A DNA stretch of 64,000 bases from Anaeramoeba flamelloides (lineage: Eukaryota; Metamonada; Anaeramoebidae): the NCBI GenBank assembly GCA_027625915.1, contig JANTQA010000036.1, positions 2,041,501 through 2,105,500 on the forward strand, read 5' to 3'. Below, piece after piece: positions 1 to 64,000 of this stretch (positions are counted from its first letter, which is position 1; each line of letters starts with the position of its first letter). The translations under genes were made by a program, and so were the position numbers. The notes under the pieces are model-generated. The model was given only the letters and a program-made list of their open reading frames with translations, was not told where the DNA came from and searched no databases.

Positions 1-539
1 AATGTAAGAGTGTTAGTCATTGTGCAATCGGTTAAGTCAAATTGACCATTTCATAATTAATTCTAAATTACATTTCCCATTTCAGATCGAATGGTTTTTA
101 GGTAAACAGTAAATTTTTTATGTGTAATATTTGGCATTTTAAATCTTTGTACTAAAAAAAAAAGTGATGTTACTCAAAAAAATTCAATAAAATACATTAT
201 AAATTATTTTTTTTTGGGCATTATTGATAAAAAGTTTATATTTTTTTCAATTGAACCTTTCACCAAAACTTAACCAAGCCTTAACACTAAAAAATAAATT
301 ATAAACACAGAAACGAACTATAATAACAAAATTAAAAAAGATAGGAAATCTCAAAAAACAATTTAAACCAATTTAATATTATTATTAATTAGAAAAATAA
401 CTGATGCAAAATATATGTTGATATATAACACAAAGTTATAAAATATTATCTTTTTATTCCTACAATTCTAATTATGTGTAGTGTATTTTATTATATTTTT
501 ATATAAAAGATGATTATTTAAATAAACATAATTTATAAA
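1..539. other. AT-rich non-coding stretch
   Basis: No open reading frame, RNA gene or repeat structure that I can support. The sequence is A/T runs with little complexity. Confidence 0.5.
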
Positions 540-1066
540 CCCAATTCCAAAAATTTTGACACACCCAAAATCAAAAATAGGCAAAAAAACCCAATTTAAT
601 GTATTTTTCCAAACCTAATATAAAATAACATTTAAGTTGCCAAGTATTAATGTTTTAATAAGTAATCATTTTAATCCAAATGAAATAAAAAAATATAAAA
701 CTCAAAAAAAAAAAATTAGTGTGTCCAAAACAATGAAACAAGCTGAACAAAAAAAAAAACGTATTGACAAATTTGTTAAAATTTCACCAACGATTGTTGA
801 TCGATCAAATGATAAGATACCATTAACCAATCGCATGTTATTTTTCAATTAAACAAATCAACACTAACCTTCTATCAACCATCGAAAAAAAAATTTCAGA
901 TCAAACGAAACAGATTACGTAACTACAGATAAGGAAATGAAAACAAAACAGAAAAAGACAAAAAATGAAATAGTTTATATAATCAAAATTATTTCCAGAT
1001 TGAATTTAAAGTTCAGTACTGATGTTCTATCCACTGTTTAAACCCTGTCCAAAATTTTGGAATAAA
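540..1066 (+). mobile_element. Tc1/mariner-like TIR element relic, copy 1
   Basis: The left end reads ATTCCAAAAATTTTGACACA, and the right end, read inverted, is ATTCCAAAATTTTGGACA, giving terminal inverted repeats of about 20 bp. The whole segment recurs in inverted orientation at 29538-30064 with high similarity throughout. A 71-codon open stretch at 637-852 begins with TTG rather than ATG and encodes a Lys-rich peptide containing KKRIDKFVKISPTIVDRSND. It is matched only partly in the second copy, so it is probably a decayed piece of a transposase or a chance frame. Short ends of this kind suggest the Tc1/mariner/pogo group, but no DDE/D domain is present. The element is therefore non-autonomous or a remnant. 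Confidence 0.55.
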
Positions 1067-1549
1067 ATTTAGGTCCATATTTAATATAACTAAAGGATAT
1101 GCTTATTTTTTTTTATTTAATTGGCGAAAAAGTTAAAGTTTAAAAACCAAAATAATGTTTCCAGTACAAATATTAACCCACCATAATCAGTTAATGACTC
1201 ATTATTATTATTGATAACACTCGAAACGAAAATATATATTGATTATTTGATAAATTTTATACATATTATCATAAATACTTTTTTGTTCATATTCATTTAC
1301 AATAAAACTAATTTATTTTCAAAAAGTAATCTTCACTAATTATATATTTATATTATTTTGTTTATTTTTTGTACTTTTTATCATTGCTATGTTATGTTTA
1401 GCAGTTTATTAGGGGATGAGAAAGTTGATTAATAGTGGTTTTTTGAAAATTTTCGAAAAAAATATTTATCCAAAATTTATCAATCGTGCAAGTAATGATA
1501 TACATAATCATTATTTTTCAAAATTTTTTAACTTACTTTATTATGCAAA
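1067..1549. other. AT-rich non-coding stretch
   Basis: No gene or clear repeat seen. It contains poly-T and poly-A runs only. Confidence 0.45.
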
Positions 1550-2170
1550 TGGGAGTTATTTTGTTTTTTTATCCCAGATTCATCTCAAAAAAATATTTTC
1601 AATTTTTAGGATCGAAACGATATTTTCATTTTTTGAGATCAGATTCATAGTTTCTAATTTCATCATTTTTTCTTCTTCTTTAGTAAAATATTTTTTTTTC
1701 ACTTTCATTTTTTTTAATTCTTTTCAACTTTTTTTAAAAGATTTTTTCTTTTTCTTTTTTGATACTTTTTTTTGCAAAAGATCATTTTGGAAAGAAAAAA
1801 AGATCCTTTAAAATTTCAATAAACATGATAAAATTTGAGGACATTGTAATGTCTTTTAAAATGAATTTAATTATTGGTAAAAAATCTCGTCTGTTAAATT
1901 TTTTTCAATAAAAGTTCAGTAATAAAAAATCGGTAATGGTCATTTCAAAAATTGTTGTTAACTTTTTTTTAGTTTTTGGCTTTTTTTTTTAATTTTTACA
2001 ACATATTAGGCTTTTATCAATTTGGTATGATTTAAAATTGATTTCAAATAATATTTAATAATTATTGGTTGTTCTTGAATACTAAAAGATTTATATCCAT
2101 TTTATTTCCATTTATATTTTAGGTGAGTCACACTTTTTCAAAGGGAGTTTACATTCTGAGATTTTTTTGA
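1550..2170 (+). repeat. Dispersed repeat, pyrimidine-rich, copy 1
   Basis: The segment aligns by eye, in the same orientation, to about 49845-50400. Shared blocks include the TTGCAAAAGATCA motif, a following AAAGATC stretch, and the TTCTTGAATACTAAA block. A 131-codon open frame at 1416-1811 falls across it, but its product is almost entirely Phe, Ile, Leu and Ser from poly-T codons, so I do not consider it a gene. Confidence 0.4.
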
Positions 2171-3356
2171 AAAAGTAATTTTGAAAAGAATTAATTTATC
2201 GAAGTACTAAATCATAAGTTCAATTTTAAAAAGAAATTTGAAAAATTGAGAACCCAAATTATAGATTTTACTTATTTATCATTATATTATAACTTTGAAT
2301 ACTTTTTTTACAAATAATTTTATACAGGCAACTAAAAAAAGTTCTATTTTGTGATCATTTGAATTTTTTTACAATTGTGTTACTATTTGAAAAAAAGTTT
2401 TAACTTTTTCAATTTTATCCATTAAAGTTGAATTTTTAACTGTTCTATAACAATTAATGTAGTTGAAGATTTTTTGTTAAAATTTGAAAGAAAAATTTCT
2501 ATATAAAAAAAAAAATTGTTTGTATGAAAAGTCGCTTTCACGATAATAATTTTCATTTTTTTTTTGGTAATACTTATTTAACTTGTTTTTGATGAATTGT
2601 TTATCTCTTCTATGACCCACATTTTCTTTTTGACAAGACAAAGAAAAAGAAAACTGCAAAATGAAAAACATTTGAAATTATGTAAAAATCGAATAAATCA
2701 CCGTTTAAAACATTGGAAATTGAAAAAATGATCTTGAATTCTTTTACTTCACCAATAAAGTTTATATATTGACCAAATTTATAAAAGAAACACCCCCCAA
2801 AAAATAAATTGAAACTAAATTTTTCATTAAAAAATGTTAATAAATATTCGAGTTTTCTGAGAAAGATCTATAAATTATTATTATTATTTTCTAAAGCACA
2901 TTTATAATGAATATCATTAAAATATACTAATGAATTTATAAATATTTTAATTTACAATGAAATGACAAAAAAAAAAGTATTTTCCTTACTTTAATTAAAC
3001 TTTCATTTGAAATCAACCTATTACTGATTTCTAAATATGTTATGTGAAAAATCTTCTTTAGATTTAAAAAAAAAATCAAAAAAAATTATCGACAAATAGC
3101 ACTACAAGCGAAAATATTTATAAACTATTTAAAATTATTTTTTTACATATTTTTGTATTCTTTAACTGTTTTTAACAATCAGAAGAGATTAAATATAAAT
3201 ATAAGAATAAAATACTTTTTAAAAAAATATCTAAATAATTGATAAAATTAAAGTGGAATGTTAAGAAAACAAAATTTATATCTTAATAATCTCAAAACAA
3301 TAATAATTTTAAGAAAAAATAATTACCATTTTCAAAAATTACCTCGATATAATCGA
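2171..3356. other. AT-rich intergenic stretch, 3' side of the reductase gene
   Basis: No coding signal. The part nearest 3357 should contain the 3' untranslated region of the minus-strand reductase gene. Confidence 0.45.
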
Positions 3357-6300
3357 TTAATTTAAATATTTTTTTTCCATATATTTAAAAAATATTTGTA
3401 AACATTCCACTGATATTGTTGGTATTTTTTTGTTCTCTAATAATTCTACTAGAGTAGATACATCAATTACCTTTTTTCTTGGCAACGAAGAACGCTGGAA
3501 TAAAGTATTCAATGCTGACAGGGGATTTGATGTTTCTTTTTTTAATTGCCTTTGGAATTGTTTATAAGTATAATTTTGTAATTTAGTATTTTTAAAAGAT
3601 TGGTATGAATTTAAATAATACGGTAAATTGTATTGGATTAGATTTGAAAAATTTATTGCATTTATTTGTAACAATTCATCAAATTTATTATTTACAAAAT
3701 TTATTATAGTTTTGGAATAAAAATCAACAGGAATTAAATCAAAATAACAATCTGGATCCTCAACAAAGGTATTCATTTTTATGAACCCAGTTAAAATTCT
3801 ACAAATTAAATCTTTTTTGGGCAAATACCCAGTTTTCGAATTAATGAATATCGAGCCAGGCCGAAAAATTATTACCGGTATACCGAATTTCGTTTTAGCT
3901 TCCTGTATTAACTTTTCTGCAACCCATTTTGATTGCGAATACCCACTTAGCCTAGAAGGTGGCGGTTTTAATAAGGGGTTCTCATTCTTTGCGATATTGT
4001 TTGAATACCAATAAACTGAAGTTGTCGAAATATGAACAATTGGTATTTTCCTTTTTAATGAAAATTTAATAATTTCTATGGTGCCAAAAACGTTTGTTTG
4101 CTTTAATTCAGAATAGGGAAGTAGAGAATCGACAAAAGCACCGGAATGGTAAATAATAGTACAGTTTCTCTCTAGTCTTTCAAATTGTTCAATAGATAAT
4201 CCAAATTTAGGCAAAGATAGATCACCTATTATTGGAATAATTTTTTTTTTATATTTTTTCATAATTTTATTATTTAGATTTGTAATTTTTTCTAAAATAG
4301 AAAAAATTCTCTTATACGCTTTATTAATGCCATCATTACCATTCTCATTACCATTCTCATTACCATTCTCATTTCCATTCTCATTTCCATTCTCATTCTC
4401 ATTCTCATTCTCATTTTCATTTTCATTCCTATTCCCATTTTCATTCTGATTGATTTTCTTTATTCTTATTAAACAATAAATTTTTGCTGTATTTTTTAAA
4501 TTTAATAAATCTAATAATAAATGTATTCCTAAAAATCCAGTAACACCAGTCAAAAAAACATTTTTAAATTTTAATTTTCTTTTTTTGATTGCTTTTTCCT
4601 TAATCTTGCCATTGTTGTTAATATTTTTTATATTGATCCAATTGTCAATTGTACTTTCATAATCCCAATCAATTTTTGGTTGAAAATTGGAATAAATTTG
4701 AAATCTTAAATCTGGATTCTGAATATATTCAATAAATTTTTTAATTGGAATAAAAAAGAAAAAATTGGGAAGATTTAGCCCAAATTGATTTTTAATAATT
4801 TGGTTGATCCTAAATTTGGTCAAGGAATCCCCGCCGATTTGATGAATTGATTTCGAAGTATTAATTTTTGTAACTTGCAAATTTTTTTTTAAGATTTGCT
4901 CAACTGATTTGGGATTATTAATATCCTTTTCTAAAATTGAATTTGTCTCTTTAAACATTTTTTGTATTATTTCTTGATATTTTGAATAAAAATTGCCTCT
5001 GTTTCGTTTACCAGAAACGGTGAATAAACTACTTATCAAAGATTTTTTTATATTTTTTTCGATATAAATCATTTTTGGTATTTCAAATGCGCTAATTTCA
5101 AATTTTTTTGCCATTTCACTCAACTCTTCAAGAAATTCTTCATTACTTTTATTTAAATGCTTCTTAGTGGGCAGTATAATGGCAACTAAAAAGGAATATT
5201 CTGGATTTGAATGGACAGATATATGCTCGATCATTTTTGATTGTTTAAACACATTTTCTTCCAAATGGCTTAAAGAAACAAACACACCCTGCGATAATTT
5301 GACTGTGTTTTTGATCCGATCAATGATTATTAATTTGCCATCCACATACTCACCAATGTCACCAGTTTTAAAATAGCCATCCTTGGTGAAATTCTTTTGT
5401 GTTGTTTCTTCGTCTTTCCAATATTCACTTATCATTTCTTTTGATTTTACGCATATTTCACCACACCCCTCGTTCTTGAAATAGTTCATTTCAGGAACAT
5501 CAATTAATTTAACATTAACACCTTTCTTGATATTATAATCGAATGTGATTGATCCTGCTTCAGTTGTACCAAAACCATCTCGAACGATAATATCACTAAA
5601 AATTAGTTCCAACCAATTAACAATCTTTTTACTTGTTTTTGCCCCCCCCATAAAAGACACCCAATAATCGGTTTCCAAACGATTGCCGATATTTCTCCAC
5701 TAACTCATTTTTCTGGGTCTCGTCGAGCGATTTTGGCCCTTTGCCCGTTTTGCCCCTGTTTTTGTTTCTTTCTTTAATTTGACTTTTGTCTTCGAGATAT
5801 TTCGAATATAAGAGTTCATATATCCTTGGCGTAGAGGAAAAGAAATTAGGTGAGATCACTTTAACTTGTTCAAAGATTTGTGTAACATCGTTGCAGATGG
5901 CAATACGCCCTCCATAAAAGAGGCAACTTGCCATGGACTCTCTTGCTCCACAGTACCCTAAATTCGGATACAAATAGCGTACATGTGGCCTTGGCATTTC
6001 GTACAAGACTTGATCCCATTCAAATATTCTGTTGATCCACAGTTGATTTCGGAAAACAGAACCCTTCGGGTTTCCTGTGGAACCAGATGTAAACATAATC
6101 GTGTAAATTTCTTGTGGGTCAGAGTAATAAAGAGATTCCTTTTCTAATTGATCAATTTCATTTATTACACCACCCAGAACCTTAGGAGTCCTATAATTAA
6201 ATTCCATTTCATCAAAGCAAATAATTGGCGTTGTTTGTTCTTTAAACAACGCTTTTGTCTTGGCTGTACACAAAATTAAGGCTGGGTGAACTCGGTTACA

Positions 6301-7035
6301 TATTTCATTCACTTTTGAAATATTCGAATTTGGCGTAATAGGAACTGTTGCAAATCCTAAACAAACACAAGAAAGATCTGACATCACAAATTCTAATCTA
6401 TTTTCAGAACACAAAATTATAAATTGTTGTGTTTGAAATGGTTTTTTTCGATATTTTGTTTTTGCTGTAGTTTTTTGTTTTTGTTCAACTTTTTCTTTTT
6501 CTAACTCGATGCCATCTTTTGTTTCCTTTTCTTTCTTAATTTCATCTTCATTTTCTTCTTTTTGTTTTTCTCCTTCTATTTCTATTTTTTCTTCCTCTAT
6601 TTCTTTTTCTTTCTCTATTTCTTTTTCTTTTTCAATTTCTTTTCCATTTTCTCCATTATCTTTTTTTTCAAGTTTTAATAAGTAATTTAACAAGAAAGAT
6701 GAAAATCTAAGAGAAAAAAGATATACCTCAGAATAAGTCAACCAAGAAACTTCATTTGATTTATTAAATGTACCAAAGCAAAGTCGTTCACTATAAGTAT
6801 GAAAAATCGCTTTAAAAATAAAAGAAAGATATTTATTTTTCAAAATATATTTTTGGTGATCAAAATCCGGTAGGCAATCTCTGAAGCAATAATGTTCGTG
6901 CCCTTTTAGTTGATAACAATTTTCGCACAAATCATAATTGTTGCACTCGCTACAAGTGTAACGAACAGACAAGGGCTCTATGATTTTTGCACATGAAGCA
7001 CAATTAAATCTGGTTAGTTTAAAAAATGTCTTCAT
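3357..7035 (-). CDS. ZZ zinc finger-carboxylic acid reductase fusion, frameshifted
   Basis: NADPH-dependent reductase expected to turn a carboxylic acid into an aldehyde through acyl-AMP and a carrier-bound thioester. The first ATG is at 7035; the open frame runs further upstream only through TTG codons. Residues 9-48 form a ZZ zinc finger (CASC, CSEC, LCENC, then HEH). A Lys/Glu-rich insert follows. The adenylation domain shows FTSGSTGNPKG near residue 315, then in the downstream frame DGFGTTEAGS, KLIDVPEMNYF, GYFKTGDIGE, DRIKNTVKLSQG and the terminal SGKRNRGN lysine motif. These match bacterial carboxylic acid reductases better than plain acyl-CoA ligases. A carrier domain has the phosphopantetheine site GGDSL. 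The reductase domain has TGVTGFLG (nucleotide binding) and YSQSK (catalytic Tyr/Lys), with an Asn-Glu/Asn-Gly repeat inserted after the first Rossmann strand. The 468-codon and downstream 773-codon frames overlap at 5629-5678. The switch lies in a run of eight G; with seven, the product would be about 1225 residues. No introns seen. Confidence 0.85.
4335..4445 (-). repeat. In-frame hexanucleotide repeat in the reductase gene
   Basis: Tandem CATTCT/CATTAC-type hexamers on the plus strand encode alternating Asn-Glu and Asn-Gly pairs on the minus strand. The tract sits between the first Rossmann strands of the reductase domain, a place that tolerates loops, and should vary in length between strains. 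Confidence 0.8.
5642..5649 (-). other. Eight-G homopolymer at the frame switch
   Basis: On the minus strand the run is preceded by TTTTAT and followed by CAAAAACAAG. Read with eight G the upstream frame stops four codons later. Read with seven it continues as YGGAKTSKK into the downstream frame, matching the family pattern in this part of the adenylation domain. The cause could be an assembly or sequencing indel, a natural null allele, or slippage during transcription or translation. Confidence 0.8.
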
Positions 7036-8555
7036 TAAAAAAAATGAAATAATTTTCAACAAGAAATAACCCTCAGTTTTCAGAACAAATTAAGATAATT
7101 TATATTTTATCCTTTAGCCCATGACACGATTTTTTGCAAAATAAGTGAAACATAATTTATATTCGGCTTTCTAAAAATAAGATTTTAGATTTCAATGCAA
7201 AATATCATTTTTTAAGACTTTTAAAAAGAGATTAAATTATTTATTTCTGTCTTTTAGAATTGAGAACTTTGTTTTGTATGCTTGGTATAATTCTGGAGAT
7301 TTTGTGGTTTTATTGGAAAGCATGACTGTAAATTTTGTACTTTTTTATTGTACAATTATCGGTACTATGAATTGTAAAATCAGAGATAGTATATTTTGAT
7401 TTAGCTTTTGATAAAAAAAATTATTAAGAAAGTCTTAAGGGACTAGTCTCTATTAGTTTATTTTTTTTTGACAAATTCCCAAATAAGGATTCCAGAACTA
7501 GAAATAAGTTTAATATTGAAAATAAACAGGATCTTTCATATCTAAGTAATTAGTAAAGAAATTTTCTCAATCTCTCATTAAATTTAGGTAAAAAAATTTA
7601 ATCGAGATTTGTTTCTTAAACTTCAATTTTTTTCTTAAAAAAATTGTTTCTCGAGATTAATTTACAGAAACAATTTGTACCACAAAATATAAAAATGTTG
7701 ACGAAATCCGTAATTATATTTTATTTTAAATAACAACCTTAATACAGAAAACTCATCTCAAAAGGGTATGTTTGATTTTAAAATAAAATTTAATTTTTTT
7801 TTTCAAATATCAATGAAATAAAACCTTTTGAGACTCAATTTTGGTATCAAAGTTGTGGTCTTTTATAAAATATGTTTTGTTATATTTATTTTAATCATTA
7901 AATTTGTTGGGTCAATTTTTTTAGGGAAATTAATCTATAAATTATTTTTTTTTTAGAAAAAAACCCATTTTTTAAGACTTTTGTATAAACTCTTGTTTAT
8001 AAAAAAAAAACTTGATCAAAAGTATTCAAATAACTCTTTAAAGTATTAGTTCTAAAAGTGAAATAATAATATATTCGTGTTTTAAAATATTGAAGATTAT
8101 TATTTTTTTTTTTGGATGAAAAATACAAAATGAGAAAAATTACCAATTTTGGTGAATAATATTCAAGTCATTTTGTGTTAAAAGAATTGGTATCTTAGAT
8201 GACTAACATTTCTAATCCTTACTAAATGTTTTTAAAATAAGCGAAAATATCTACATAATAACATTTTCTATTATATATCATTACTCATAATTTTGGAATC
8301 TTAAATACAATCAAAAAATAACCTCGTAATAACTAATCATTCATACACGTCCCCTACAAAATTTAACCCGGTGCTTCTGTATATTTTTGGTTACTTTAAG
8401 TTCAATGAAAAAGAAAAAAATAAAAAAATTCAAAAAAGAAAAAGAAAAATTCCAATCTAACTAGGTAAATTCCTCAAAAAATGAAAAAGACAAGATGGAA
8501 AAACTGCTTTATGTGAAAATTTACCTTTATGAATAATTTAAAAACATTGGCATAT
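7036..8555. other. AT-rich intergenic stretch upstream of the reductase gene
   Basis: Should contain the reductase promoter, but I see no recognisable element. No coding signal on either strand. Confidence 0.4.
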
Positions 8556-8807
8556 TGTAGAAAGTTATTTATTGTTTGATTTTTTTTCCCTTTTTTGATA
8601 GTTTGATTTATTTCTATTGAGAAGAAGAGATACAAAGGAAGAAAAAGATCAAGTGCTTACTTGATACTGATAATACCGAAACCAAAAAGTATAGGTAACT
8701 TAAAAGTAAGAAAAAAAAGGCAAAGGAAAAAACAAAAAATATCAAAGGTTTAAAGCAAATTAGATCAAAAAAAAAAAAAAAATTCCAACAATTAATAACT
8801 TTCTACA
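8556..8807. mobile_element. Short TIR element, MITE-like
   Basis: The ends carry an inverted repeat of about 20 bp (left TGTAGAAAGTTATTTATTGT; right, read inverted, TGTAGAAAGTTATTAATTGT). The interior is about 210 bp of non-coding AT-rich sequence. No open frame. Family unknown. Confidence 0.45.
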
Positions 8808-9429
8808 AATGGATATCCATGATCAATTATCAAATTAAATAAATTAACCAAAAGTTTCGTGACTGTGATTTTGTGTATTCATAATTAAATGATAGGATTG
8901 TTTTTTTTTTTTTTTTTTGATTTTTATCAATTTCTACTTTTAGTCCCTTTTTAAATATCTCTCTTTTGTTTACCTCTTCAACCAATAAATAGTTTTGTGT
9001 TTTTCCATGAACAATCGTGAAATCTATGGGTTTAAACTTAATTTTTTTTCATGAAATTGTAATAAAAATGACATCTAGAGTGTACTTCATACTTCTTCAA
9101 TTATAAATATTGCATTTATCCCATTTTAGATCGAACTGAATAAATATTTGCGAGACTTTCCAACCTCCAAACATTGAAAAAAACACAGCAAACATTAAAT
9201 TTGAATTACAAACATAGTTGTAAAGATAGTCAATATTATTTTCAATAAATAGCTAAATATTCAGATCTTGAAGTCTTTTGTGGTGTGACTACTCCCTTCA
9301 AAAGGTGAGAAATTAAAGTCAAATGTGTAATTAAACAAATGTTTCTCACATTTTTAAAACTTGTATTTTTTAAAAAGTTTTCATTTGAAAATTTTGCGCA
9401 CTCTTTTCAAACACAAAAATCCTAAAGAA
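8808..9429. other. AT-rich non-coding stretch
   Basis: No gene, RNA or convincing repeat seen. Confidence 0.4.
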
Positions 9430-10760
9430 ATGTATTAAGCGGTAAGTAAACTAAATTTCAGAATAAATGGCCCAATTTTTATTTATTATTTTTTTTTTTT
9501 TACTTTTTTTTATTTTATTTTTAGAAGAAAAACAAATATTTCTAGTGTATAGAACTGAATATTTAAAAAATAATTTTTTTATTATAATAGAAAACTTCAT
9601 TTTATAAAAATTTTTATTTTCAAAATTTGATTTTTAATTTTCCAATTATTTTGAAATGGAGTTTAATTTTTACCAATTTGGAGTGCTATCATTTATGCAA
9701 AACTGAATTATTCAAATTATTTCTTTAACCAAATACATTATTGTTTTAATAAATACTGAAGTGGAATATATCCTAGTATAATATATTTTCATATCAACTA
9801 AAAAAATGGAAATCAAAAAAATGAAAAGATTGATCAAAAAAAAATAAATACAAATCATTTATTTCTTGATCTTAATCTGTAACATTTGATACAATTATTT
9901 CTTCTTAATTCGGATTTGTTTTTAATTCTTCATGGAAATACTTTTATTAGTCAAATTTTTGAGAAAACAAATTACTTTTTATTTAGAAAGAATTTACAAA
10001 ATGAATTTAAAAATCCGATTTTGATTTTATTCATCTAATTCTTGATTGGGTTCCAAAAATAGTATATTTATTAAAATTCCTCTTCATAAATAAAGATTTA
10101 TTGGACAAATCCGTTTGATTTTATAATTATTTATTTTCCATCAAATGAGAACGAAATATAATTCTGAATTCTGATTTAATTTTTTTTTAAATTTTCTTTT
10201 ATTTTGGGTTGAATCTTTTGTAACTGTTTTAATGATTCTGAGAAATCAACTCTTTTATTTTAATTTTTGAAATAGTATTCTTTATTTTGGTTTTGGTTGA
10301 TAAAAATATTTGAAATAGGAATTTTGAAAGCAAATTTCTTTCAAAATATTTTGTAAAATAATAATAAATAGTAATAGGGTGAGAAATTCAAGGTTATAAA
10401 TTGTTTGGATTCTTAAAAATTAAGAAGATAAAAAAAAAAAACCAATCTTTGAAAATTGGTTTTGATCAATTTTTTTTTTTTCATTTTTGATTTCAACAAG
10501 TTTATTTCGAAAGGTGATCTTTTGTGTTTGGTCTTCCAAAAGAAAATAATTGTTTCAACACTCTCCTTTTTGAGGTCTATCTTTATGGTTTACTCTTTGA
10601 TTAATTTCGCTCATTCGTATAAACATATTTCTAGATCCAAAACCAAAATTTAATAAAACCAAAAATTTAATCAAAAAAAAAATGTTCCAAAAATCATCAA
10701 ATGAAAATTTTCAATTCTGAGTTACTTTGGGTTCGCTTTCTTTTCACAAATTGGGCAGCG
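9430..10760 (+). repeat. 1.3 kb duplicated segment, copy A
   Basis: Matches 53505-54830 in the same orientation, but with blocks in a different order. The block around 9445-9670 (containing GTATAGAACTGAATATT) comes first here, yet sits inside copy B at about 53957-54180. The block around 9675-10100 (containing TAATATATTTTCATA) follows it here and precedes it there. From about 10370 the two copies run in parallel to the shared end GGGTTCGCTTTCTTTTCACA. A 65-codon open frame at 10456-10653 lies within the repeat, is poly-Phe rich and is not conserved in copy B. Confidence 0.6.
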
Positions 10761-10871
10761 AATGATGTTTTGGTTAGATATATTATTAAATTTCAAATTT
10801 GGTAGAATTTCGAAATTGGTAAAATTGAATTTTTTCTTATTTTTGAAGAGTTTCTTGATTATTTTCAACAT
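10722..10871 (-). CDS. Small Cys-containing open frame, possible terminal exon
   Basis: A 49-codon frame starts with ATG at 10871 immediately after a plausible splice acceptor (TTTCATACAG) and ends in TAA. Its C-terminus reads IIRCPICEKKANPK, a CxxC knuckle of the kind found in zinc-binding domains. The last part lies in the duplicated segment: copy B near 54790-54830 still encodes CEKKANPK but is interrupted just upstream. This could be a real short gene, the last exon of a gene whose other exons I cannot find, or a decayed gene fragment carried by the repeat. Function unknown. Confidence 0.3.
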   Translation of the reverse strand: MLKIIKKLFKNKKKFNFTNFEILPNLKFNNISNQNIIRCPICEKKANPK

Positions 10872-11581
10872 CTGTATGAAAGTTTAAAATGGTTTTTAAG
10901 GGTTGTAGGAGGAAAAATCAAAAATATTATTTTGCGATTGGTAGTATTCTATTACTAAAATTGTAGAAAATCCAAATTTTTGAAATCATCAATACTAAAT
11001 ATTTTTAAAAATTTGTTACAAACCCAATTTTAACCACCAAAGTTAAGTGGAAAATTATTTACCCTTAAAACAAGTTACCAAAGTCTAATTGGTCTCTATT
11101 AATTATTTTTTTTACAAAATCCACCTAGACCAAATTTCTCTAACATACCACCACATCCAAACTCCCCAAACCTACTCTAGCAATACTCTAACCCACTCTA
11201 GCAAACTTTAACCTACCCTGAAAATTGTTTATAAATGCCTACAACCAATATATTTCAATTGAATATTTTTGAAAAATTTGAGAATTTGATCAATTTTGAA
11301 ATTTGACCAAATTTGTAAAATAATAATTTTCCCTTTTGATTTCAAAGTTTCAATATCTGGTGACACTCAAAATAATATTTTATCAGTAATGTTCACACAA
11401 TTAAAAATTTTGAAAATGGTAAAATGTACTTACTTGCTTGCAAGGTGACTTACTTTTTTCAAAGTAACTGCATTTGCTCAAAATTATTTTTCAAAAAGCA
11501 AAAAGCAAAAACATAAACAGAAAAATAAAGATAAATAAGATAAAAGCAATCATAAAAATTATCAAAATGTTCTTATTTATT
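10872..11581. other. Intergenic stretch with a copy-A-specific insertion
   Basis: About 11335-11430 resumes similarity with copy B (54838-54930), so the roughly 575 bp between 10760 and 11335 are either an insertion in copy A or a deletion in copy B. The segment nearest 11581 should hold the 3' untranslated region of the acidic coiled-coil gene. Confidence 0.4.
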
Positions 11582-14500
11582 TTAAATTTGATTGTTTTCT
11601 AATTGAGAAATAATTTTTTCAACTATTTTCATCAAATCTTGATTTGCTTGTTCTTTTTGTAAAAGATTATTTTTCAAAGCAAATGAGGCATTTTCAGCTT
11701 TAATGCATTTGGCCTTGGTTAATTGCAGTTCACCGAATCGATTATTATTTTCTTTTTCCATTGTCTTTTTAATGGAATCCATTTTCCCATAGGCATCGTT
11801 CAGCATTTTTTCGACATGCTTTTTCAAATCGGTGTATCGTTGCTGTGTATTTTCGAGTTGCTTTTTCAATTTGGTTTGCCATTGTTTCAGGTTTTTACCC
11901 TTTTCAACGATTTGTTTGTTTTCTTGCTGTAGCAAATCATATTGATTTCTTAACTGCGAATAAAAGGTTTCCATTCTTTCTGTTTGTTGATTCAATTTGG
12001 CATTAGTCTTTTCAAGTTGTGTTTTGGCTTTGTTTTGCTTTTCTTCTTCGATATAGCCAGTTTCCTTTTTAATGATATCTTCGTAGTGATCGATTTTTTT
12101 CTGATAGCTTTTCCGTTCAAGTACGGAGTTTCGATATTGTCTTTGGAGATCTGCTATTTCTTTCGTCAATTCTGAAATGCGCTTTGGCGCAGATCTGATG
12201 ACATTTTTTTTCACGTTTTCTTGATCGCCTGTTTTTGGGTTTTTTTGAGATTTTTCATTTTCTAATTGGTCCAATTCTTCGACACTTTCTGTTACTGCTT
12301 CATTGCCTTTTGCCTTTTTCTGTTTTGTTAAAGTTCTTTTTTTGTTTTTATTCTCTTCATTCTTTTTTAATTCCTTTTCTTGCTGATCTATTTGCATTAA
12401 ATATTTTTGATATTCATCATCAGACATTTCATTCATATCACCGCCATTCTCTTCATCAGAATTTAATAAATAGTCCTCCCCGAGGTCTTCCAAAAAATCG
12501 CGATAATTGTCTCCACCATTATCATTTTTTTTTTTTGTATTAGTTTTCTTGATACTTTTCTTTTGAGTTTTCTTTTTCTTAGTATTCTTCTTATTATTAT
12601 TAGGAATAAATTCTTCAAAACTATTTTCAGAATCAGAACTAGATTCAATACCATCTCTTTCACTGATCAACTGTTCAAATATATTAACAGTGTCATTATA
12701 AATGGAATCGTCCGAATTGGAATCTGATTCGGGTCCCTCTCGGACACTTTTTAAATCTTGTACTACTTGAGAGTAATAGTTTACCTCATCTTCATCGGAT
12801 TCAATCGCTTTATCATTATCGTTATCATCGTTAACTGTGGTATTTTTCTTATCTTTATTATTTCCATCAACTAAATTATTTGACATTTTTAATGAAGTGG
12901 GTTGTTTAACCTTTGAAGTGTTGTTAGTGGTTTTTTTAATTTCATTTAAATCGTTTTTAAAATTAGTTAACCATTCTTTTTCTTTTTCAATTTGCGAATT
13001 ACTGTTTTTATCATTTTTTGAATTATCGGTTTTAATATTTAATATTTCATGATCATAATCACTATCTTCACTTTCTGTTTCTGAACCGATTTTATCTGTT
13101 TTCAATTGTACTAATAAATTTGAAAATTCTTCATAATCCTTGTCGGCATCAGAATCTTCACTACTAAACCCGCCTTCTCGGACAGTTTGTAATTCTTGAT
13201 TTATACTTTCGTACATTTTGGAATATTTTTTCATTTCATCATCAACTGGAATTTTATTTTGATTACCTTTTTTTATTTTATTATTTTTTGAATTTTTAAT
13301 TTTATTTATCTTTATTTTTGGTTTTTTTTTAATGTTATTGTTATTATTTTTTTCAATTTTTTTAGTTTTATTGTTATTTTTTTTATTTTTATTGTTATTA
13401 TTTGGATTTTTCTTGTTATTATTTTTATTTGTTGGGTTTTTTTTTTCATTTTGTTTATTATTATCTGTTGATTTGTTAGGATTAGTTTTAGATTTAGAAT
13501 TAGAATCCGGCTTTGTTTCTTCAATAATTGTTTCAATTTCAGAGTCTGATTCAGATTCAGAATTATTTGTTCCCTTTTGATCAGTTTTTAAATGTTCAAT
13601 TAGATAACTAAATTCTTCAAAATCCTCATCATCATCTTCAGATATATCGCTTTGTGAATTTTCTTCTCGGACGCTTTTGAGATTTTGGTAATATTGTTGA
13701 TATTTCATAATTTCATCATCCTGCAAGGATTCTATTTCAGTTGTTGATACTAAATTTTCAGAATTATGATTGATAGTAACATTTGGATTTTGAGTATCAT
13801 TATCTTCTTCGCTATATCCAGAGTCGGTATTAGTTTCTAAAGTAATTTGTTTTTTCAAGTTTTCAATTTTTTTTTGAAATGCATCTTCTTCGTCATCTTC
13901 GTCATCGTCATCGTCATTGTCATCGTCATCATGCATGTTATCATCGTCTTTGTTCGTATTATTACTTTTACTTTTGAGGCCGTAATTCTCAACGTTGTTA
14001 TTATTGTTATTATTACTAAAATCTTCACCACCACTGTCATCACCACCAGACTCATTTATGTTATCACTATTATTTTCATCACCAGACATATTCTTTGCCA
14101 ATTCTTTTCTTAAATTTTCTAAAATTTTTGAATATGATTCATTTTTTTTCTCAATTTCTAAATCGGTATTATTATTTCCGCTTGCTAACAAATCTTCGAT
14201 TCGATCAGTTTCCAATTCCTTATTTAATTCATCTTCTTCGTCATCTTTTAAATTTGCATATTTACTATAATCATTAATGTTTGCTAACTTTTTAAGATCT
14301 TGTTTCTCATCATCATCAGAATAATTTAAATTCTCATCATTTCCAGAATCAGATCTATTTTTTAAATCGTTTTTAAACTTTTGCATTAACTTATTAAAGT
14401 CCTGAGGCTCAGAATCAGATCCTTCATTAGAATTTGATCCGTCAATATTCATTTCTTCAAATTTGTTTTGTTCCAATTCTTCATTAAAATCATTATCTTC

Positions 14501-15511
14501 TTTTTTACTATTATTCAAATATTTTAGATATTTCGCCAGCTCTTCTTTATTTTGCTCCAAGTCGTCATTATCTTCAGAGTTGTTTTCATCATTAGAATCT
14601 TCTCCAAAATCATCATTATCGTCTAAATCACTATAATCTACATCATCTTCATTATTACTGTCAACATTTATATTATCATTTTCATCGTCGTCGTCGTCGT
14701 CGTCGTCTTCATTGTATCGATCGACTTCAGATTCTAAAACTTTTTTTTCTTCTAAAATATCTCTTAATTTTGCTTGAAATAATTCAGTTTCATCATCGTC
14801 TTCATCCCCATCAGAAATTTCTTCAAGTTTGTTCATCAATTCATTGATCCTATCCTCATCTTCATCTACATCTTTGTCTTCATTTTCATTTTCATTTTCT
14901 TGATCGCTACTACCTTTATCCATTACATTTTTTTTTAAAGAATCAATCATTTGTGAATATTTTTCTGTTTCAAAATTGTTATCATCTTCTTCGAGGTTTT
15001 CTTCATTATTATTATATTCATAATTATAATTGTTTTCTTCCCCTTCTCCTTCTCCTTCTCCTTCTATTTCATTGTTTTCTGTTACTCCACTTTTTTCCTT
15101 ATTTCCTAGATCAGTCTCACCACTGTCATAATCCTCACTATTGTTCGACTCAGAATATGAATTCTCCTGTGTGATCAAGTCGTTCATTTTTTCTAAATAA
15201 TTTTGGTAATCTCCAGATTGGTTATTGTTATTTACTTCACCACTTCCGTATTCTTCATTAGAATTGTTGTCTTCTTCTGTTTCATTTTCATTTTCATTTT
15301 CGTTCGTATTTTCATTTCCATCCTCCGATCCGTCATCTATGAAATCATAACGCGAAATATCCAAATTCAAAGAATCAGAGCCAGAATTTCTTTCAGAGCC
15401 AGATCCTTCTTGTGAGTTGTCTTGGCCAGAACTTAGATCCTCGTCTGAGTTGATTGTATTCCTCATTTGTTCAATAAAGTTTTGGTACTCATCCAATTTT
15501 GAGTCGTTCAT
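11582..15511 (-). CDS. Giant acidic protein with C-terminal TACC-like coiled coil
   Basis: Single 1309-residue frame, ATG at 15511, TAA stop, no intron seen. Residues 1 to about 1090 are very acidic and low in complexity (Asp, Glu, Asn, Ser) with a basic Asn/Lys patch near 690-760. This region contains a loosely repeated module: a short helix of the type Y-Q-x-Y-x-x-x-L, often followed by LKSVREG or LQTVREG, then an Asp/Ser-rich stretch with SEDSD-like casein-kinase-2 sites. The last roughly 200 residues are a continuous coiled coil. Its end (RYTDLKKHVEKML, later LKNNLLQKEQANQDLMKIVEKIISQLE) resembles the conserved end of transforming acidic coiled-coil (TACC) proteins, which bind TOG-family microtubule polymerases at centrosomes and spindle poles. 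Acidic N-terminus plus terminal TACC domain is the family layout. By inference it is a microtubule-organising-centre protein. A generic coiled-coil protein is the alternative. Confidence 0.7.
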   Translation of the reverse strand: MNDSKLDEYQNFIEQMRNTINSDEDLSSGQDNSQEGSGSERNSGSDSLNLDISRYDFIDDGSEDGNENTNENENENETEEDNNSNEEYGSGEVNNNNQSGDYQNYLEKMNDLITQENSYSESNNSEDYDSGETDLGNKEKSGVTENNEIEGEGEGEGEENNYNYEYNNNEENLEEDDNNFETEKYSQMIDSLKKNVMDKGSSDQENENENEDKDVDEDEDRINELMNKLEEISDGDEDDDETELFQAKLRDILEEKKVLESEVDRYNEDDDDDDDDENDNINVDSNNEDDVDYSDLDDNDDFGEDSNDENNSEDNDDLEQNKEELAKYLKYLNNSKKEDNDFNEELEQNKFEEMNIDGSNSNEGSDSEPQDFNKLMQKFKNDLKNRSDSGNDENLNYSDDDEKQDLKKLANINDYSKYANLKDDEEDELNKELETDRIEDLLASGNNNTDLEIEKKNESYSKILENLRKELAKNMSGDENNSDNINESGGDDSGGEDFSNNNNNNNVENYGLKSKSNNTNKDDDNMHDDDDNDDDDDEDDEEDAFQKKIENLKKQITLETNTDSGYSEEDNDTQNPNVTINHNSENLVSTTEIESLQDDEIMKYQQYYQNLKSVREENSQSDISEDDDEDFEEFSYLIEHLKTDQKGTNNSESESDSEIETIIEETKPDSNSKSKTNPNKSTDNNKQNEKKNPTNKNNNKKNPNNNNKNKKNNNKTKKIEKNNNNNIKKKPKIKINKIKNSKNNKIKKGNQNKIPVDDEMKKYSKMYESINQELQTVREGGFSSEDSDADKDYEEFSNLLVQLKTDKIGSETESEDSDYDHEILNIKTDNSKNDKNSNSQIEKEKEWLTNFKNDLNEIKKTTNNTSKVKQPTSLKMSNNLVDGNNKDKKNTTVNDDNDNDKAIESDEDEVNYYSQVVQDLKSVREGPESDSNSDDSIYNDTVNIFEQLISERDGIESSSDSENSFEEFIPNNNKKNTKKKKTQKKSIKKTNTKKKNDNGGDNYRDFLEDLGEDYLLNSDEENGGDMNEMSDDEYQKYLMQIDQQEKELKKNEENKNKKRTLTKQKKAKGNEAVTESVEELDQLENEKSQKNPKTGDQENVKKNVIRSAPKRISELTKEIADLQRQYRNSVLERKSYQKKIDHYEDIIKKETGYIEEEKQNKAKTQLEKTNAKLNQQTERMETFYSQLRNQYDLLQQENKQIVEKGKNLKQWQTKLKKQLENTQQRYTDLKKHVEKMLNDAYGKMDSIKKTMEKENNNRFGELQLTKAKCIKAENASFALKNNLLQKEQANQDLMKIVEKIISQLENNQI

Positions 15512-16018
15512 TTCTTTTTGTAATTTATTCTTTTTCTTTATCTTTTTTTTTGTTTTGTGTTTTGTTTATTTTTTTATTTGGTTTGCTCTGTTTTGAACTT
15601 TTGTTGTGGTTTGGAATTTTTTTTTTTTTTTTGATAAAAAAGAGACTTTTCAAAATAAAAAAATCTAAAAAATGATTTTCAAAATGGTTACCAAAGCACA
15701 AGTGTAGTTTAACGGTTTAGTATGAGTTTGAGAGCAATTAAATATTCTTTTTTTAAAGTCTTTGGTTTGAAAAAACTAAAGATAAAAGATCTTTCTTTTA
15801 GTTAAAGAATTTTTTTTTTGATATTTCCGATTACTGGAAAAAATTTGAAATTCCAATGGATAAATAAGGAGTAAAAAAGATTGACATTCTCATTTTGTGT
15901 TGCCAAGTCCGTTTGAAGGCATTATTTAATTTTTTGTTCCTGATGGTATGATCTATTAGGTATTAATATTTGGAAAATCAAAGTAAAAAGAAAGGAACCA
16001 AAAATAATATGTGAATTT
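15512..16018. other. AT-rich intergenic stretch upstream of the TACC-like gene
   Basis: Long T runs and AT-rich DNA, presumably holding the promoter and 5' untranslated region. No further signal recognised. Confidence 0.4.
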
Positions 16019-16570
16019 AAGGTTTACAATCCCTGAAATTTGAAAAAAGATTATCTTGTGTAGTTTGTGACCCCTTATTTATATGGTTCTTTTGCTGATC
16101 GATCTTGTGCTTGGTATGGATTTTAATGGTGGTTCAAAAAGGCACTTTTTGACAATTTATTTTTTTTTTTTTCGAAAAAACGAATTGAAAAGTGTAAGAT
16201 AAATTGGATGGAAATTCAGTTATATAAAAAATCTGGTTTGTGGATTGTTGATTCAAATTTTTCATTAGGTTTGGTTTTATTTGAGCTTTCAAAAAAAATT
16301 TGTTTTCATTTAGTTAATTGACTAAAAAGTAAAACAAAATTTTCTTCTGTAACTCAAAATGTATTTTATTATAACAACTTCCTATATATTAGTCTCACAT
16401 TCTTCAATTCGGATTTTGGAAAAAAAATAATAAATTGTCAAAAAGTGCCATTTTGAGCCACCATTAAAATCCATACCAAGCACAAGATCGATCAGCAAAG
16501 AACCATATAGATAAGGGGTCACAAACTACACAAGTTAATATGTTTTCAATTTCCAGGGACTGTAAATCTT
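16019..16570. mobile_element. Foldback element with about 180 bp inverted arms
   Basis: The left arm 16019-16200 and right arm 16391-16570 are inverted copies of each other. Long shared runs include TGCTGATCGATCTTGTGCTT (right arm read inverted has CTTTGCTGATCGATCTTGTG) and ATTTTAATGGTGG. The 190 bp spacer is AT-rich. There is no coding capacity, so this is a non-autonomous foldback transposon or large MITE. Transcripts through it would form a long hairpin. Confidence 0.7.
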
Positions 16571-18030
16571 AAGGGATTTTAAAAAATAAACACTTTTTTA
16601 CAGTATGGTTAATACAAAAAAGGAATTTACTAAAACTAGCTTTTTCAATTTAATGTAGGAAAAAGTGCCTCAGAAAAATCATTATAATCTTCAACTCATC
16701 TTAGATAGCTGGTTAAATTAAAAGATCAAGAATAAAAAGTGAATTTACAAAAAAATGATTGGCTTTTTCTTTTTATTTCTTCAGAGATTGCCTTGTTGTA
16801 GAAAAAGTCTAGAAACCGTATACATTCAAAATACTGTTTTCATATTTTTATTTTATTTTCCTTTTTTTATTTGGATTTTTTAGAACTTTTGACTTCTGTT
16901 TTGAATAACCAAATAAATTCTTTTAGATGCCAATAAACTGTAAAAATTAGTTGATCAAAGATATATGATTTGGAATTTCTAAATTGTTTTGAAAATAGAG
17001 TTATTGAATTTAAAAAAATGTACATCCTTTTTAGATTATTATTGATTTTATCGAATTGTTCTTTTTGAAAATTTTTTATTAATTTAAGCACCAGGTATCA
17101 ATTACTGGAATTAATTTTTATTATTTGTTTGTGACTTTTGTTTGAGAATATATTGATTAAGAAAAGACAAATTGTACAAAAAAATTATCAAACCAAATCT
17201 TTTCTAATTTTTTTGGTTTTTTTTGATTTTTTTTTACATTTTTTTTGTCGAATGTGTGAATTTTGATTTATCTTCGAGGCGATTGAATGGTTTGTACCTC
17301 AATATAAAATTTGGATAGTAGATTATTTTCCAAAATAAAATAATAAAAATCAGAAAATGGGAAAAAATTATGTACAATAGAGGTTTGAGTGATATCATTC
17401 TTTATTCAAGGTGCAGTTTCAAAAATCAAGATATTTTATATTAAAACCTAATATTATAAAAAATCAAGGTATTCAATATTATTACGATAATTATTAAAAA
17501 ATCGTTATATTCTAGAAAATCACAATAATTATTTAAAAATCGTGATAAATGCCAAAATATCGCGATTAAAAAGTAATCTCGATATATTAGTTGATAGGTT
17601 TTTATGTTAATTCAGTAATATTTTAACAAAGAATTTATCATGATCGAAAAAAAAGTATATGAAAAAAAGTTATTCTCTTAAAAAACAACAAAAAAATATA
17701 CTTGGTTCAATCAAGGATCAGACCAGAGAGTTTTATTGTGTTTTCTCTTGATTTAGTTGACAAACCTATCCGATGCTTTGAGATCAACAACAATAAGAAC
17801 TAATGAGAAATAAATATTTTTTCAGTTAAAACTGGTGTTATAAATTGTTTTGAATAAAATCTCTTCAAAAACAACAAACCCTTTGTTCGTTTTTTTAAGG
17901 AATATTTTTTGGGTGAAAAAATTTTCTATATTCTAGGAAAGCTAAAGAAGGTTGGATAACTTTTCTAAAGCTTTCAATAAAATATAACCATCTGATGACT
18001 AATTATTATGATTTTTTCTACAATTGTTTT
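16571..18030. other. AT-rich non-coding stretch
   Basis: No gene supported. A 74-codon minus-strand frame at 16867-17091 lacks any family features. Around 17430-17600 there are many short TCGTGAT/ATCACGA motifs with a weak inverted counterpart at 18500-18640. Confidence 0.4.
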
Positions 18031-18072
18031 CTTCTTCTTCTTCTTCTTCTTCTTCTTCTTCTTCTTCTTCTT
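18031..18072 (+). repeat. (CTT)14 microsatellite
   Basis: Fourteen uninterrupted CTT units, with no open frame through it that looks real. Confidence 0.95.
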
Positions 18073-18704
18073 TTAATATCTTTGTACTGGACAGAAAACA
18101 CATTGTGAGCTTTGAGGTTTTTGTTTGATCGATCACAATAAGAAGGAAAATTATTCTTCATTATTTTTGGCTATTTAACTTGTGAAGGTAACAACCCCAT
18201 TTTTGTTAACACATATATTGTCTATTCAAAAATATTGTTGAAATTGGACTAATTATTAGTTTTATCATAAAATTCGTTTGAGATTTTTTTTTTTCTAAAA
18301 GCTAAAAAAATGAAAAGAAAAAAAAAATTTTTTTTCTAAAATAAATAAACCTCATAGATTGTTTATAAAAGATTTATTTCTTTCAAAACTTTAAAATACT
18401 TGAAGAAAATTTGCAGTAATTTTTAAATAACTTTCTGACATTTTTAAAGGGGGTAATTGTTGTAAAATTCCCGAGTTTTTTTAAAAGTTGATATATTTTT
18501 TTAAGGTAATTTCAAAAAAATAATTATTTCATTTTTTCGCAATAATTATTTTATCCTGATAATGTGGAATATCACGATTTTATGATTTTTCGTGATATAG
18601 TAGGTCTAATCACAATTTTTTTAATTTTATTGCAAATTAATGGTTAGTATTATGAAAATATATTTTATCATCATTACCTCTTATGTTAATATTGGTTTAC
18701 TCTA

Positions 18705-19165
18705 TGACTTAAATATTTATTTCAAAATAAGTTAATTGAAATAATTCAAAAAAAAACAAAAAAATAACATAAAACTTTTTTGGATAAAAAAATTTTACTT
18801 AAATTCTGATTAAAAACCTGGAAATATCACAAAGTAACATATGATTGTTTAAACAACAAAATACAGTTACATGTTTTTCATTCATATTGGAAAAATTTTG
18901 TCGAGATTTGAAAAGTTATAAAAACAATTTTTTACAATCAAACAAAAAATAATAAACACCTCTTTTAATCCCCATAAATTATTCATATAAACTCTAGATC
19001 AGAAATTTTGATATATTGTATTTATGTAATAATATATAATAAAGCAAATTGGATCTTTGATTGAATCTAATAATCACTGTTAATGATTTTGTAAATTAAA
19101 ATGTGTTATGGGAATTTGAGTTTAATCAAGGACTTTAAAATAAAATTTACCTCGATATTTATAAA
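18705..19165 (+). repeat. Dispersed repeat family, copy 1
   Basis: Matches 51411-51870 in the same orientation, and its first half matches 48115-48370 inverted. Shared anchors include ATTTATTTCAAAATAA, CTGGAAATATCACAAAG, AAACAACAAAATACAG and TGGGAATTTGAGTTTAAT. No coding content; class unknown. Confidence 0.5.
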
Positions 19166-20333
19166 ATGGTTTATATACTTTAGTATATATTTGGCAACTG
19201 TATTTTTTACTGAAAGTTATTGGTTTTTTATGCTATTAGTTTTATTTCTATAAAGACTAGTTTATGTAATCAGTTTTATCAAATTAATTATTTGTCTGTT
19301 ATTTTGAAATATAAAATATTTTTAATTATTATTAATCTCATATCACTACTTAAATTATGAAAAGAAAAAATAATTATAGATAGTTCATCAGAATTTTTAA
19401 TGTGTATTTATTTATTATCATTAATCCCTCTTTGTGCTTTTTTTTAATACCAGGGTAGCCCTGTTTTCTTTTTTGTAAAAAGATAATGGGGTGATTTTTT
19501 AAAAAAATTGGTAATTAATATAAATTAGGTATTTTTTTACATATTATCTTAAATAATAAGTTATTTTAAAGATATTTAATCATAAAATTATTAAAAATGT
19601 ATATTCACTAGAAAATAAAATAAAATATGAAATTGTTCGATAAAGGCTCTAATATTGATTTAAATCTTTTAGAAAAGAAATTTGTTTCAATTATATTTTG
19701 GTTCTTTTTTCGATATTTTGAGTTAATGTACGAATAATCGAAATGATACTCCATTTGGGGGCAAAAAACAATTTTCCTATTTAAAATTTCTTAATTTTTA
19801 AATTTATTATATTTTTCTTTAATTGAAATTATATTTCATTTTTTCTCTTTAATTTTTTATGTTTTTTCTTTACTCTCTTAAAAAAGAAAATTGGGTAATT
19901 GAATCTATAAATTCTACATCAAAAAACCAGTTTAACCTTTTTTACAAAAAAAAAAAAAAAAGTCTCTATTATCTTAATGGGCTTTCCACCAAACAAATTA
20001 TTTTATATTTTTTTTTTTTTTGAGAATCTTCCCATTTTAAATTTCAACTAAAAAATCTTCAAATTCAACAATTGTTTTGGATCTAATGAAAATTCAACTT
20101 CAAATAAATAAAATTCAAAAATTAACACTATTTTTTAAAAAAGTAACTTAATTTCAAAAAAATTTTAAGATAGTAAATTATTTTTATGAGCTAACAAAAA
20201 AAAAAAACAATTTTTAATTCGAAAAATATTTTTTTTTAGGTAAAATATAAAAAACAAAATAAATTTCTAAAATCTTTTTATTTATTTGAGTTCTGAATTG
20301 GTTAAATTTCTTTTTAAAATTGATTTTATCATT
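19166..20333. other. AT-rich non-coding stretch
   Basis: No gene or repeat that I can support beyond homopolymer runs. Confidence 0.4.
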
Positions 20334-21037
20334 TTAAGGGTCTAGTAATTTACTGTGGATTTGCTCTATACTCAAGGGATGACCTAATACCAAAAAGGGT
20401 ATTGTGAAATAGTCCTTCTTTTGGTTGATAAAATTCAAATAACAAAAAAAAAAAATTCATAGGATCATCTTTAACAAAAAAATCAACAAATAAAAATAAT
20501 TTTTAAAAGGGTTCTCAATCTCTAAAAATCAAAATTTAGAAAAAAAATTATTTCCCATTTTAAATTTCAAAATGGTCAAATTTCTTTAATTTAAAACAAA
20601 TTGCTTTCTTAAAGTTCGCAATCAATTTAATTCAATTTAATCTGATTTGTTGTTATTTAATACTCTCTATATATTTTTACAAAGTAATGATTTTTGGAAT
20701 ATTTTGGAGATAAAAATAACTCATTTAAGAATAGAAAAAATCGAACAAAAAGAAAAAAAAATCACCGAGATCTCAAAAAGCACCAAAGAGTGACACTTCA
20801 AAACTGACATAGTTGTTTTCAAAATTGTAGATTCTAATCATTCGAGTTGGAAATTGAGTGTCGCTTTTTTGTGGTTTTTATTAAAAATATCCTCCATCTT
20901 TAGTTGTTGATTTTTGGAGATCGATCGTACATCATGGTTGGTTGGTTTTTGATTGGTGTTAGGTACTCATAAAAATTACTAAAAAGTTATTTTCCATTTC
21001 AGAAAAAAATTTTTCACCATAATGACTCGACCCTTAA
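20334..21037 (+). mobile_element. piggyBac-like MITE, copy 1 (TTAA-flanked)
   Basis: The element body 20338-21033 (696 bp) is bounded by TTAA on both sides (20334-20337 and 21034-21037). The left end reads GGGTCTAGTAATT and the right end, inverted, GGGTCGAGTCATT. The same element occurs inverted at 45431-46124. Subterminally it carries an internal inverted pair (AAAGCACCAAAGAGTGACACTT against AGTGTCGCTTTTTTGTGG). No open frame. TTAA target duplications with G-rich termini are typical of the piggyBac superfamily. This would be a non-autonomous derivative lying about 350 bp downstream of the Myb stop codon. Confidence 0.65.
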
Positions 21038-21089
21038 TCAAATTATTTTTTTTTTTTTAACTTTTTGCTTCAAATCCCCTATACATAAA

Positions 21090-21090
21090 T

Positions 21091-21132
<42 letters not shown>
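21090..21132. repeat. (AC)n(AT)n compound microsatellite
   Basis: About eight AC units followed by about twelve AT units, in the 3' flank of the Myb gene. Confidence 0.9.
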
Positions 21133-21388
21133 CTATTTCTCTAATAAAAACATATAAAAATAGAAAAAAATGTTAAACAATTAATTATTATTTATTTTAA
21201 TTAAATAAAGTTATTTAAAAAAACTAGAGTAGAATTATATAAAAAATTTTTTAAATATATTTATAGAAAATTATTGCCACTCTAATCGAATTAAAATCGA
21301 TAAACATTGATAAAAATCCATATAAAAAAGTTATTTTTTGTTTTTTTTTTTTTTTTCCTGTTTAGAATTAAATATGAAGTTTATTTAA

Positions 21389-24300
21389 TTAATCATTATC
21401 ATTAGTATTTAAATACGATTGAAAGGGGTTTATTTTTACATTTTTAAATTTGTGATATTGTTCTGCAACAAATAAAAGTATTTCAAATTTACTTTTCTTT
21501 GATATGAATTTTAATTCTTCTTCAAAATCGAATTCTGATATTTTCATTATGGTGTTTGTCTTTTGAATTTTATTTTTTGTGTGTAAAACAATTTTTTTAA
21601 TTTTTTTCCTTTTCCTTTTTCGTTTTCTTATTGACATTTGGTCTTCATTCAGTATTGTTAAAAAGTCATTATTATCAATAACACATGAATTGGGATTAGA
21701 ATGAGAATTAGAATTGGTTTTTTTGGTGGTGCTTGTTCCAAAATTCAATTGAGATTCTTCAAATAGTATCTCATTGTTTATTTTTTTTATTATTTTTTTC
21801 TTTCGTTTGTTTTTTTTTTGTTCTAATGCGGCAAGAGAATAATAGCGGTTTTTAATTGCGTTTGCTGATCTTCTTGGTAATTGTTTTTGAATGATCGACC
21901 ATTTGTTACCTATTATTTTTCGGCTTTCTAATATTTTTTCATCTTCTCCTTGTGTCCAATCGCCATGAAATAATTCTGGATTTAATTGATGGATCCATCT
22001 CTCACGACATTGCTTGGGTGTTCTTGATGGCACAAATAGTGCAATTTGTTTCCAGACAAATGAACCATTTTTTTTAATGGCCTCACAGAGTTGCTTGTCT
22101 TCCTGTTTATCGTTAGAAATAGATCATTTTTTTTTGTTAATTTTTTGTTTTTTTTTTGTTTTTTTTTAGTTTTTTAATGTAAAAAAATTCATAAATAGAA
22201 AAAATTTAGTATGTTTTTTTTCAAAATAATGGAGATTTTTGACAATAATTTCTTTTTGTGATCAATGAAAAATGTTTTTTAAATTTCGATCAATAACTCT
22301 AAAAATCCTAAATTGTAAAATTTTTAGCTTTCATTCAAGATAGAATCTTTTAAACCAATTTATCAATTTATACAATATTGGATTTCAGTTCTCTAGAACA
22401 TAAAATAAAGATCGTCCTGAAATGAGAAAAAAAAACAAGCCATCTTAACGGGGTAAGTTACAAATAAATTTTTCAGATAGCTATAAAAATCGTACATTTT
22501 AATTTTGGAAGGCATATTTAGGATCTTTTATCAACAGATATAAATAATTTTTTTGCAAAAAAATAGTGTTTTTTTTTGTTTTTATTTTTTGTTCTGTTGC
22601 AAATACCCCCACAAACAACAGAGAAGTAATGATAAGTTGTATTGAATTATTGGGGAATTATTGAAATTTGACCAGTAATTAGTGCTTTTGTACTAATAGC
22701 TGACTTTTATGAATAGTTAACTGAACAAAGATCTTCTGGGTGTATTTTTAAGAACTTGATAAATGAGGTTTTCAAATAAAACAAAAAATAAAAAACGAAA
22801 TAAAAACACCATTTTTTTGACAAAATAATTCAAAGCTTTGGACAAAAGATCCTAAATACCTTAACCAAGAGAAAAGGATGGTATTTTAAAGCTTACTCAA
22901 GAATTCATTTTGAATATACACCCTTAAGAAATATTTTTTGAACCAAACGAATGAAAAAAAACGAAAAAAAAAAAAAAAAAAAATCGTAAAGTATAGATTC
23001 ATGAAATGCAAGAGAAAGAATACAAAATAACATTTTGATTTTTTAAAAAGCGATAAAGTGTTGTGAAAATTCAATAAGCAAAATAATACCAAAATTTTGT
23101 TTCGATTAATTAAAAATTATCCTGGAATTCGAGTGGTGTAACTAATTCGTTTTTTTAACCTTTTACCCATTCCGACAAATTATCTCAAGATCAAAAATAT
23201 TGACTGACTAGAGAAAGAAAAGAAACACGCCAATAGTCCAACAGCAACATACAAATAAGTAAAAGGCTTCTTTAAATGAATTTTAAAAAGGAATTATGAA
23301 GATACAGAAAGATTAAAATATATTTTATTTACAGAAAAAAAAATGAGAAAAAAAAAGATTTTTTTTGAATTTTTATAAAAAAATCGTTTTTTCTCATAAA
23401 ATTTTGTAAATTGTGAGGAAATTTTTTAAATAAAAACTTTTAATATTTCTGAACCATTTATATTAATCAAAGATCTAACCTCAAAAGCCGATTAAATCCC
23501 AACAAAGTTGTATATTTGTGTCTTCTGGTCTTCCAGTTGCTAAACCTGAAAAAAAATTAGAGTTAAATTTTTGTAATGGGTTATCCTGTTGTCAACATGG
23601 TTTAGTGACACCACGGTATTCACAAATCCAAAACAATCCAAGAAAATAATTATGTAAAAATGGTGTTTTTTCAATCGTCAAATCCTTTCCAGCATATTTG
23701 GTAAATTGTCATTTTCTGATTTTATGAAATTTTTACAAAAAAAAAAAATGAAAAAATTAAAACTGTTTTAAAAAAAAAAAATTAATTTGTTTCACAAAAT
23801 TCGAAGAATCAGATAAAGTAAACCAATTAGTGCAAAGTTTGAGATCTACAGACCGAAAAATATGAGTCCTTACACTTGCATTCTCTTGAATTGTTTCGGT
23901 TATATTTTGAGAATTTTTCAAAACAGAATTTATATTCGACTATTTCAAAAAAGTGGAACTTATTTTTTTTTTGATTTTGCCAAGTTTTTTGTTTTTAAAA
24001 AGTGCAGTTCTTTCAGAATGATCTCTGGGAAAGTTTTCTATTTTGGGAAAGTAAAGACTTTTAATAAAAAAAAGAGCATTCCTTCTACCACACCATATTT
24101 AAAGGTTGGTCCATCTCTTTGTCAACAGTTTTCACTTTATTTAAAAAGTTTTAATTCTGAAAAAGTTGAAACAGTTAACAAATAGAAAATTTCCAAAAAG
24201 TATACACATTTCGAAAACTGTTTCACTTTCAAAACAACATTTTTGCAAGTATTAAAAATTTGAAAAAAATTTCAACAGTAAAAATCCGAAGAAAAATCGG

Positions 24301-24886
24301 TAACTAACAATAAATCATTTGGTAATAAAAATTTCAGAATTGCTTTTCTTTGTTTCGATTTTTAGGAAAATAAAAAAAAATATTAGGAATAGATTCTAAA
24401 AAAATTGGGAAAAAGACAGTTTTTGTGAAAAAAAAAAAAAAAAAAAAAAAAAGAAAATAATAAAGAAGTTAGAAGAAGAAATTTTTCAGATGATCACTTT
24501 ATTTAAATTTCTAAGAGCAAGGATCTTTTTCAAAAAAGCACTGTAAGTTAATCTCTTTGCTCTTGAAAAGTAAAACAGTTTTGGATTGTAGAACAAGAAA
24601 ATGGTGAAAGGTAGGAAGAAATATTTACCTCTTTTTGCCAGGAACCTTTCCGAATCCCATTAACAGTGATAAAATTTGAACGCTGTTTTCCTTTGTATGA
24701 TATGATTTGGTGGGTTGCTTGTGGATCGTAATTGTTCTATGTAAATTTTAAAAAAAAAGTTTGTTGCGCTTTTGTAAACATCTTTTCGAGATATTGAAGA
24801 AATCGGTGGGAAGATTGGCTTACTTTTGGATGTTTAAAATTTAATACCTTCTTGATTTTAGGGTGAAAATTTCTTGTTTTACTCAT
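21389..24886 (-). CDS. R2R3-type Myb DNA-binding protein, three exons
   Basis: Nuclear sequence-specific DNA-binding protein. I assembled it from three exons with canonical splice sites, all in phase 0: exon 1 24886-24824 (ATG at 24886, 21 codons), exon 2 24736-24629 (36 codons), exon 3 22102-21389 (237 codons plus TAA). Donors read GTAAGC and GTAAAT; acceptors end ACATAG and AACAG. The first Myb repeat spans the exon 2/3 junction: GSWQKE then EDKQLCEAIKKNG, W in SFVWKQIA, and RTPKQCRERW. The second repeat has DWTQGEDEKIL, NKWSIIQKQLP and RSANAIKNRYYSL. The regularly spaced tryptophans and recognition-helix pattern are clear. The C-terminal part is basic and low in complexity with no known domain. 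Total 294 residues. Starting at exon 3 alone would halve the first repeat, which supports the upstream exons. Intron 2 is 2526 bp. Confidence 0.88.
22103..24628 (-). other. Myb intron 2 (2526 bp)
   Basis: Bounded by GTAAAT and AACAG. It holds a foldback element (22509-22862), a perfect-looking hairpin near 23343-23398, and poly-A runs. A 107-codon plus-strand frame at 23862-24185 has no recognisable features and is probably chance. A 66-nt stretch at 23482-23547 looks like an exon with splice sites (see findings). Confidence 0.75.
22509..22862. mobile_element. Foldback/TIR element inside Myb intron 2
   Basis: Left arm from AAGGCATATTTAGGATCTTT and right arm ending GATCCTAAATACCTT are inverted copies. 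Similarity continues through TAGTGTTTTTTTTTGTTTTT on the left and its inverted match near 22775-22815. The arms are about 90-110 bp. No coding content. Confidence 0.55.
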
Positions 24887-25802
24887 TTGTTCGTTATACA
24901 AACCCAAAGTTTCAAAGTGGTTAAAAAATAAAAAAAAAAAAAAGAGTTTAGATTTTATCTAAAAAAAATAAATCTTTACTTTCACCAATCAAAAAAGTTT
25001 GTATTACAATGTCGATCCCGAAAATGACTGTGAAGGGTTTGTATCAATGTATTGTTGCTTCTTGACAACTGATATCAATTAAGAAAAAAAAAAAAAATTA
25101 TATTGAAAAAGCTTATATACTTCAGATATTGGATTTTGTATAATAAGGTAATCACAGGAAGTTTGAGAAAACACTCTCTTTATTATAAGAAATTTTGTAT
25201 GTTGGTAACTGCCAATTTTTGTATTATTTAAATTGATTTTGTTTTGTCTTTTAGTTAAAAAAAAACTACACACATTATCAATTTATAATTACAAACTTTT
25301 TCTCAACTCAATTAATTTTTACTAGATAGCATTTCCAACAAACTATGTTTTGGGTATTCTTGAAACTTTGTAAAATAGAAAAGTTGTCAAAATAAAGAAT
25401 TATTTTATTTTTTTTTATATTTTGAGGGATTTTTGATTTTTTTTTGAAGTAATTATAATTTTCATTTTGTGTTTTAACAAAAAGTATGGAATTTAAACTG
25501 TAAACGGGTATCAGAGAAGGTTTATTTCAAACAATATGAAAAAATTATTGAGATATAGAATATTTTTAGGAACAAAATTTTTTTTTGCTACTTTCCTTTT
25601 TTTAACTAAAAATTTTCGATTTCAGATGAATGAACACTCCAATAAAATGTAAAATCCAAACACTAGTAAAATTACCAAAGATCTTCAAAACCAATAAAAA
25701 ACAATTATTCCAAACCTTTTGATTTAAATTTGAAAAACAACATTTATTTTCAAAAAATATCTACAGCAACGATATATATTTGGTAAAATCTTAAAAAATA
25801 CT
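24887..25802. other. AT-rich intergenic stretch upstream of the Myb gene
   Basis: Expected to hold the Myb promoter. A 64-codon minus frame at 25079-25273 shows no family features, and I do not call it. Confidence 0.4.
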
Positions 25803-26212
25803 GTTTACATTTATAAAAATGATTTTTACATTATACTTGTTTAGTTTGTTCAGAAAATTGTGATTTTTTCATAAACTGTGATACTTTTCTGATCTGTCCC
25901 CAAGGTACTAGAAAACATGGTCGTGTTATTGGTGTTTTTAGTAACACTCTATTGTATTTAAATCAGAAAGGAATTGATCTGAGTTCGAAAAGTCAAGTCA
26001 AAATTGAAAATACTTTTTCCAAATTCAAACAAAAGCAAAACATCTCCAATAGTTTATTAAATAGAATTTGTTGTCCACTAAAACAGTAATACACAATACC
26101 AAGTTTCCTGGGACTTGGGGGCATATCAGAAAAGTATTACTGTTTATGAAAAATCGCAATTTTCTGAAAAATAAAACATGAAAAATTCAGAAATCATTCT
26201 TGTAAATGTATT
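25803..26212. mobile_element. Foldback element with about 110 bp inverted arms
   Basis: Left arm 25803-25925 and right arm about 26095-26212 are inverted copies sharing TCAGAAAATTGTGATTTTT (right arm inverted TCAGAAAATTGCGATTTTT), TCATAAACTGTGATACTTTT and a CCCCAAG core. The spacer is about 170 bp and non-coding. Different family from the other foldbacks by sequence. Confidence 0.6.
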
Positions 26213-28779
26213 ATTGAACATTGAGTAATAAAAATATTTGTCAGACAATTGAACAAAAGAATATCAAGTTCGAGAATTAATGGCAACACCCTGAAATGAA
26301 CAAATTTGTTAATAAAGTATAAAGATTGTGCTTTTTTTGAAAATTTTAATGGACTTTTAATTAATGAGGGATTTGAAAAAAAGAGAGTAACTAAACTTTT
26401 CCTATGGTACAGGTTTGTTTTTTATCAACATTATTTTTAAAAAATGTTTTTTCATTTTCCACTTTGTATATAATTCGAAAAAGAATAGATAAAACAAAGC
26501 AAAGCAAAATACCGACTATTTCTATCCAAAGATTTTTGATTTTTCTAACAAAATTGTTATAAATTTATTATTTGGTTATAATTTCAAAGAGAAATAGAGT
26601 TGTTGACAATCACGTCTTATTATCAAATTCCAAGATTTAAGAATTATTTTCAAATTTTGCAAACTTTTTTCAAACAAATTGTATAATTTTTCATTTTCGA
26701 TTTTTTTTACTGACTATTAATCCTTCTTTTCCTCTTGACAAACATGCCCTAACACCATTCTATAATATGACAGAAAAATACCTAAACACTTTAGTTGAAA
26801 GAGAGGATTATAGGATATTTGAAAAACTTTTGATTAAGTAAAAAAAAAAAAAAAAAAAAAAAAGTGCTTTATTGATAAAAACAAATTCTTGGTATGAAAA
26901 TAATCCCTGATAAGATTCATAATTGTGAATATTGAGTAAAAAGGTTGTATAATTTTGTTTTTTTTTAAATCAAATCCTTTTTATAAAGAACCAATTTTTT
27001 TATGAGCCTGGTAATAAACCTACCCAAAGATCATTAAAGTAAGGGGTCTCTAGAATACCCAAGTAATTGTCTGGAAAACTAAATAGATCTTACTTTTTTT
27101 GAAAAAAAATAGAGTTTTATATAGGTTTACTAGAGTTTGGAAAATGAGAATTTTTATTTTTGTTTTTTGATAGATTGGATTAATATTTTGAACAAGTTTA
27201 ATTTAATTAATCATCATTCAAATAGTGGGTGGGTTGTAATTGAAAAAGTTTGATTCTTAAATAAAAGAAATTATAAATCATTCACACATCTAATTTTACG
27301 AATATTAACAATTAAAAATCTTTTTCAGGAAGTATTTTCATATCAGGATTTTTTTTCAATAACATATACGAATCTTTTTATTTAATTCATCAATCTCAAA
27401 GATATCTGTGAAAAACAAAACATAATAAATTTTTTTCGTTTTTATATTGAAAATTAGAAAGAGTTTTTTTAATCTACCAACGGAATATTTAACAAAGGGG
27501 TAATTTGTAATTGGTTTATTTTTGGAATTTTGTTTTTTTTTTTAAGGCACTTTCAAATCTTATTTATTTATTTCACAAAGGTAATAGAGTTATTATTTAC
27601 TTAAAAATATGAGTAAATGTCAGAAAAAACACCATTTACCAATTTTAGAGAAATGAGTCATCATTTTTTTAAAAGAGTTTATTTTTCCCAATTAAATTTT
27701 CAGTTAAAATGGTCATATACCTTTGTTGTTTAGTTTTTAGGATTGAAAAAGAAAAAGAAAAAATTACAATACATTTTTATTAAGAAAAAAATCTCACAAT
27801 TTGTAATTTCTGTGAATTTGAAAGAACTAAGAAAATTGAATTTTTTATCATATTTTTATATGTAATAAAAATAAATTCAATATTTAATCTTTGAAGATCA
27901 CAGAAAAATTGATCTTTTATTATATTTTTAAATATTTTTATTAAATTTCTTGAAATTTAAAAGATCGGGTAATATTTTTTTTACAAAATATAATAGATAA
28001 AAACAAAGAATTATTATCATTGAAATAAGATATTTGATAATATTTATTAAAAATTTTTTTATTAGATTTATGAATTTTAATTTGTTTTATTTATTTGAAA
28101 ATATTTAAAAAATTGATACATTTATCAGCATGATATTAATTACCCATTAAATAATTAAGATTAGGCTATTAATTATTTATCAAAAAGAATCAAATTAAAA
28201 AATAAACCGCTGTGATTTACTTTCAATTTCCCACGTTTTAAAAAAAAGTATTTTGTTAGTTGTTTTAATATAAGGATTTGTAGTTATTATACTAATATTT
28301 TGTTTACAAAAAAAAAAAAAAAAGTGTTTCAGAACTGTTCTTTTAATAAATCAATTATATTTTTTTATCAATTTTAAATTAATTATTGTAATTTTTTTTT
28401 GAAATAACATGTGTTTTTTATACTGTGCTAATTTAAAACAGGAAGATTTTTATTTTCAAGTGGATTTTTGTTAACTTTTATTTTATTGATAAAAAGATCT
28501 TTTTCTTCTTCAAATAAACAATTTGTCAGCCAAAGTGGCCACGTTATGGAGATCAGATTTTGTATACCTATATGGTTCTAAAGGATATTAGAAGAAAAAT
28601 ATTTATTTTAAATATTCCAAAATTGAAAAAATTTTTTCACATTTTAATTTTTTTCTTTTTTTGGTTTTATTTTTACATATAATTCTTTTGCAACATTTTT
28701 TTTTTATTGAAAGATCATATAGTTGCTTGGTAAAAATATGTTAGTTTAATTGTATTGATATTTTTATAAATGATTGTAG
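26213..28779. other. AT-rich non-coding stretch
   Basis: No convincing gene. A 24-codon ATG frame at 26768 followed by an A run, and a less AT-biased patch near 28510-28600, were examined and not accepted. Long A runs are at about 26840-26863 and 28309-28323. Confidence 0.4.
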
Positions 28780-28990
28780 AGAAACTAATTTGATTTCTAT
28801 TGAGAATTTTATTTGATTTTGAATTGAAGATCAAAATGAACAACGTTGTTTTTTTAGATAGGTCCCCAAGAATTTGATTTTTTCTATTGTTTAAATTTCC
28901 TATTGATTTTTAAATTTTATTTCTGGCAGATGCCAACACTTCTTTGATGTTTATTATTCTAGTTATTTCTTTTTTTAATCTTCAAAGGTC
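28780..28990 (+). repeat. Weak dispersed repeat shared with 48925-49080
   Basis: Shared block around AAGATCAAAATGAA, a following GTTGTTTTTT and a TTTTCTATTG/TTTTTCAATT stretch. Degenerate; class unknown. Confidence 0.3.
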
Positions 28991-29537
28991 ATTTATAAAA
29001 AATATTTGATATTTGAAAATAATACTGGGTGTATTTGGCGTAAAAAAGTTTAGACGATTTTTTTTTTGAATTAGTGAAGAAATGTACTAGTTTTTGAACA
29101 TTTAAAAAATGATAAAAAATGGATCAAACTTTTCAAAATAATAATTCATTTCGAAAAATACCATTAAAAGCAAATTTTTAATTATAGTATAAGATTTTTA
29201 CTTTATTTACCAATTTAATAACAGATTAATGTTTTTTTTTTGAATTTTTTCTTAAATTTACTTGATTATTTTTTTTTTAGTTGACTATAGTTCTAAGGCC
29301 AATTTGATTTTTTGAAAATTTAAATTTTTTCTTAAAGATTATTAAGGAACATTTATAAAATAATATTCAAACTATTATATGTGTTTATTATGATTTGGTA
29401 TTGGTATCCTCACAAATATTTGCCCACGAACATATAAGAAGGAAAAAAATGTTATATTTTTATTAAATTTGTTAGGACACTAGCCTACAAACGAAAACAA
29501 AATGGCGGGAAATAATCACTTTTTGATAAATAAACTA
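28991..29537. other. AT-rich non-coding stretch
   Basis: Nothing supported. A small patch with GGCGGGAAATAATCAC near 29500 is of higher complexity but has no open frame. Confidence 0.4.
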
Positions 29538-30064
29538 GATTCTAAAAAATTGGACATAGTTTAAACAGTGGAAAGAACACCAATACCACACTTTACATTC
29601 AATTTGAAAAGAATTTTGATTTTACAAACTATTTCATTTTTTGTCTTTTTTGCTTTGTTTTCATTTCCTTTTTTAGTTACGTAATTTGTTTCCTTAGGTC
29701 TTGTAATTTTTTTCCAATAGTTGATAGAAGGTTAGTGTTGAGTTTGTTTAATTGGAAAACAACATACAATTTGTAGATGGCATCTTATCAATTGATCGGT
29801 CAATAATTGTTGGTGAAATTTCAACAAATTTACTAATACATTTTTTGTTCAGCTCGTTTCATTATTTTGGAAATTTGGAAAAACCTGTTTTTTTTTTGAG
29901 TTTTATATTTTTTTCTTTTATTTGGATTAAAATGATTACTTATTAAAACATTAATACCGGGTTACTTAAATGTTGTTTTATATTAGGTTTGGAAAAATAC
30001 AATAAATTGGGTTTTTTTTTTGCCTATTTTTGATTTTGGGTGTGTCCCAATTTTTGGAATGGGA
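29538..30064 (-). mobile_element. Tc1/mariner-like TIR element relic, copy 2 (inverted)
   Basis: Inverted partner of 540-1066, aligned over its full length, with matching ends (right end inverted: ATTCCAAAAATTGGGACACA). Shared interior anchors include TTTGCCTATTTTTGATTTTGG and AACCTTCTATCAAC (read inverted). The apparent 64-codon plus frame at 29752-29946 is the antisense of the corresponding part in copy 1. Confidence 0.55.
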
Positions 30065-31500
30065 TTTATTTCAACTTTGGCAAAAATGACTAAATTTGGG
30101 ACATTGGTGAAAACTTTCTATTATTTATTTTTAATAAGCGGTTAAAATCAAGAGGATTTCCATTTTCACTTATAAGGGCTAAACTGAGAAAACTTAGAAA
30201 AAATTGGAATTTTTTATTTTTATTTCATAGTTAGGTTAATGTTTGTAAAAAGACTTTTAAATTCTTTGATATTGAATATAATTCACCAAAATCCATGTTT
30301 ACTCGAAATAGAAAGATGATTTTTTTTAAATGAACCAAAATTTTTTTTTATTATAAGAAAATTGACCAGATTTCAATAATTTAATTTTTATTTAAATATC
30401 TAGATTCCTAATTTCCATACCCTGATTTATATCGAAACCATCAATTATATTTAGAGAGAAAAGATTTTAACAAAAAATTAATTTTATCAAAAAAATTGAA
30501 TAAATATTTTGGGTATTTGGAAATGGGTAAACTGTTCTAAAAAACCAAACTGAGTAAATATTATTCTTCAAAATGCAGCTGAGAATTTCAATTTAAAAAA
30601 AAAAAAAAAAAGAATTAATATAAAAACTAAAAAAAAAAAAAAAAAAAGTTAAAAATAACCCCCTTATATGAATTTTTTGGATTTTTGAAGAACTGGTACC
30701 AAAAATCATAGCCAATATGATCTTCAAAAGTTATTTTTGTTTGCTAAGAATGTTTGAAAGATCATATTTTTATGGGCAACAAAATTTTGATTATTTGTTA
30801 TTTTCTTTTTTAGGTTTCTTAACCGGGCACTTAGTTAAGGTAGTTAAAAAAATTGTATAGCATTTTCAAGATAAACTATACGGTAAATGACATTAATCCC
30901 ACTTGTATAATATTTTTATGATATTTCAAAATTTAAAGAGATTAGATTAAAAGAACTTGGTCTAAATTGTAAAAAAATAGTTACCTAGGTTGCTACAAAT
31001 CAAAGCAAGGACACAAAATTTCACCTATTTTTTAACTTTTCGAGATTTGAAATTCTTCCAATTAATTGTAATAAAGTGCTTTTGGGATATGAATAAAAAA
31101 TCTTTTGTTTTTTAAAAGGAAAATGATTGAAAAAACAATAAAAAAAATAAATAAAAAAAGATTTATTTGAAAATTTTTCTTATTTTAATCAAAACCTATA
31201 CCACCGATGAAATATACCACCACCAACACAAATACCTCTAGTTTTATTCTAAATCTTAAATTTTATAAATATTTTCAAAAGAAATTTTTGGATATTATGA
31301 TCAAAAAATATATGCAACTACAGTATAAAACCGGCATTTCACAATCTAACTCATTTTTTTTTTCTTCTTGTTCAAATTGAATATATGACAGAGCACCCAA
31401 TATTATAAAAAAATTCGAAATCAATACTCAGGAAATCCAGTGTTATTTTTAATAAAAATTTTAAAATAAAAATGAAATTTGTTGAAATCTTTTGTCATTT
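30065..31500. other. AT-rich non-coding stretch
   Basis: No gene or repeat recognised. Long A runs lie at 30594-30611 and 30630-30647. Confidence 0.4.
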
Positions 31501-32213
31501 TATTTATTTATTTATTTATAGAAAGGAGCAATTAAGGATAAATTCATCAAATAAACAAAAGAGAAGAAGAAAAATAATTAAAAAATATATAAAAAACAAA
31601 TTTAACAAATTTATAACCAAATAGAAACATATACACTGTCGTTAGGGTTTTCAGGATTTGATAGAATTGAGTAAAATCCCTGATTTTACTAAATTCTTTC
31701 TAATACCAGAAAACCGTCGTTAGCTTTTTTTTTTAATTTGAGAAATAAAAAGAAAAATCTTTAAATTTTCTTTTAATTTCTTAAATTAAAAAAAAGTGTG
31801 GTTAGCTTTTTTTTTACTTTTTGAAATGTAAAGAAAATTTATTTAATTTTCTTTTTATTTCAAAAAGTAAAAAAAACCTAGAACACTTTACAAATATAAT
31901 AGAAAATCTCAAAAAAACCGAGAAAACTTCAGAAATAAAATAGACAACCTCAAAAAACCTAACAAACTTCACAAATAAAAAATAAAACCTCAAGAAAACC
32001 TAGGTACTTTACGGCACTTGACGACACTTCCCCAGAATACACAGGAGGAGCAAAAACCCGATAGAAAGATTATCAATTATAGATAAAAATTTCACATTTG
32101 GTGATTAATAATTGGTATTCCACGACTCTTAGAGTGGGGGCACTGGGTGCACGAATTTATATATTTTGTACTATTTTAACGATTTTTTGTTTTCACTTTA
32201 TTTTTATAATTTT
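31501..32213 (+). repeat. Hairpin-module dispersed repeat, copy 1
   Basis: Begins with a (TTTA)n tract. Next come consecutive imperfect palindromes, each introduced by a CGTTAG-like spacer (around 31640, 31715 and 31800). A 40-bp unit (CCTAGAACACTTTACAAATA type) is then repeated about three times at 31877-32010, followed by a less AT-rich end containing GGAGGAGCAAAAAC, TAATAATTGGTATTCCAC and TTAGAGTGGGGGCACTGGG. The copy at 56156-56895 has the same order of parts, and a partial one lies at 62305-62505. No coding capacity. Class unclear; possibly a terminal repeat or other non-autonomous element. Confidence 0.6.
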
Positions 32214-33844
32214 TTCTTTATTACCTTATGTTTTCAAACCCTAAAAGCGTTGATAAAGAAATCCTGACAAGCACAATAAATTTCATAATTTTGATTAGTC
32301 TTTTTTGAAATTAAGAAGCCTTGTCTAGGTGAGAATTCTGAGAATAATTTGTAAATGGTTGAACCTTTGGGCGTGCGGGTATATTGTTTAAATAAATATC
32401 CCCTACCATGATTTTCTATTATTGGATTCGGATTAGCTGTCGAATAATTGATTTGAAATTAGTAGAGTTCAAGACCCGTTTTTAGCCTATACTAATAACA
32501 GAGTGATTATTGATTCTCTTCAGAAAAAAACAAATGATTTATATTTGAGGAAAATGAAAAAATAATAAATCTTTTGTCATTTGTTCATTTTTGAAACAAA
32601 AAAAACAGTTTTTTTTCTTTGGGTTATAAAATTTTTCTTATAAATTTTCTCTATTTTTCTTAGAAATTTTCCAATTTGATGATTAATTGATAGAATCCGA
32701 ATTTCGATAATATAATTATAAGGAAAAAATACCATATTAACTTATTTTTTATTGCTAGTTTCTTTGATTAATCAATGTTCAAGCTTTCTAAAAAAAATAT
32801 AGACCCTTTGAATTTCGAAAAAATTAGTTTAAACTGGTTAATTTAATACCAGTCGAACAAAAAATAAATTGAGGATAACTTATTTTGGCCAAAAAACGAC
32901 AAGAGAATCGTGAAAAAACATTTAGAATGATGATTACTTTTGAATAGATTATCTTTATTTTGAATGTTGAAGTAATAGAAAATTTTTGAATTTCTTTTTC
33001 TTGTGTTATTATATTGTATTTTAACTGTATACCAATTTGGTGTCAACATATATATTTAAATAAATAGATTCTTAAAAAATTAAAGAAGACTAAAAAGATA
33101 AGATTTTATTGAATCTTCTTTCTCAATTATTGGACAAGTGTAAATTCCACACTCGTACCATTATATTCATATTTCGAAAAAAAAAGGTTTAAAATTATAT
33201 GTTTTACCGATATTAATCAATGAAAATATTTTTTGAGGAGATTTTATCATCTCATTTTCCAAAGTATAAATAAAAAAATCAATTCATAGACAAATTATGT
33301 TTTTTTCCAAAGTGGGTTTAATGACAAAAAATTCTTCAAAAAAGGTAGTTGAGGCAAATTTCTCATAAAAAGTTTTTTTTTATAAAAAAAAATGTTCATA
33401 GAGTACTGAAAATAGACAATTTGTGATTTATTATATATTTTCAACTATTTTATACATATCTTCATCATGCCTTGTTAAACCTTTTCTATATCAACCCTTC
33501 TACAAAATAATAAATGATACTATTAATTTTAAGTTTCAAAATTTTTTAGATCAAGTTAATAAAAGATGAAGGTATCTAAAAAATCAATTAGAAATGTTAT
33601 TTCTAGTGATTTCATTAAGACGGTTATTCAACTTTATTATCCAATTTATTAAATTTTTTTAATATTAATTTACATTATTGATAAATTGAAAAAATTATAT
33701 CCATTTGGGGAAAAACTTCAAAAGGAAAAAAAAGTTAAAAATGATTGGGAATATTATGGTAAAGAATAATTTAATTCAAGTAACAAAAGAAAATATAAAT
33801 TATTTGACACAAAATCCAGGATTCAACTAAATAGCAGTTTTTCT
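32214..33844. other. Intergenic stretch with a less AT-biased patch
   Basis: The part around 32330-32500 is of higher complexity (GGGCGTGCGGGTATATTG, TAGAGTTCAAGACCCG), but I find neither an open frame nor a tRNA fold there. It could be an unrecognised non-coding RNA or an old repeat end. Confidence 0.3.
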
Positions 33845-34130
33845 AATACTATCTTTTGGATATAGTCTTTTGTTGATTGATCTTTCATTAAACATGTTTT
33901 GAAAAAAATGATTATTTTTGAGATCTCCAAAACCATTCGAAAAAATTTCCATATTTAATGAGATTTAGATTACTTTTGTTGAATTATATGAAAATAATGT
34001 TAATGGATTATTCTCTAAAGTTAAGTAATTTCCTACAGAAACTGATATTAATTTAAGATCTTATGAAGTTTCCCAATTAAAGATCCTACTAAACTTTTTT
34101 TCCCTATTCAGTTTTTTTTTTCAAATGGTA
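33845..34130 (+). repeat. Weak dispersed repeat shared with 51040-51260
   Basis: Both copies contain ATCTTTTGG, then AAAAAAATGA(C/T)TATTTTTGAGAT, CCAAAA and an AATAATGTTAATGGA-like end. Degenerate; class unknown. Confidence 0.35.
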
Positions 34131-36135
34131 AGAAAATTTACACCCCATTTCCTTATTTTTTACTTTTTAATTCTCAAAATCAACATATTGTTCTTTTTTC
34201 TTTATATTCCTATAAAAAAATCTATCTTATTTTTCTCTGGAAAAGGTTGTAAATTCCACTAATTAATATCAGACCTAAAAAAAAAAATTTAAAGATTTTT
34301 TGAATCCATGAGTGCAATAAACTTATTTATCAGTAATTAAATTATAAAGATAGTTTCTTATATTTTCTCCAAAAATAAACACTTTTAAATAAATAATGAA
34401 TTAGGAAAAATATACTTTAATTTTTCTATTTATTTTTTTGATTTTATTTATATTTTTTGAAAAACCATTCATAATAGAAAATAATTGCCAAATAGAAAAA
34501 AAAATGCCAAATCTAGTTTAATGAAGAAACATTTGTTAAACATGTTTTATTTGTTAAACAAATTGTATTTGTTAAAGATATAAAAAGTTCTTATTTTTTT
34601 TTAACTATTTTATAACAAAAACCATATCTAAAAAATAGGTGAATTATTGGAATTAAAACAGAATTCAAAAACATCAAATAAAAACCAAAATTTCTGAACT
34701 CCCAATTTACCAAATTTGAATTTTAATATTGACCATTAGAATAATAGAATTATTTAGATTTTTTCTTGTTATAATTTTGCCATTGGGATGAAATTATTAT
34801 ATTAATTTTCATAATATTCCTTAATACAATTTGCGGAATTTCAGTTTCATATATCTATCTAGATCATTTTAATATTAAGAAAAAAAATATTTGAAAAATT
34901 TTCCTTTTCTCTACCCATCTGATAATTAAAATCATGATATAATTAAAATGATGTTCACATTTTTTTTCTAAATAGTTGTGTGTTGTTCCAATCATACTGA
35001 CAAATTCCAAAAAAATCCAATAAACTTTTTGATTACCTTGTCCTTTTTTGAAATCTTATAACTCTGCTATGAAAATATTACATTCAAAAGAAAATTATGT
35101 AGATCAACTAATTTTACTAACTTTCCTAACACTTAAATAATTAAAATCTTGGTTCAAAGCTGTGTAAAAAACATTTAAAAAAGGGAAATTGAAATTTAAA
35201 GTTTTTTACTCATTTTTTATACACCAATTTAAAAAAAGGAGTGATCTGTAGCCCATGTTTGGAAAAATTTATAAAAAATTGAATAATTCTCAACACACCT
35301 GACAGGTAGATCTTAAGAGAAACTTAAATACCGACACTAAACGATAGTATCAAAAAGTATATTTTGGCTAAAAATTCAAGGATCTAAAATAAAAAAAAAC
35401 CAACAACGAAAAGAAAAGAATAAAAATCGAAAAATCATTTTTATAAAATGTGTGACATAAAAAGTTATCCATAGTCTCATTAAAAATACAAATAACAAAC
35501 ACAAATAGACGATTTTTAGGCCTTTATGAAAAAAAATGATAATCACACTTTTGAAAACTCGTTTGAAAATAATGATTATAATCTAAAAAAAGAAATTATA
35601 TTCAATTATGTTTAATCACTCAAGTTTAGGATTGATTTACAGAGATGAAAAGATAAACACCATATTCCTTTGAGAACGCTTCCAATAAGAATCTTCATTT
35701 TGAGCAAAAGTATCTTGATGTGAAGAAAAACAAAGAACTTACTCTAATGACATGTTGTTTTAAGAATTTCTTTTGATTGCTCTTAAAAAGATCAGTTGGA
35801 AAATAAAAGAATTTGCAAATTTCAAGTTAATTGTAGTAATATCCACGACACTTTTGTATTAAATATCCAAAAAGAAGTGGGTTTGTGAATATAAGTAGGT
35901 GTAAAGTAAAAATAAAATTTTAAAAAGGGTTAAAGGTTAATATTTAAAGAAAACAAATTCATTTTTCATTTTTTTATAATTTTCAAATTTTTGAACAACT
36001 CTAGTCCAAAGTCACCTTCTATTCTACCAACAACAAACTTTGAATTTCAAAAATTGTCACACTCTGCAAAAATTCCAATAATAAAAACACATTTTTCCAA
36101 AAAACTATTTCTTTATTTTTGCCAGAATTTTCCAC
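34131..36135. other. AT-rich intergenic stretch upstream of the ABCA gene
   Basis: No gene or repeat recognised. The segment nearest 36135 should contain the promoter and 5' untranslated region of the transporter gene. Confidence 0.4.
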
Positions 36136-39100
36136 ATGAGCACAACAAGTGATCCAAGTGATCTAAGTGAAACACAAAGTTCAAATACTGATCTTGAATT
36201 AACAGACAAAAAACAAAGAAAAGAGAAAAAACAAAGAAAAGACAAAAGCCAAAAAAAAGACAAAAAACAAAGAAAAAAAAAAAAACTACAGACAAGCTCT
36301 AGTGATGAAATGAGTAAACAAGAAAGCAAAAGTAGCAGCGTTTCTGATAGTCATAGCACCCCAACCAACGCTACAAGTCTTAGTATTGCTTCTGAAGAAG
36401 ACGATACACTTCAGCCACCAAGCAAATCAAGGAACAAAAAAATAAAAAAAAAAATGCGAGATTTATCGAAAAAGAAATTGGGGTTCAAAAACCAATTCAT
36501 TGCGTTGTTTCTCAAGAACTTGTATCTCCAGAAGCGAGCCAAAAAAACAAATTTAATTATTTACGCGTTTACGATCATCTTTATCGTGTACGTCTTTGGC
36601 GTTGGTGAGATTGTGCATCGCTATTTAGAGGAAACGATCCCCGAGAACAAAAACCCTGAAAGCTATGAGAGCGACATTTTTTTGAATGCGAATTTCCCGT
36701 ACGTCGACACGCCGACGGGCTCACCAGACAAATTCGAGGGCGAGCTGTCTGCGATGTCGCAAAACTTGACATTTTACGTCACACGGGACTATGAGCCTTA
36801 CGACCAATTCCAGCCGATCCTGACCCTATACGACACCAAGGACTCCTTAGACGACCAGTTTTTCCAGTCGTATGAAAAGAACCTGCAGGAAATCGCTGGG
36901 GGCATTTACTTTGAGCACTTGGATTTATCGCCGGACTCGCCAAAGGTCGAGTACTCTGTGTACTTCAATTCCACAGACACCACAAACATGATCATCCAAA
37001 TGTATAAGCAGTCGCAGCTGGAGGGCCTAACGATGTACATGCCAACGCTTGTCAACACCGCAAACAGGAACATTTTCAAAAAGCTCTGGGGGGACGATCC
37101 AAGCAAAAGCGGAGACGCGGCAGATCTTTTCGTCGGGCTCAAGGACTTCCCAGAATTTAAACGCAAGGAGGCCCTGGACATCATGTCCATCGAGCAGCCC
37201 TTCTCCTTTAATTTCATTTTGCACATGCTGTTCCCGGTCTTCATGGTCTCCATAGTGTATGAAAAGGAGAATTTGCTGATCGACTTGATGAAAATGATGG
37301 GGCTCAAGACCAGAATATATTGGCTTGTCAATTGGCTCTTCGACTGGGCATTGTATTTCGTCCAAGTCACGGTGTTTTACATCATGCTCGTGATATTGAG
37401 ATTCCGGTTCATCACCCAAAACGACTTTAGCATCCATTTTGTGCTGCTCTTGCTTTGGGGCAACACCATGATCTCAATGGCATTTTTTTTATCAAACTTT
37501 TTTAAGAAGGTGAAGTCAACCTACATCATTGGCATCTTTTTGGTCGTCTTTCTCACCTTTGTATTGCCGACGTATTATTGGTCAATTGCAGGCAATAACT
37601 CAACGCCATACACAATCATCTTTTTGCTCAAATGCGTTCCCTCGATCGCCTTTGTACAAGCGCTAATGGCCATTTCCGACGCGAGCGCAATCGGACAACC
37701 AGGCGCCAAAATTGATGAAACCAGTTTGGACATCAAAAATACTGGATCCTCTTATTTATTTCTCTTTGTTCAGTCCATTATTTTCTACACACTAACAGCT
37801 TATTTTAACGGGTTTTTTGATCCCGTCTTGAATAAAATCAAACATTTCATAAAAAAAAAATTTTTGAAAAAGATCTTGCACCATACACAGACAATCGATC
37901 AAGACGAAGAAGACGAGGTTCCTCAAGATGTTCTTGATGAAATTAAAAGAGTCAAAAATTGTGATGATGAAGTTAGAATTTTGGGGCTCGGGAAAAGTTA
38001 TCCTGGTAAAGATGGTAACCTCCCAAAACACGCACTGAAAGGCCTACATTTAGGAATACCAAAAGGTCAAATATTTGCCTTGCTTGGCCCTGTAAATTTT
38101 TCAATTTTTTTTTTTTTTTTTTTATTTTATTTTTATTTTTGATCTTTTAATTGAAATGATCAATGCTAAGGTACTGTTTGATGGAAAAACAATATTCTTC
38201 TTTCGTGATATTTAATTTAGTCTTGAATCGTTAGAATCATTTATAAGATATTGTGTCTATCCTTATCAGTTCTTTCCTTTTTGAGTAATTGACCAGTTAT
38301 TAGAATAAAACTCATTTTTATTGAAGAGAATCTGGATCAAGGCAACTAAATAGTAATGAGACAAAAATTAAGTTTTTTTTTTTTTTCAAAAAATATTGAA
38401 TGGAAGAGAGCTAATATCAAAAAAACAGACCCCCCCGTTTGTCAGAAACACTAACCTTTATTTAGTGCTTTTTATCCTTGCTATAATTTAGGTAAGATTA
38501 CAATTCATAGGATAGCTTTTCTTTCAAAAAATGAAAAGAACAAATAATTTTCGAAATGAAGACAACAGTATCAAAAAAAAAGAGAAAGAAAAGCAAGAAA
38601 TGCAAGTGAGAGTATGCTTTATTGGTAAGGGTTAAGTGCCCAAGAGCTCTTAAGCTGTTAAAGAGAGAGTTTTGAAGTGACTAAATTTGTGACTCCTAAT
38701 CCAAAGAGTAGTCAAAAGAACCTTTTAATTACAGTCACTAGAAGTATTTTAAACTCAATTGAGTTTTCTATAAATGAAAGACAAGAAAAAGAGAAAGAAA
38801 ATAAATAAATGAAACGAAACTAAAAAAATATTAAAAAAACAAAAAACTTTCAAGTGAAAAGTTTTATTTTGTAACCCAAGTGTTGAATGGGTCGGTGGTT
38901 GATTTCTTTTCTGTAGATCATTCCAAAAATTTTATCGATCACCACCATAATATCACCTGTTTTCGTAATAGAATGTAATTGGTAGAAGTTGATTCCAGTA
39001 AAAATCAATTGCATAAAAGAATAAGTTCAAATGCCTACCACTGTTTCTCCTCTTCAATACTTTGCATTAGAGCCACACATTTGGCTATTTTTCTACTTCT

Positions 39101-42100
39101 CTACTTTTTAATTAAAAAAAAAAAAAAGAAGGAAACAGAAAAAAAGTAAATCGAAAAATAAGCAAAATTAAATTCGATTGTGAAGTGATACACCTTGTTG
39201 ATGATTATTTGAAGTTTAAAAGTTGTTTTTTTTTTTATTTTTAATTGATAATTAAATTATTTAAATCATTTCAGAAAAAAGAAAAATGTATTTCATTCTT
39301 TTGTTAAAAATAAAATTCTGAAACTTCAAAATATTATGAAAAATTAGAATGATGTGTTGAGAAATACATTTTTTGATCTAATAATCTAATATTTTTGAAA
39401 ATAACTACTAAATAAATTTATTTTTGAGTTTTTGAATTGTTATTTATTAACCAAAATTCACCTCAAGTAAAATTGACTCATTTTTCATATTTATAATCTA
39501 AATTTTGAGATTTAAACACAAATTTAAATGATTTAATAAGTAGTTATAAAAATTTTGGATTTTGCTTTCTTAATAATTTTAGAATGTGTTTATAGTATTT
39601 TTTATTTTACTTTTTAGATTTAATTTTTGTTCTTTTTTTTTTACGATAATTTTATTTGTGCATTTGTTTTTCATATATTCATTAATTTGTTTCACAGAAA
39701 TAATAGTGTTTAGTAATGGTCTTATTTTAAAAATTAAATGAAAATTAATTTTTTTTTTTAAAAAAATACACAATTCTTGTAAAAAGTAACGTATTCAAAT
39801 TATTAATAAAAAACAAAACCCACTCAAATTCTTATTTTTTGAAAATACTTTTAATATGACTGAAGTTATAATTTCAAAAAAAAATTGCTTTTTTTTTTTT
39901 CAAACCAAATGAATCAAAGTAATCAAATGAACTAAATGAATCAAATGAACCAAATGAACTAAATGAACCAAATGAACCAAAATTATGCCTTTTTTTATAT
40001 TATGATTAAAAAATCAATTAATTTCATATGGCTCATTGTTCTAGAAAATTATCAGCAGTTATTTGGTTTTTTGGGATCAAAATATTTGTAATATTTTTTT
40101 TGAATATGATTTTAATCATATGAAGAAAAAAGATTGAAGATATTTTGATCCAAACAAAAACCAAATGGCTATTGTTATTATTTGAAAATTTAAAAAAAAC
40201 AAAATAAAAAAAAATAAAATGTTCTCTTTGAGATTTATTTTTTGTTTCCCTTTCAATCCCTTTTCTTTTTATTTTTCTTCCTTTATCTTTTCTTTCTTTT
40301 TGTTTACTTTCTTTTTCTCTTCTTTTTGTTCTTTCTTTATCATTTCCTTCTTTTTCTTTTCTTTCTGTTCTTTCTTTTTCTTCTTTTCTTTCTTTTATTA
40401 CTATTTCTTTTCTTTCTTTTATTACATTTTCTTTTTTTCTTTCTTTTTCTTTTTCTGTTTTTTTTGAATTTTTGTTAAAGTTTTATTTTTCTTGTGGATC
40501 AAAATATTGTACCAGTGTTTCTTCTGTAACTACTTCTTCATCCAGTCTTCATTTCCTTCCTTAAAATGATCAAATTCATATAAGGTCTTTTCGTTCCATT
40601 TGTACATTTCAAAAAAAATGGAAAACGAAGAAAATTGATATTTTTATTAAAAAAAAAAACTCGACAGAAAAATTTGAAGATATTTTCGAAAAGTGGTAAA
40701 TAGAATTATTTACTATGTTTCTATTTACACTCTTAACAAACAAAAAAAATAAAATTTTGATAAAATGTCTCTAATTTATAACTTCAAAAAAACTCTATTT
40801 CAATTAACTCATACTATCCACCGAACTCTATTTGAAAGGTTATTTTAAAAAAATTTTGAAGTAAAAAAAATAACTTGATATTTTCAACTTACAAGAAATT
40901 CCAAATCTTGTATTTCAAGTTTTGTCACTCTAAAGTCTTTGAATTATTGACAATTTATAGAAAATTCAAAGATCTAAATTAAAAAAATAAAATTAATGAT
41001 AAATTTTCACTCAGCAATTAAATGTTCAAAATGGCTAGTACTAACCATAACAAACAATCTTTCAAAAAGTTATCCTTAATATCCCGTAATGCTGATCCAA
41101 AAAATATTGCAACATTTTATTCATTTTTTCACATTTTTTTAAACGAAGATAATAACAATTATATCATCTAATATATTTGTTTAGATTAATCAATTATTCA
41201 ATAACACTTTTAATTAAAAAAAAAAATTGAAAAGATTTTAGATAAAACTTTTAATTTTTCATTTTTTGACAATATTTTAAAAAATATCAACGTTGAGGAA
41301 CATGTTTAATGAAAACAACAATTTATAAAATTTTTACCATTCATACTATATGTGACAATTTAAAGAAATATAAATAATTGTCGGTTTAAAAAATGTAATT
41401 TCTGAATGTTTTATTTTTCAAAAAATTGACCTATGCATTGGATCTTTCTTCTGAGAAAAAAAGCATTGTTCCAAGTATGTTGTTATTTTTAACAAACAAT
41501 AAAAAAAAAAAAAAGAAAAAAGAAAAAGAAAAAAGAAAAAAGATATTTGTGTTAATTCTTCAAAAAAAAACAATTTCTTCCATCATTGGACACTTTTAAA
41601 TATTCCAAAAATTCGATCAAGTTTTCTTTTATTTTTTTTTTTTTCTAAATTTTTGATTAAAGTAATTTTAAAAAAGTGTAACTAAAAAGTTTTTTAGGAT
41701 AGTCCTAAAAATAACAATATTGAAGTTTTTTAAATTCTTTAAAAATAATTTTGAAAACTTTTTTGGCCAAACTTTTTTAAAACAATTATATTATCAAATA
41801 ATGTTTTGAAATATAAAAAATAACTTTAAAAGACAATTAAACACATTCCCAGTATCTAATTTCTAAAATTTCTACCAGATATGTTTCTTTCTTTTTTGTC
41901 TTTTGCTTTTACATTTTTGTTTTCAAAAAAGTTTCAAAGTCAGAAAAACAAAAAAAACAAAAAACCAAAAAACGAAAAAACCGAAAAAACCAAAAAACCA
42001 AAAAAACCAAAAATCAAAAAACGAAAAAAACAAAAAACCATCAATTGATTTAGATTTAACAATTGAAGTTTAAATGAGATTGAATGGTTACTCAGGATTT

Positions 42101-43048
42101 CAATTATTCATACCTTTGTCCAAACTTCTTTAATGAATATTATCAGTACTAAAATTAATTAAACATTTTCAATCTACAAAATTATCTGAATAAATCTCAA
42201 AGAATGGTGCTGGTAAAACAACAACAATGTCTATTTTAAGTGGGCTAATCTCACCAACTTTTGGAAAAGCATACATTAACGACTTAAAATTAAACAGACA
42301 CAATATGGATAAAATCCATCAGATCATTTCAATTTGCCCACAATATGATTGCTTATGGGGCGAACAATCAGGCTGGGAAACATTAGAGTTTTTTGCTCGG
42401 CTACATGGGTACCAAGGAGAAATATTAAAGAAGCGTGTTACTCAAACCTTACAAGATCTAGACCTCTTTGAAGATCGCAAAAAATTAATTAATGAATATT
42501 CTGGTGGTATGAAACGAAGAATTTCATTGGCAATCTCTTTAATTGTCGATTCTAAAATCGTTTTCTTAGATGAGCCAACTACCGGAATGGATCCTTCAAG
42601 CAAAAGAAAAGTTTGGGACGTCATTCAAGAAAAAAAAGCAGACCGTGCAATTATTTTAACAACACACTCAATGGAGGAAGCAGACGCACTTGCCGATCGA
42701 ATCGGAATTTTAGAAAATGGAAAGCTTCGTGCAATTGGTGTAAGCGAAGAATTAAAAAAACGCTTTGGTAAAGGTTATAAATTTTCAATACATACTAACA
42801 GCACTAAAAACGATAAGCGCGCACACAAGTACTTTATGAAAAAATACCCAAATGCACAATTATTAAATTCCCTAGCCTGTACTAGAAATTATGAAATACC
42901 TAAAGACGACATCTTATTATCTACGGTGTTTAATCAATTCGAATCTAGAAAGGAAAAATTAGGTATACTCGATTGGGGAATTTCACACACCACCTTAGAA
43001 GAGGTGTTTTTAAGAATTACTGTAAATAACGAAATTGGTGATTTTTAA
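36136..43048 (+). CDS. Half-size ABCA-family ABC transporter, two exons
   Basis: Membrane transporter of the ABCA type, usually a lipid exporter or flippase. Exon 1 36136-38091 (652 codons) and exon 2 42203-43048 (281 codons plus TAA) join in phase 0 inside Walker A (LLGP then NGAGKTTT). Total 933 residues. Residues 1-115 are a charged Ser/Lys-rich cytosolic tail. A first membrane helix lies at about 139-160, followed by a large extracytosolic loop to about 350. Further helices lie between 355 and 565, including the ABCA-typical stretch EKENLLIDLMKMMGLKTRIYW. The nucleotide-binding domain has Walker A, Q-loop (ICPQYDCLWG), signature YSGGMKRR, Walker B IVFLDEPTTGMDP and switch His in TTHSMEEAD, all intact. 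One membrane half plus one ATPase domain is typical of protist half-ABCA proteins that dimerise. Substrate unknown. Roughly codons 117-545 are far richer in G+C than the rest. Confidence 0.92.
39902..39982 (+). repeat. Minisatellite (about 9-10 bp unit)
   Basis: Seven to nine imperfect copies of AAATGAACC/AAATGAACT/AAATGAATC in tandem, inside the ABCA intron. Confidence 0.85.
40061..40166. repeat. Short inverted repeat
   Basis: ATTTGGTTTTTTGGGATCAA at the left pairs with TTGATCCAAACAAAAACCAA at the right, around a central ATATGATTTTAATCATAT palindrome. Inside the ABCA intron; may be a tiny foldback element. Confidence 0.6.
40222..40465 (+). repeat. About 240-nt pyrimidine tract
   Basis: Almost only T and C on the plus strand, with short CTTT/CTTTTT periodicity. 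Two overlapping open frames through it are poly-Phe/Ser artefacts. Such tracts can form triplex DNA and also mimic polypyrimidine splicing signals, here about 1.75 kb before the real acceptor. Confidence 0.85.
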
Positions 43049-45430
43049 TTTTTTGGAATTGCTTTCAATCCCGTTTTTCTTTTTTCTTTTTTCTTTATTC
43101 TTTATCCTTTTTTCATTTACTTCATTATTTTTATAAGTCATTTTTGATTTGAAAAAAAAAGTTATCATTCTTGATTTATTTCATTTTGAATATTCATTTT
43201 GATATCATTTTAATTTTAATTTTAATTTTTTTTTTTTTTTTGAAAAGAGGATTAAAAATCAATTAAAAAATCTCCAATTTAAATTATTTCAGCATTTTCT
43301 TTGTTTTAGAATAAACATTAAAGAAACAAAATCCCTACAATATACTCCGAGCACCCCGATTGACGGAAATTTTATCAAGTTTAAAATAAAATATTTCAAA
43401 TGATATTGATATATTAATTAATTTAATTTGCTATTTATCTTTAATCCAGATTTGAATTATCATAAAAAGTCAAAATAGTTCAAAGATAAAGTAAACACCA
43501 TTCTAAAAATTTTAACTCAACTGAAATAATAAATTCCAAAAAAAAATATATCTTTTTGAATTGAAAAACAATTAATTATTAAATTTTGATTAACAGTTCA
43601 CTTTGAAATCATTTCCGAAACATATGAAAAACTAAATATTTTAAAAATTAAAAAAAAAAACCAAAAAACTCAAAAAAAGTGAGTCACAATTTTGGAAATG
43701 AACATTACAGATTTTTTATTACTGATCTTTCACTGAAAAAAAGTTGAACAAGAGGATTTTTTACTTCAATTAAATTCACAACTAGAAGATATAACATCAT
43801 CTCAATTTTCATAGTGATTCTTGGACTTTTTGAAGATCTCTTTTTTTTTTTCCACATAATCTTTTGTAAAAAAAAAAAAAAAAAAAGCATCAAAAAAAGA
43901 AAAAGATAAAAAAAAAAAAAAATATGAAAAATAATAATTTGATATTTTAAAACAAAAATATGTTGAAATGAGAATATATGATTCTGATCCAAAAATTTGA
44001 AAATATTTTCGATAAGAATACTGGGATAAAACTACAAAGCGACAGCTATTAACATTATAAAATGAGTCATAATAATTAAAAAATAGTTTAGAATCTTTTC
44101 TGAAAATTTTAAATTAGAAATTTTAAATACAAAGAATATTGTGTTATCATTTTCTTCTAACTAGAATAAAAAAATGACAAAAAATAACATATCTACAAAG
44201 TTGATTTAATTAGCTTATATTAAGATCAACTTCTTTCGACTTGGTTACTCTTTCAATTTTGGCCATTTTCAAATTTTGAATTGTTATTTTTTGTTATTCA
44301 AAATAACTTTTCCAGATGATGTTGAGACTTTCTAATTATTAAAATTAGAAGAGTTGCAGGATAAGTCAAATTAGTAAAATTTATGTATATCAATTATAGA
44401 ATCTATTACTAAATTTCAAAAAAAAAAATGAAAATTAAAAGAGTATTTTAATCATCAGATTGATCCAATTTGAATGTTTTTAACAAACAAGAAAAATGAA
44501 AAAAAAAAAATAACAGTTGAAAATTTCTTGATCAAATTGATCAATTTGTTAGAGTTTGGTAATTTAAAGATGATTTTGGGAAATTCTGTATGAGTGAAAA
44601 TATTTCAATATGATTAAAAAAATTGGTATTATTTTTTACCTTTTTTTTTATTTGTTTTTTTTCCAGAATTAAATTGGAAATATATATTTTATTTTTTGCT
44701 TGTTTTGTATTTAAATTATTGGTATTAACTAACCAGTTTCAAATAATAACACTTGTGGTTTTGTTAATTTCTCAAAATAAGCAAATTACAATTCTCGAGA
44801 GAAGATATTAACAATATCACCTATCGATAATTATAATCAGAATATTTTTTCGAATTTATTAAAAGAAAACCAGATATTTGGAATTCTAAGGTATTTTCTA
44901 TATGAAGGTTTAATTTAAAATTATTATATTATTTTCAAAGTTCAAATCCCTACCCCCCTCTGATTTAATACAAATAGCTTGAGTCTTGTCAAAAAGAAAA
45001 AACAAGAAATTAATTTTTTTTTGAACAATAAACTAGTATTACTGATTTTAAAACGTATTTCATGAAATATGAAATAGTGATTATTTTATTCGATCAGAGA
45101 CTTTAATAGAAAATTTAGTATTTTAAACTTAAATCCATAATCTTTAAATTTACTATAAATTCAAAGTTCATCATTTTCAAAGCTCTAGTGCCACTAAATA
45201 AGAATTCGAATAATACGAAAGCTGCTGGATCTGTACACTAGTGTAAATATAAATGTTGTAAAAAATTGAGTTTTTACAATTTACAGTTAAATAAAGAGTT
45301 TTAATTTCTTTACCCAAATTTTTCTAATAGTAAACTAAACACTACTTTTGATTTTTGAACTCGAAGGGATTTTCAATATAAAATAGTTTGGTGAATACCA
45401 ATATTATATAAGAAAAATGATTTTTTTTAC
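43049..45430. other. AT-rich intergenic stretch
   Basis: The start should contain the ABCA 3' untranslated region. No further gene is supported. Poly-A/T-driven frames at 43705-43992 and 44623-44811 lack features. Confidence 0.4.
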
Positions 45431-46124
45431 GGGTCGAGTCATTACGGTAAAAATTTTTTTTCTGAAATGGAAAATAACTTTTTAGTAATTTTTATGAGGA
45501 CCTAAAACCAATCAAAAACCAACCAACCTATGATGTATGATCGATCTCCAAAAATCAGCAACCAAAGATGAGGCCATTTTTAGAAAAAAGCGCCAAAGAG
45601 AGACACTCAATTTCCAATTAGAATGGTTGTGATTTACAATTTTGAAAACAACTATAACAGTTTTGAAGTGTCGCTCTTTGGTGCTTTTTCAGATCTTGGT
45701 GATTTTTTTTTTTCTTTTTTTTCATTTTTCAAATGAGTTATTTTTATAGTAAGAATAATATATAATCCATACTCTTTCAAATTTAGAGGGTTACAAAATA
45801 ACCACAAATCAAATTACATTGAATTAAATTGATTGCAAAATTCAAGAAAGCAATTTGTTTTAAATTATTGAAATTTAACCATTTGGAAATAGAAAATGAG
45901 AAAAGATGAATTTTTTATTTAAATTTTGATTTTTTGAAGATTGAGAACCCTTTTCAAACTTATTTTTTTTGTTGAATTTTTTTTCTAAATAGAAAAAAAA
46001 TGGAATTTTTTTTTTTGTTATTTGAATTTTGTCAACTAAAAGAAGGGCTATTTCACAATACCCTTTTTGGTATCTCTGATCACATGTTGAGTATGGAGTA
46101 TATTCATGGTAAAGGACTAGACCC
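45431..46124 (-). mobile_element. piggyBac-like MITE, copy 2 (inverted)
   Basis: Inverted copy of 20338-21033 with nearly the same length (694 bp). Its ends read GGGTCGAGTCATT at the left and, inverted, GGGTCTAGTCC at the right. The right flank is TTAA and the left flank TTAC, one base off the expected target duplication. No open frame. Confidence 0.65.
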
Positions 46125-46495
46125 TTAAATTGAATTATTAATATTCACCAAACGATTTCATTGATTGAAATTATTATTAGTCTATTAAATAAAATATGTA
46201 CGACAATTTTTATCACTGGTATTCGGAGAATAAATGACCAATAGATCTTTAGTTCTATTAATGTTAATTTTCACTAAATGTCAAATTTCTGGAGAACTTC
46301 AAAACCATCGAAAAAAGCGAACAATTTTTTTCAAAAAAAATATTTTCTGGAAGTCTTTTCAATTATTGGAAAATTACAAAAATTTATTAATTAAGTTTTT
46401 ATTATTTTCAACAACAAGATAATATATTTGTTAATCTTCTTTTTCTTTTTAAATTGTGAAAAAATTAATATACATGGTAAATAAATTCAAACGAG
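46125..46495. other. AT-rich stretch, 3' flank of the ZUP1-like gene
   Basis: A 62-codon plus frame at 46234-46422 has no supporting features. Otherwise this is likely the 3' untranslated region. Confidence 0.4.
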
Positions 46496-47530
46496 TTAAT
46501 TTTTTTCTTGACTACTTTTGTTTTGCACTTTTTCATTTTCATTTCCAATTTCCTCTTCTTCTTTTCCCTCTTTTTCATTTTCAATATCCTCTTCTTCTTT
46601 TTCTTTTTCATTTTCTTTTTCTTTTTCGCTCTCACTTTCACTTTCTTCAGAATTTTCATCCGGAGGAACAAGTTTACTGGAAATAATTTTAGATTTTTCT
46701 CTTTCTTCTTGTGTCCAAGGTGTATTATAAAGTTGTACAATTTGAAATAGTTTTATGTTCCCTAGAAAGTCAATAGATTTTCTGAATGGATCTAAGTAAA
46801 GTTGGCTGGCTGATCTGATCAGGTCATTGGTTTCCTTGAGGGGGTTATAGACAATTAAATTGTAATCACAAGCCTTGTTTCCAAATTTTTCGATACCAAT
46901 AATGGTTAAGGAATGGGAGCTATATTGGAAGTATAGTGGAGGCACATTCTCTGTTTTTTTTTTTGATTGGGGGTAGTTTTGGAAATAATCCCAAACAAAT
47001 TCATACAAATGCAAAAGAATATTTTCGTTCTTAGTCCCATCAAAATCATAGATTTGATTTTTGATTCCAAGATAGTTAAAGAATGTAGAGCACTCGGTTG
47101 CACCGATCCATTTCCCCATACCAACTAATTTGTTATTGTATATCTCCGTCCCCCCTTCAACATCAAAGCCCTTCGACCAAGCCACTTCGATCATCTTTTC
47201 AATGGTCAGCACAGAGGGGATTGTGTCTTTAACAACTGAAAAATTTGTAAACAGGTTTGAAATTGCCATTTGGATGTTACGAAAGCCACAGCTTTGTTCG
47301 AAACCTTGGTACTGGTGTTCAAGTGCATCACATAAATAATAACTTCTCTCTTTTGTTTTTGTTTGATCGCCATGCAGTGCCTCAAGGGCATTCCTAATAA
47401 CAACAAAAAGTTGATTCTTGATCTTAACTGGCTTGTATTGGTTTGTGGAATGTAATTTTTTATGAGCTTTTAATTTTGTATGGAAAAAATACCTTCCACA
47501 CTCTTTACATTTTTTATATAATTCTGTCAT
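46496..47530 (-). CDS. ZUP1-like (peptidase C78) deubiquitinase with C2H2 finger
   Basis: Likely cysteine protease of the ZUP1/UFSP family; ZUP1 members cut Lys63-linked ubiquitin chains in DNA-damage and stress responses. The first ATG is at 47530; the frame extends further only to a TTG codon. Total 344 residues. A single C2H2 finger comes first (C8, C11, H23, H27). The protease core follows, with SCGFRN around Cys81 (family motif CGYRN), GGTEIYNNKLVGMGKWIGATEC (a conserved block), PLYFQYSSHSLTIIGIE around His206 (family GHSRTVVGIE), and LIVYNP at 225-230. In ZUP1 the last block carries the catalytic Asp (DP); here it is Asn229. The C-terminal 50 residues are a Glu/Lys low-complexity tail. 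At 344 residues it is shorter than animal ZUP1, lacking its multiple fingers. Orthology to ZUP1 rather than UFSP is likely but not certain. Confidence 0.85.
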   Translation of the reverse strand: MTELYKKCKECGRYFFHTKLKAHKKLHSTNQYKPVKIKNQLFVVIRNALEALHGDQTKTKERSYYLCDALEHQYQGFEQSCGFRNIQMAISNLFTNFSVVKDTIPSVLTIEKMIEVAWSKGFDVEGGTEIYNNKLVGMGKWIGATECSTFFNYLGIKNQIYDFDGTKNENILLHLYEFVWDYFQNYPQSKKKTENVPPLYFQYSSHSLTIIGIEKFGNKACDYNLIVYNPLKETNDLIRSASQLYLDPFRKSIDFLGNIKLFQIVQLYNTPWTQEEREKSKIISSKLVPPDENSEESESESEKEKENEKEKEEEDIENEKEGKEEEEIGNENEKVQNKSSQEKN

Positions 47531-48114
47531 TTTGGTTTTTTCTTTTTGCTTAAATTTGCTTAAAAGTTTTGAAAGAAATATCAATAAAATAAAAATGATT
47601 TTTTGATTGGATCTTTATTTTTTTAAATGAATTGAATGATCTGTTTCTTTTCTAAAAAGGGATACACTACAAGAAACTTTGGAAATATTTCTTTTTCCAA
47701 AGATTTGTTTTTCAAAAGTGATTTCGATTCAGATTTAAAAGAATTATTTTTTCTTTTTCGAGATTTTTTTTGTAAAAAGGAGAAAGAATTTTTTTACACG
47801 TCAATACGTACGAGAGAATAAATAGGAAAATTGAAGTCAGTTGAAAAAGAAATATAACAAATAGTTCTTGTAGGACTATCCAAAATTTGTATTCTATGGA
47901 TTTTAGAATCTAAGCTATTTCCAATAAAGTTGGTCAAATTTATTTTAAAATATATCTTTTAAACTCAATCCTCAAAAAAGTATTTAAATATACAAAATCA
48001 TAAACTACCATTCATCGACTCTTGACAATAATTTTATTTATTTCTTCGTATTGTAGTACATAAAGAAGAGGTTAAATTTTTTGATCTCGATTATATCTGA
48101 TGTTTTTTAAGGGT
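47531..48114. other. Intergenic stretch upstream of the ZUP1-like gene
   Basis: Probably holds its promoter. A 61-codon plus frame at 47636-47821 is Phe/Lys rich, and I do not call it. Confidence 0.4.
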
Positions 48115-48370
48115 TAAAATTGGTGTTTATTATTTTCTTTTTCATTGAAAAAATCGTTTTCATAACTCTTTAATCACAACAAAATTTCAAATAGAATTGA
48201 AAACATATAACTGCATTTTATTGTTTAAAAAATCATTTTTACCCTTTTCATATTTCCAGTTTATTATTGAAATTGGTCTTACATTGTTTTCTCCAAAAAA
48301 AAAGTGATATTTTTTTTCCATTTTTTGGAAATATTTCATCCAACATGTATTGAAATAAATACCTAAGTAA
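48115..48370 (-). repeat. Dispersed repeat family, inverted partial copy
   Basis: Inverted relative to 51411-51665 and 18705-18960. Shared anchors read inverted include CTGGAAATATG and GGTATTTATTTCAA. With 51411-51870 it brackets a 3 kb block of other repeats. Confidence 0.5.
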
Positions 48371-49429
48371 TTGATTCAATTGGTATTAATATTAAACTTA
48401 ATTTAGTAATGTCAATTGATTAATACTACTAACAAAGATGATTTTTTATGAATTGTAAAAAAAAATTGCCACACTTTTTTGGAAATACCTTATATATGAT
48501 TATAAGGAATACCAAATCAAGGGATTTGAAAAATATCGAAAATTTTTGTTTATAAGGAATCATCCTCTATCAAGGAGAAGTTATAAATTAAAGAACATTG
48601 GCATTGGGTTTTAAATCATATTAGTTCTGCCTAATTCTTTTATTTTTCAAAAAAATGATACTCAAAATAGTGTCATAATTGTAAACAAATGAAAACTTTT
48701 GATTTTATAAATTTTTCAAAACTAAAACTTTTTGAAAGTTTTCTGTTTTCATAAAGTGAGGGATAACCTTTAAATGTGGTGTAGAGGTTGGAGTCTGACT
48801 AAAGAACTTTTTTTAAAAAATAAATTCATGATATTAAAACACAAAACGTTTTAAAAATTATAATTCAGACAAAAGTATAAAACAAAGTTTCCTTTTTTGA
48901 AATAACAGTATTGGAATTTTTTATCTTCAATTAAAGATCAAAATGAAGATTGTTGTTTTTTCAATAAGATTCACCTCAGAATTTGGGTTTTTCAATTTTT
49001 AGGAAAATATATAAGGTTATTAAAATTATTAGTACATATGTCAACTTTTCTCTTATATGTAACATTCTTCTTATTTCTCATATTTTTTCAGAGGTAAGTA
49101 ATAAAAAATAATTCTAATTTAAATTGTTATTTTGGTTTACCTTAGCATATAAAAAAGTTTATTTTGAACAACTAAAAATTCTATATTGATTATTTTTTAA
49201 TTACAAGATTTACAAAATAATAATTTAACTGGTAAACCAAAAAAAAATATTGATTGAGTTTCAGAGAAATGAAATTAGTTGAATTTTCAACAAGCTTTTT
49301 GGTTTTTTATTCTATTATTTATTGATTAAATATCTGAATTCAAAAATTGTTAATATTATTGCTAAGGAAGTTTTAAATATCAAATTTTCAGTTCCAGAAT
49401 TGTTTAATGTGAGATTCTTAGTTTATATT
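48371..49429. other. Repeat-derived AT-rich stretch
   Basis: No gene. It contains the weak repeat at 48925-49080 shared with 28780-28990, and a TTGCCACACTTTTTTGGAAAT block near 48465 that recurs near 51850. Confidence 0.35.
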
Positions 49430-49650
49430 TTTATAAATATAAATAATAAATTCAGTGCCACATTTTATATACTAAATTTAGAATTAAAATGAAGGCAGAA
49501 TTAGAATCACAAATTATACACAAAATGTGGAATTTTTTTTTATACAAATTATTTTATTAGAATTAGAAATTTGTACCTTAATTTTGGTTTTTTGTGCCTT
49601 ATTTACCAAGGAAAGTTTAAGCCTTAAAATTGGAATTGAAATTAATAAAA
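49430..49650. mobile_element. Degenerate palindromic MITE, copy 3
   Basis: The right half (AAATTTGTACCTTAATTTTGG ... AGCCTTAAAATTGGAATTGA) clearly matches the element at 59995-60197. The left half is much decayed. Confidence 0.4.
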
Positions 49651-49844
49651 TTTCTAAAATAATATTTCTTAATTTTGATCCTAAGTTAAAAAATCGATAA
49701 TTTATTGTTCAATAATTTTTATAATAAATTTTTTTTTGGCGTTGAACCAGAGATTACTTTTAAATTTTACTTTTAAACTTATGTAAGCTTGTTTTAATTA
49801 TTTTTGAGTTGATTTATAATATTATTCGAGGCTGGTTCTGTGGT

Positions 49845-50400
49845 TTTATCTCAGTATACTTCTCAAAAAAATAATTTATCAATTTTTAGATCAAAATTAT
49901 TTTTACTAATTTCATCAAATTTTAGTTTTTTCTTTTTCTTTTTATTTTTCTTTATCTTGATCTTTTTTTGATTTCCTATTTTCGATTCTTTTTTTTTGAT
50001 CCTGATTTTATTTTGCAAAAGATCAAATTATAAAAAAAAGATCTTGGGCATAGTAAATAATCAATTAGAAAATTGTGATTAGGTAATGAATTTAAAATGA
50101 AATAAATTATTAGATTAAAAACTTCTTGTAAAGCTTTTTACAGTGGAAGTTCAAGCAATGATAAAAATCATTAAAAGTCATTTCAAAAACAATTAATCAC
50201 TCTTCTTTTATTTTTTGGTTTTGTTTATTATTAATTTTTCAAAGATCAGGTGTTTTTATATATTTTTGAATGATTTGAAAGTGAATTGTTAATCAGCTCT
50301 AATTATTAGCTTTTCTTGAATACTAAAGGGTGTATTTATTTTTCAAAACAAGATTTCAACTGAGTGACAATTTTGCAATGGGGTTTACTTTTGTTAAAAA
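49845..50400 (+). repeat. Dispersed repeat, pyrimidine-rich, copy 2
   Basis: Matches 1550-2170 in the same orientation with the same order of blocks. No coding content. Confidence 0.4.
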
Positions 50401-50667
50401 CGAATATATTGTGAGGGGGGGGCAGTAACACCATAAAATGTACCAACTTATCTATTTCATAAATAAAAAATCAATTTTCAAAAAAAATATTTTTTTTTAA
50501 AAACTCAAAATGATTTTCATAATTTATCAAAATATATTGGTAATTAAATAAATTTATAGTTCTCACATTTAAAGATTAACTGTCATAAACCCAATAAATT
50601 TTATACATAACTTTAATAATATCTATAATTGATTATCAAATAGATTATTATCCCCTACCTTGATATA

Positions 50668-50870
50668 TACAGCCAGTTCCACTTTTAAGACACAAACTAC
50701 AACGAGAATTAAAGCACAATAAAAATCTCAAATTAAGGCACAAAATTTTGGATCCTAGTAAAACAGTTTTGTAAAAAAAAAAATTTCAAATTTTGTGCCT
50801 TAATTTGAGATTTTTTTGTGCTTTAAATTTCGTTGAAGGTTTGTACCTTAAAAGTGAAACTGACTGTAAC
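50668..50870. mobile_element. Palindromic MITE, copy 1
   Basis: Nearly the whole element is one inverted repeat. The left arm CAGTTCCACTTTTAAG...TCAAATTAAGGCACAAAATTT pairs with the right arm AAATTTTGTGCCTTAATTTGA...CTTAAAAGTGAAACTG around a short AT spacer. Same family at 59995-60197 and, decayed, at 49430-49650. No open frame. Ends near TA suggest Tc1/mariner relatives, unproven. Confidence 0.7.
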
Positions 50871-51410
50871 TTTGTTCCAAAAAAGTGTAATATTTTTTTT
50901 TTATATTAAAATTATGGAAAAAAAGTTCAACACAGTTTTTAATTTGTAACATTACCGAAAATTCAAAGTAAGATCAATTTATAAAAGAATAAATGAATAA
51001 ATCTAGACAAAATGAAGTATTCAACACAATAAAAGTTTTTTAATAATATCTTTTGGTAAAGTTTTTTTTCTTTAATTAATCCATTTTTATTATTTTGTTC
51101 AAAAAAATGACTATTTTTGAGATATCCAAAATCACTCAAATAATTTCGATAAGTAGTAAATTGGATTTAAATTGGATTTGATATTTTAATTGAAAATAAT
51201 ATAATGGAATCTTATTTGGATGTTAATTGGTTTCTTCTTTTAATTGATTTTTTCTTTTTAGTTTCAGTAATGGTCACCAATGAAAAACGGTATTTCACCT
51301 TTTTTATACAACTATTACATAAAAAATTCTCTTTTTTAGTGGATTTATTCCTAAATTGACGACATCAAATAAAGTAAAAAGTGTATATCTATTGAATAGA
51401 TCTGTGACAT
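50871..51410. other. Repeat-derived AT-rich stretch
   Basis: Includes 51040-51260, the weak repeat shared with 33845-34130. No gene seen. Confidence 0.35.
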
Positions 51411-51870
51411 GGTATTTATTTCAAAATAAATTCATCAAAATGTTTTCAAAAAATATAAAAAAGGAAAGAGTGCTTTTTTTGGAGAAAACAATATAGTACC
51501 ATTCTCAAAAAAAAAACTGGAAATATGACAAAGATAACAATTGATTTTTTAAATAATAAAATACAGCAATATGATTTTCAATTGATTAAAAATTTTCACG
51601 AGATTAAAGAAGTTATATAAACGTTTTTTTTTTTTGATCAAAAAGAAAAGAATAAAAACCAATTTTAATTCCTTATAAGTATCAATATAAAATCAAGATC
51701 ACAAATTTTTATATCTTATATATAAGTAATTTGCATACTATCAAAAAAATTAAATTATTATTAAGAAGTAAAAATGATTGATAAAATTATTTTATATTTA
51801 AATAGTTTTATGGGCATTTGAGTTTAATAAAGATATTTTAAAATGAAATTGCCTCACTTTTTTGGAAATT
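51411..51870 (+). repeat. Dispersed repeat family, copy 2
   Basis: Direct copy of 18705-19165, and the right-hand partner of the inverted copy at 48115-48370. Class unknown. Confidence 0.5.
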
Positions 51871-52209
51871 GCTTTTATATATTATATTTCTAATATTAAA
51901 CATACTATAGTTCTTCAAATCTAATATTAAATATTTTTTTAATTTATTGTATTTTTTTTTTTTTATGACAACAATAATTATTAATAATAATAATACTAAC
52001 AAAGATAAAAATAATTATTTAAAATGTTTGAAGATTTTGGGATTATCCAGACCCCTAAAAATAAAAAAGCTAAAGTAAATGAAAATGGATTCAAACTATC
52101 ATTCAAGTAATCAAAAAAAGTGAAAAAATCATTTGTTGATTTAAAATATGAAACATTTCCCCACTTTTGATATAATCTTATCAACCATAACGATTTTTAT
52201 AATTGTAAG
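51871..52209. other. 3' flank of the alpha-kinase-like gene
   Basis: AT-rich with an ATT/AAT-rich run at 51970-52010. A 62-codon minus frame at 51996-52184 shows no features. Confidence 0.4.
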
Positions 52210-53313
52210 TTAATCTCTCTCAAAACAATTTTGGCAAGTTATTTTCAAATTCTCATAGTTTTTATGGTAAGTTGAAACTTGTGCAAAACAATTTGATTGT
52301 TTGCAATGTAGATAATTCAATTTTGGGTGATTTACTAAGTCTCTGAAGGACTTTTTTAAAAACCTTCTGTATACTGTTCTTTTGGCCTTCTTCATTTCAA
52401 GATCATTCCTGATGGTTTGGACTGGCAACAGTTGCAAATGTTCACATAGGGGATTACATTTGTGGTTTACCATAAAGTCCTTGTATTGGTCAATTAGATT
52501 TGAATAAAATGTGTCCTCACTTGAATAATATTGAAGATTGATAACATTGATCGAATCAAACTCTGTAATTAATGAATATGCTTTGCCACAATTAAATTGG
52601 TAGGTGAAATGGGCAAAACACGAAATGATTTGGTGTTGGGAACAGTTAGGATCTAAATTTGCAAGTTGCCTGATGTTGTGTCTTTGGAAATTTGGGAATT
52701 GTTTTCGAATAAAATAATATTTTATTTGTTCCTGATCGGGCAATAACAGTTGTGGTGCATTGATTTGAAAGCACATTTTTTTGTTTATGATCTTACGAAA
52801 TACTCTCATCAATTGCGACACAATTGTTTCTTTGAATAAAAACAATTTAATTTTGTTTTTTTTTATGTCGTGATCCTCTGTTGAGTCATTCAGCTCTGGG
52901 TATGATTTACCAATCACAAAATATTCTTTGTCATTAGTTGTACGAATACTTATTACAGACGTGATTTCCTTATTGTTATTTAAAACAAAAGATGATTCGA
53001 TTTCAAACCCAACATACGATTTGAGTGTTGGGATTTCATTTTGCCTTATTGAACAAATATAGGTATAATTTGGTTTTTGCGTTTGTAAATTGCTTTCGTC
53101 AAGACTGTATATTTTTGCAATTGGTTTCTTTTGGGAGACTTTTGATTCATTTTCGTCTGTTCTTTTCTTTTGGACTTTTTGAATTTTTCTTTTGTTCAAT
53201 TCGTCTTGAATCTCATAGGATTCGTTGTATTCATCATAATCGGACCGTGAGTCTTCGTCTTCTTCTGACTCAGTGTCAGAAGAGTCTGATGAAATTACCA
53301 TTCGCCATGTCAT
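52210..53313 (-). CDS. Degenerate alpha-kinase-like protein
   Basis: 367 residues, ATG at 53313 (a second Met is at codon 5), TAA stop, no intron seen. Residues 1-60 are an acidic Ser/Asp/Glu tail and basic linker. The middle resembles an atypical alpha-kinase (eEF2 kinase/TRPM6-7/MHCK fold): YFVIGKSY near 131-138 like the strand with the ATP-binding Lys, AHFTYQF at 234-240 like the family's conserved FSHFTY, and HKCNPLC at 284-290 like the zinc-binding HxCNxxC near the end of the fold. The stretch after HFTYQF lacks the DLQG and DPQIHS motifs (it reads TEFDSIN and NLQYYSS), and no GNLG-like loop is seen. I therefore infer an inactive or highly divergent kinase. A C-terminal Cys set (C-x4-C ... 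C-x2-C, residues 337-363) may bind another zinc. No neighbour suggests a partner. Confidence 0.65.
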   Translation of the reverse strand: MTWRMVISSDSSDTESEEDEDSRSDYDEYNESYEIQDELNKRKIQKVQKKRTDENESKVSQKKPIAKIYSLDESNLQTQKPNYTYICSIRQNEIPTLKSYVGFEIESSFVLNNNKEITSVISIRTTNDKEYFVIGKSYPELNDSTEDHDIKKNKIKLFLFKETIVSQLMRVFRKIINKKMCFQINAPQLLLPDQEQIKYYFIRKQFPNFQRHNIRQLANLDPNCSQHQIISCFAHFTYQFNCGKAYSLITEFDSINVINLQYYSSEDTFYSNLIDQYKDFMVNHKCNPLCEHLQLLPVQTIRNDLEMKKAKRTVYRRFLKKSFRDLVNHPKLNYLHCKQSNCFAQVSTYHKNYENLKITCQNCFERD

Positions 53314-53504
53314 CGATATTAAGAAAAACTACAAAAGAAAAAAATGAAAAACCTTCTTTGTCCAGATTATTTTCTCAAGAATTCAAAATAATAAATAGAA
53401 TAAAGGACAGTTAATTTGAGATTTGAAAAATTGACATTTTTTCTCTTTTATTTATTTGGTTTTAAATTTTTCATTCTTTCAAAAAAAGAAAGTACTTTAT
53501 TAGA

Positions 53505-54935
53505 GTATGTAAATTTTACCAATTAGGAGTGCCTCAGTTTATTCCTAACCAAGGTCTTCAAATCATTTCTTTAACCTAAACAAATGAATATTTTAATAAA
53601 TACTGAGAGTTGTCAGATCTCCTATGATGTAATATATTTTCATACCAACTTAAAAATGGAATTCAATAAAATGAAAAAGATTGAGCTTGAAAAAATATAT
53701 ACAAATCATTTATTTCTGGATCTTATCTATTAAAGATTAGATTTAATTACTTATTTTTAATTCGGATTTATTTTTGATTCTTTATAAAAATAATTTTGTT
53801 TGGAAAATTTTTGAAAAATCCAAATTAATGTTTATTTCTAAAGAATTTCCAATATGAATTTAAAATCCTATTTTCATTTAATTCATCCAATTCAAGTTTT
53901 GTTTCTTGAAACTAGGATATATTTTGAATTCTTCCTTTTGAAAAAAAAGATTTATTTGATGTAAACTAAATTTTATAATAAATGGCCAAGTTTTTTTTTA
54001 CTTTTTTTTAACTTTTTTTTATTTTATTTAGAGACAAAAAACAAATATACTTTTGGTGTATAGAACTGAATATTAAAAAAGTAATTTTTTTATTGTAATA
54101 GATAACTTCAATTTAAATAAATATTTATTTTCAAAATTTGATTTTTAATGGGAAAATAATTTTGAAATATAGTTTATTTGTTTGATTTGGAAAATTATTT
54201 ATTTACTAATTAAATTGAAAACTTATAAAATTTCTGAATTCTGATTGAAATTTTTTCTCAATTTATCTTTTTCTTTAGGTTGAAATGTTGATAGTTGTTT
54301 TTGGTTTCTATATACAATCATTTTTAATTTTAATCTTTGAAATGGTATTCTTTATTTTGGCTTGGTTTGATAAAAAATATTAAAAAAAAGAATTCCTAAA
54401 GCAAATTTGGTAAAAAAATTTCTGTCAAATAATAATAAATAGTAATGGGGCGAGAAATTCAAGGTTATAAATTTTTTGGATTCATACAAATTAAGAAGAT
54501 AAAGAAGACAAATCTTTGAAAATAGGCTTTTATCGATTTTTTTTTTTTATTATTCTTGATTTCAACAAATTTATTTAGAATTGTGATCTTTCGTGTTTGG
54601 TGTTCTAAAAAAAAAAATATTTGTTTAAAATACACACCTTTTCGGGTATATTTTTTGGCTTGTTCTGGGTTAATTTCAAATATTTCTCTACATGTATTTC
54701 TAGATTCAAAAGATAATTTAATAAAAGCAAAAGTAAAATCTTAAAAAAATGTTTCTAAAAATCAAAAAATTAGAAACTCAACTATGATTTATTTTGGGTT
54801 CGCTTTCTTTTCACAAATAGATCAGCGAAAGGTATTTGGATTTCAAAATTTCAATATTCCATGAGGCACTCAAAAAATTTTTTTCAATAAGGTTGTTCCA
54901 ATTCAAAGTTTTTAAAAATGGTATAATGTAAATAC
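53505..54935 (+). repeat. 1.3 kb duplicated segment, copy B
   Basis: Partner of 9430-10760 plus 11335-11430, with the two left blocks in swapped order. Clear shared stretches are GTATAGAACTGAATATT, GAGAAATTCAAGGTTATAAAT, TGATTTCAACAA(A/G)TTTATTT and GGGTTCGCTTTCTTTTCACA. It begins about 190 bp upstream of the alpha-kinase-like start codon and so may contribute to its promoter region. Confidence 0.6.
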
Positions 54936-55538
54936 ATCTTTCACCAAATTATGGATGGACGTTCTAAATTAATTATACCGATACCTCACAAAAACATCCT
55001 TTTATTTTTGATAAAAATTTTTATGGTCCATTATCGATATATTAAAAGAATTTTTTTTTTGAAAATAAAAATACTTTTTCAGTTTTTATTATATGTTATC
55101 GTATAAACCTTACTTCTAACTCCTATTTATAGAGAACAAAAAAGACATATATCCTATTAGTTTTTAATTCATTTCAGTAATTCAATAAAAAAGTACTAAG
55201 AACATAATAAAATGGAAAAATTTCCCCATAAACTACAACCCCACATGATTAAACTTTATGGTAAGTCGATATTTACAATAGGAGAAAAAATAAAAACCAA
55301 AGAAAGTGTTTTTTTTCATTTAACAATTTCTTTGAATTTGTGGAGAAAGGAATATAAGAGTGTTAACCAAAAAATAAAGGATGGAATTTGTGATGTATCA
55401 AAAGAATTAATTTAGAATTTCCACCCTTAAGTTAATTTGTTCAAATTTCGGAAATTCAAATATTAGAATCGTATGATTTAGGTGTACGATACCTGAAACG
55501 GGATTCAAAAAAAAGATTATTTAATATTGGGTGTTAGA
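54936..55538. other. Intergenic stretch with one small open frame
   Basis: Apart from the frame at 55212-55415 no feature is supported. Confidence 0.35.
55212..55415 (+). CDS. Hypothetical 67-residue protein
   Basis: ATG-initiated frame of 67 codons ending in TAA, less homopolymeric than most chance frames here. It contains HKLQPHMIKLYG and LNLWRKEYKSVNQKIKDG and looks like a small basic helical protein. It also contains GTAAGT after codon 16 and an AG 21 nt after the G, but such a small intron is unlikely and the frame stays open through it. I recognise no family. It may be a real small gene, or one exon of a larger gene. Confidence 0.3.
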   Translation: MEKFPHKLQPHMIKLYGKSIFTIGEKIKTKESVFFHLTISLNLWRKEYKSVNQKIKDGICDVSKELI

Positions 55539-55706
55539 GGAGTGTTATTTGGTATCTAAGTTGATCGATCTTCAAATTTGTATTAATTTTTATAGTGGTT
55601 TAATAGTTTACATAAAAATTCATAATTTTTATAGTATACTATTAAACGACTATAAAAAATAATAAAAATTTGAAGATCGATCAACAAAGAAAATAAATAT
55701 CACTCC
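55539..55706. mobile_element. Foldback element with near-perfect arms
   Basis: Arms 55560-55610 and 55637-55685 pair almost perfectly (GTTGATCGATCTTCAAATTT against AAATTTGAAGATCGATCAAC, and TTAATAGTTTA against TACTATTAA). Weaker pairing extends outward to GGAGTG...CACTCC. The good arm match suggests it is younger than the other foldbacks in this window. Confidence 0.7.
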
Positions 55707-55718
55707 ACCACATCATTA

Positions 55719-55934
55719 GCCAAATTTCAAACATAGGGGCAAACTTTTTTATTATTATTTTTTCATTTTTTCATTTGTCCATCAAAAAATACAATGGTTA
55801 CATTATATTTTTATTTATTTATCTATCTTGGTTTTTATCTCAAAACGCTTTAGTAAATTACAGTATTAATCAAAAAAAAAGATTAAACAAATTTTTTTTT
55901 GATGAAAAAATTGCCCCTATTTTTGAAATTTAGC
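55719..55934. mobile_element. Short TIR element next to the foldback
   Basis: Left end GCCAAATTTCAAACATAGGG and right end, inverted, GCTAAATTTCAAAAATAGGG, followed by GCAA on both sides, give TIRs of about 28 bp. The 160 bp interior is non-coding. It abuts the preceding foldback within about 12 bp. Confidence 0.6.
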
Positions 55935-56155
55935 TTATATAAAATAGTCTACTTATTTTTTAGTTTATAAGATTTGAACCTTAGGTGAATTAACGTATGA
56001 GTTATAAATTTATAATTAATAAAATAGCTGCCAAAAATAATTAAAAATCTTGGAATAATATGGTAATTACTTACTTATGAAAAAAAAAAAAAAAAAAAAC
56101 ATAAACAAGCTGTTTCTAATTTATAAAATAGAATTTGAAATTGAAATTTTTGGTA

Positions 56156-56895
56156 ATTTATTTATTTATTTATTTATTTAGAGAAAGGGGCAATTAGAGA
56201 AAATTTAAATAATAAAAAAGAGAGAGAGAGAAATAATTATAATATATATAAAAAATATAATAATCATTTTCATGACCAAATAGAAACTATTCACTGTCCT
56301 TAGGTTTTCCAGGATTTGAAAGAATTGATTCAAATCCTTGGTTTTACGTAATTATTTCTAATTCTGGATTACCACCCTTAGTTTTTTTTAATTAGAGAAA
56401 TTGAGCGAAAATTTTTAAAAATTTCTTTTAATTTCTCAAATTAGAAAAAAAGTGCCGTCAGGGTTTTTGAGTTGTCTATTTGTTTATAAAAATCTATTGA
56501 TTTTCGTTGGGTTTTATTGAGTTTTCTATTTATTTAGAAAATCAATAGATTTTCGTTAGGTTTTTTTTACTTTTCAAAATAAACCGAAAAATTATTAAAA
56601 TTTTTTGTTTATTTAGAAAACCTCAAAAAACCTATAAAACTTCACAAATAAAACCTAAAACCTCAAGAAAACCTATGCACTTGAAGGAACTTGATGACAC
56701 TTCTCCATAATACAAAGGAGGAGCAAAAACTCGAGAGAAATATTATAGATTACAGATAAAAATTCTACAATCCGTGATTAATAATTGGTATTCCACAACT
56801 CTCAGAGTGGGGCACTAGGTGCCTGAATTTATATATAATATATTTACTAATATAAATATATTTCGTTTTCGCTTTATTTTTATTGTTTTTTCATA
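56156..56895 (+). repeat. Hairpin-module dispersed repeat, copy 2
   Basis: Same order of parts as 31501-32213: (TTTA)n start, palindromes separated by CTTAG/CGTTAG/CGTCAG spacers, an AAACTTCACAAATAAAA unit, then GGAGGAGCAAAAAC, TAATAATTGGTATTCCAC and AGAGTGGGGCACTAGG. The middle palindromes differ in sequence between copies while keeping their ability to pair. Confidence 0.6.
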
Positions 56896-57754
56896 ATTTT
56901 TGGTAATTAATCTTAAATATTGAAAATTAAAATTCATAAATAAAATAAAAAAAAACTATTTCTATACATATAGAAAAAAACTTTCTTTGTAAAACAAAGA
57001 ATTAAAACAAAAATAGAACCATAAAAATAAGATCAACCTGGTTTTAAATTTGAAAACTTGCTAAAAATGAAAATGAAAAGTGAGTTCTATCAGTCAAAGA
57101 AAAAATCAATGATTAAATGTGCAAAGGTTATTTTACACAATAATAGTTTTTCAATGCTTTCCTATTGGTAAAAAGTTTTCTTTGATTGATCTCGATTGTG
57201 AAAATTAATTAAAAATTTAACATTTTTTTTAGAAATCCAGAAAAATTTTCATCGGTATTTTGATAAAAAGGAGAGTTAAATTATTCTTTTAATTATAAAA
57301 TTATTGATAATAAAATAATGTATTGTTCTAGAAACTTAATTTGTTGATTTTTCTTTTTTTTTTTTTTCGTTAATATTATCAATAGAAAATTGTGTTGAAC
57401 TTTTTTTTATTATTGTTTCACTTTTTTTCCCCAAATAACCAAGTAATATTCAGGAATTTTAAAGCTTTCTAAAAAAGAAATTTTTAATTATTAAGAATTT
57501 TTGGATTTTACTTTATTTTTTTTGACTGTATAATCATTTAGTGCCGAGTTTCTAATCTTTTTAAAGATATTTTGATTATGATAATTTAGTTTAATATTTT
57601 TGATTTTTAAATTATTTATATTTTAAAAAAAAAAAAAATAAAAAAAAAAAAAAAGTTTTTTGTATCTACAGTTATTGAGAATTTCCTTGATAAAAAAAAA
57701 GACTTAACCTTAAAAAAAGAATCTTTGACACCTCAAGATTTTAAAAAGGTAAAT
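56896..57754. other. AT-rich non-coding stretch
   Basis: No gene or repeat supported. A runs at 57626-57653. Confidence 0.4.
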
Positions 57755-57761
57755 AAAAAAA
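57755..57761 (-). terminator. RNA polymerase III T-run terminator
   Basis: Seven T on the minus strand directly after the discriminator base of the tRNA gene, the normal end signal for polymerase III. Confidence 0.85.
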
Positions 57762-57832
57762 TTCGGATACCGGGAATCGAACCCGGGCCAATCGGATGAG
57801 AACCGAACGTACTACCACTAGACAATATCCGA
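57762..57832 (-). tRNA. tRNA-Glu (anticodon CTC)
   Basis: Cloverleaf read on the minus strand. The acceptor stem TCGGATA pairs fully with TATCCGA, followed by discriminator A. The D-arm has GTCTAGTGGTAGT (A box). The anticodon arm CGG-TTCTCAT-CCG gives anticodon CTC. The T-arm CCCGGGTTCGATTCCCGG holds the B box. The sequence closely follows eukaryotic tRNA-Glu. No intron; CCA is not encoded. Its high GC stands out sharply from the flanks. Confidence 0.97.
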
Positions 57833-57945
57833 TGATGTAAAATACGTATTTTTCATATTTGAGATAAAAATATTGAAAAAATCGAACATAATTTTTTTGA
57901 CAAATAAATTGTTTATCATTTTTTTCTTCTTTTATATTTCCAAAG

Positions 57946-58203
57946 ATGTCGTCACAAACAACTCAACAACAAACACTTCTCGAACTTGGAAAAAAATACA
58001 ATCAATTACAAAACCAAAATTCATTCTCCAAATCGCAAACACAAGAAACCCAAGCAAAAATTGAACACTCACAACTTTTATTAGGCATCATCCCCAAATC
58101 TATACACAGAACAGTAATTTGTTCCTCACTTTTTACACGAACAAACCTTCTTTATAAACCATTTTTTCTTTATCTTCTACTCCCATCAAATAAATTTTTT
58201 TGA
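57946..58203 (+). CDS. Hypothetical Gln-rich helical protein, possibly spliced
   Basis: ATG-initiated frame of 85 codons starting about 110 bp from the tRNA gene. The first 56 codons look coding: a Gln/Asn-rich helix with LLELGKKYNQLQNQN and QTQAKIEHSQLL. Similarity to the N-terminal helix of prefoldin subunit 2 is weak and unproven. After codon 56 there is a possible donor (GTAATT at 58114) and a possible acceptor (AAAACAG at 58262); the sequence beyond (QELQLFKTDSKGEANQFKK) is also open and coding-like. The unspliced tail is hydrophobic and less convincing. Could be a small gene with a 149-nt intron, or a remnant. Confidence 0.35.
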   Translation: MSSQTTQQQTLLELGKKYNQLQNQNSFSKSQTQETQAKIEHSQLLLGIIPKSIHRTVICSSLFTRTNLLYKPFFLYLLLPSNKFF

Positions 58204-58339
58204 CTTACTGCCATTTTTAAATGTGACGATGTAAAAATTTTTTCGAGTTATTAAAAAAACAGCAAGAACTACAACTTTTCAAAACTGATTCAAAGGGTGA
58301 AGCCAATCAGTTTAAGAAACACCTTTTGAACCTTTTAGA

Positions 58340-59023
58340 GATCACTTTCTTTCAAACAACGATATCAATACATCAGAAAAATTCTAAAATATTATTAACT
58401 GCAACCGGGCTTCAAAAAAAAAAAAAAAAAAAAAAAAAAGATCTTAACTAAGGGTTAAAATCAAAAACTATATCAAATTCTTTGGATCTTTCTGTTTAAC
58501 TTTGAGATAAGACTAAATTTTTTAATTCACATTTTCCAAATTACGGTTTTGTTGTTCTAACCAAAATAGTGTGACTGAAAGTTTATTCATTAATACTTAA
58601 TTCTGGCAAGGAAAAGGAGATTAATGTTGGTGATCGTTGATGTGTTTGGATGACTTATTTTCAATTCAACATCTTCCTGTTAAAATATGTGTTTTGATTA
58701 CACCGAATCAATCCCAAGAGATTCTTTTCTTTTTCTCCATCTTTTCAAAATATAAAATAATTTCAAATGGAAGGCTTCTAAATTCTTTCAATAAAATAAT
58801 TTTCACACAAACCTTTTTTAAGGACTATCTGAATTTTGTGCTCTGTGAGAATTGAAATACAAAGCAATAAATAGATTAAGACCCTAAAAATATAGTGAAT
58901 TGAGGGAAATCCAAAATATTGCCAATTTTAGCAATTTAAGTTTTTGACTAAAATCATTTATTGATCCAAAAACTTTTCTAAAAATCCCAACAAAACAAGG
59001 CAAAAATAAAAAGCTATTTTTTT
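58340..59023. other. AT-rich non-coding stretch
   Basis: Nothing supported. A run of about 24 A lies at 58415-58439. A 72-codon frame at 58637-58855 has no features. Confidence 0.35.
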
Positions 59024-59130
59024 TGATATTGGGAAAATGTCACTCCACTTTCTTTTCAAATGGGTGACTACACTCACCACCAACTCTAACATACTTCAAT
59101 ATAAAGTCGAGTGACATTTTCCCAATATCA
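59024..59130. repeat. Perfect 22-bp inverted repeat around a 63-bp loop
   Basis: TGATATTGGGAAAATGTCACTC (59024-59045) and its exact reverse complement at 59109-59130. The loop is less AT-rich than the surroundings. It could be a tiny MITE or a stable RNA hairpin. Confidence 0.75.
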
Positions 59131-59994
59131 TTTTGGAAGTCGAAAATTTTGAGTGAAAAATTTGGATTTGGAAAGTAAATTTTTTTTGCCTTCCTCAAAA
59201 AAAACCTAAATTTTATATTTTAACAAGATCTATTAACTCAACATTCTTTTGAGTTCATAATTCGTGTTGTGGGTATAAAAGTAATAGCCACTGGGAATAA
59301 AATTCGAATAATCCTTAATAATTTTCTGAAAACATAATTAGTTCTCGAAAAATTGTTTTTTCAAACAATAAAAACAAGCACCTCTCTTTATAATTCTACT
59401 ACAGCCGTTCCAACCCTACCTTGAAATCAATGATAAATAGAAAATTTATTTTCTATACTGGTATTTGAATCATAAACTGGATAAAATTTCACTGCATATT
59501 CAGTATCCTTTCTCAAACTGATCCCACAAATTACAACCTACTTCTTTGAGAACTCAATTTAGGAAAGCAAAATTTAGAAAAGGAGTTAAATTTTGAACCC
59601 ATTTAGAATTCAAATACCAGTATCATAATTACCTTTTTATGACAGCATTTTATGGTTATGTGATAGCCTATTACAAACCATGAAATTTTATAATAGAACA
59701 AAAATTTCACAGAGAGAAAAGAGTAAAATTTGAATTTTTGAATATAAACCTTTCTAAATGATAAATAATTTGGGAAAATTTTCAGGTTTTTGGTGGTTTT
59801 TGTAGAACTTAATTTCGAAAGACCTTAAAAATCAAAGTGCAAGACAAATTCAAAGAAATTATCAAATTCGATCTTCCATCTTTGGAATCTTTGTTTTGAA
59901 TTTTTGAATTTGTTTCACAAACAACAAGATTTTAATCTCTAGTCTTTCAAATAAGAAATTTTTTTACAAAAACCTATGTCAAACCATCAAATAT
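59131..59994. other. AT-rich non-coding stretch
   Basis: Includes a 16-bp inverted pair ATACTGGTATTTGAAT (about 59456) and ATTCAAATACCAGTAT (about 59607). No gene seen. Confidence 0.4.
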
Positions 59995-60197
59995 ATATAA
60001 TAAGTTCCACTTTTAAGGCACAAACTTTCAACGAAATTTAAGGAACAAAAAAATCTCAAATTAAGGCACAAAATTTGTAATTTTTTATTTTACAATTTAT
60101 TTTACTAGAATTTGAATTTTGTACCTTAATTTGAAATTTTTATTGTTCCTTAAATTTAGTTGAAAGTTTGTGCCTTAAAAGTGGAATTGATTATATG
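59995..60197. mobile_element. Palindromic MITE, copy 2
   Basis: Best-preserved member of the family also at 50668-50870. The left arm AGTTCCACTTTTAAGGCACA and right arm, inverted, AATTCCACTTTTAAGGCACA pair along most of their length, with TATAATAAG-like outer ends. Confidence 0.7.
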
Positions 60198-60597
60198 ATA
60201 GCGTATAACAGAAGATTTTTTTTTTGTATTTAACTGAGACAAAAAGCCAATTTCTATGTCTGTCAAATTTCACGGTAGGTTTGGAATGGCTGTATTATTT
60301 TCCAATTAATAAATGAAATTTTTTATTTCAATTTCCAAAATGTCTATTGATTATAACTGTTACAATTAAATTAACAGAGTAAAAATTTTGTATTAGAGTT
60401 CACTGCCGAAGTTTAATTAAATGTAAAAAAGTATCATTTCGAAAAGATGTTGTAAAGATCTTTGGGTTTTCTTTCGACTTATAAACTAGAAAATTATTTT
60501 GGAATGTGAACAAAAAAATTTCATTTTTTAATTGTAAAATAATAGTAGTAATAAACATATCCATTAAATCAAAATAATTATAATTATATTAAACTAA
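60198..60597. other. AT-rich stretch upstream of the PB1 gene
   Basis: No upstream exon of the PB1 gene could be recognised here. Confidence 0.35.
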
Positions 60598-60692
60598 ACA
60601 ATAACAATAACAATAACAATAACAATAACAACAACAATAACAACAACAATAATAATAATAATAATAACAATAATAATAACAATAATAACAAT
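60598..60692 (+). repeat. AAC/AAT trinucleotide array
   Basis: About 30 units, first AATAAC pairs and then mixed AAC and AAT, ending just before the PB1 open frame. The opposite strand is an apparent Ile/Val-only frame that is an artefact. Confidence 0.9.
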
Positions 60693-60713
60693 TAATAGAT
60701 TATCTGCAGATTT

Positions 60714-61340
60714 ATGGATAACAAAAAATCCACAGACATAGAATTTAATAGCGATATGGAATTTGTTCATTTTATCACAATTATTAATACAAAAATCGAG
60801 CAAACTCATTATATTACATATTTTGATACTACAAAAGACGAAGTGCTAATCGAAGACGGTGAAGATTTGTATATAGCTGTTCATGAATATTTGGTTTTTT
60901 TAAAAACTTTAAATCAAAATGAAATCTCAAAAAACCCGCCACTGCGATTTAATTTAAATACAAAAAATAAGCATTATGCACTATTAAAAAAAAATTCAAT
61001 TAACCAACAAGAAAAAAAAAAATTTCAACTCTCTAACAAAAAGGAAATTGAAAAAAAAAACAAAAGTCAACAAAATTTATGTGTAACATACAAGATTGGT
61101 TTTTCAAAGCAGTTCCCATTTAGGTATATTCAAATACCCATTGAAATGACATATTTTGAATTGCAAGCAATGCTTACAAAGATATTTGGAGAATTTTCAA
61201 GTATAAAATTTAGAGATTTGGAACATGAGTGGATTCCTATCGCCGGGGAGGACAGTCTGAGATACTGTATGTCGGAAATTTGTGCATCAAATTTGAAGGG
61301 TAAAAACCAAAAGGGTGTGTTAATGCTTGGAAAATTGTAA
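60714..61340 (+). CDS. PB1-domain protein, probably lacking an upstream exon
   Basis: 208 codons from ATG 60714 to TAA. The C-terminal PB1 domain is complete (about 122-208): TYKIGFSK (first strand), FRYIQIPIEMTYFELQ, then an acidic OPCA-like stretch (FRDLEHEWIPIAGEDSLRYCM) and last strand GVLMLGKL. PB1 domains mediate pairing between signalling scaffolds. The N-terminal part ends with a second acidic motif, YFDTTKDEVLIEDGEDLYIA, which looks like the back half of another PB1 domain without its first strands. The frame is open upstream to 60699, with a possible acceptor CTGCAG at 60704-60709, so an upstream exon may supply the missing half. Between the two lies a Lys/Gln linker. Partner unknown. 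Confidence 0.65.
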   Translation: MDNKKSTDIEFNSDMEFVHFITIINTKIEQTHYITYFDTTKDEVLIEDGEDLYIAVHEYLVFLKTLNQNEISKNPPLRFNLNTKNKHYALLKKNSINQQEKKKFQLSNKKEIEKKNKSQQNLCVTYKIGFSKQFPFRYIQIPIEMTYFELQAMLTKIFGEFSSIKFRDLEHEWIPIAGEDSLRYCMSEICASNLKGKNQKGVLMLGKL

Positions 61341-62304
61341 TTCCCAAATATTCATTTATTCGTTTAGAAATTCTGAACTTTATTAAAGAATAAATTTATC
61401 ATATATAAAAATAATTGTAAAACTTGAAAGAAATAAAAAAAAATTAATATTTAATTAAAAACTAATTTACAAAAAGAAATTGAGATTTGATACAATATTT
61501 TGTGACAAATTTATCCAAAGGCATTTTTTTCAGAATGTGTCAAGAAAATTAAGGGTAAACGTTGGAGTAATCCGAGAACAAAATTTTTGATTATATTATT
61601 TAATTGTAATCTATAAAAAATGAATAAACATATTTGTAATAAGAATTTGTAATATGTTTGATCAATGTGCCTAATTGTTTTTTTTTATTTTGCGAAAATT
61701 TTGAGATTTTCTTGAAAATGGAGATAAAAATTGGTATTTTTCAAGTTTTCTTTAATTAGAGTTTATTGGTTTTATTGTTATTATTATTATAATAATTATA
61801 ATTTTAATAAGGCTTTTTAAGAAAATAGCATTTTGTGTTTCAAAATTATAAAATGGATAATTGAAGTTTGGTGAATAAAAGATTTTGAAAGAGATCTTTT
61901 TTGATTATTTCAGCCAACAATTTATTTTGTGATCGAATATGTCATGGATATACAAAAATTTTGGAATATCTATAAAAATATTTTCTAGTCAATGGGATTA
62001 AGTTGTATTAGAAGGAAATACACTCATTAAAAAAGATTTGAATATTTATTAGAAGAAAAAAAATAATTTTAGTAAATATCAAAATTGGAATCATTTTTTC
62101 ATAGTTTTTTTTTTTTTCTATTTTGCATCCAAAAGTATTTTTTTAATAATTAATTTTTTTTGTTGCAAGATCGATCTTCACTTAGTAAAGAGTGTATTAC
62201 AATTTTATTCAAACAATGAGAATAATTCTAGAAAAAATACTATTAATTGAAATTTGAATTTTCTGATATCAATAATTGAAAGTCAAAATTGGCTTTGTTG
62301 GTTA
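61341..62304. other. AT-rich stretch after the PB1 gene
   Basis: A TTTTTTTCAG followed by a 25-codon open stretch near 61533 was considered as an exon and not accepted. No other feature. Confidence 0.35.
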
Positions 62305-62505
62305 TTTTTTTTATTTATTTATTGGAAAAAAGAAAGAATTAATGAAAAAAATTATCAAAATCTAAAAAAGTGAAAAAAAATTATTAGAATGTTTAAAAAA
62401 GTTAATATAACTTCATTAGTAAAACCAAATATAAACTCATATCCACTGTTGTTGGGTTTTCCAGTATTTTATAGAATTAAGAATAATACTTGTTGTTAAT
62501 TTTTT
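62305..62505 (+). repeat. Hairpin-module dispersed repeat, partial copy 3
   Basis: Shares the (TTTA)n start, the AGAAAGAATTAA stretch and the CACTGT...GGGTTTTCCAG...TAGAATT block with the left ends of 31501-32213 and 56156-56895, then loses similarity. Confidence 0.45.
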
Positions 62506-64000
62506 CTTTTTTATTTTTGGAAGTTTATTTTACATAAAAATGATTATGAAAAAATTCTTTTTTGATCTAAATTGGTGAATAACTTCATTAACTACCATTT
62601 GTAATTTTAAGTCCGTTTTACTAAAAAAATTTGAGATAATTTTGTGAATTCCAAACTTTGCTCTTAAATTTTCTGTTTTTCGAAACTATTAGCTGTAAAA
62701 ATATAAAATCATGAAAAAAAATTTTTTACAAGTTTATGTGATTGTTTATTCTATAGAATTATATTTATTATTGCTTTAAAAAAAAAATTGATATCAAATT
62801 TTTAATTTTGAAAAACTAATTGAAAATAAAAAGTAAAATAAATTAAAAGAAGAATCAAATAAACTTGAAAGAATAATCAGTTATATAATATACAACTAAA
62901 TCAACAAATACAATTAAGATATATGTTTCTATAGTTAAACTATAATTTTTATGAGAACTCAAAAATACTCAATTTAACTTAAAAAATTTAAAATAATAGA
63001 TGAATAAGAAAGAAAAAACCATACTCAAAGGATGGTCCAAAAAACTGTTATTATGTTTTATCTTTCATTTTTTCTTTAATAATTTTGTTTTTTCTTTACT
63101 TAATAGATCTTACTTTATATTTTTAGTAAGGTTCCTTATTAAAAATCTAATTGAACTTTTTTTGTGTTTAACTTTTTTTCACAAACTATAAGATTATGAT
63201 TCCGCCAAAATTTGGGTTGGTACCTAATTATGGAGTAATGTGTTGCAATTTTTTGTTTGGCTTTATGATGATTAAAATAATACAGTCACTGTGATGATAA
63301 TCTGTTGTTCAAACAATAACCAGTTCTTTTTTTCCTTGTTGTTTATTTGGTATATTTAATTCACTATCCAGTGATATTTCTATTTTCAAAAAAATTTTGT
63401 AGGTCAACTCCTTGATATTTTAAGTAAATTTTAAATTTGAATAAAATTTGTTCAAATTTGTTCTCGATATACTTATTTCTTTAAAATTTTTTGTTTTTTT
63501 GATTGTTAAAAATTTTTCTCTCAAGGGATCAGTCCTCTACAACAACAGGGAAAATTATAAAATGTTTTATTGGTGATATTTTCTACTGAAAAAGTTTGTC
63601 GATGCCTAGTGTCAAGTAATTCTGATCGGATAAGAAAAAAAATAAAAGAAAATTGGTTTAGATAGATCAATGTTTTTTTTGATTTATTCCGAAAAATAAA
63701 TCCTTTAAATTCATTTTATTTCTCATATTATAACAAGTTTTTACAAATTTTATTGGCTATCGCCATTATTATTATACAACAACATATGTTTTTTGTCGGG
63801 AATATTGATAAAAAGATGTTTTTTCTTTTAGAGATAATACTTTTGGTTAAAAAAAAAAAAAAAAAAAAATGATATATTCAACAGATTAAAAAATAATTGT
63901 ATTTTTTTAAGAAGGTTAGTTATTATAATTATTAAATTTTCAAAGTCATTTACAAATTTTAACAAAGAAATTTTGTTTTTATTTTTAAATAAATTTGTTT
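62506..64000. other. AT-rich non-coding stretch to the window end
   Basis: A 63-codon frame at 63000-63191 is Phe/Leu rich and unconvincing. No RNA gene or repeat supported. A runs at about 63849-63868. Confidence 0.4.

Follow-up and report, generated by a model that had tools for sequence, protein, structure and literature searches.

Carboxylic acid reductases (CARs) are valued biocatalysts, and we know of no targeting module in the known bacterial and fungal enzymes. The question raised by this locus of Anaeramoeba flamelloides, which lies in the 64,000-nucleotide (64 kb) stretch of DNA that was analysed (the window), is whether a ZZ zinc finger and a CAR are truly joined in one protein, and whether the enzyme part is a CAR at all. 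No described protein with the order ZZ, adenylation, carrier and reductase was found in the open-access literature, among the papers listed. As judged from sequence, the window gene and two protist paralogues very probably each encode a ZZ finger joined to a CAR-like enzyme with adenylation, carrier and thioester reductase domains.

Layout of the gene in the window

The gene lies on the minus strand, an orientation left unstated in the first-pass annotation, and is read in two frames (Table 1). The first is a minus-strand open reading frame of 486 codons from stop to stop, at 7089-5629, whose ATG lies at 7035; it places the ZZ finger and most of the AMP-binding domain of the window copy in frame with each other, with Pfam scores of 27.5 bits for ZZ and 88.1 bits for AMP-binding (PF00501, cut-off 29.9), bearing out the earlier claim that the two share one open frame. 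The second frame (5699-3357) is stop-free over 2.3 kb until its end and holds the remainder of the adenylation domain, where PF00501 gave 26.4 bits, below its cut-off, together with the carrier and the thioester reductase (R) domain. The order of domains annotated across 3357..7035 stands, with NAD_binding_4 (PF07993) downstream at 180 bits (cut-off 20.1), but it is carried by two frames and not by one. ZZ, AMP-binding and NAD_binding_4 all exceeded their Pfam cut-offs, but the carrier model PF00550 was absent from the window matches at E 0.1, the carrier being read from the aligned GGDS site. The overlap of the two frames spans the region of a C run, which is one of three runs of at least seven G or C in the window.

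Table 1. Features of the ZZ-CAR gene, in window positions
Feature	Position	Strand	Basis
Whole ZZ-CAR gene of the window	3357..7035	minus	Two frames; ATG 7035-7033, final stop 3359-3357
ZZ zinc finger (CxxC three times, HxH once)	6892..7008	minus	Pfam PF00569, 27.5 bits
Adenylation domain, first part	5650..6840 (outer limits estimated)	minus	PF00501 match 6435-5653; P-loop TSGSTGNPKG
Low-complexity E/K-rich insert inside adenylation domain	6442..6669	minus	Sequence
C run of 8 nt on the plus strand, site of the frame switch	5642..5649	.	Sequence; paralogues without such a run at the site
Adenylation domain, last part, second frame	4940..5654	minus	FGTTE, TGD, C-terminal lysine SGKRNR; NF041592 stretch
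Carrier domain, GGDS serine codon 4826-4824	4713..4925 (limits estimated)	minus	Alignment with paralogues, motif
Thioester reductase (R) domain	3360..4568	minus	PF07993; motifs TGVTGFLG, ISTTS, GYSQSKW
Low-complexity N/E/G-rich insert inside R domain	4332..4451	minus	Alignment; absent from paralogue L006

Two intact paralogues carry the same fusion

Elsewhere in the host genome, which comprises 76 contigs and 254 Mb, are two intact paralogues, L005 and L006. Each is a single ATG-to-TAA frame with 0 internal stops, one of 1373 codons (4122 nt) and one of 1251 codons (3756 nt). As these frames are uninterrupted, ZZ and enzyme lie in one frame in both of the intact copies, and because the two share by Pfam the order ZZ, adenylation, carrier, reductase in single intact frames, the fusion is beyond chance. 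The carrier model PF00550 passed in L006 (21.9 bits, cut-off 20.8) and fell below the cut-off in L005 (18.1 bits), where a GADS site aligns. The P-loop, A5, TGD and A10 lysine of the adenylation domain, the carrier serine, and the nucleotide motif, Ser/Thr and YxxxK of the R domain are present in all three proteins, and both paralogues have low-complexity inserts similar to that of the window adenylation domain, at other places. As read from the assembled genome, the ZZ-enzyme fusion is real, independently of the window copy.

A narrow peptide-pattern scan (two patterns) of a collection of genome contigs gave one poor match (L007). A first scan of viral contigs gave no match and a second gave 12 loci, the two read being bacterial NRPS; in a phage collection, 12 records each matched parts of the protein only.

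The paralogues also bear on the frame change in the window copy: either the C run was misread and the gene is whole in the living cell, or the frame was lost very recently. An intron was rejected as the cause, as the frames overlap, the switch lies inside the G/C run and homology to the paralogues is found on both sides. Base-calling slips are typical of homopolymer runs of G or C. That the window copy has recently become a pseudogene, with only the two other copies acting, appears unlikely: with a true switch at the C run, translation would stop within the adenylation domain, but the second frame stays open throughout with carrier and reductase motifs kept, and the switch sits in one of so few long G/C runs. 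We give very little credence to the idea that the cell exploits slippage at the run, in transcription or translation, to produce the full enzyme alongside a ZZ-adenylation fragment; paralogue homology does follow one frame up to the C run and the other beyond it, but the corresponding site in each paralogue lacks both the run and the switch, which is therefore not conserved in the family. The window gene is treated below as one of three paralogues (the trio).

The adenylation domains group with bacterial CARs

In a tree of 20 adenylation domains, the three protist domains formed a clade sister to five bacterial CARs (100/100 for trio with CARs), the amino-acid make-up of the protist proteins being flagged as odd in the adenylation trees. 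The AU test rejected placing the trio with acyl-CoA ligases (ACS; p 0.0098), with three long-chain ligases (5.4e-5) or with NRPS (0.011). In a tree of 22 rows the same grouping received 95/94, with feruloyl-CoA synthase joining next (89/94); the 20-row tree drops this sequence (L023) and a Halococcus ligase (L026), both on long branches, and the column filter was raised from 30 to 60% between the two. The trio supplies the only eukaryotic rows; the CAR rows comprise four actinobacterial and one alphaproteobacterial sequence, and all ligase and NRPS/PKS rows come from bacteria or archaea. Plasmid rows for the trees were drawn from listed matches only: 10 of 25 listed in one search, in which 172 records matched, and 9 of 40 in another, in which 85 did.

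By phylogeny, on these rows, the protist adenylation domains are kin to those of bacterial CARs. The first-pass annotation had set a CAR against an ordinary acyl-CoA synthetase, and the tree favours the former, the trio standing apart from the sampled acyl-CoA ligases. Its suggestion that the enzyme was recruited, possibly by gene transfer, is not supported, the trio being sister to, and outside of, the five sampled bacterial CARs.

The carrier and reductase follow a broad CAR architecture

Adenylation, carrier and reductase domains lie in one chain in both intact paralogues, and across two frames in the window, which is the broad architecture of a CAR. The cut-off of the bacterial CAR equivalog NF041592 (1300 bits) was not reached, with the paralogues scoring 344.6 and 379.9 bits; of the five bacterial CARs, three were scored as controls and gave 1620.6 (Mycolicibacterium), 1582.9 (Streptomyces) and 1284.2 bits (Curtobacterium, itself just below the cut-off). 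The carboxyl_red model was the best NCBIfam model by E-value for the second frame of the window and for both paralogues. On these profile scores, the three proteins are CAR-like in build and outside the NF041592 equivalog.

For the R domain, TIGR01746 (cut-off 213.35) gave 208 bits in the window, which falls just short, and 232.6 and 235.1 bits in the paralogues, which exceed it. A fold search with a moderate R model (pLDDT 62.4, pTM 0.67) was headed by the R domains of MxaA, PKS, CAR and NRPS, with MxaA first; these matches were weak (TM at most 0.52, large rmsd), and therefore only their order was used. In an R-domain tree with an SDR outgroup (five loci from viral contigs and L007), to which two bacterial NRPS loci from viral contigs supplied R domains, the trio fell outside the five-CAR clade; neither trio with CAR (p-AU 0.474) nor trio with NRPS (0.228) was rejected.

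Residues at SrCAR position 998, which by count along the alignment we take to be the D in chain 5msp_A and presumably a gate against over-reduction, were G, S and A in the trio, G in five NRPS rows and D, D, N, G and D in the five bacterial CARs. As the sampled CARs vary, the separation is unclean, and a forecast of the product from this site is weakened.

We consider it quite improbable that the enzyme is, rather than a CAR, an aminoadipate-reductase-like or NRPS-like synthetase acting on an amino acid. Leaning that way are the likeness of its reductase to NRPS reductases, MxaA (4u7w) being the closest solved stand-alone R domain by sequence, and an NRPS-R profile that scores 226-268 bits on the trio versus 104-128 for a CAR-R profile; the bacterial CARs themselves reach 182-222 bits on the NRPS-R profile, however, so that this comparison alone fails to separate the groups. 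The first frame of the window scored best on an amino-acid adenylation domain model (60.5 bits) with carboxyl_red second (53.2), but in L006 the CAR model gave 345 bits versus 77 for amino-acid adenylation, which was unlisted for L005 at 1e-20. The L-aminoadipate reductase model TIGR03443 (cut-off 1030.1, not reached) gave 135.7 bits on the second frame of the window, 134.8 on L006 and 145.5 on L005, and was beaten by the CAR model in both paralogues (345 and 380 versus 135 and 146 bits). The adenylation tree also opposes an amino-acid enzyme, as it joins the trio to CARs and rejects its union with NRPS, and the union with CARs was not rejected for the reductase. That last result and the scores of the bacterial CARs on the NRPS-R profile also led us to drop a chimera of CAR-type adenylation and NRPS-type reductase. 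A CAR-like enzyme is the reading retained.

The ZZ finger

All three fingers exceeded the PF00569 gathering cut-off of 21.4 bits (27.5 in the window, 32.5 and 30.6 in the paralogues), with identical ligand spacing (CxxC-12-CxxC-5-CxxC-5-HxH). The first ZZ cysteine is residue 12, 30 or 42 across the three proteins, and the linker to the adenylation domain is partly conserved. At least four ZZ fingers were found in the host genome, three of four belonging to these enzymes.

ZZ fingers of the HERC2/p62 type, which bind protein N-termini, are reported to have a pocket of three aspartates, D2709, D2728 and D2730 in HERC2 (PMC9001736). The best solved ZZ matches for the window finger were an Nbr1 fusion chain, CBP and MIB1, and the predicted structure of the ZZ with the adenylation domain was poor (pLDDT 42.3, pTM 0.28). 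By an assumed mapping, the HERC2 aspartate positions are A/N/D in the window, D/N/D in L005 and N/D/D in L006, and the three-aspartate pocket is presumably incomplete in all three proteins.

Discussion

The protist proteins share with bacterial CARs (NF041592; PDB 5msc, 5msp, 5mso) the adenylation-carrier-reductase order, the catalytic motifs and, on the rows sampled, sister adenylation domains, but they differ in the ZZ in front, in long low-complexity inserts, in scores far below the equivalog cut-off and in a reductase outside the five-CAR reductase clade. The fungal carboxylate reductase of Neurospora crassa (8aep), compared on the R domain only, is likewise eukaryotic and has the thioester reductase fold, but the window reductase matches it weakly (E 6.2e-4; 17% identity, rank 23 by fold), and to our knowledge the fungal enzyme has no ZZ finger. 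MxaA-type NRPS/PKS terminal reductases (4u7w; TIGR01746) give the best match by sequence among solved stand-alone R domains and the first by fold, but theirs ends a peptide or polyketide assembly line, whereas in the protist proteins the R domain comes after a single carrier and a CAR-type adenylation domain. With the ZZ proteins Nbr1, CBP/p300, MIB1, HERC2 and p62 the likeness is one of Pfam family and zinc-ligand pattern; those are receptors, ligases or chromatin proteins (in part PMC9001736), whereas the protist ZZ is joined to a metabolic enzyme.

Activity, substrate, product and ZZ partner are predicted only. From the conserved motifs, ATP-dependent activation of a carboxylic acid by the adenylation domain would be followed by transfer of the acyl group to phosphopantetheine, attached to the GGDS/GADS serine, and then by its NADPH-dependent release by the reductase; the product would be an aldehyde, or possibly an alcohol. 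The ZZ would most likely take no part in catalysis and serve for docking, holding on to a partner protein and thereby positioning or regulating the enzyme; we consider this role somewhat more probable than not.

More tentatively, the trio may represent a eukaryotic CAR branch, distinct from the bacterial and fungal branches described so far, whose ZZ ties the reduction of acids to aldehydes or alcohols to one particular protein partner or compartment, and the ZZ fingers of this lineage may serve largely for this. The fusion would not open a new class of chemistry. If the reading is true, a eukaryotic CAR with a built-in docking finger would offer a natural case of a scaffolded reductase and would widen the variety of sequences available, and it would raise the question of which aldehyde or alcohol a protist would make with three such enzymes.

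Two intact paralogues carry the ZZ-reductase fusion

When the genome of A. flamelloides (254,072,379 bases, 76 contigs) was searched for ZZ fingers (28 candidates scored; E <= 0.001), at least four were found: that of the window gene, one in an ADA2-like protein (35.7 bits on PF25299, cut-off 27.5), and those of two paralogues of the window gene at loci L005 and L006, which lie 4.3 Mb apart on contig 51. Both paralogues displayed the order ZZ, AMP-binding, carrier, NAD_binding_4 by Pfam (carrier PF00550, cut-off 20.8: 21.9 bits in L006, above it, and 18.1 in L005, below it). As neither frame has an internal stop, splicing is not required for the ZZ finger to join the enzyme, and the fusion is independent of the window copy. 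Open-access literature searches found nothing pairing a carboxylic acid reductase (CAR) with a ZZ finger or a protist, or a ZZ domain with AMP-binding, and looser searches found such a fusion named in no title or abstract start among the matches listed.

Coordinates of the features described (window positions unless a locus is given)
Feature	Position	Strand	Content
ZZ-CAR gene, window copy	ATG at 7035, stop 3359-3357	minus	
First frame	7089-5629	minus	486 codons stop to stop; ZZ finger, most of AMP-binding domain
Second frame	5699-3357	minus	780 codons; end of AMP-binding domain, carrier site, thioester reductase
Run of eight C	5642-5649	plus	frame change
L005 paralogue	L005:1739-5860	minus	single intact frame, 1373 codons
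L006 paralogue	L006:3245-7000	plus	single intact frame, 1251 codons
D/E/N/S-rich open frame	11582-15511	minus	1309 codons
ABCA-type transporter	36085-38142, 42194-43048	plus	ABC2_membrane_3, then ABC_tran with ABCA1-like R1 domain
UFM1-protease-like gene	46496-47614	minus	Peptidase_C78
Possible atypical alpha-kinase	52210-53328	minus	
PB1-domain open frame	60699-61340	plus	
CAR-like enzyme, Sphingobium plasmids	L008:1727-5269		

The three proteins (hereafter the trio) share the zinc-ligand spacing CxxC-12-CxxC-5-CxxC-5-HxH, and each has every motif looked for in the adenylation, carrier and reductase domains. The second frame of the window gene was 41% identical to L006 over 787 alignment columns and 31% to L005 over 848; for the first frame, identities were 28% over 520 columns (L006) and 26% over 537 (L005), values to which misaligned low-complexity inserts contribute a part. 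As a stretch after the finger (Y..R.C.G.FN) is also common to all three, the fusion probably predates the duplications. Long E/K- or N-rich inserts were observed within the adenylation and reductase domains of the trio and, because their sites differ between the paralogues, simple-sequence growth seems to have struck each copy independently.

The frame switch in the window copy

The first-pass annotation had placed the ZZ finger in one open frame with an adenylation domain, followed by carrier and reductase domains. The finger (27.5 bits on PF00569, cut-off 21.4) does share a frame with the greater part of the AMP-binding domain (PF00501 88.1 bits), but the remainder, comprising the AMP-binding end (26.4 bits, below the cut-off of 29.9), the carrier site and the thioester reductase (PF07993 180 bits), lies in a second frame. 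The run of eight C at the change is one of three runs of at least 7 G or C in the whole 64 kb, and the second frame is free of stops to its natural end. With this pattern, an assembly error in the length of the run, or else a break of very recent date, fits better than an old pseudogene.

Elsewhere in the window, roughly 4 kb, apparently a long intron, separates the two parts of the Walker A motif of an ABCA-type transporter, and G+C reaches 40% in the 2 kb bin that holds the first exon of this gene (20-29% in other bins). The UFM1-protease-like gene (Peptidase_C78, 104 bits) has a long E/K/S-rich tail. The possible alpha-kinase scored narrowly below the Pfam cut-off (21.0, cut-off 21.3) and the PB1 domain above it (29.6 bits, cut-off 23.6), and the D/E/N/S-rich frame has recurring segments and gave no Pfam match at E 0.001.

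The adenylation domain groups with bacterial CARs

Solved CARs (5msc, 5msp, 5mso) matched both halves of the window enzyme by sequence search. Among NCBIfam models, carboxyl_red was top for the second frame (248.6 bits) and second (53.2) to an amino-acid adenylation domain (60.5) for the first. Among the 40 rows listed from a plasmid collection, the top E-values against the L006 adenylation domain belonged to bacterial CARs (Sphingobium 1e-25, Tsukamurella 6e-24, Mycolicibacterium 2e-23, Streptomyces 1e-18); the best non-CAR row, an unannotated Fusobacterium place (5e-16), stood above a CAR-like Curtobacterium row (8e-14), and from 9e-13 onwards came rows whose annotation reads AMP-binding protein or ligase.

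In a 20-row tree, support was 100/100 for the trio, for the bacterial CARs and for the two together, the last being 95/94 once two long-branch rows were added and the column filter was loosened; the trio was flagged for odd amino-acid make-up in both trees. A place inside ordinary acyl-CoA synthetases, named in the first-pass annotation as a result that would refute its reading of the gene, was not found on the rows used, and that grouping was rejected by the AU test (six acyl-CoA ligases, p-AU 0.0098; three long-chain ligases, 5.4e-5), as was a grouping with six NRPS/PKS rows (0.011). In this tree, whose only eukaryotic rows are the trio, the three proteins form the sister group of the bacterial CARs and are not nested among them.

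The CAR-like enzyme carried by plasmids of the alphaproteobacterium Sphingobium, where its annotation is either fatty-acid-CoA ligase FadD or oxidoreductase, falls inside the otherwise actinobacterial CAR clade.

The reductase domain compared with those of CARs and NRPS

The best solved stand-alone reductase domain by sequence was MxaA 4u7w (156 bits; CAR reductase parts 5msc 60 and 5msp 61), which also came first in a fold search with a predicted model of moderate quality as query. With profiles built here, the trio scored 226-268 bits on NRPS and 104-128 on CAR reductases, but bacterial CARs themselves reached 182-222 on the NRPS profile, so this comparison by itself does not tell the groups apart. 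With SDR outgroups, p-AU was 0.474 for the trio with CARs and 0.228 for the trio with NRPS, and the five bacterial CAR reductases formed a clade excluding the trio (100/100). The Neurospora CAR reductase was a weak match. Two IMG/VR (viral collection) contigs, L027 and L028, carry bacterial NRPS genes with terminal reductases.

Family status and proposed function

The bacterial CAR model NF041592 was the top NCBIfam model for L006 and L005, at 345 and 380 bits (cut-off 1300; 1621, 1583 and 1284 bits for the controls, three of the five CAR references). The protein is thus like a CAR in architecture and motifs but outside the bacterial equivalog by score. Both paralogues pass the thioester reductase model TIGR01746, of which the window copy falls just short (208, cut-off 213.35).

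HERC2 and p62 use their ZZ fingers to bind the N termini of proteins, HERC2 by means of an acidic pocket (PMC9001736). By a tentative residue mapping, this pocket seems incomplete in all three fingers of the trio, so docking is proposed as their likeliest role, with no specific prediction of N-degron binding.

In the CAR cycle (PMC5396282), ATP activation is followed by phosphopantetheine loading at a conserved serine and NADPH-driven release of an aldehyde. Motifs for these steps are conserved in the trio; the activity, acid and product of the enzyme are inferred. Judged by its sequence, the ZZ enzyme probably works like a CAR.
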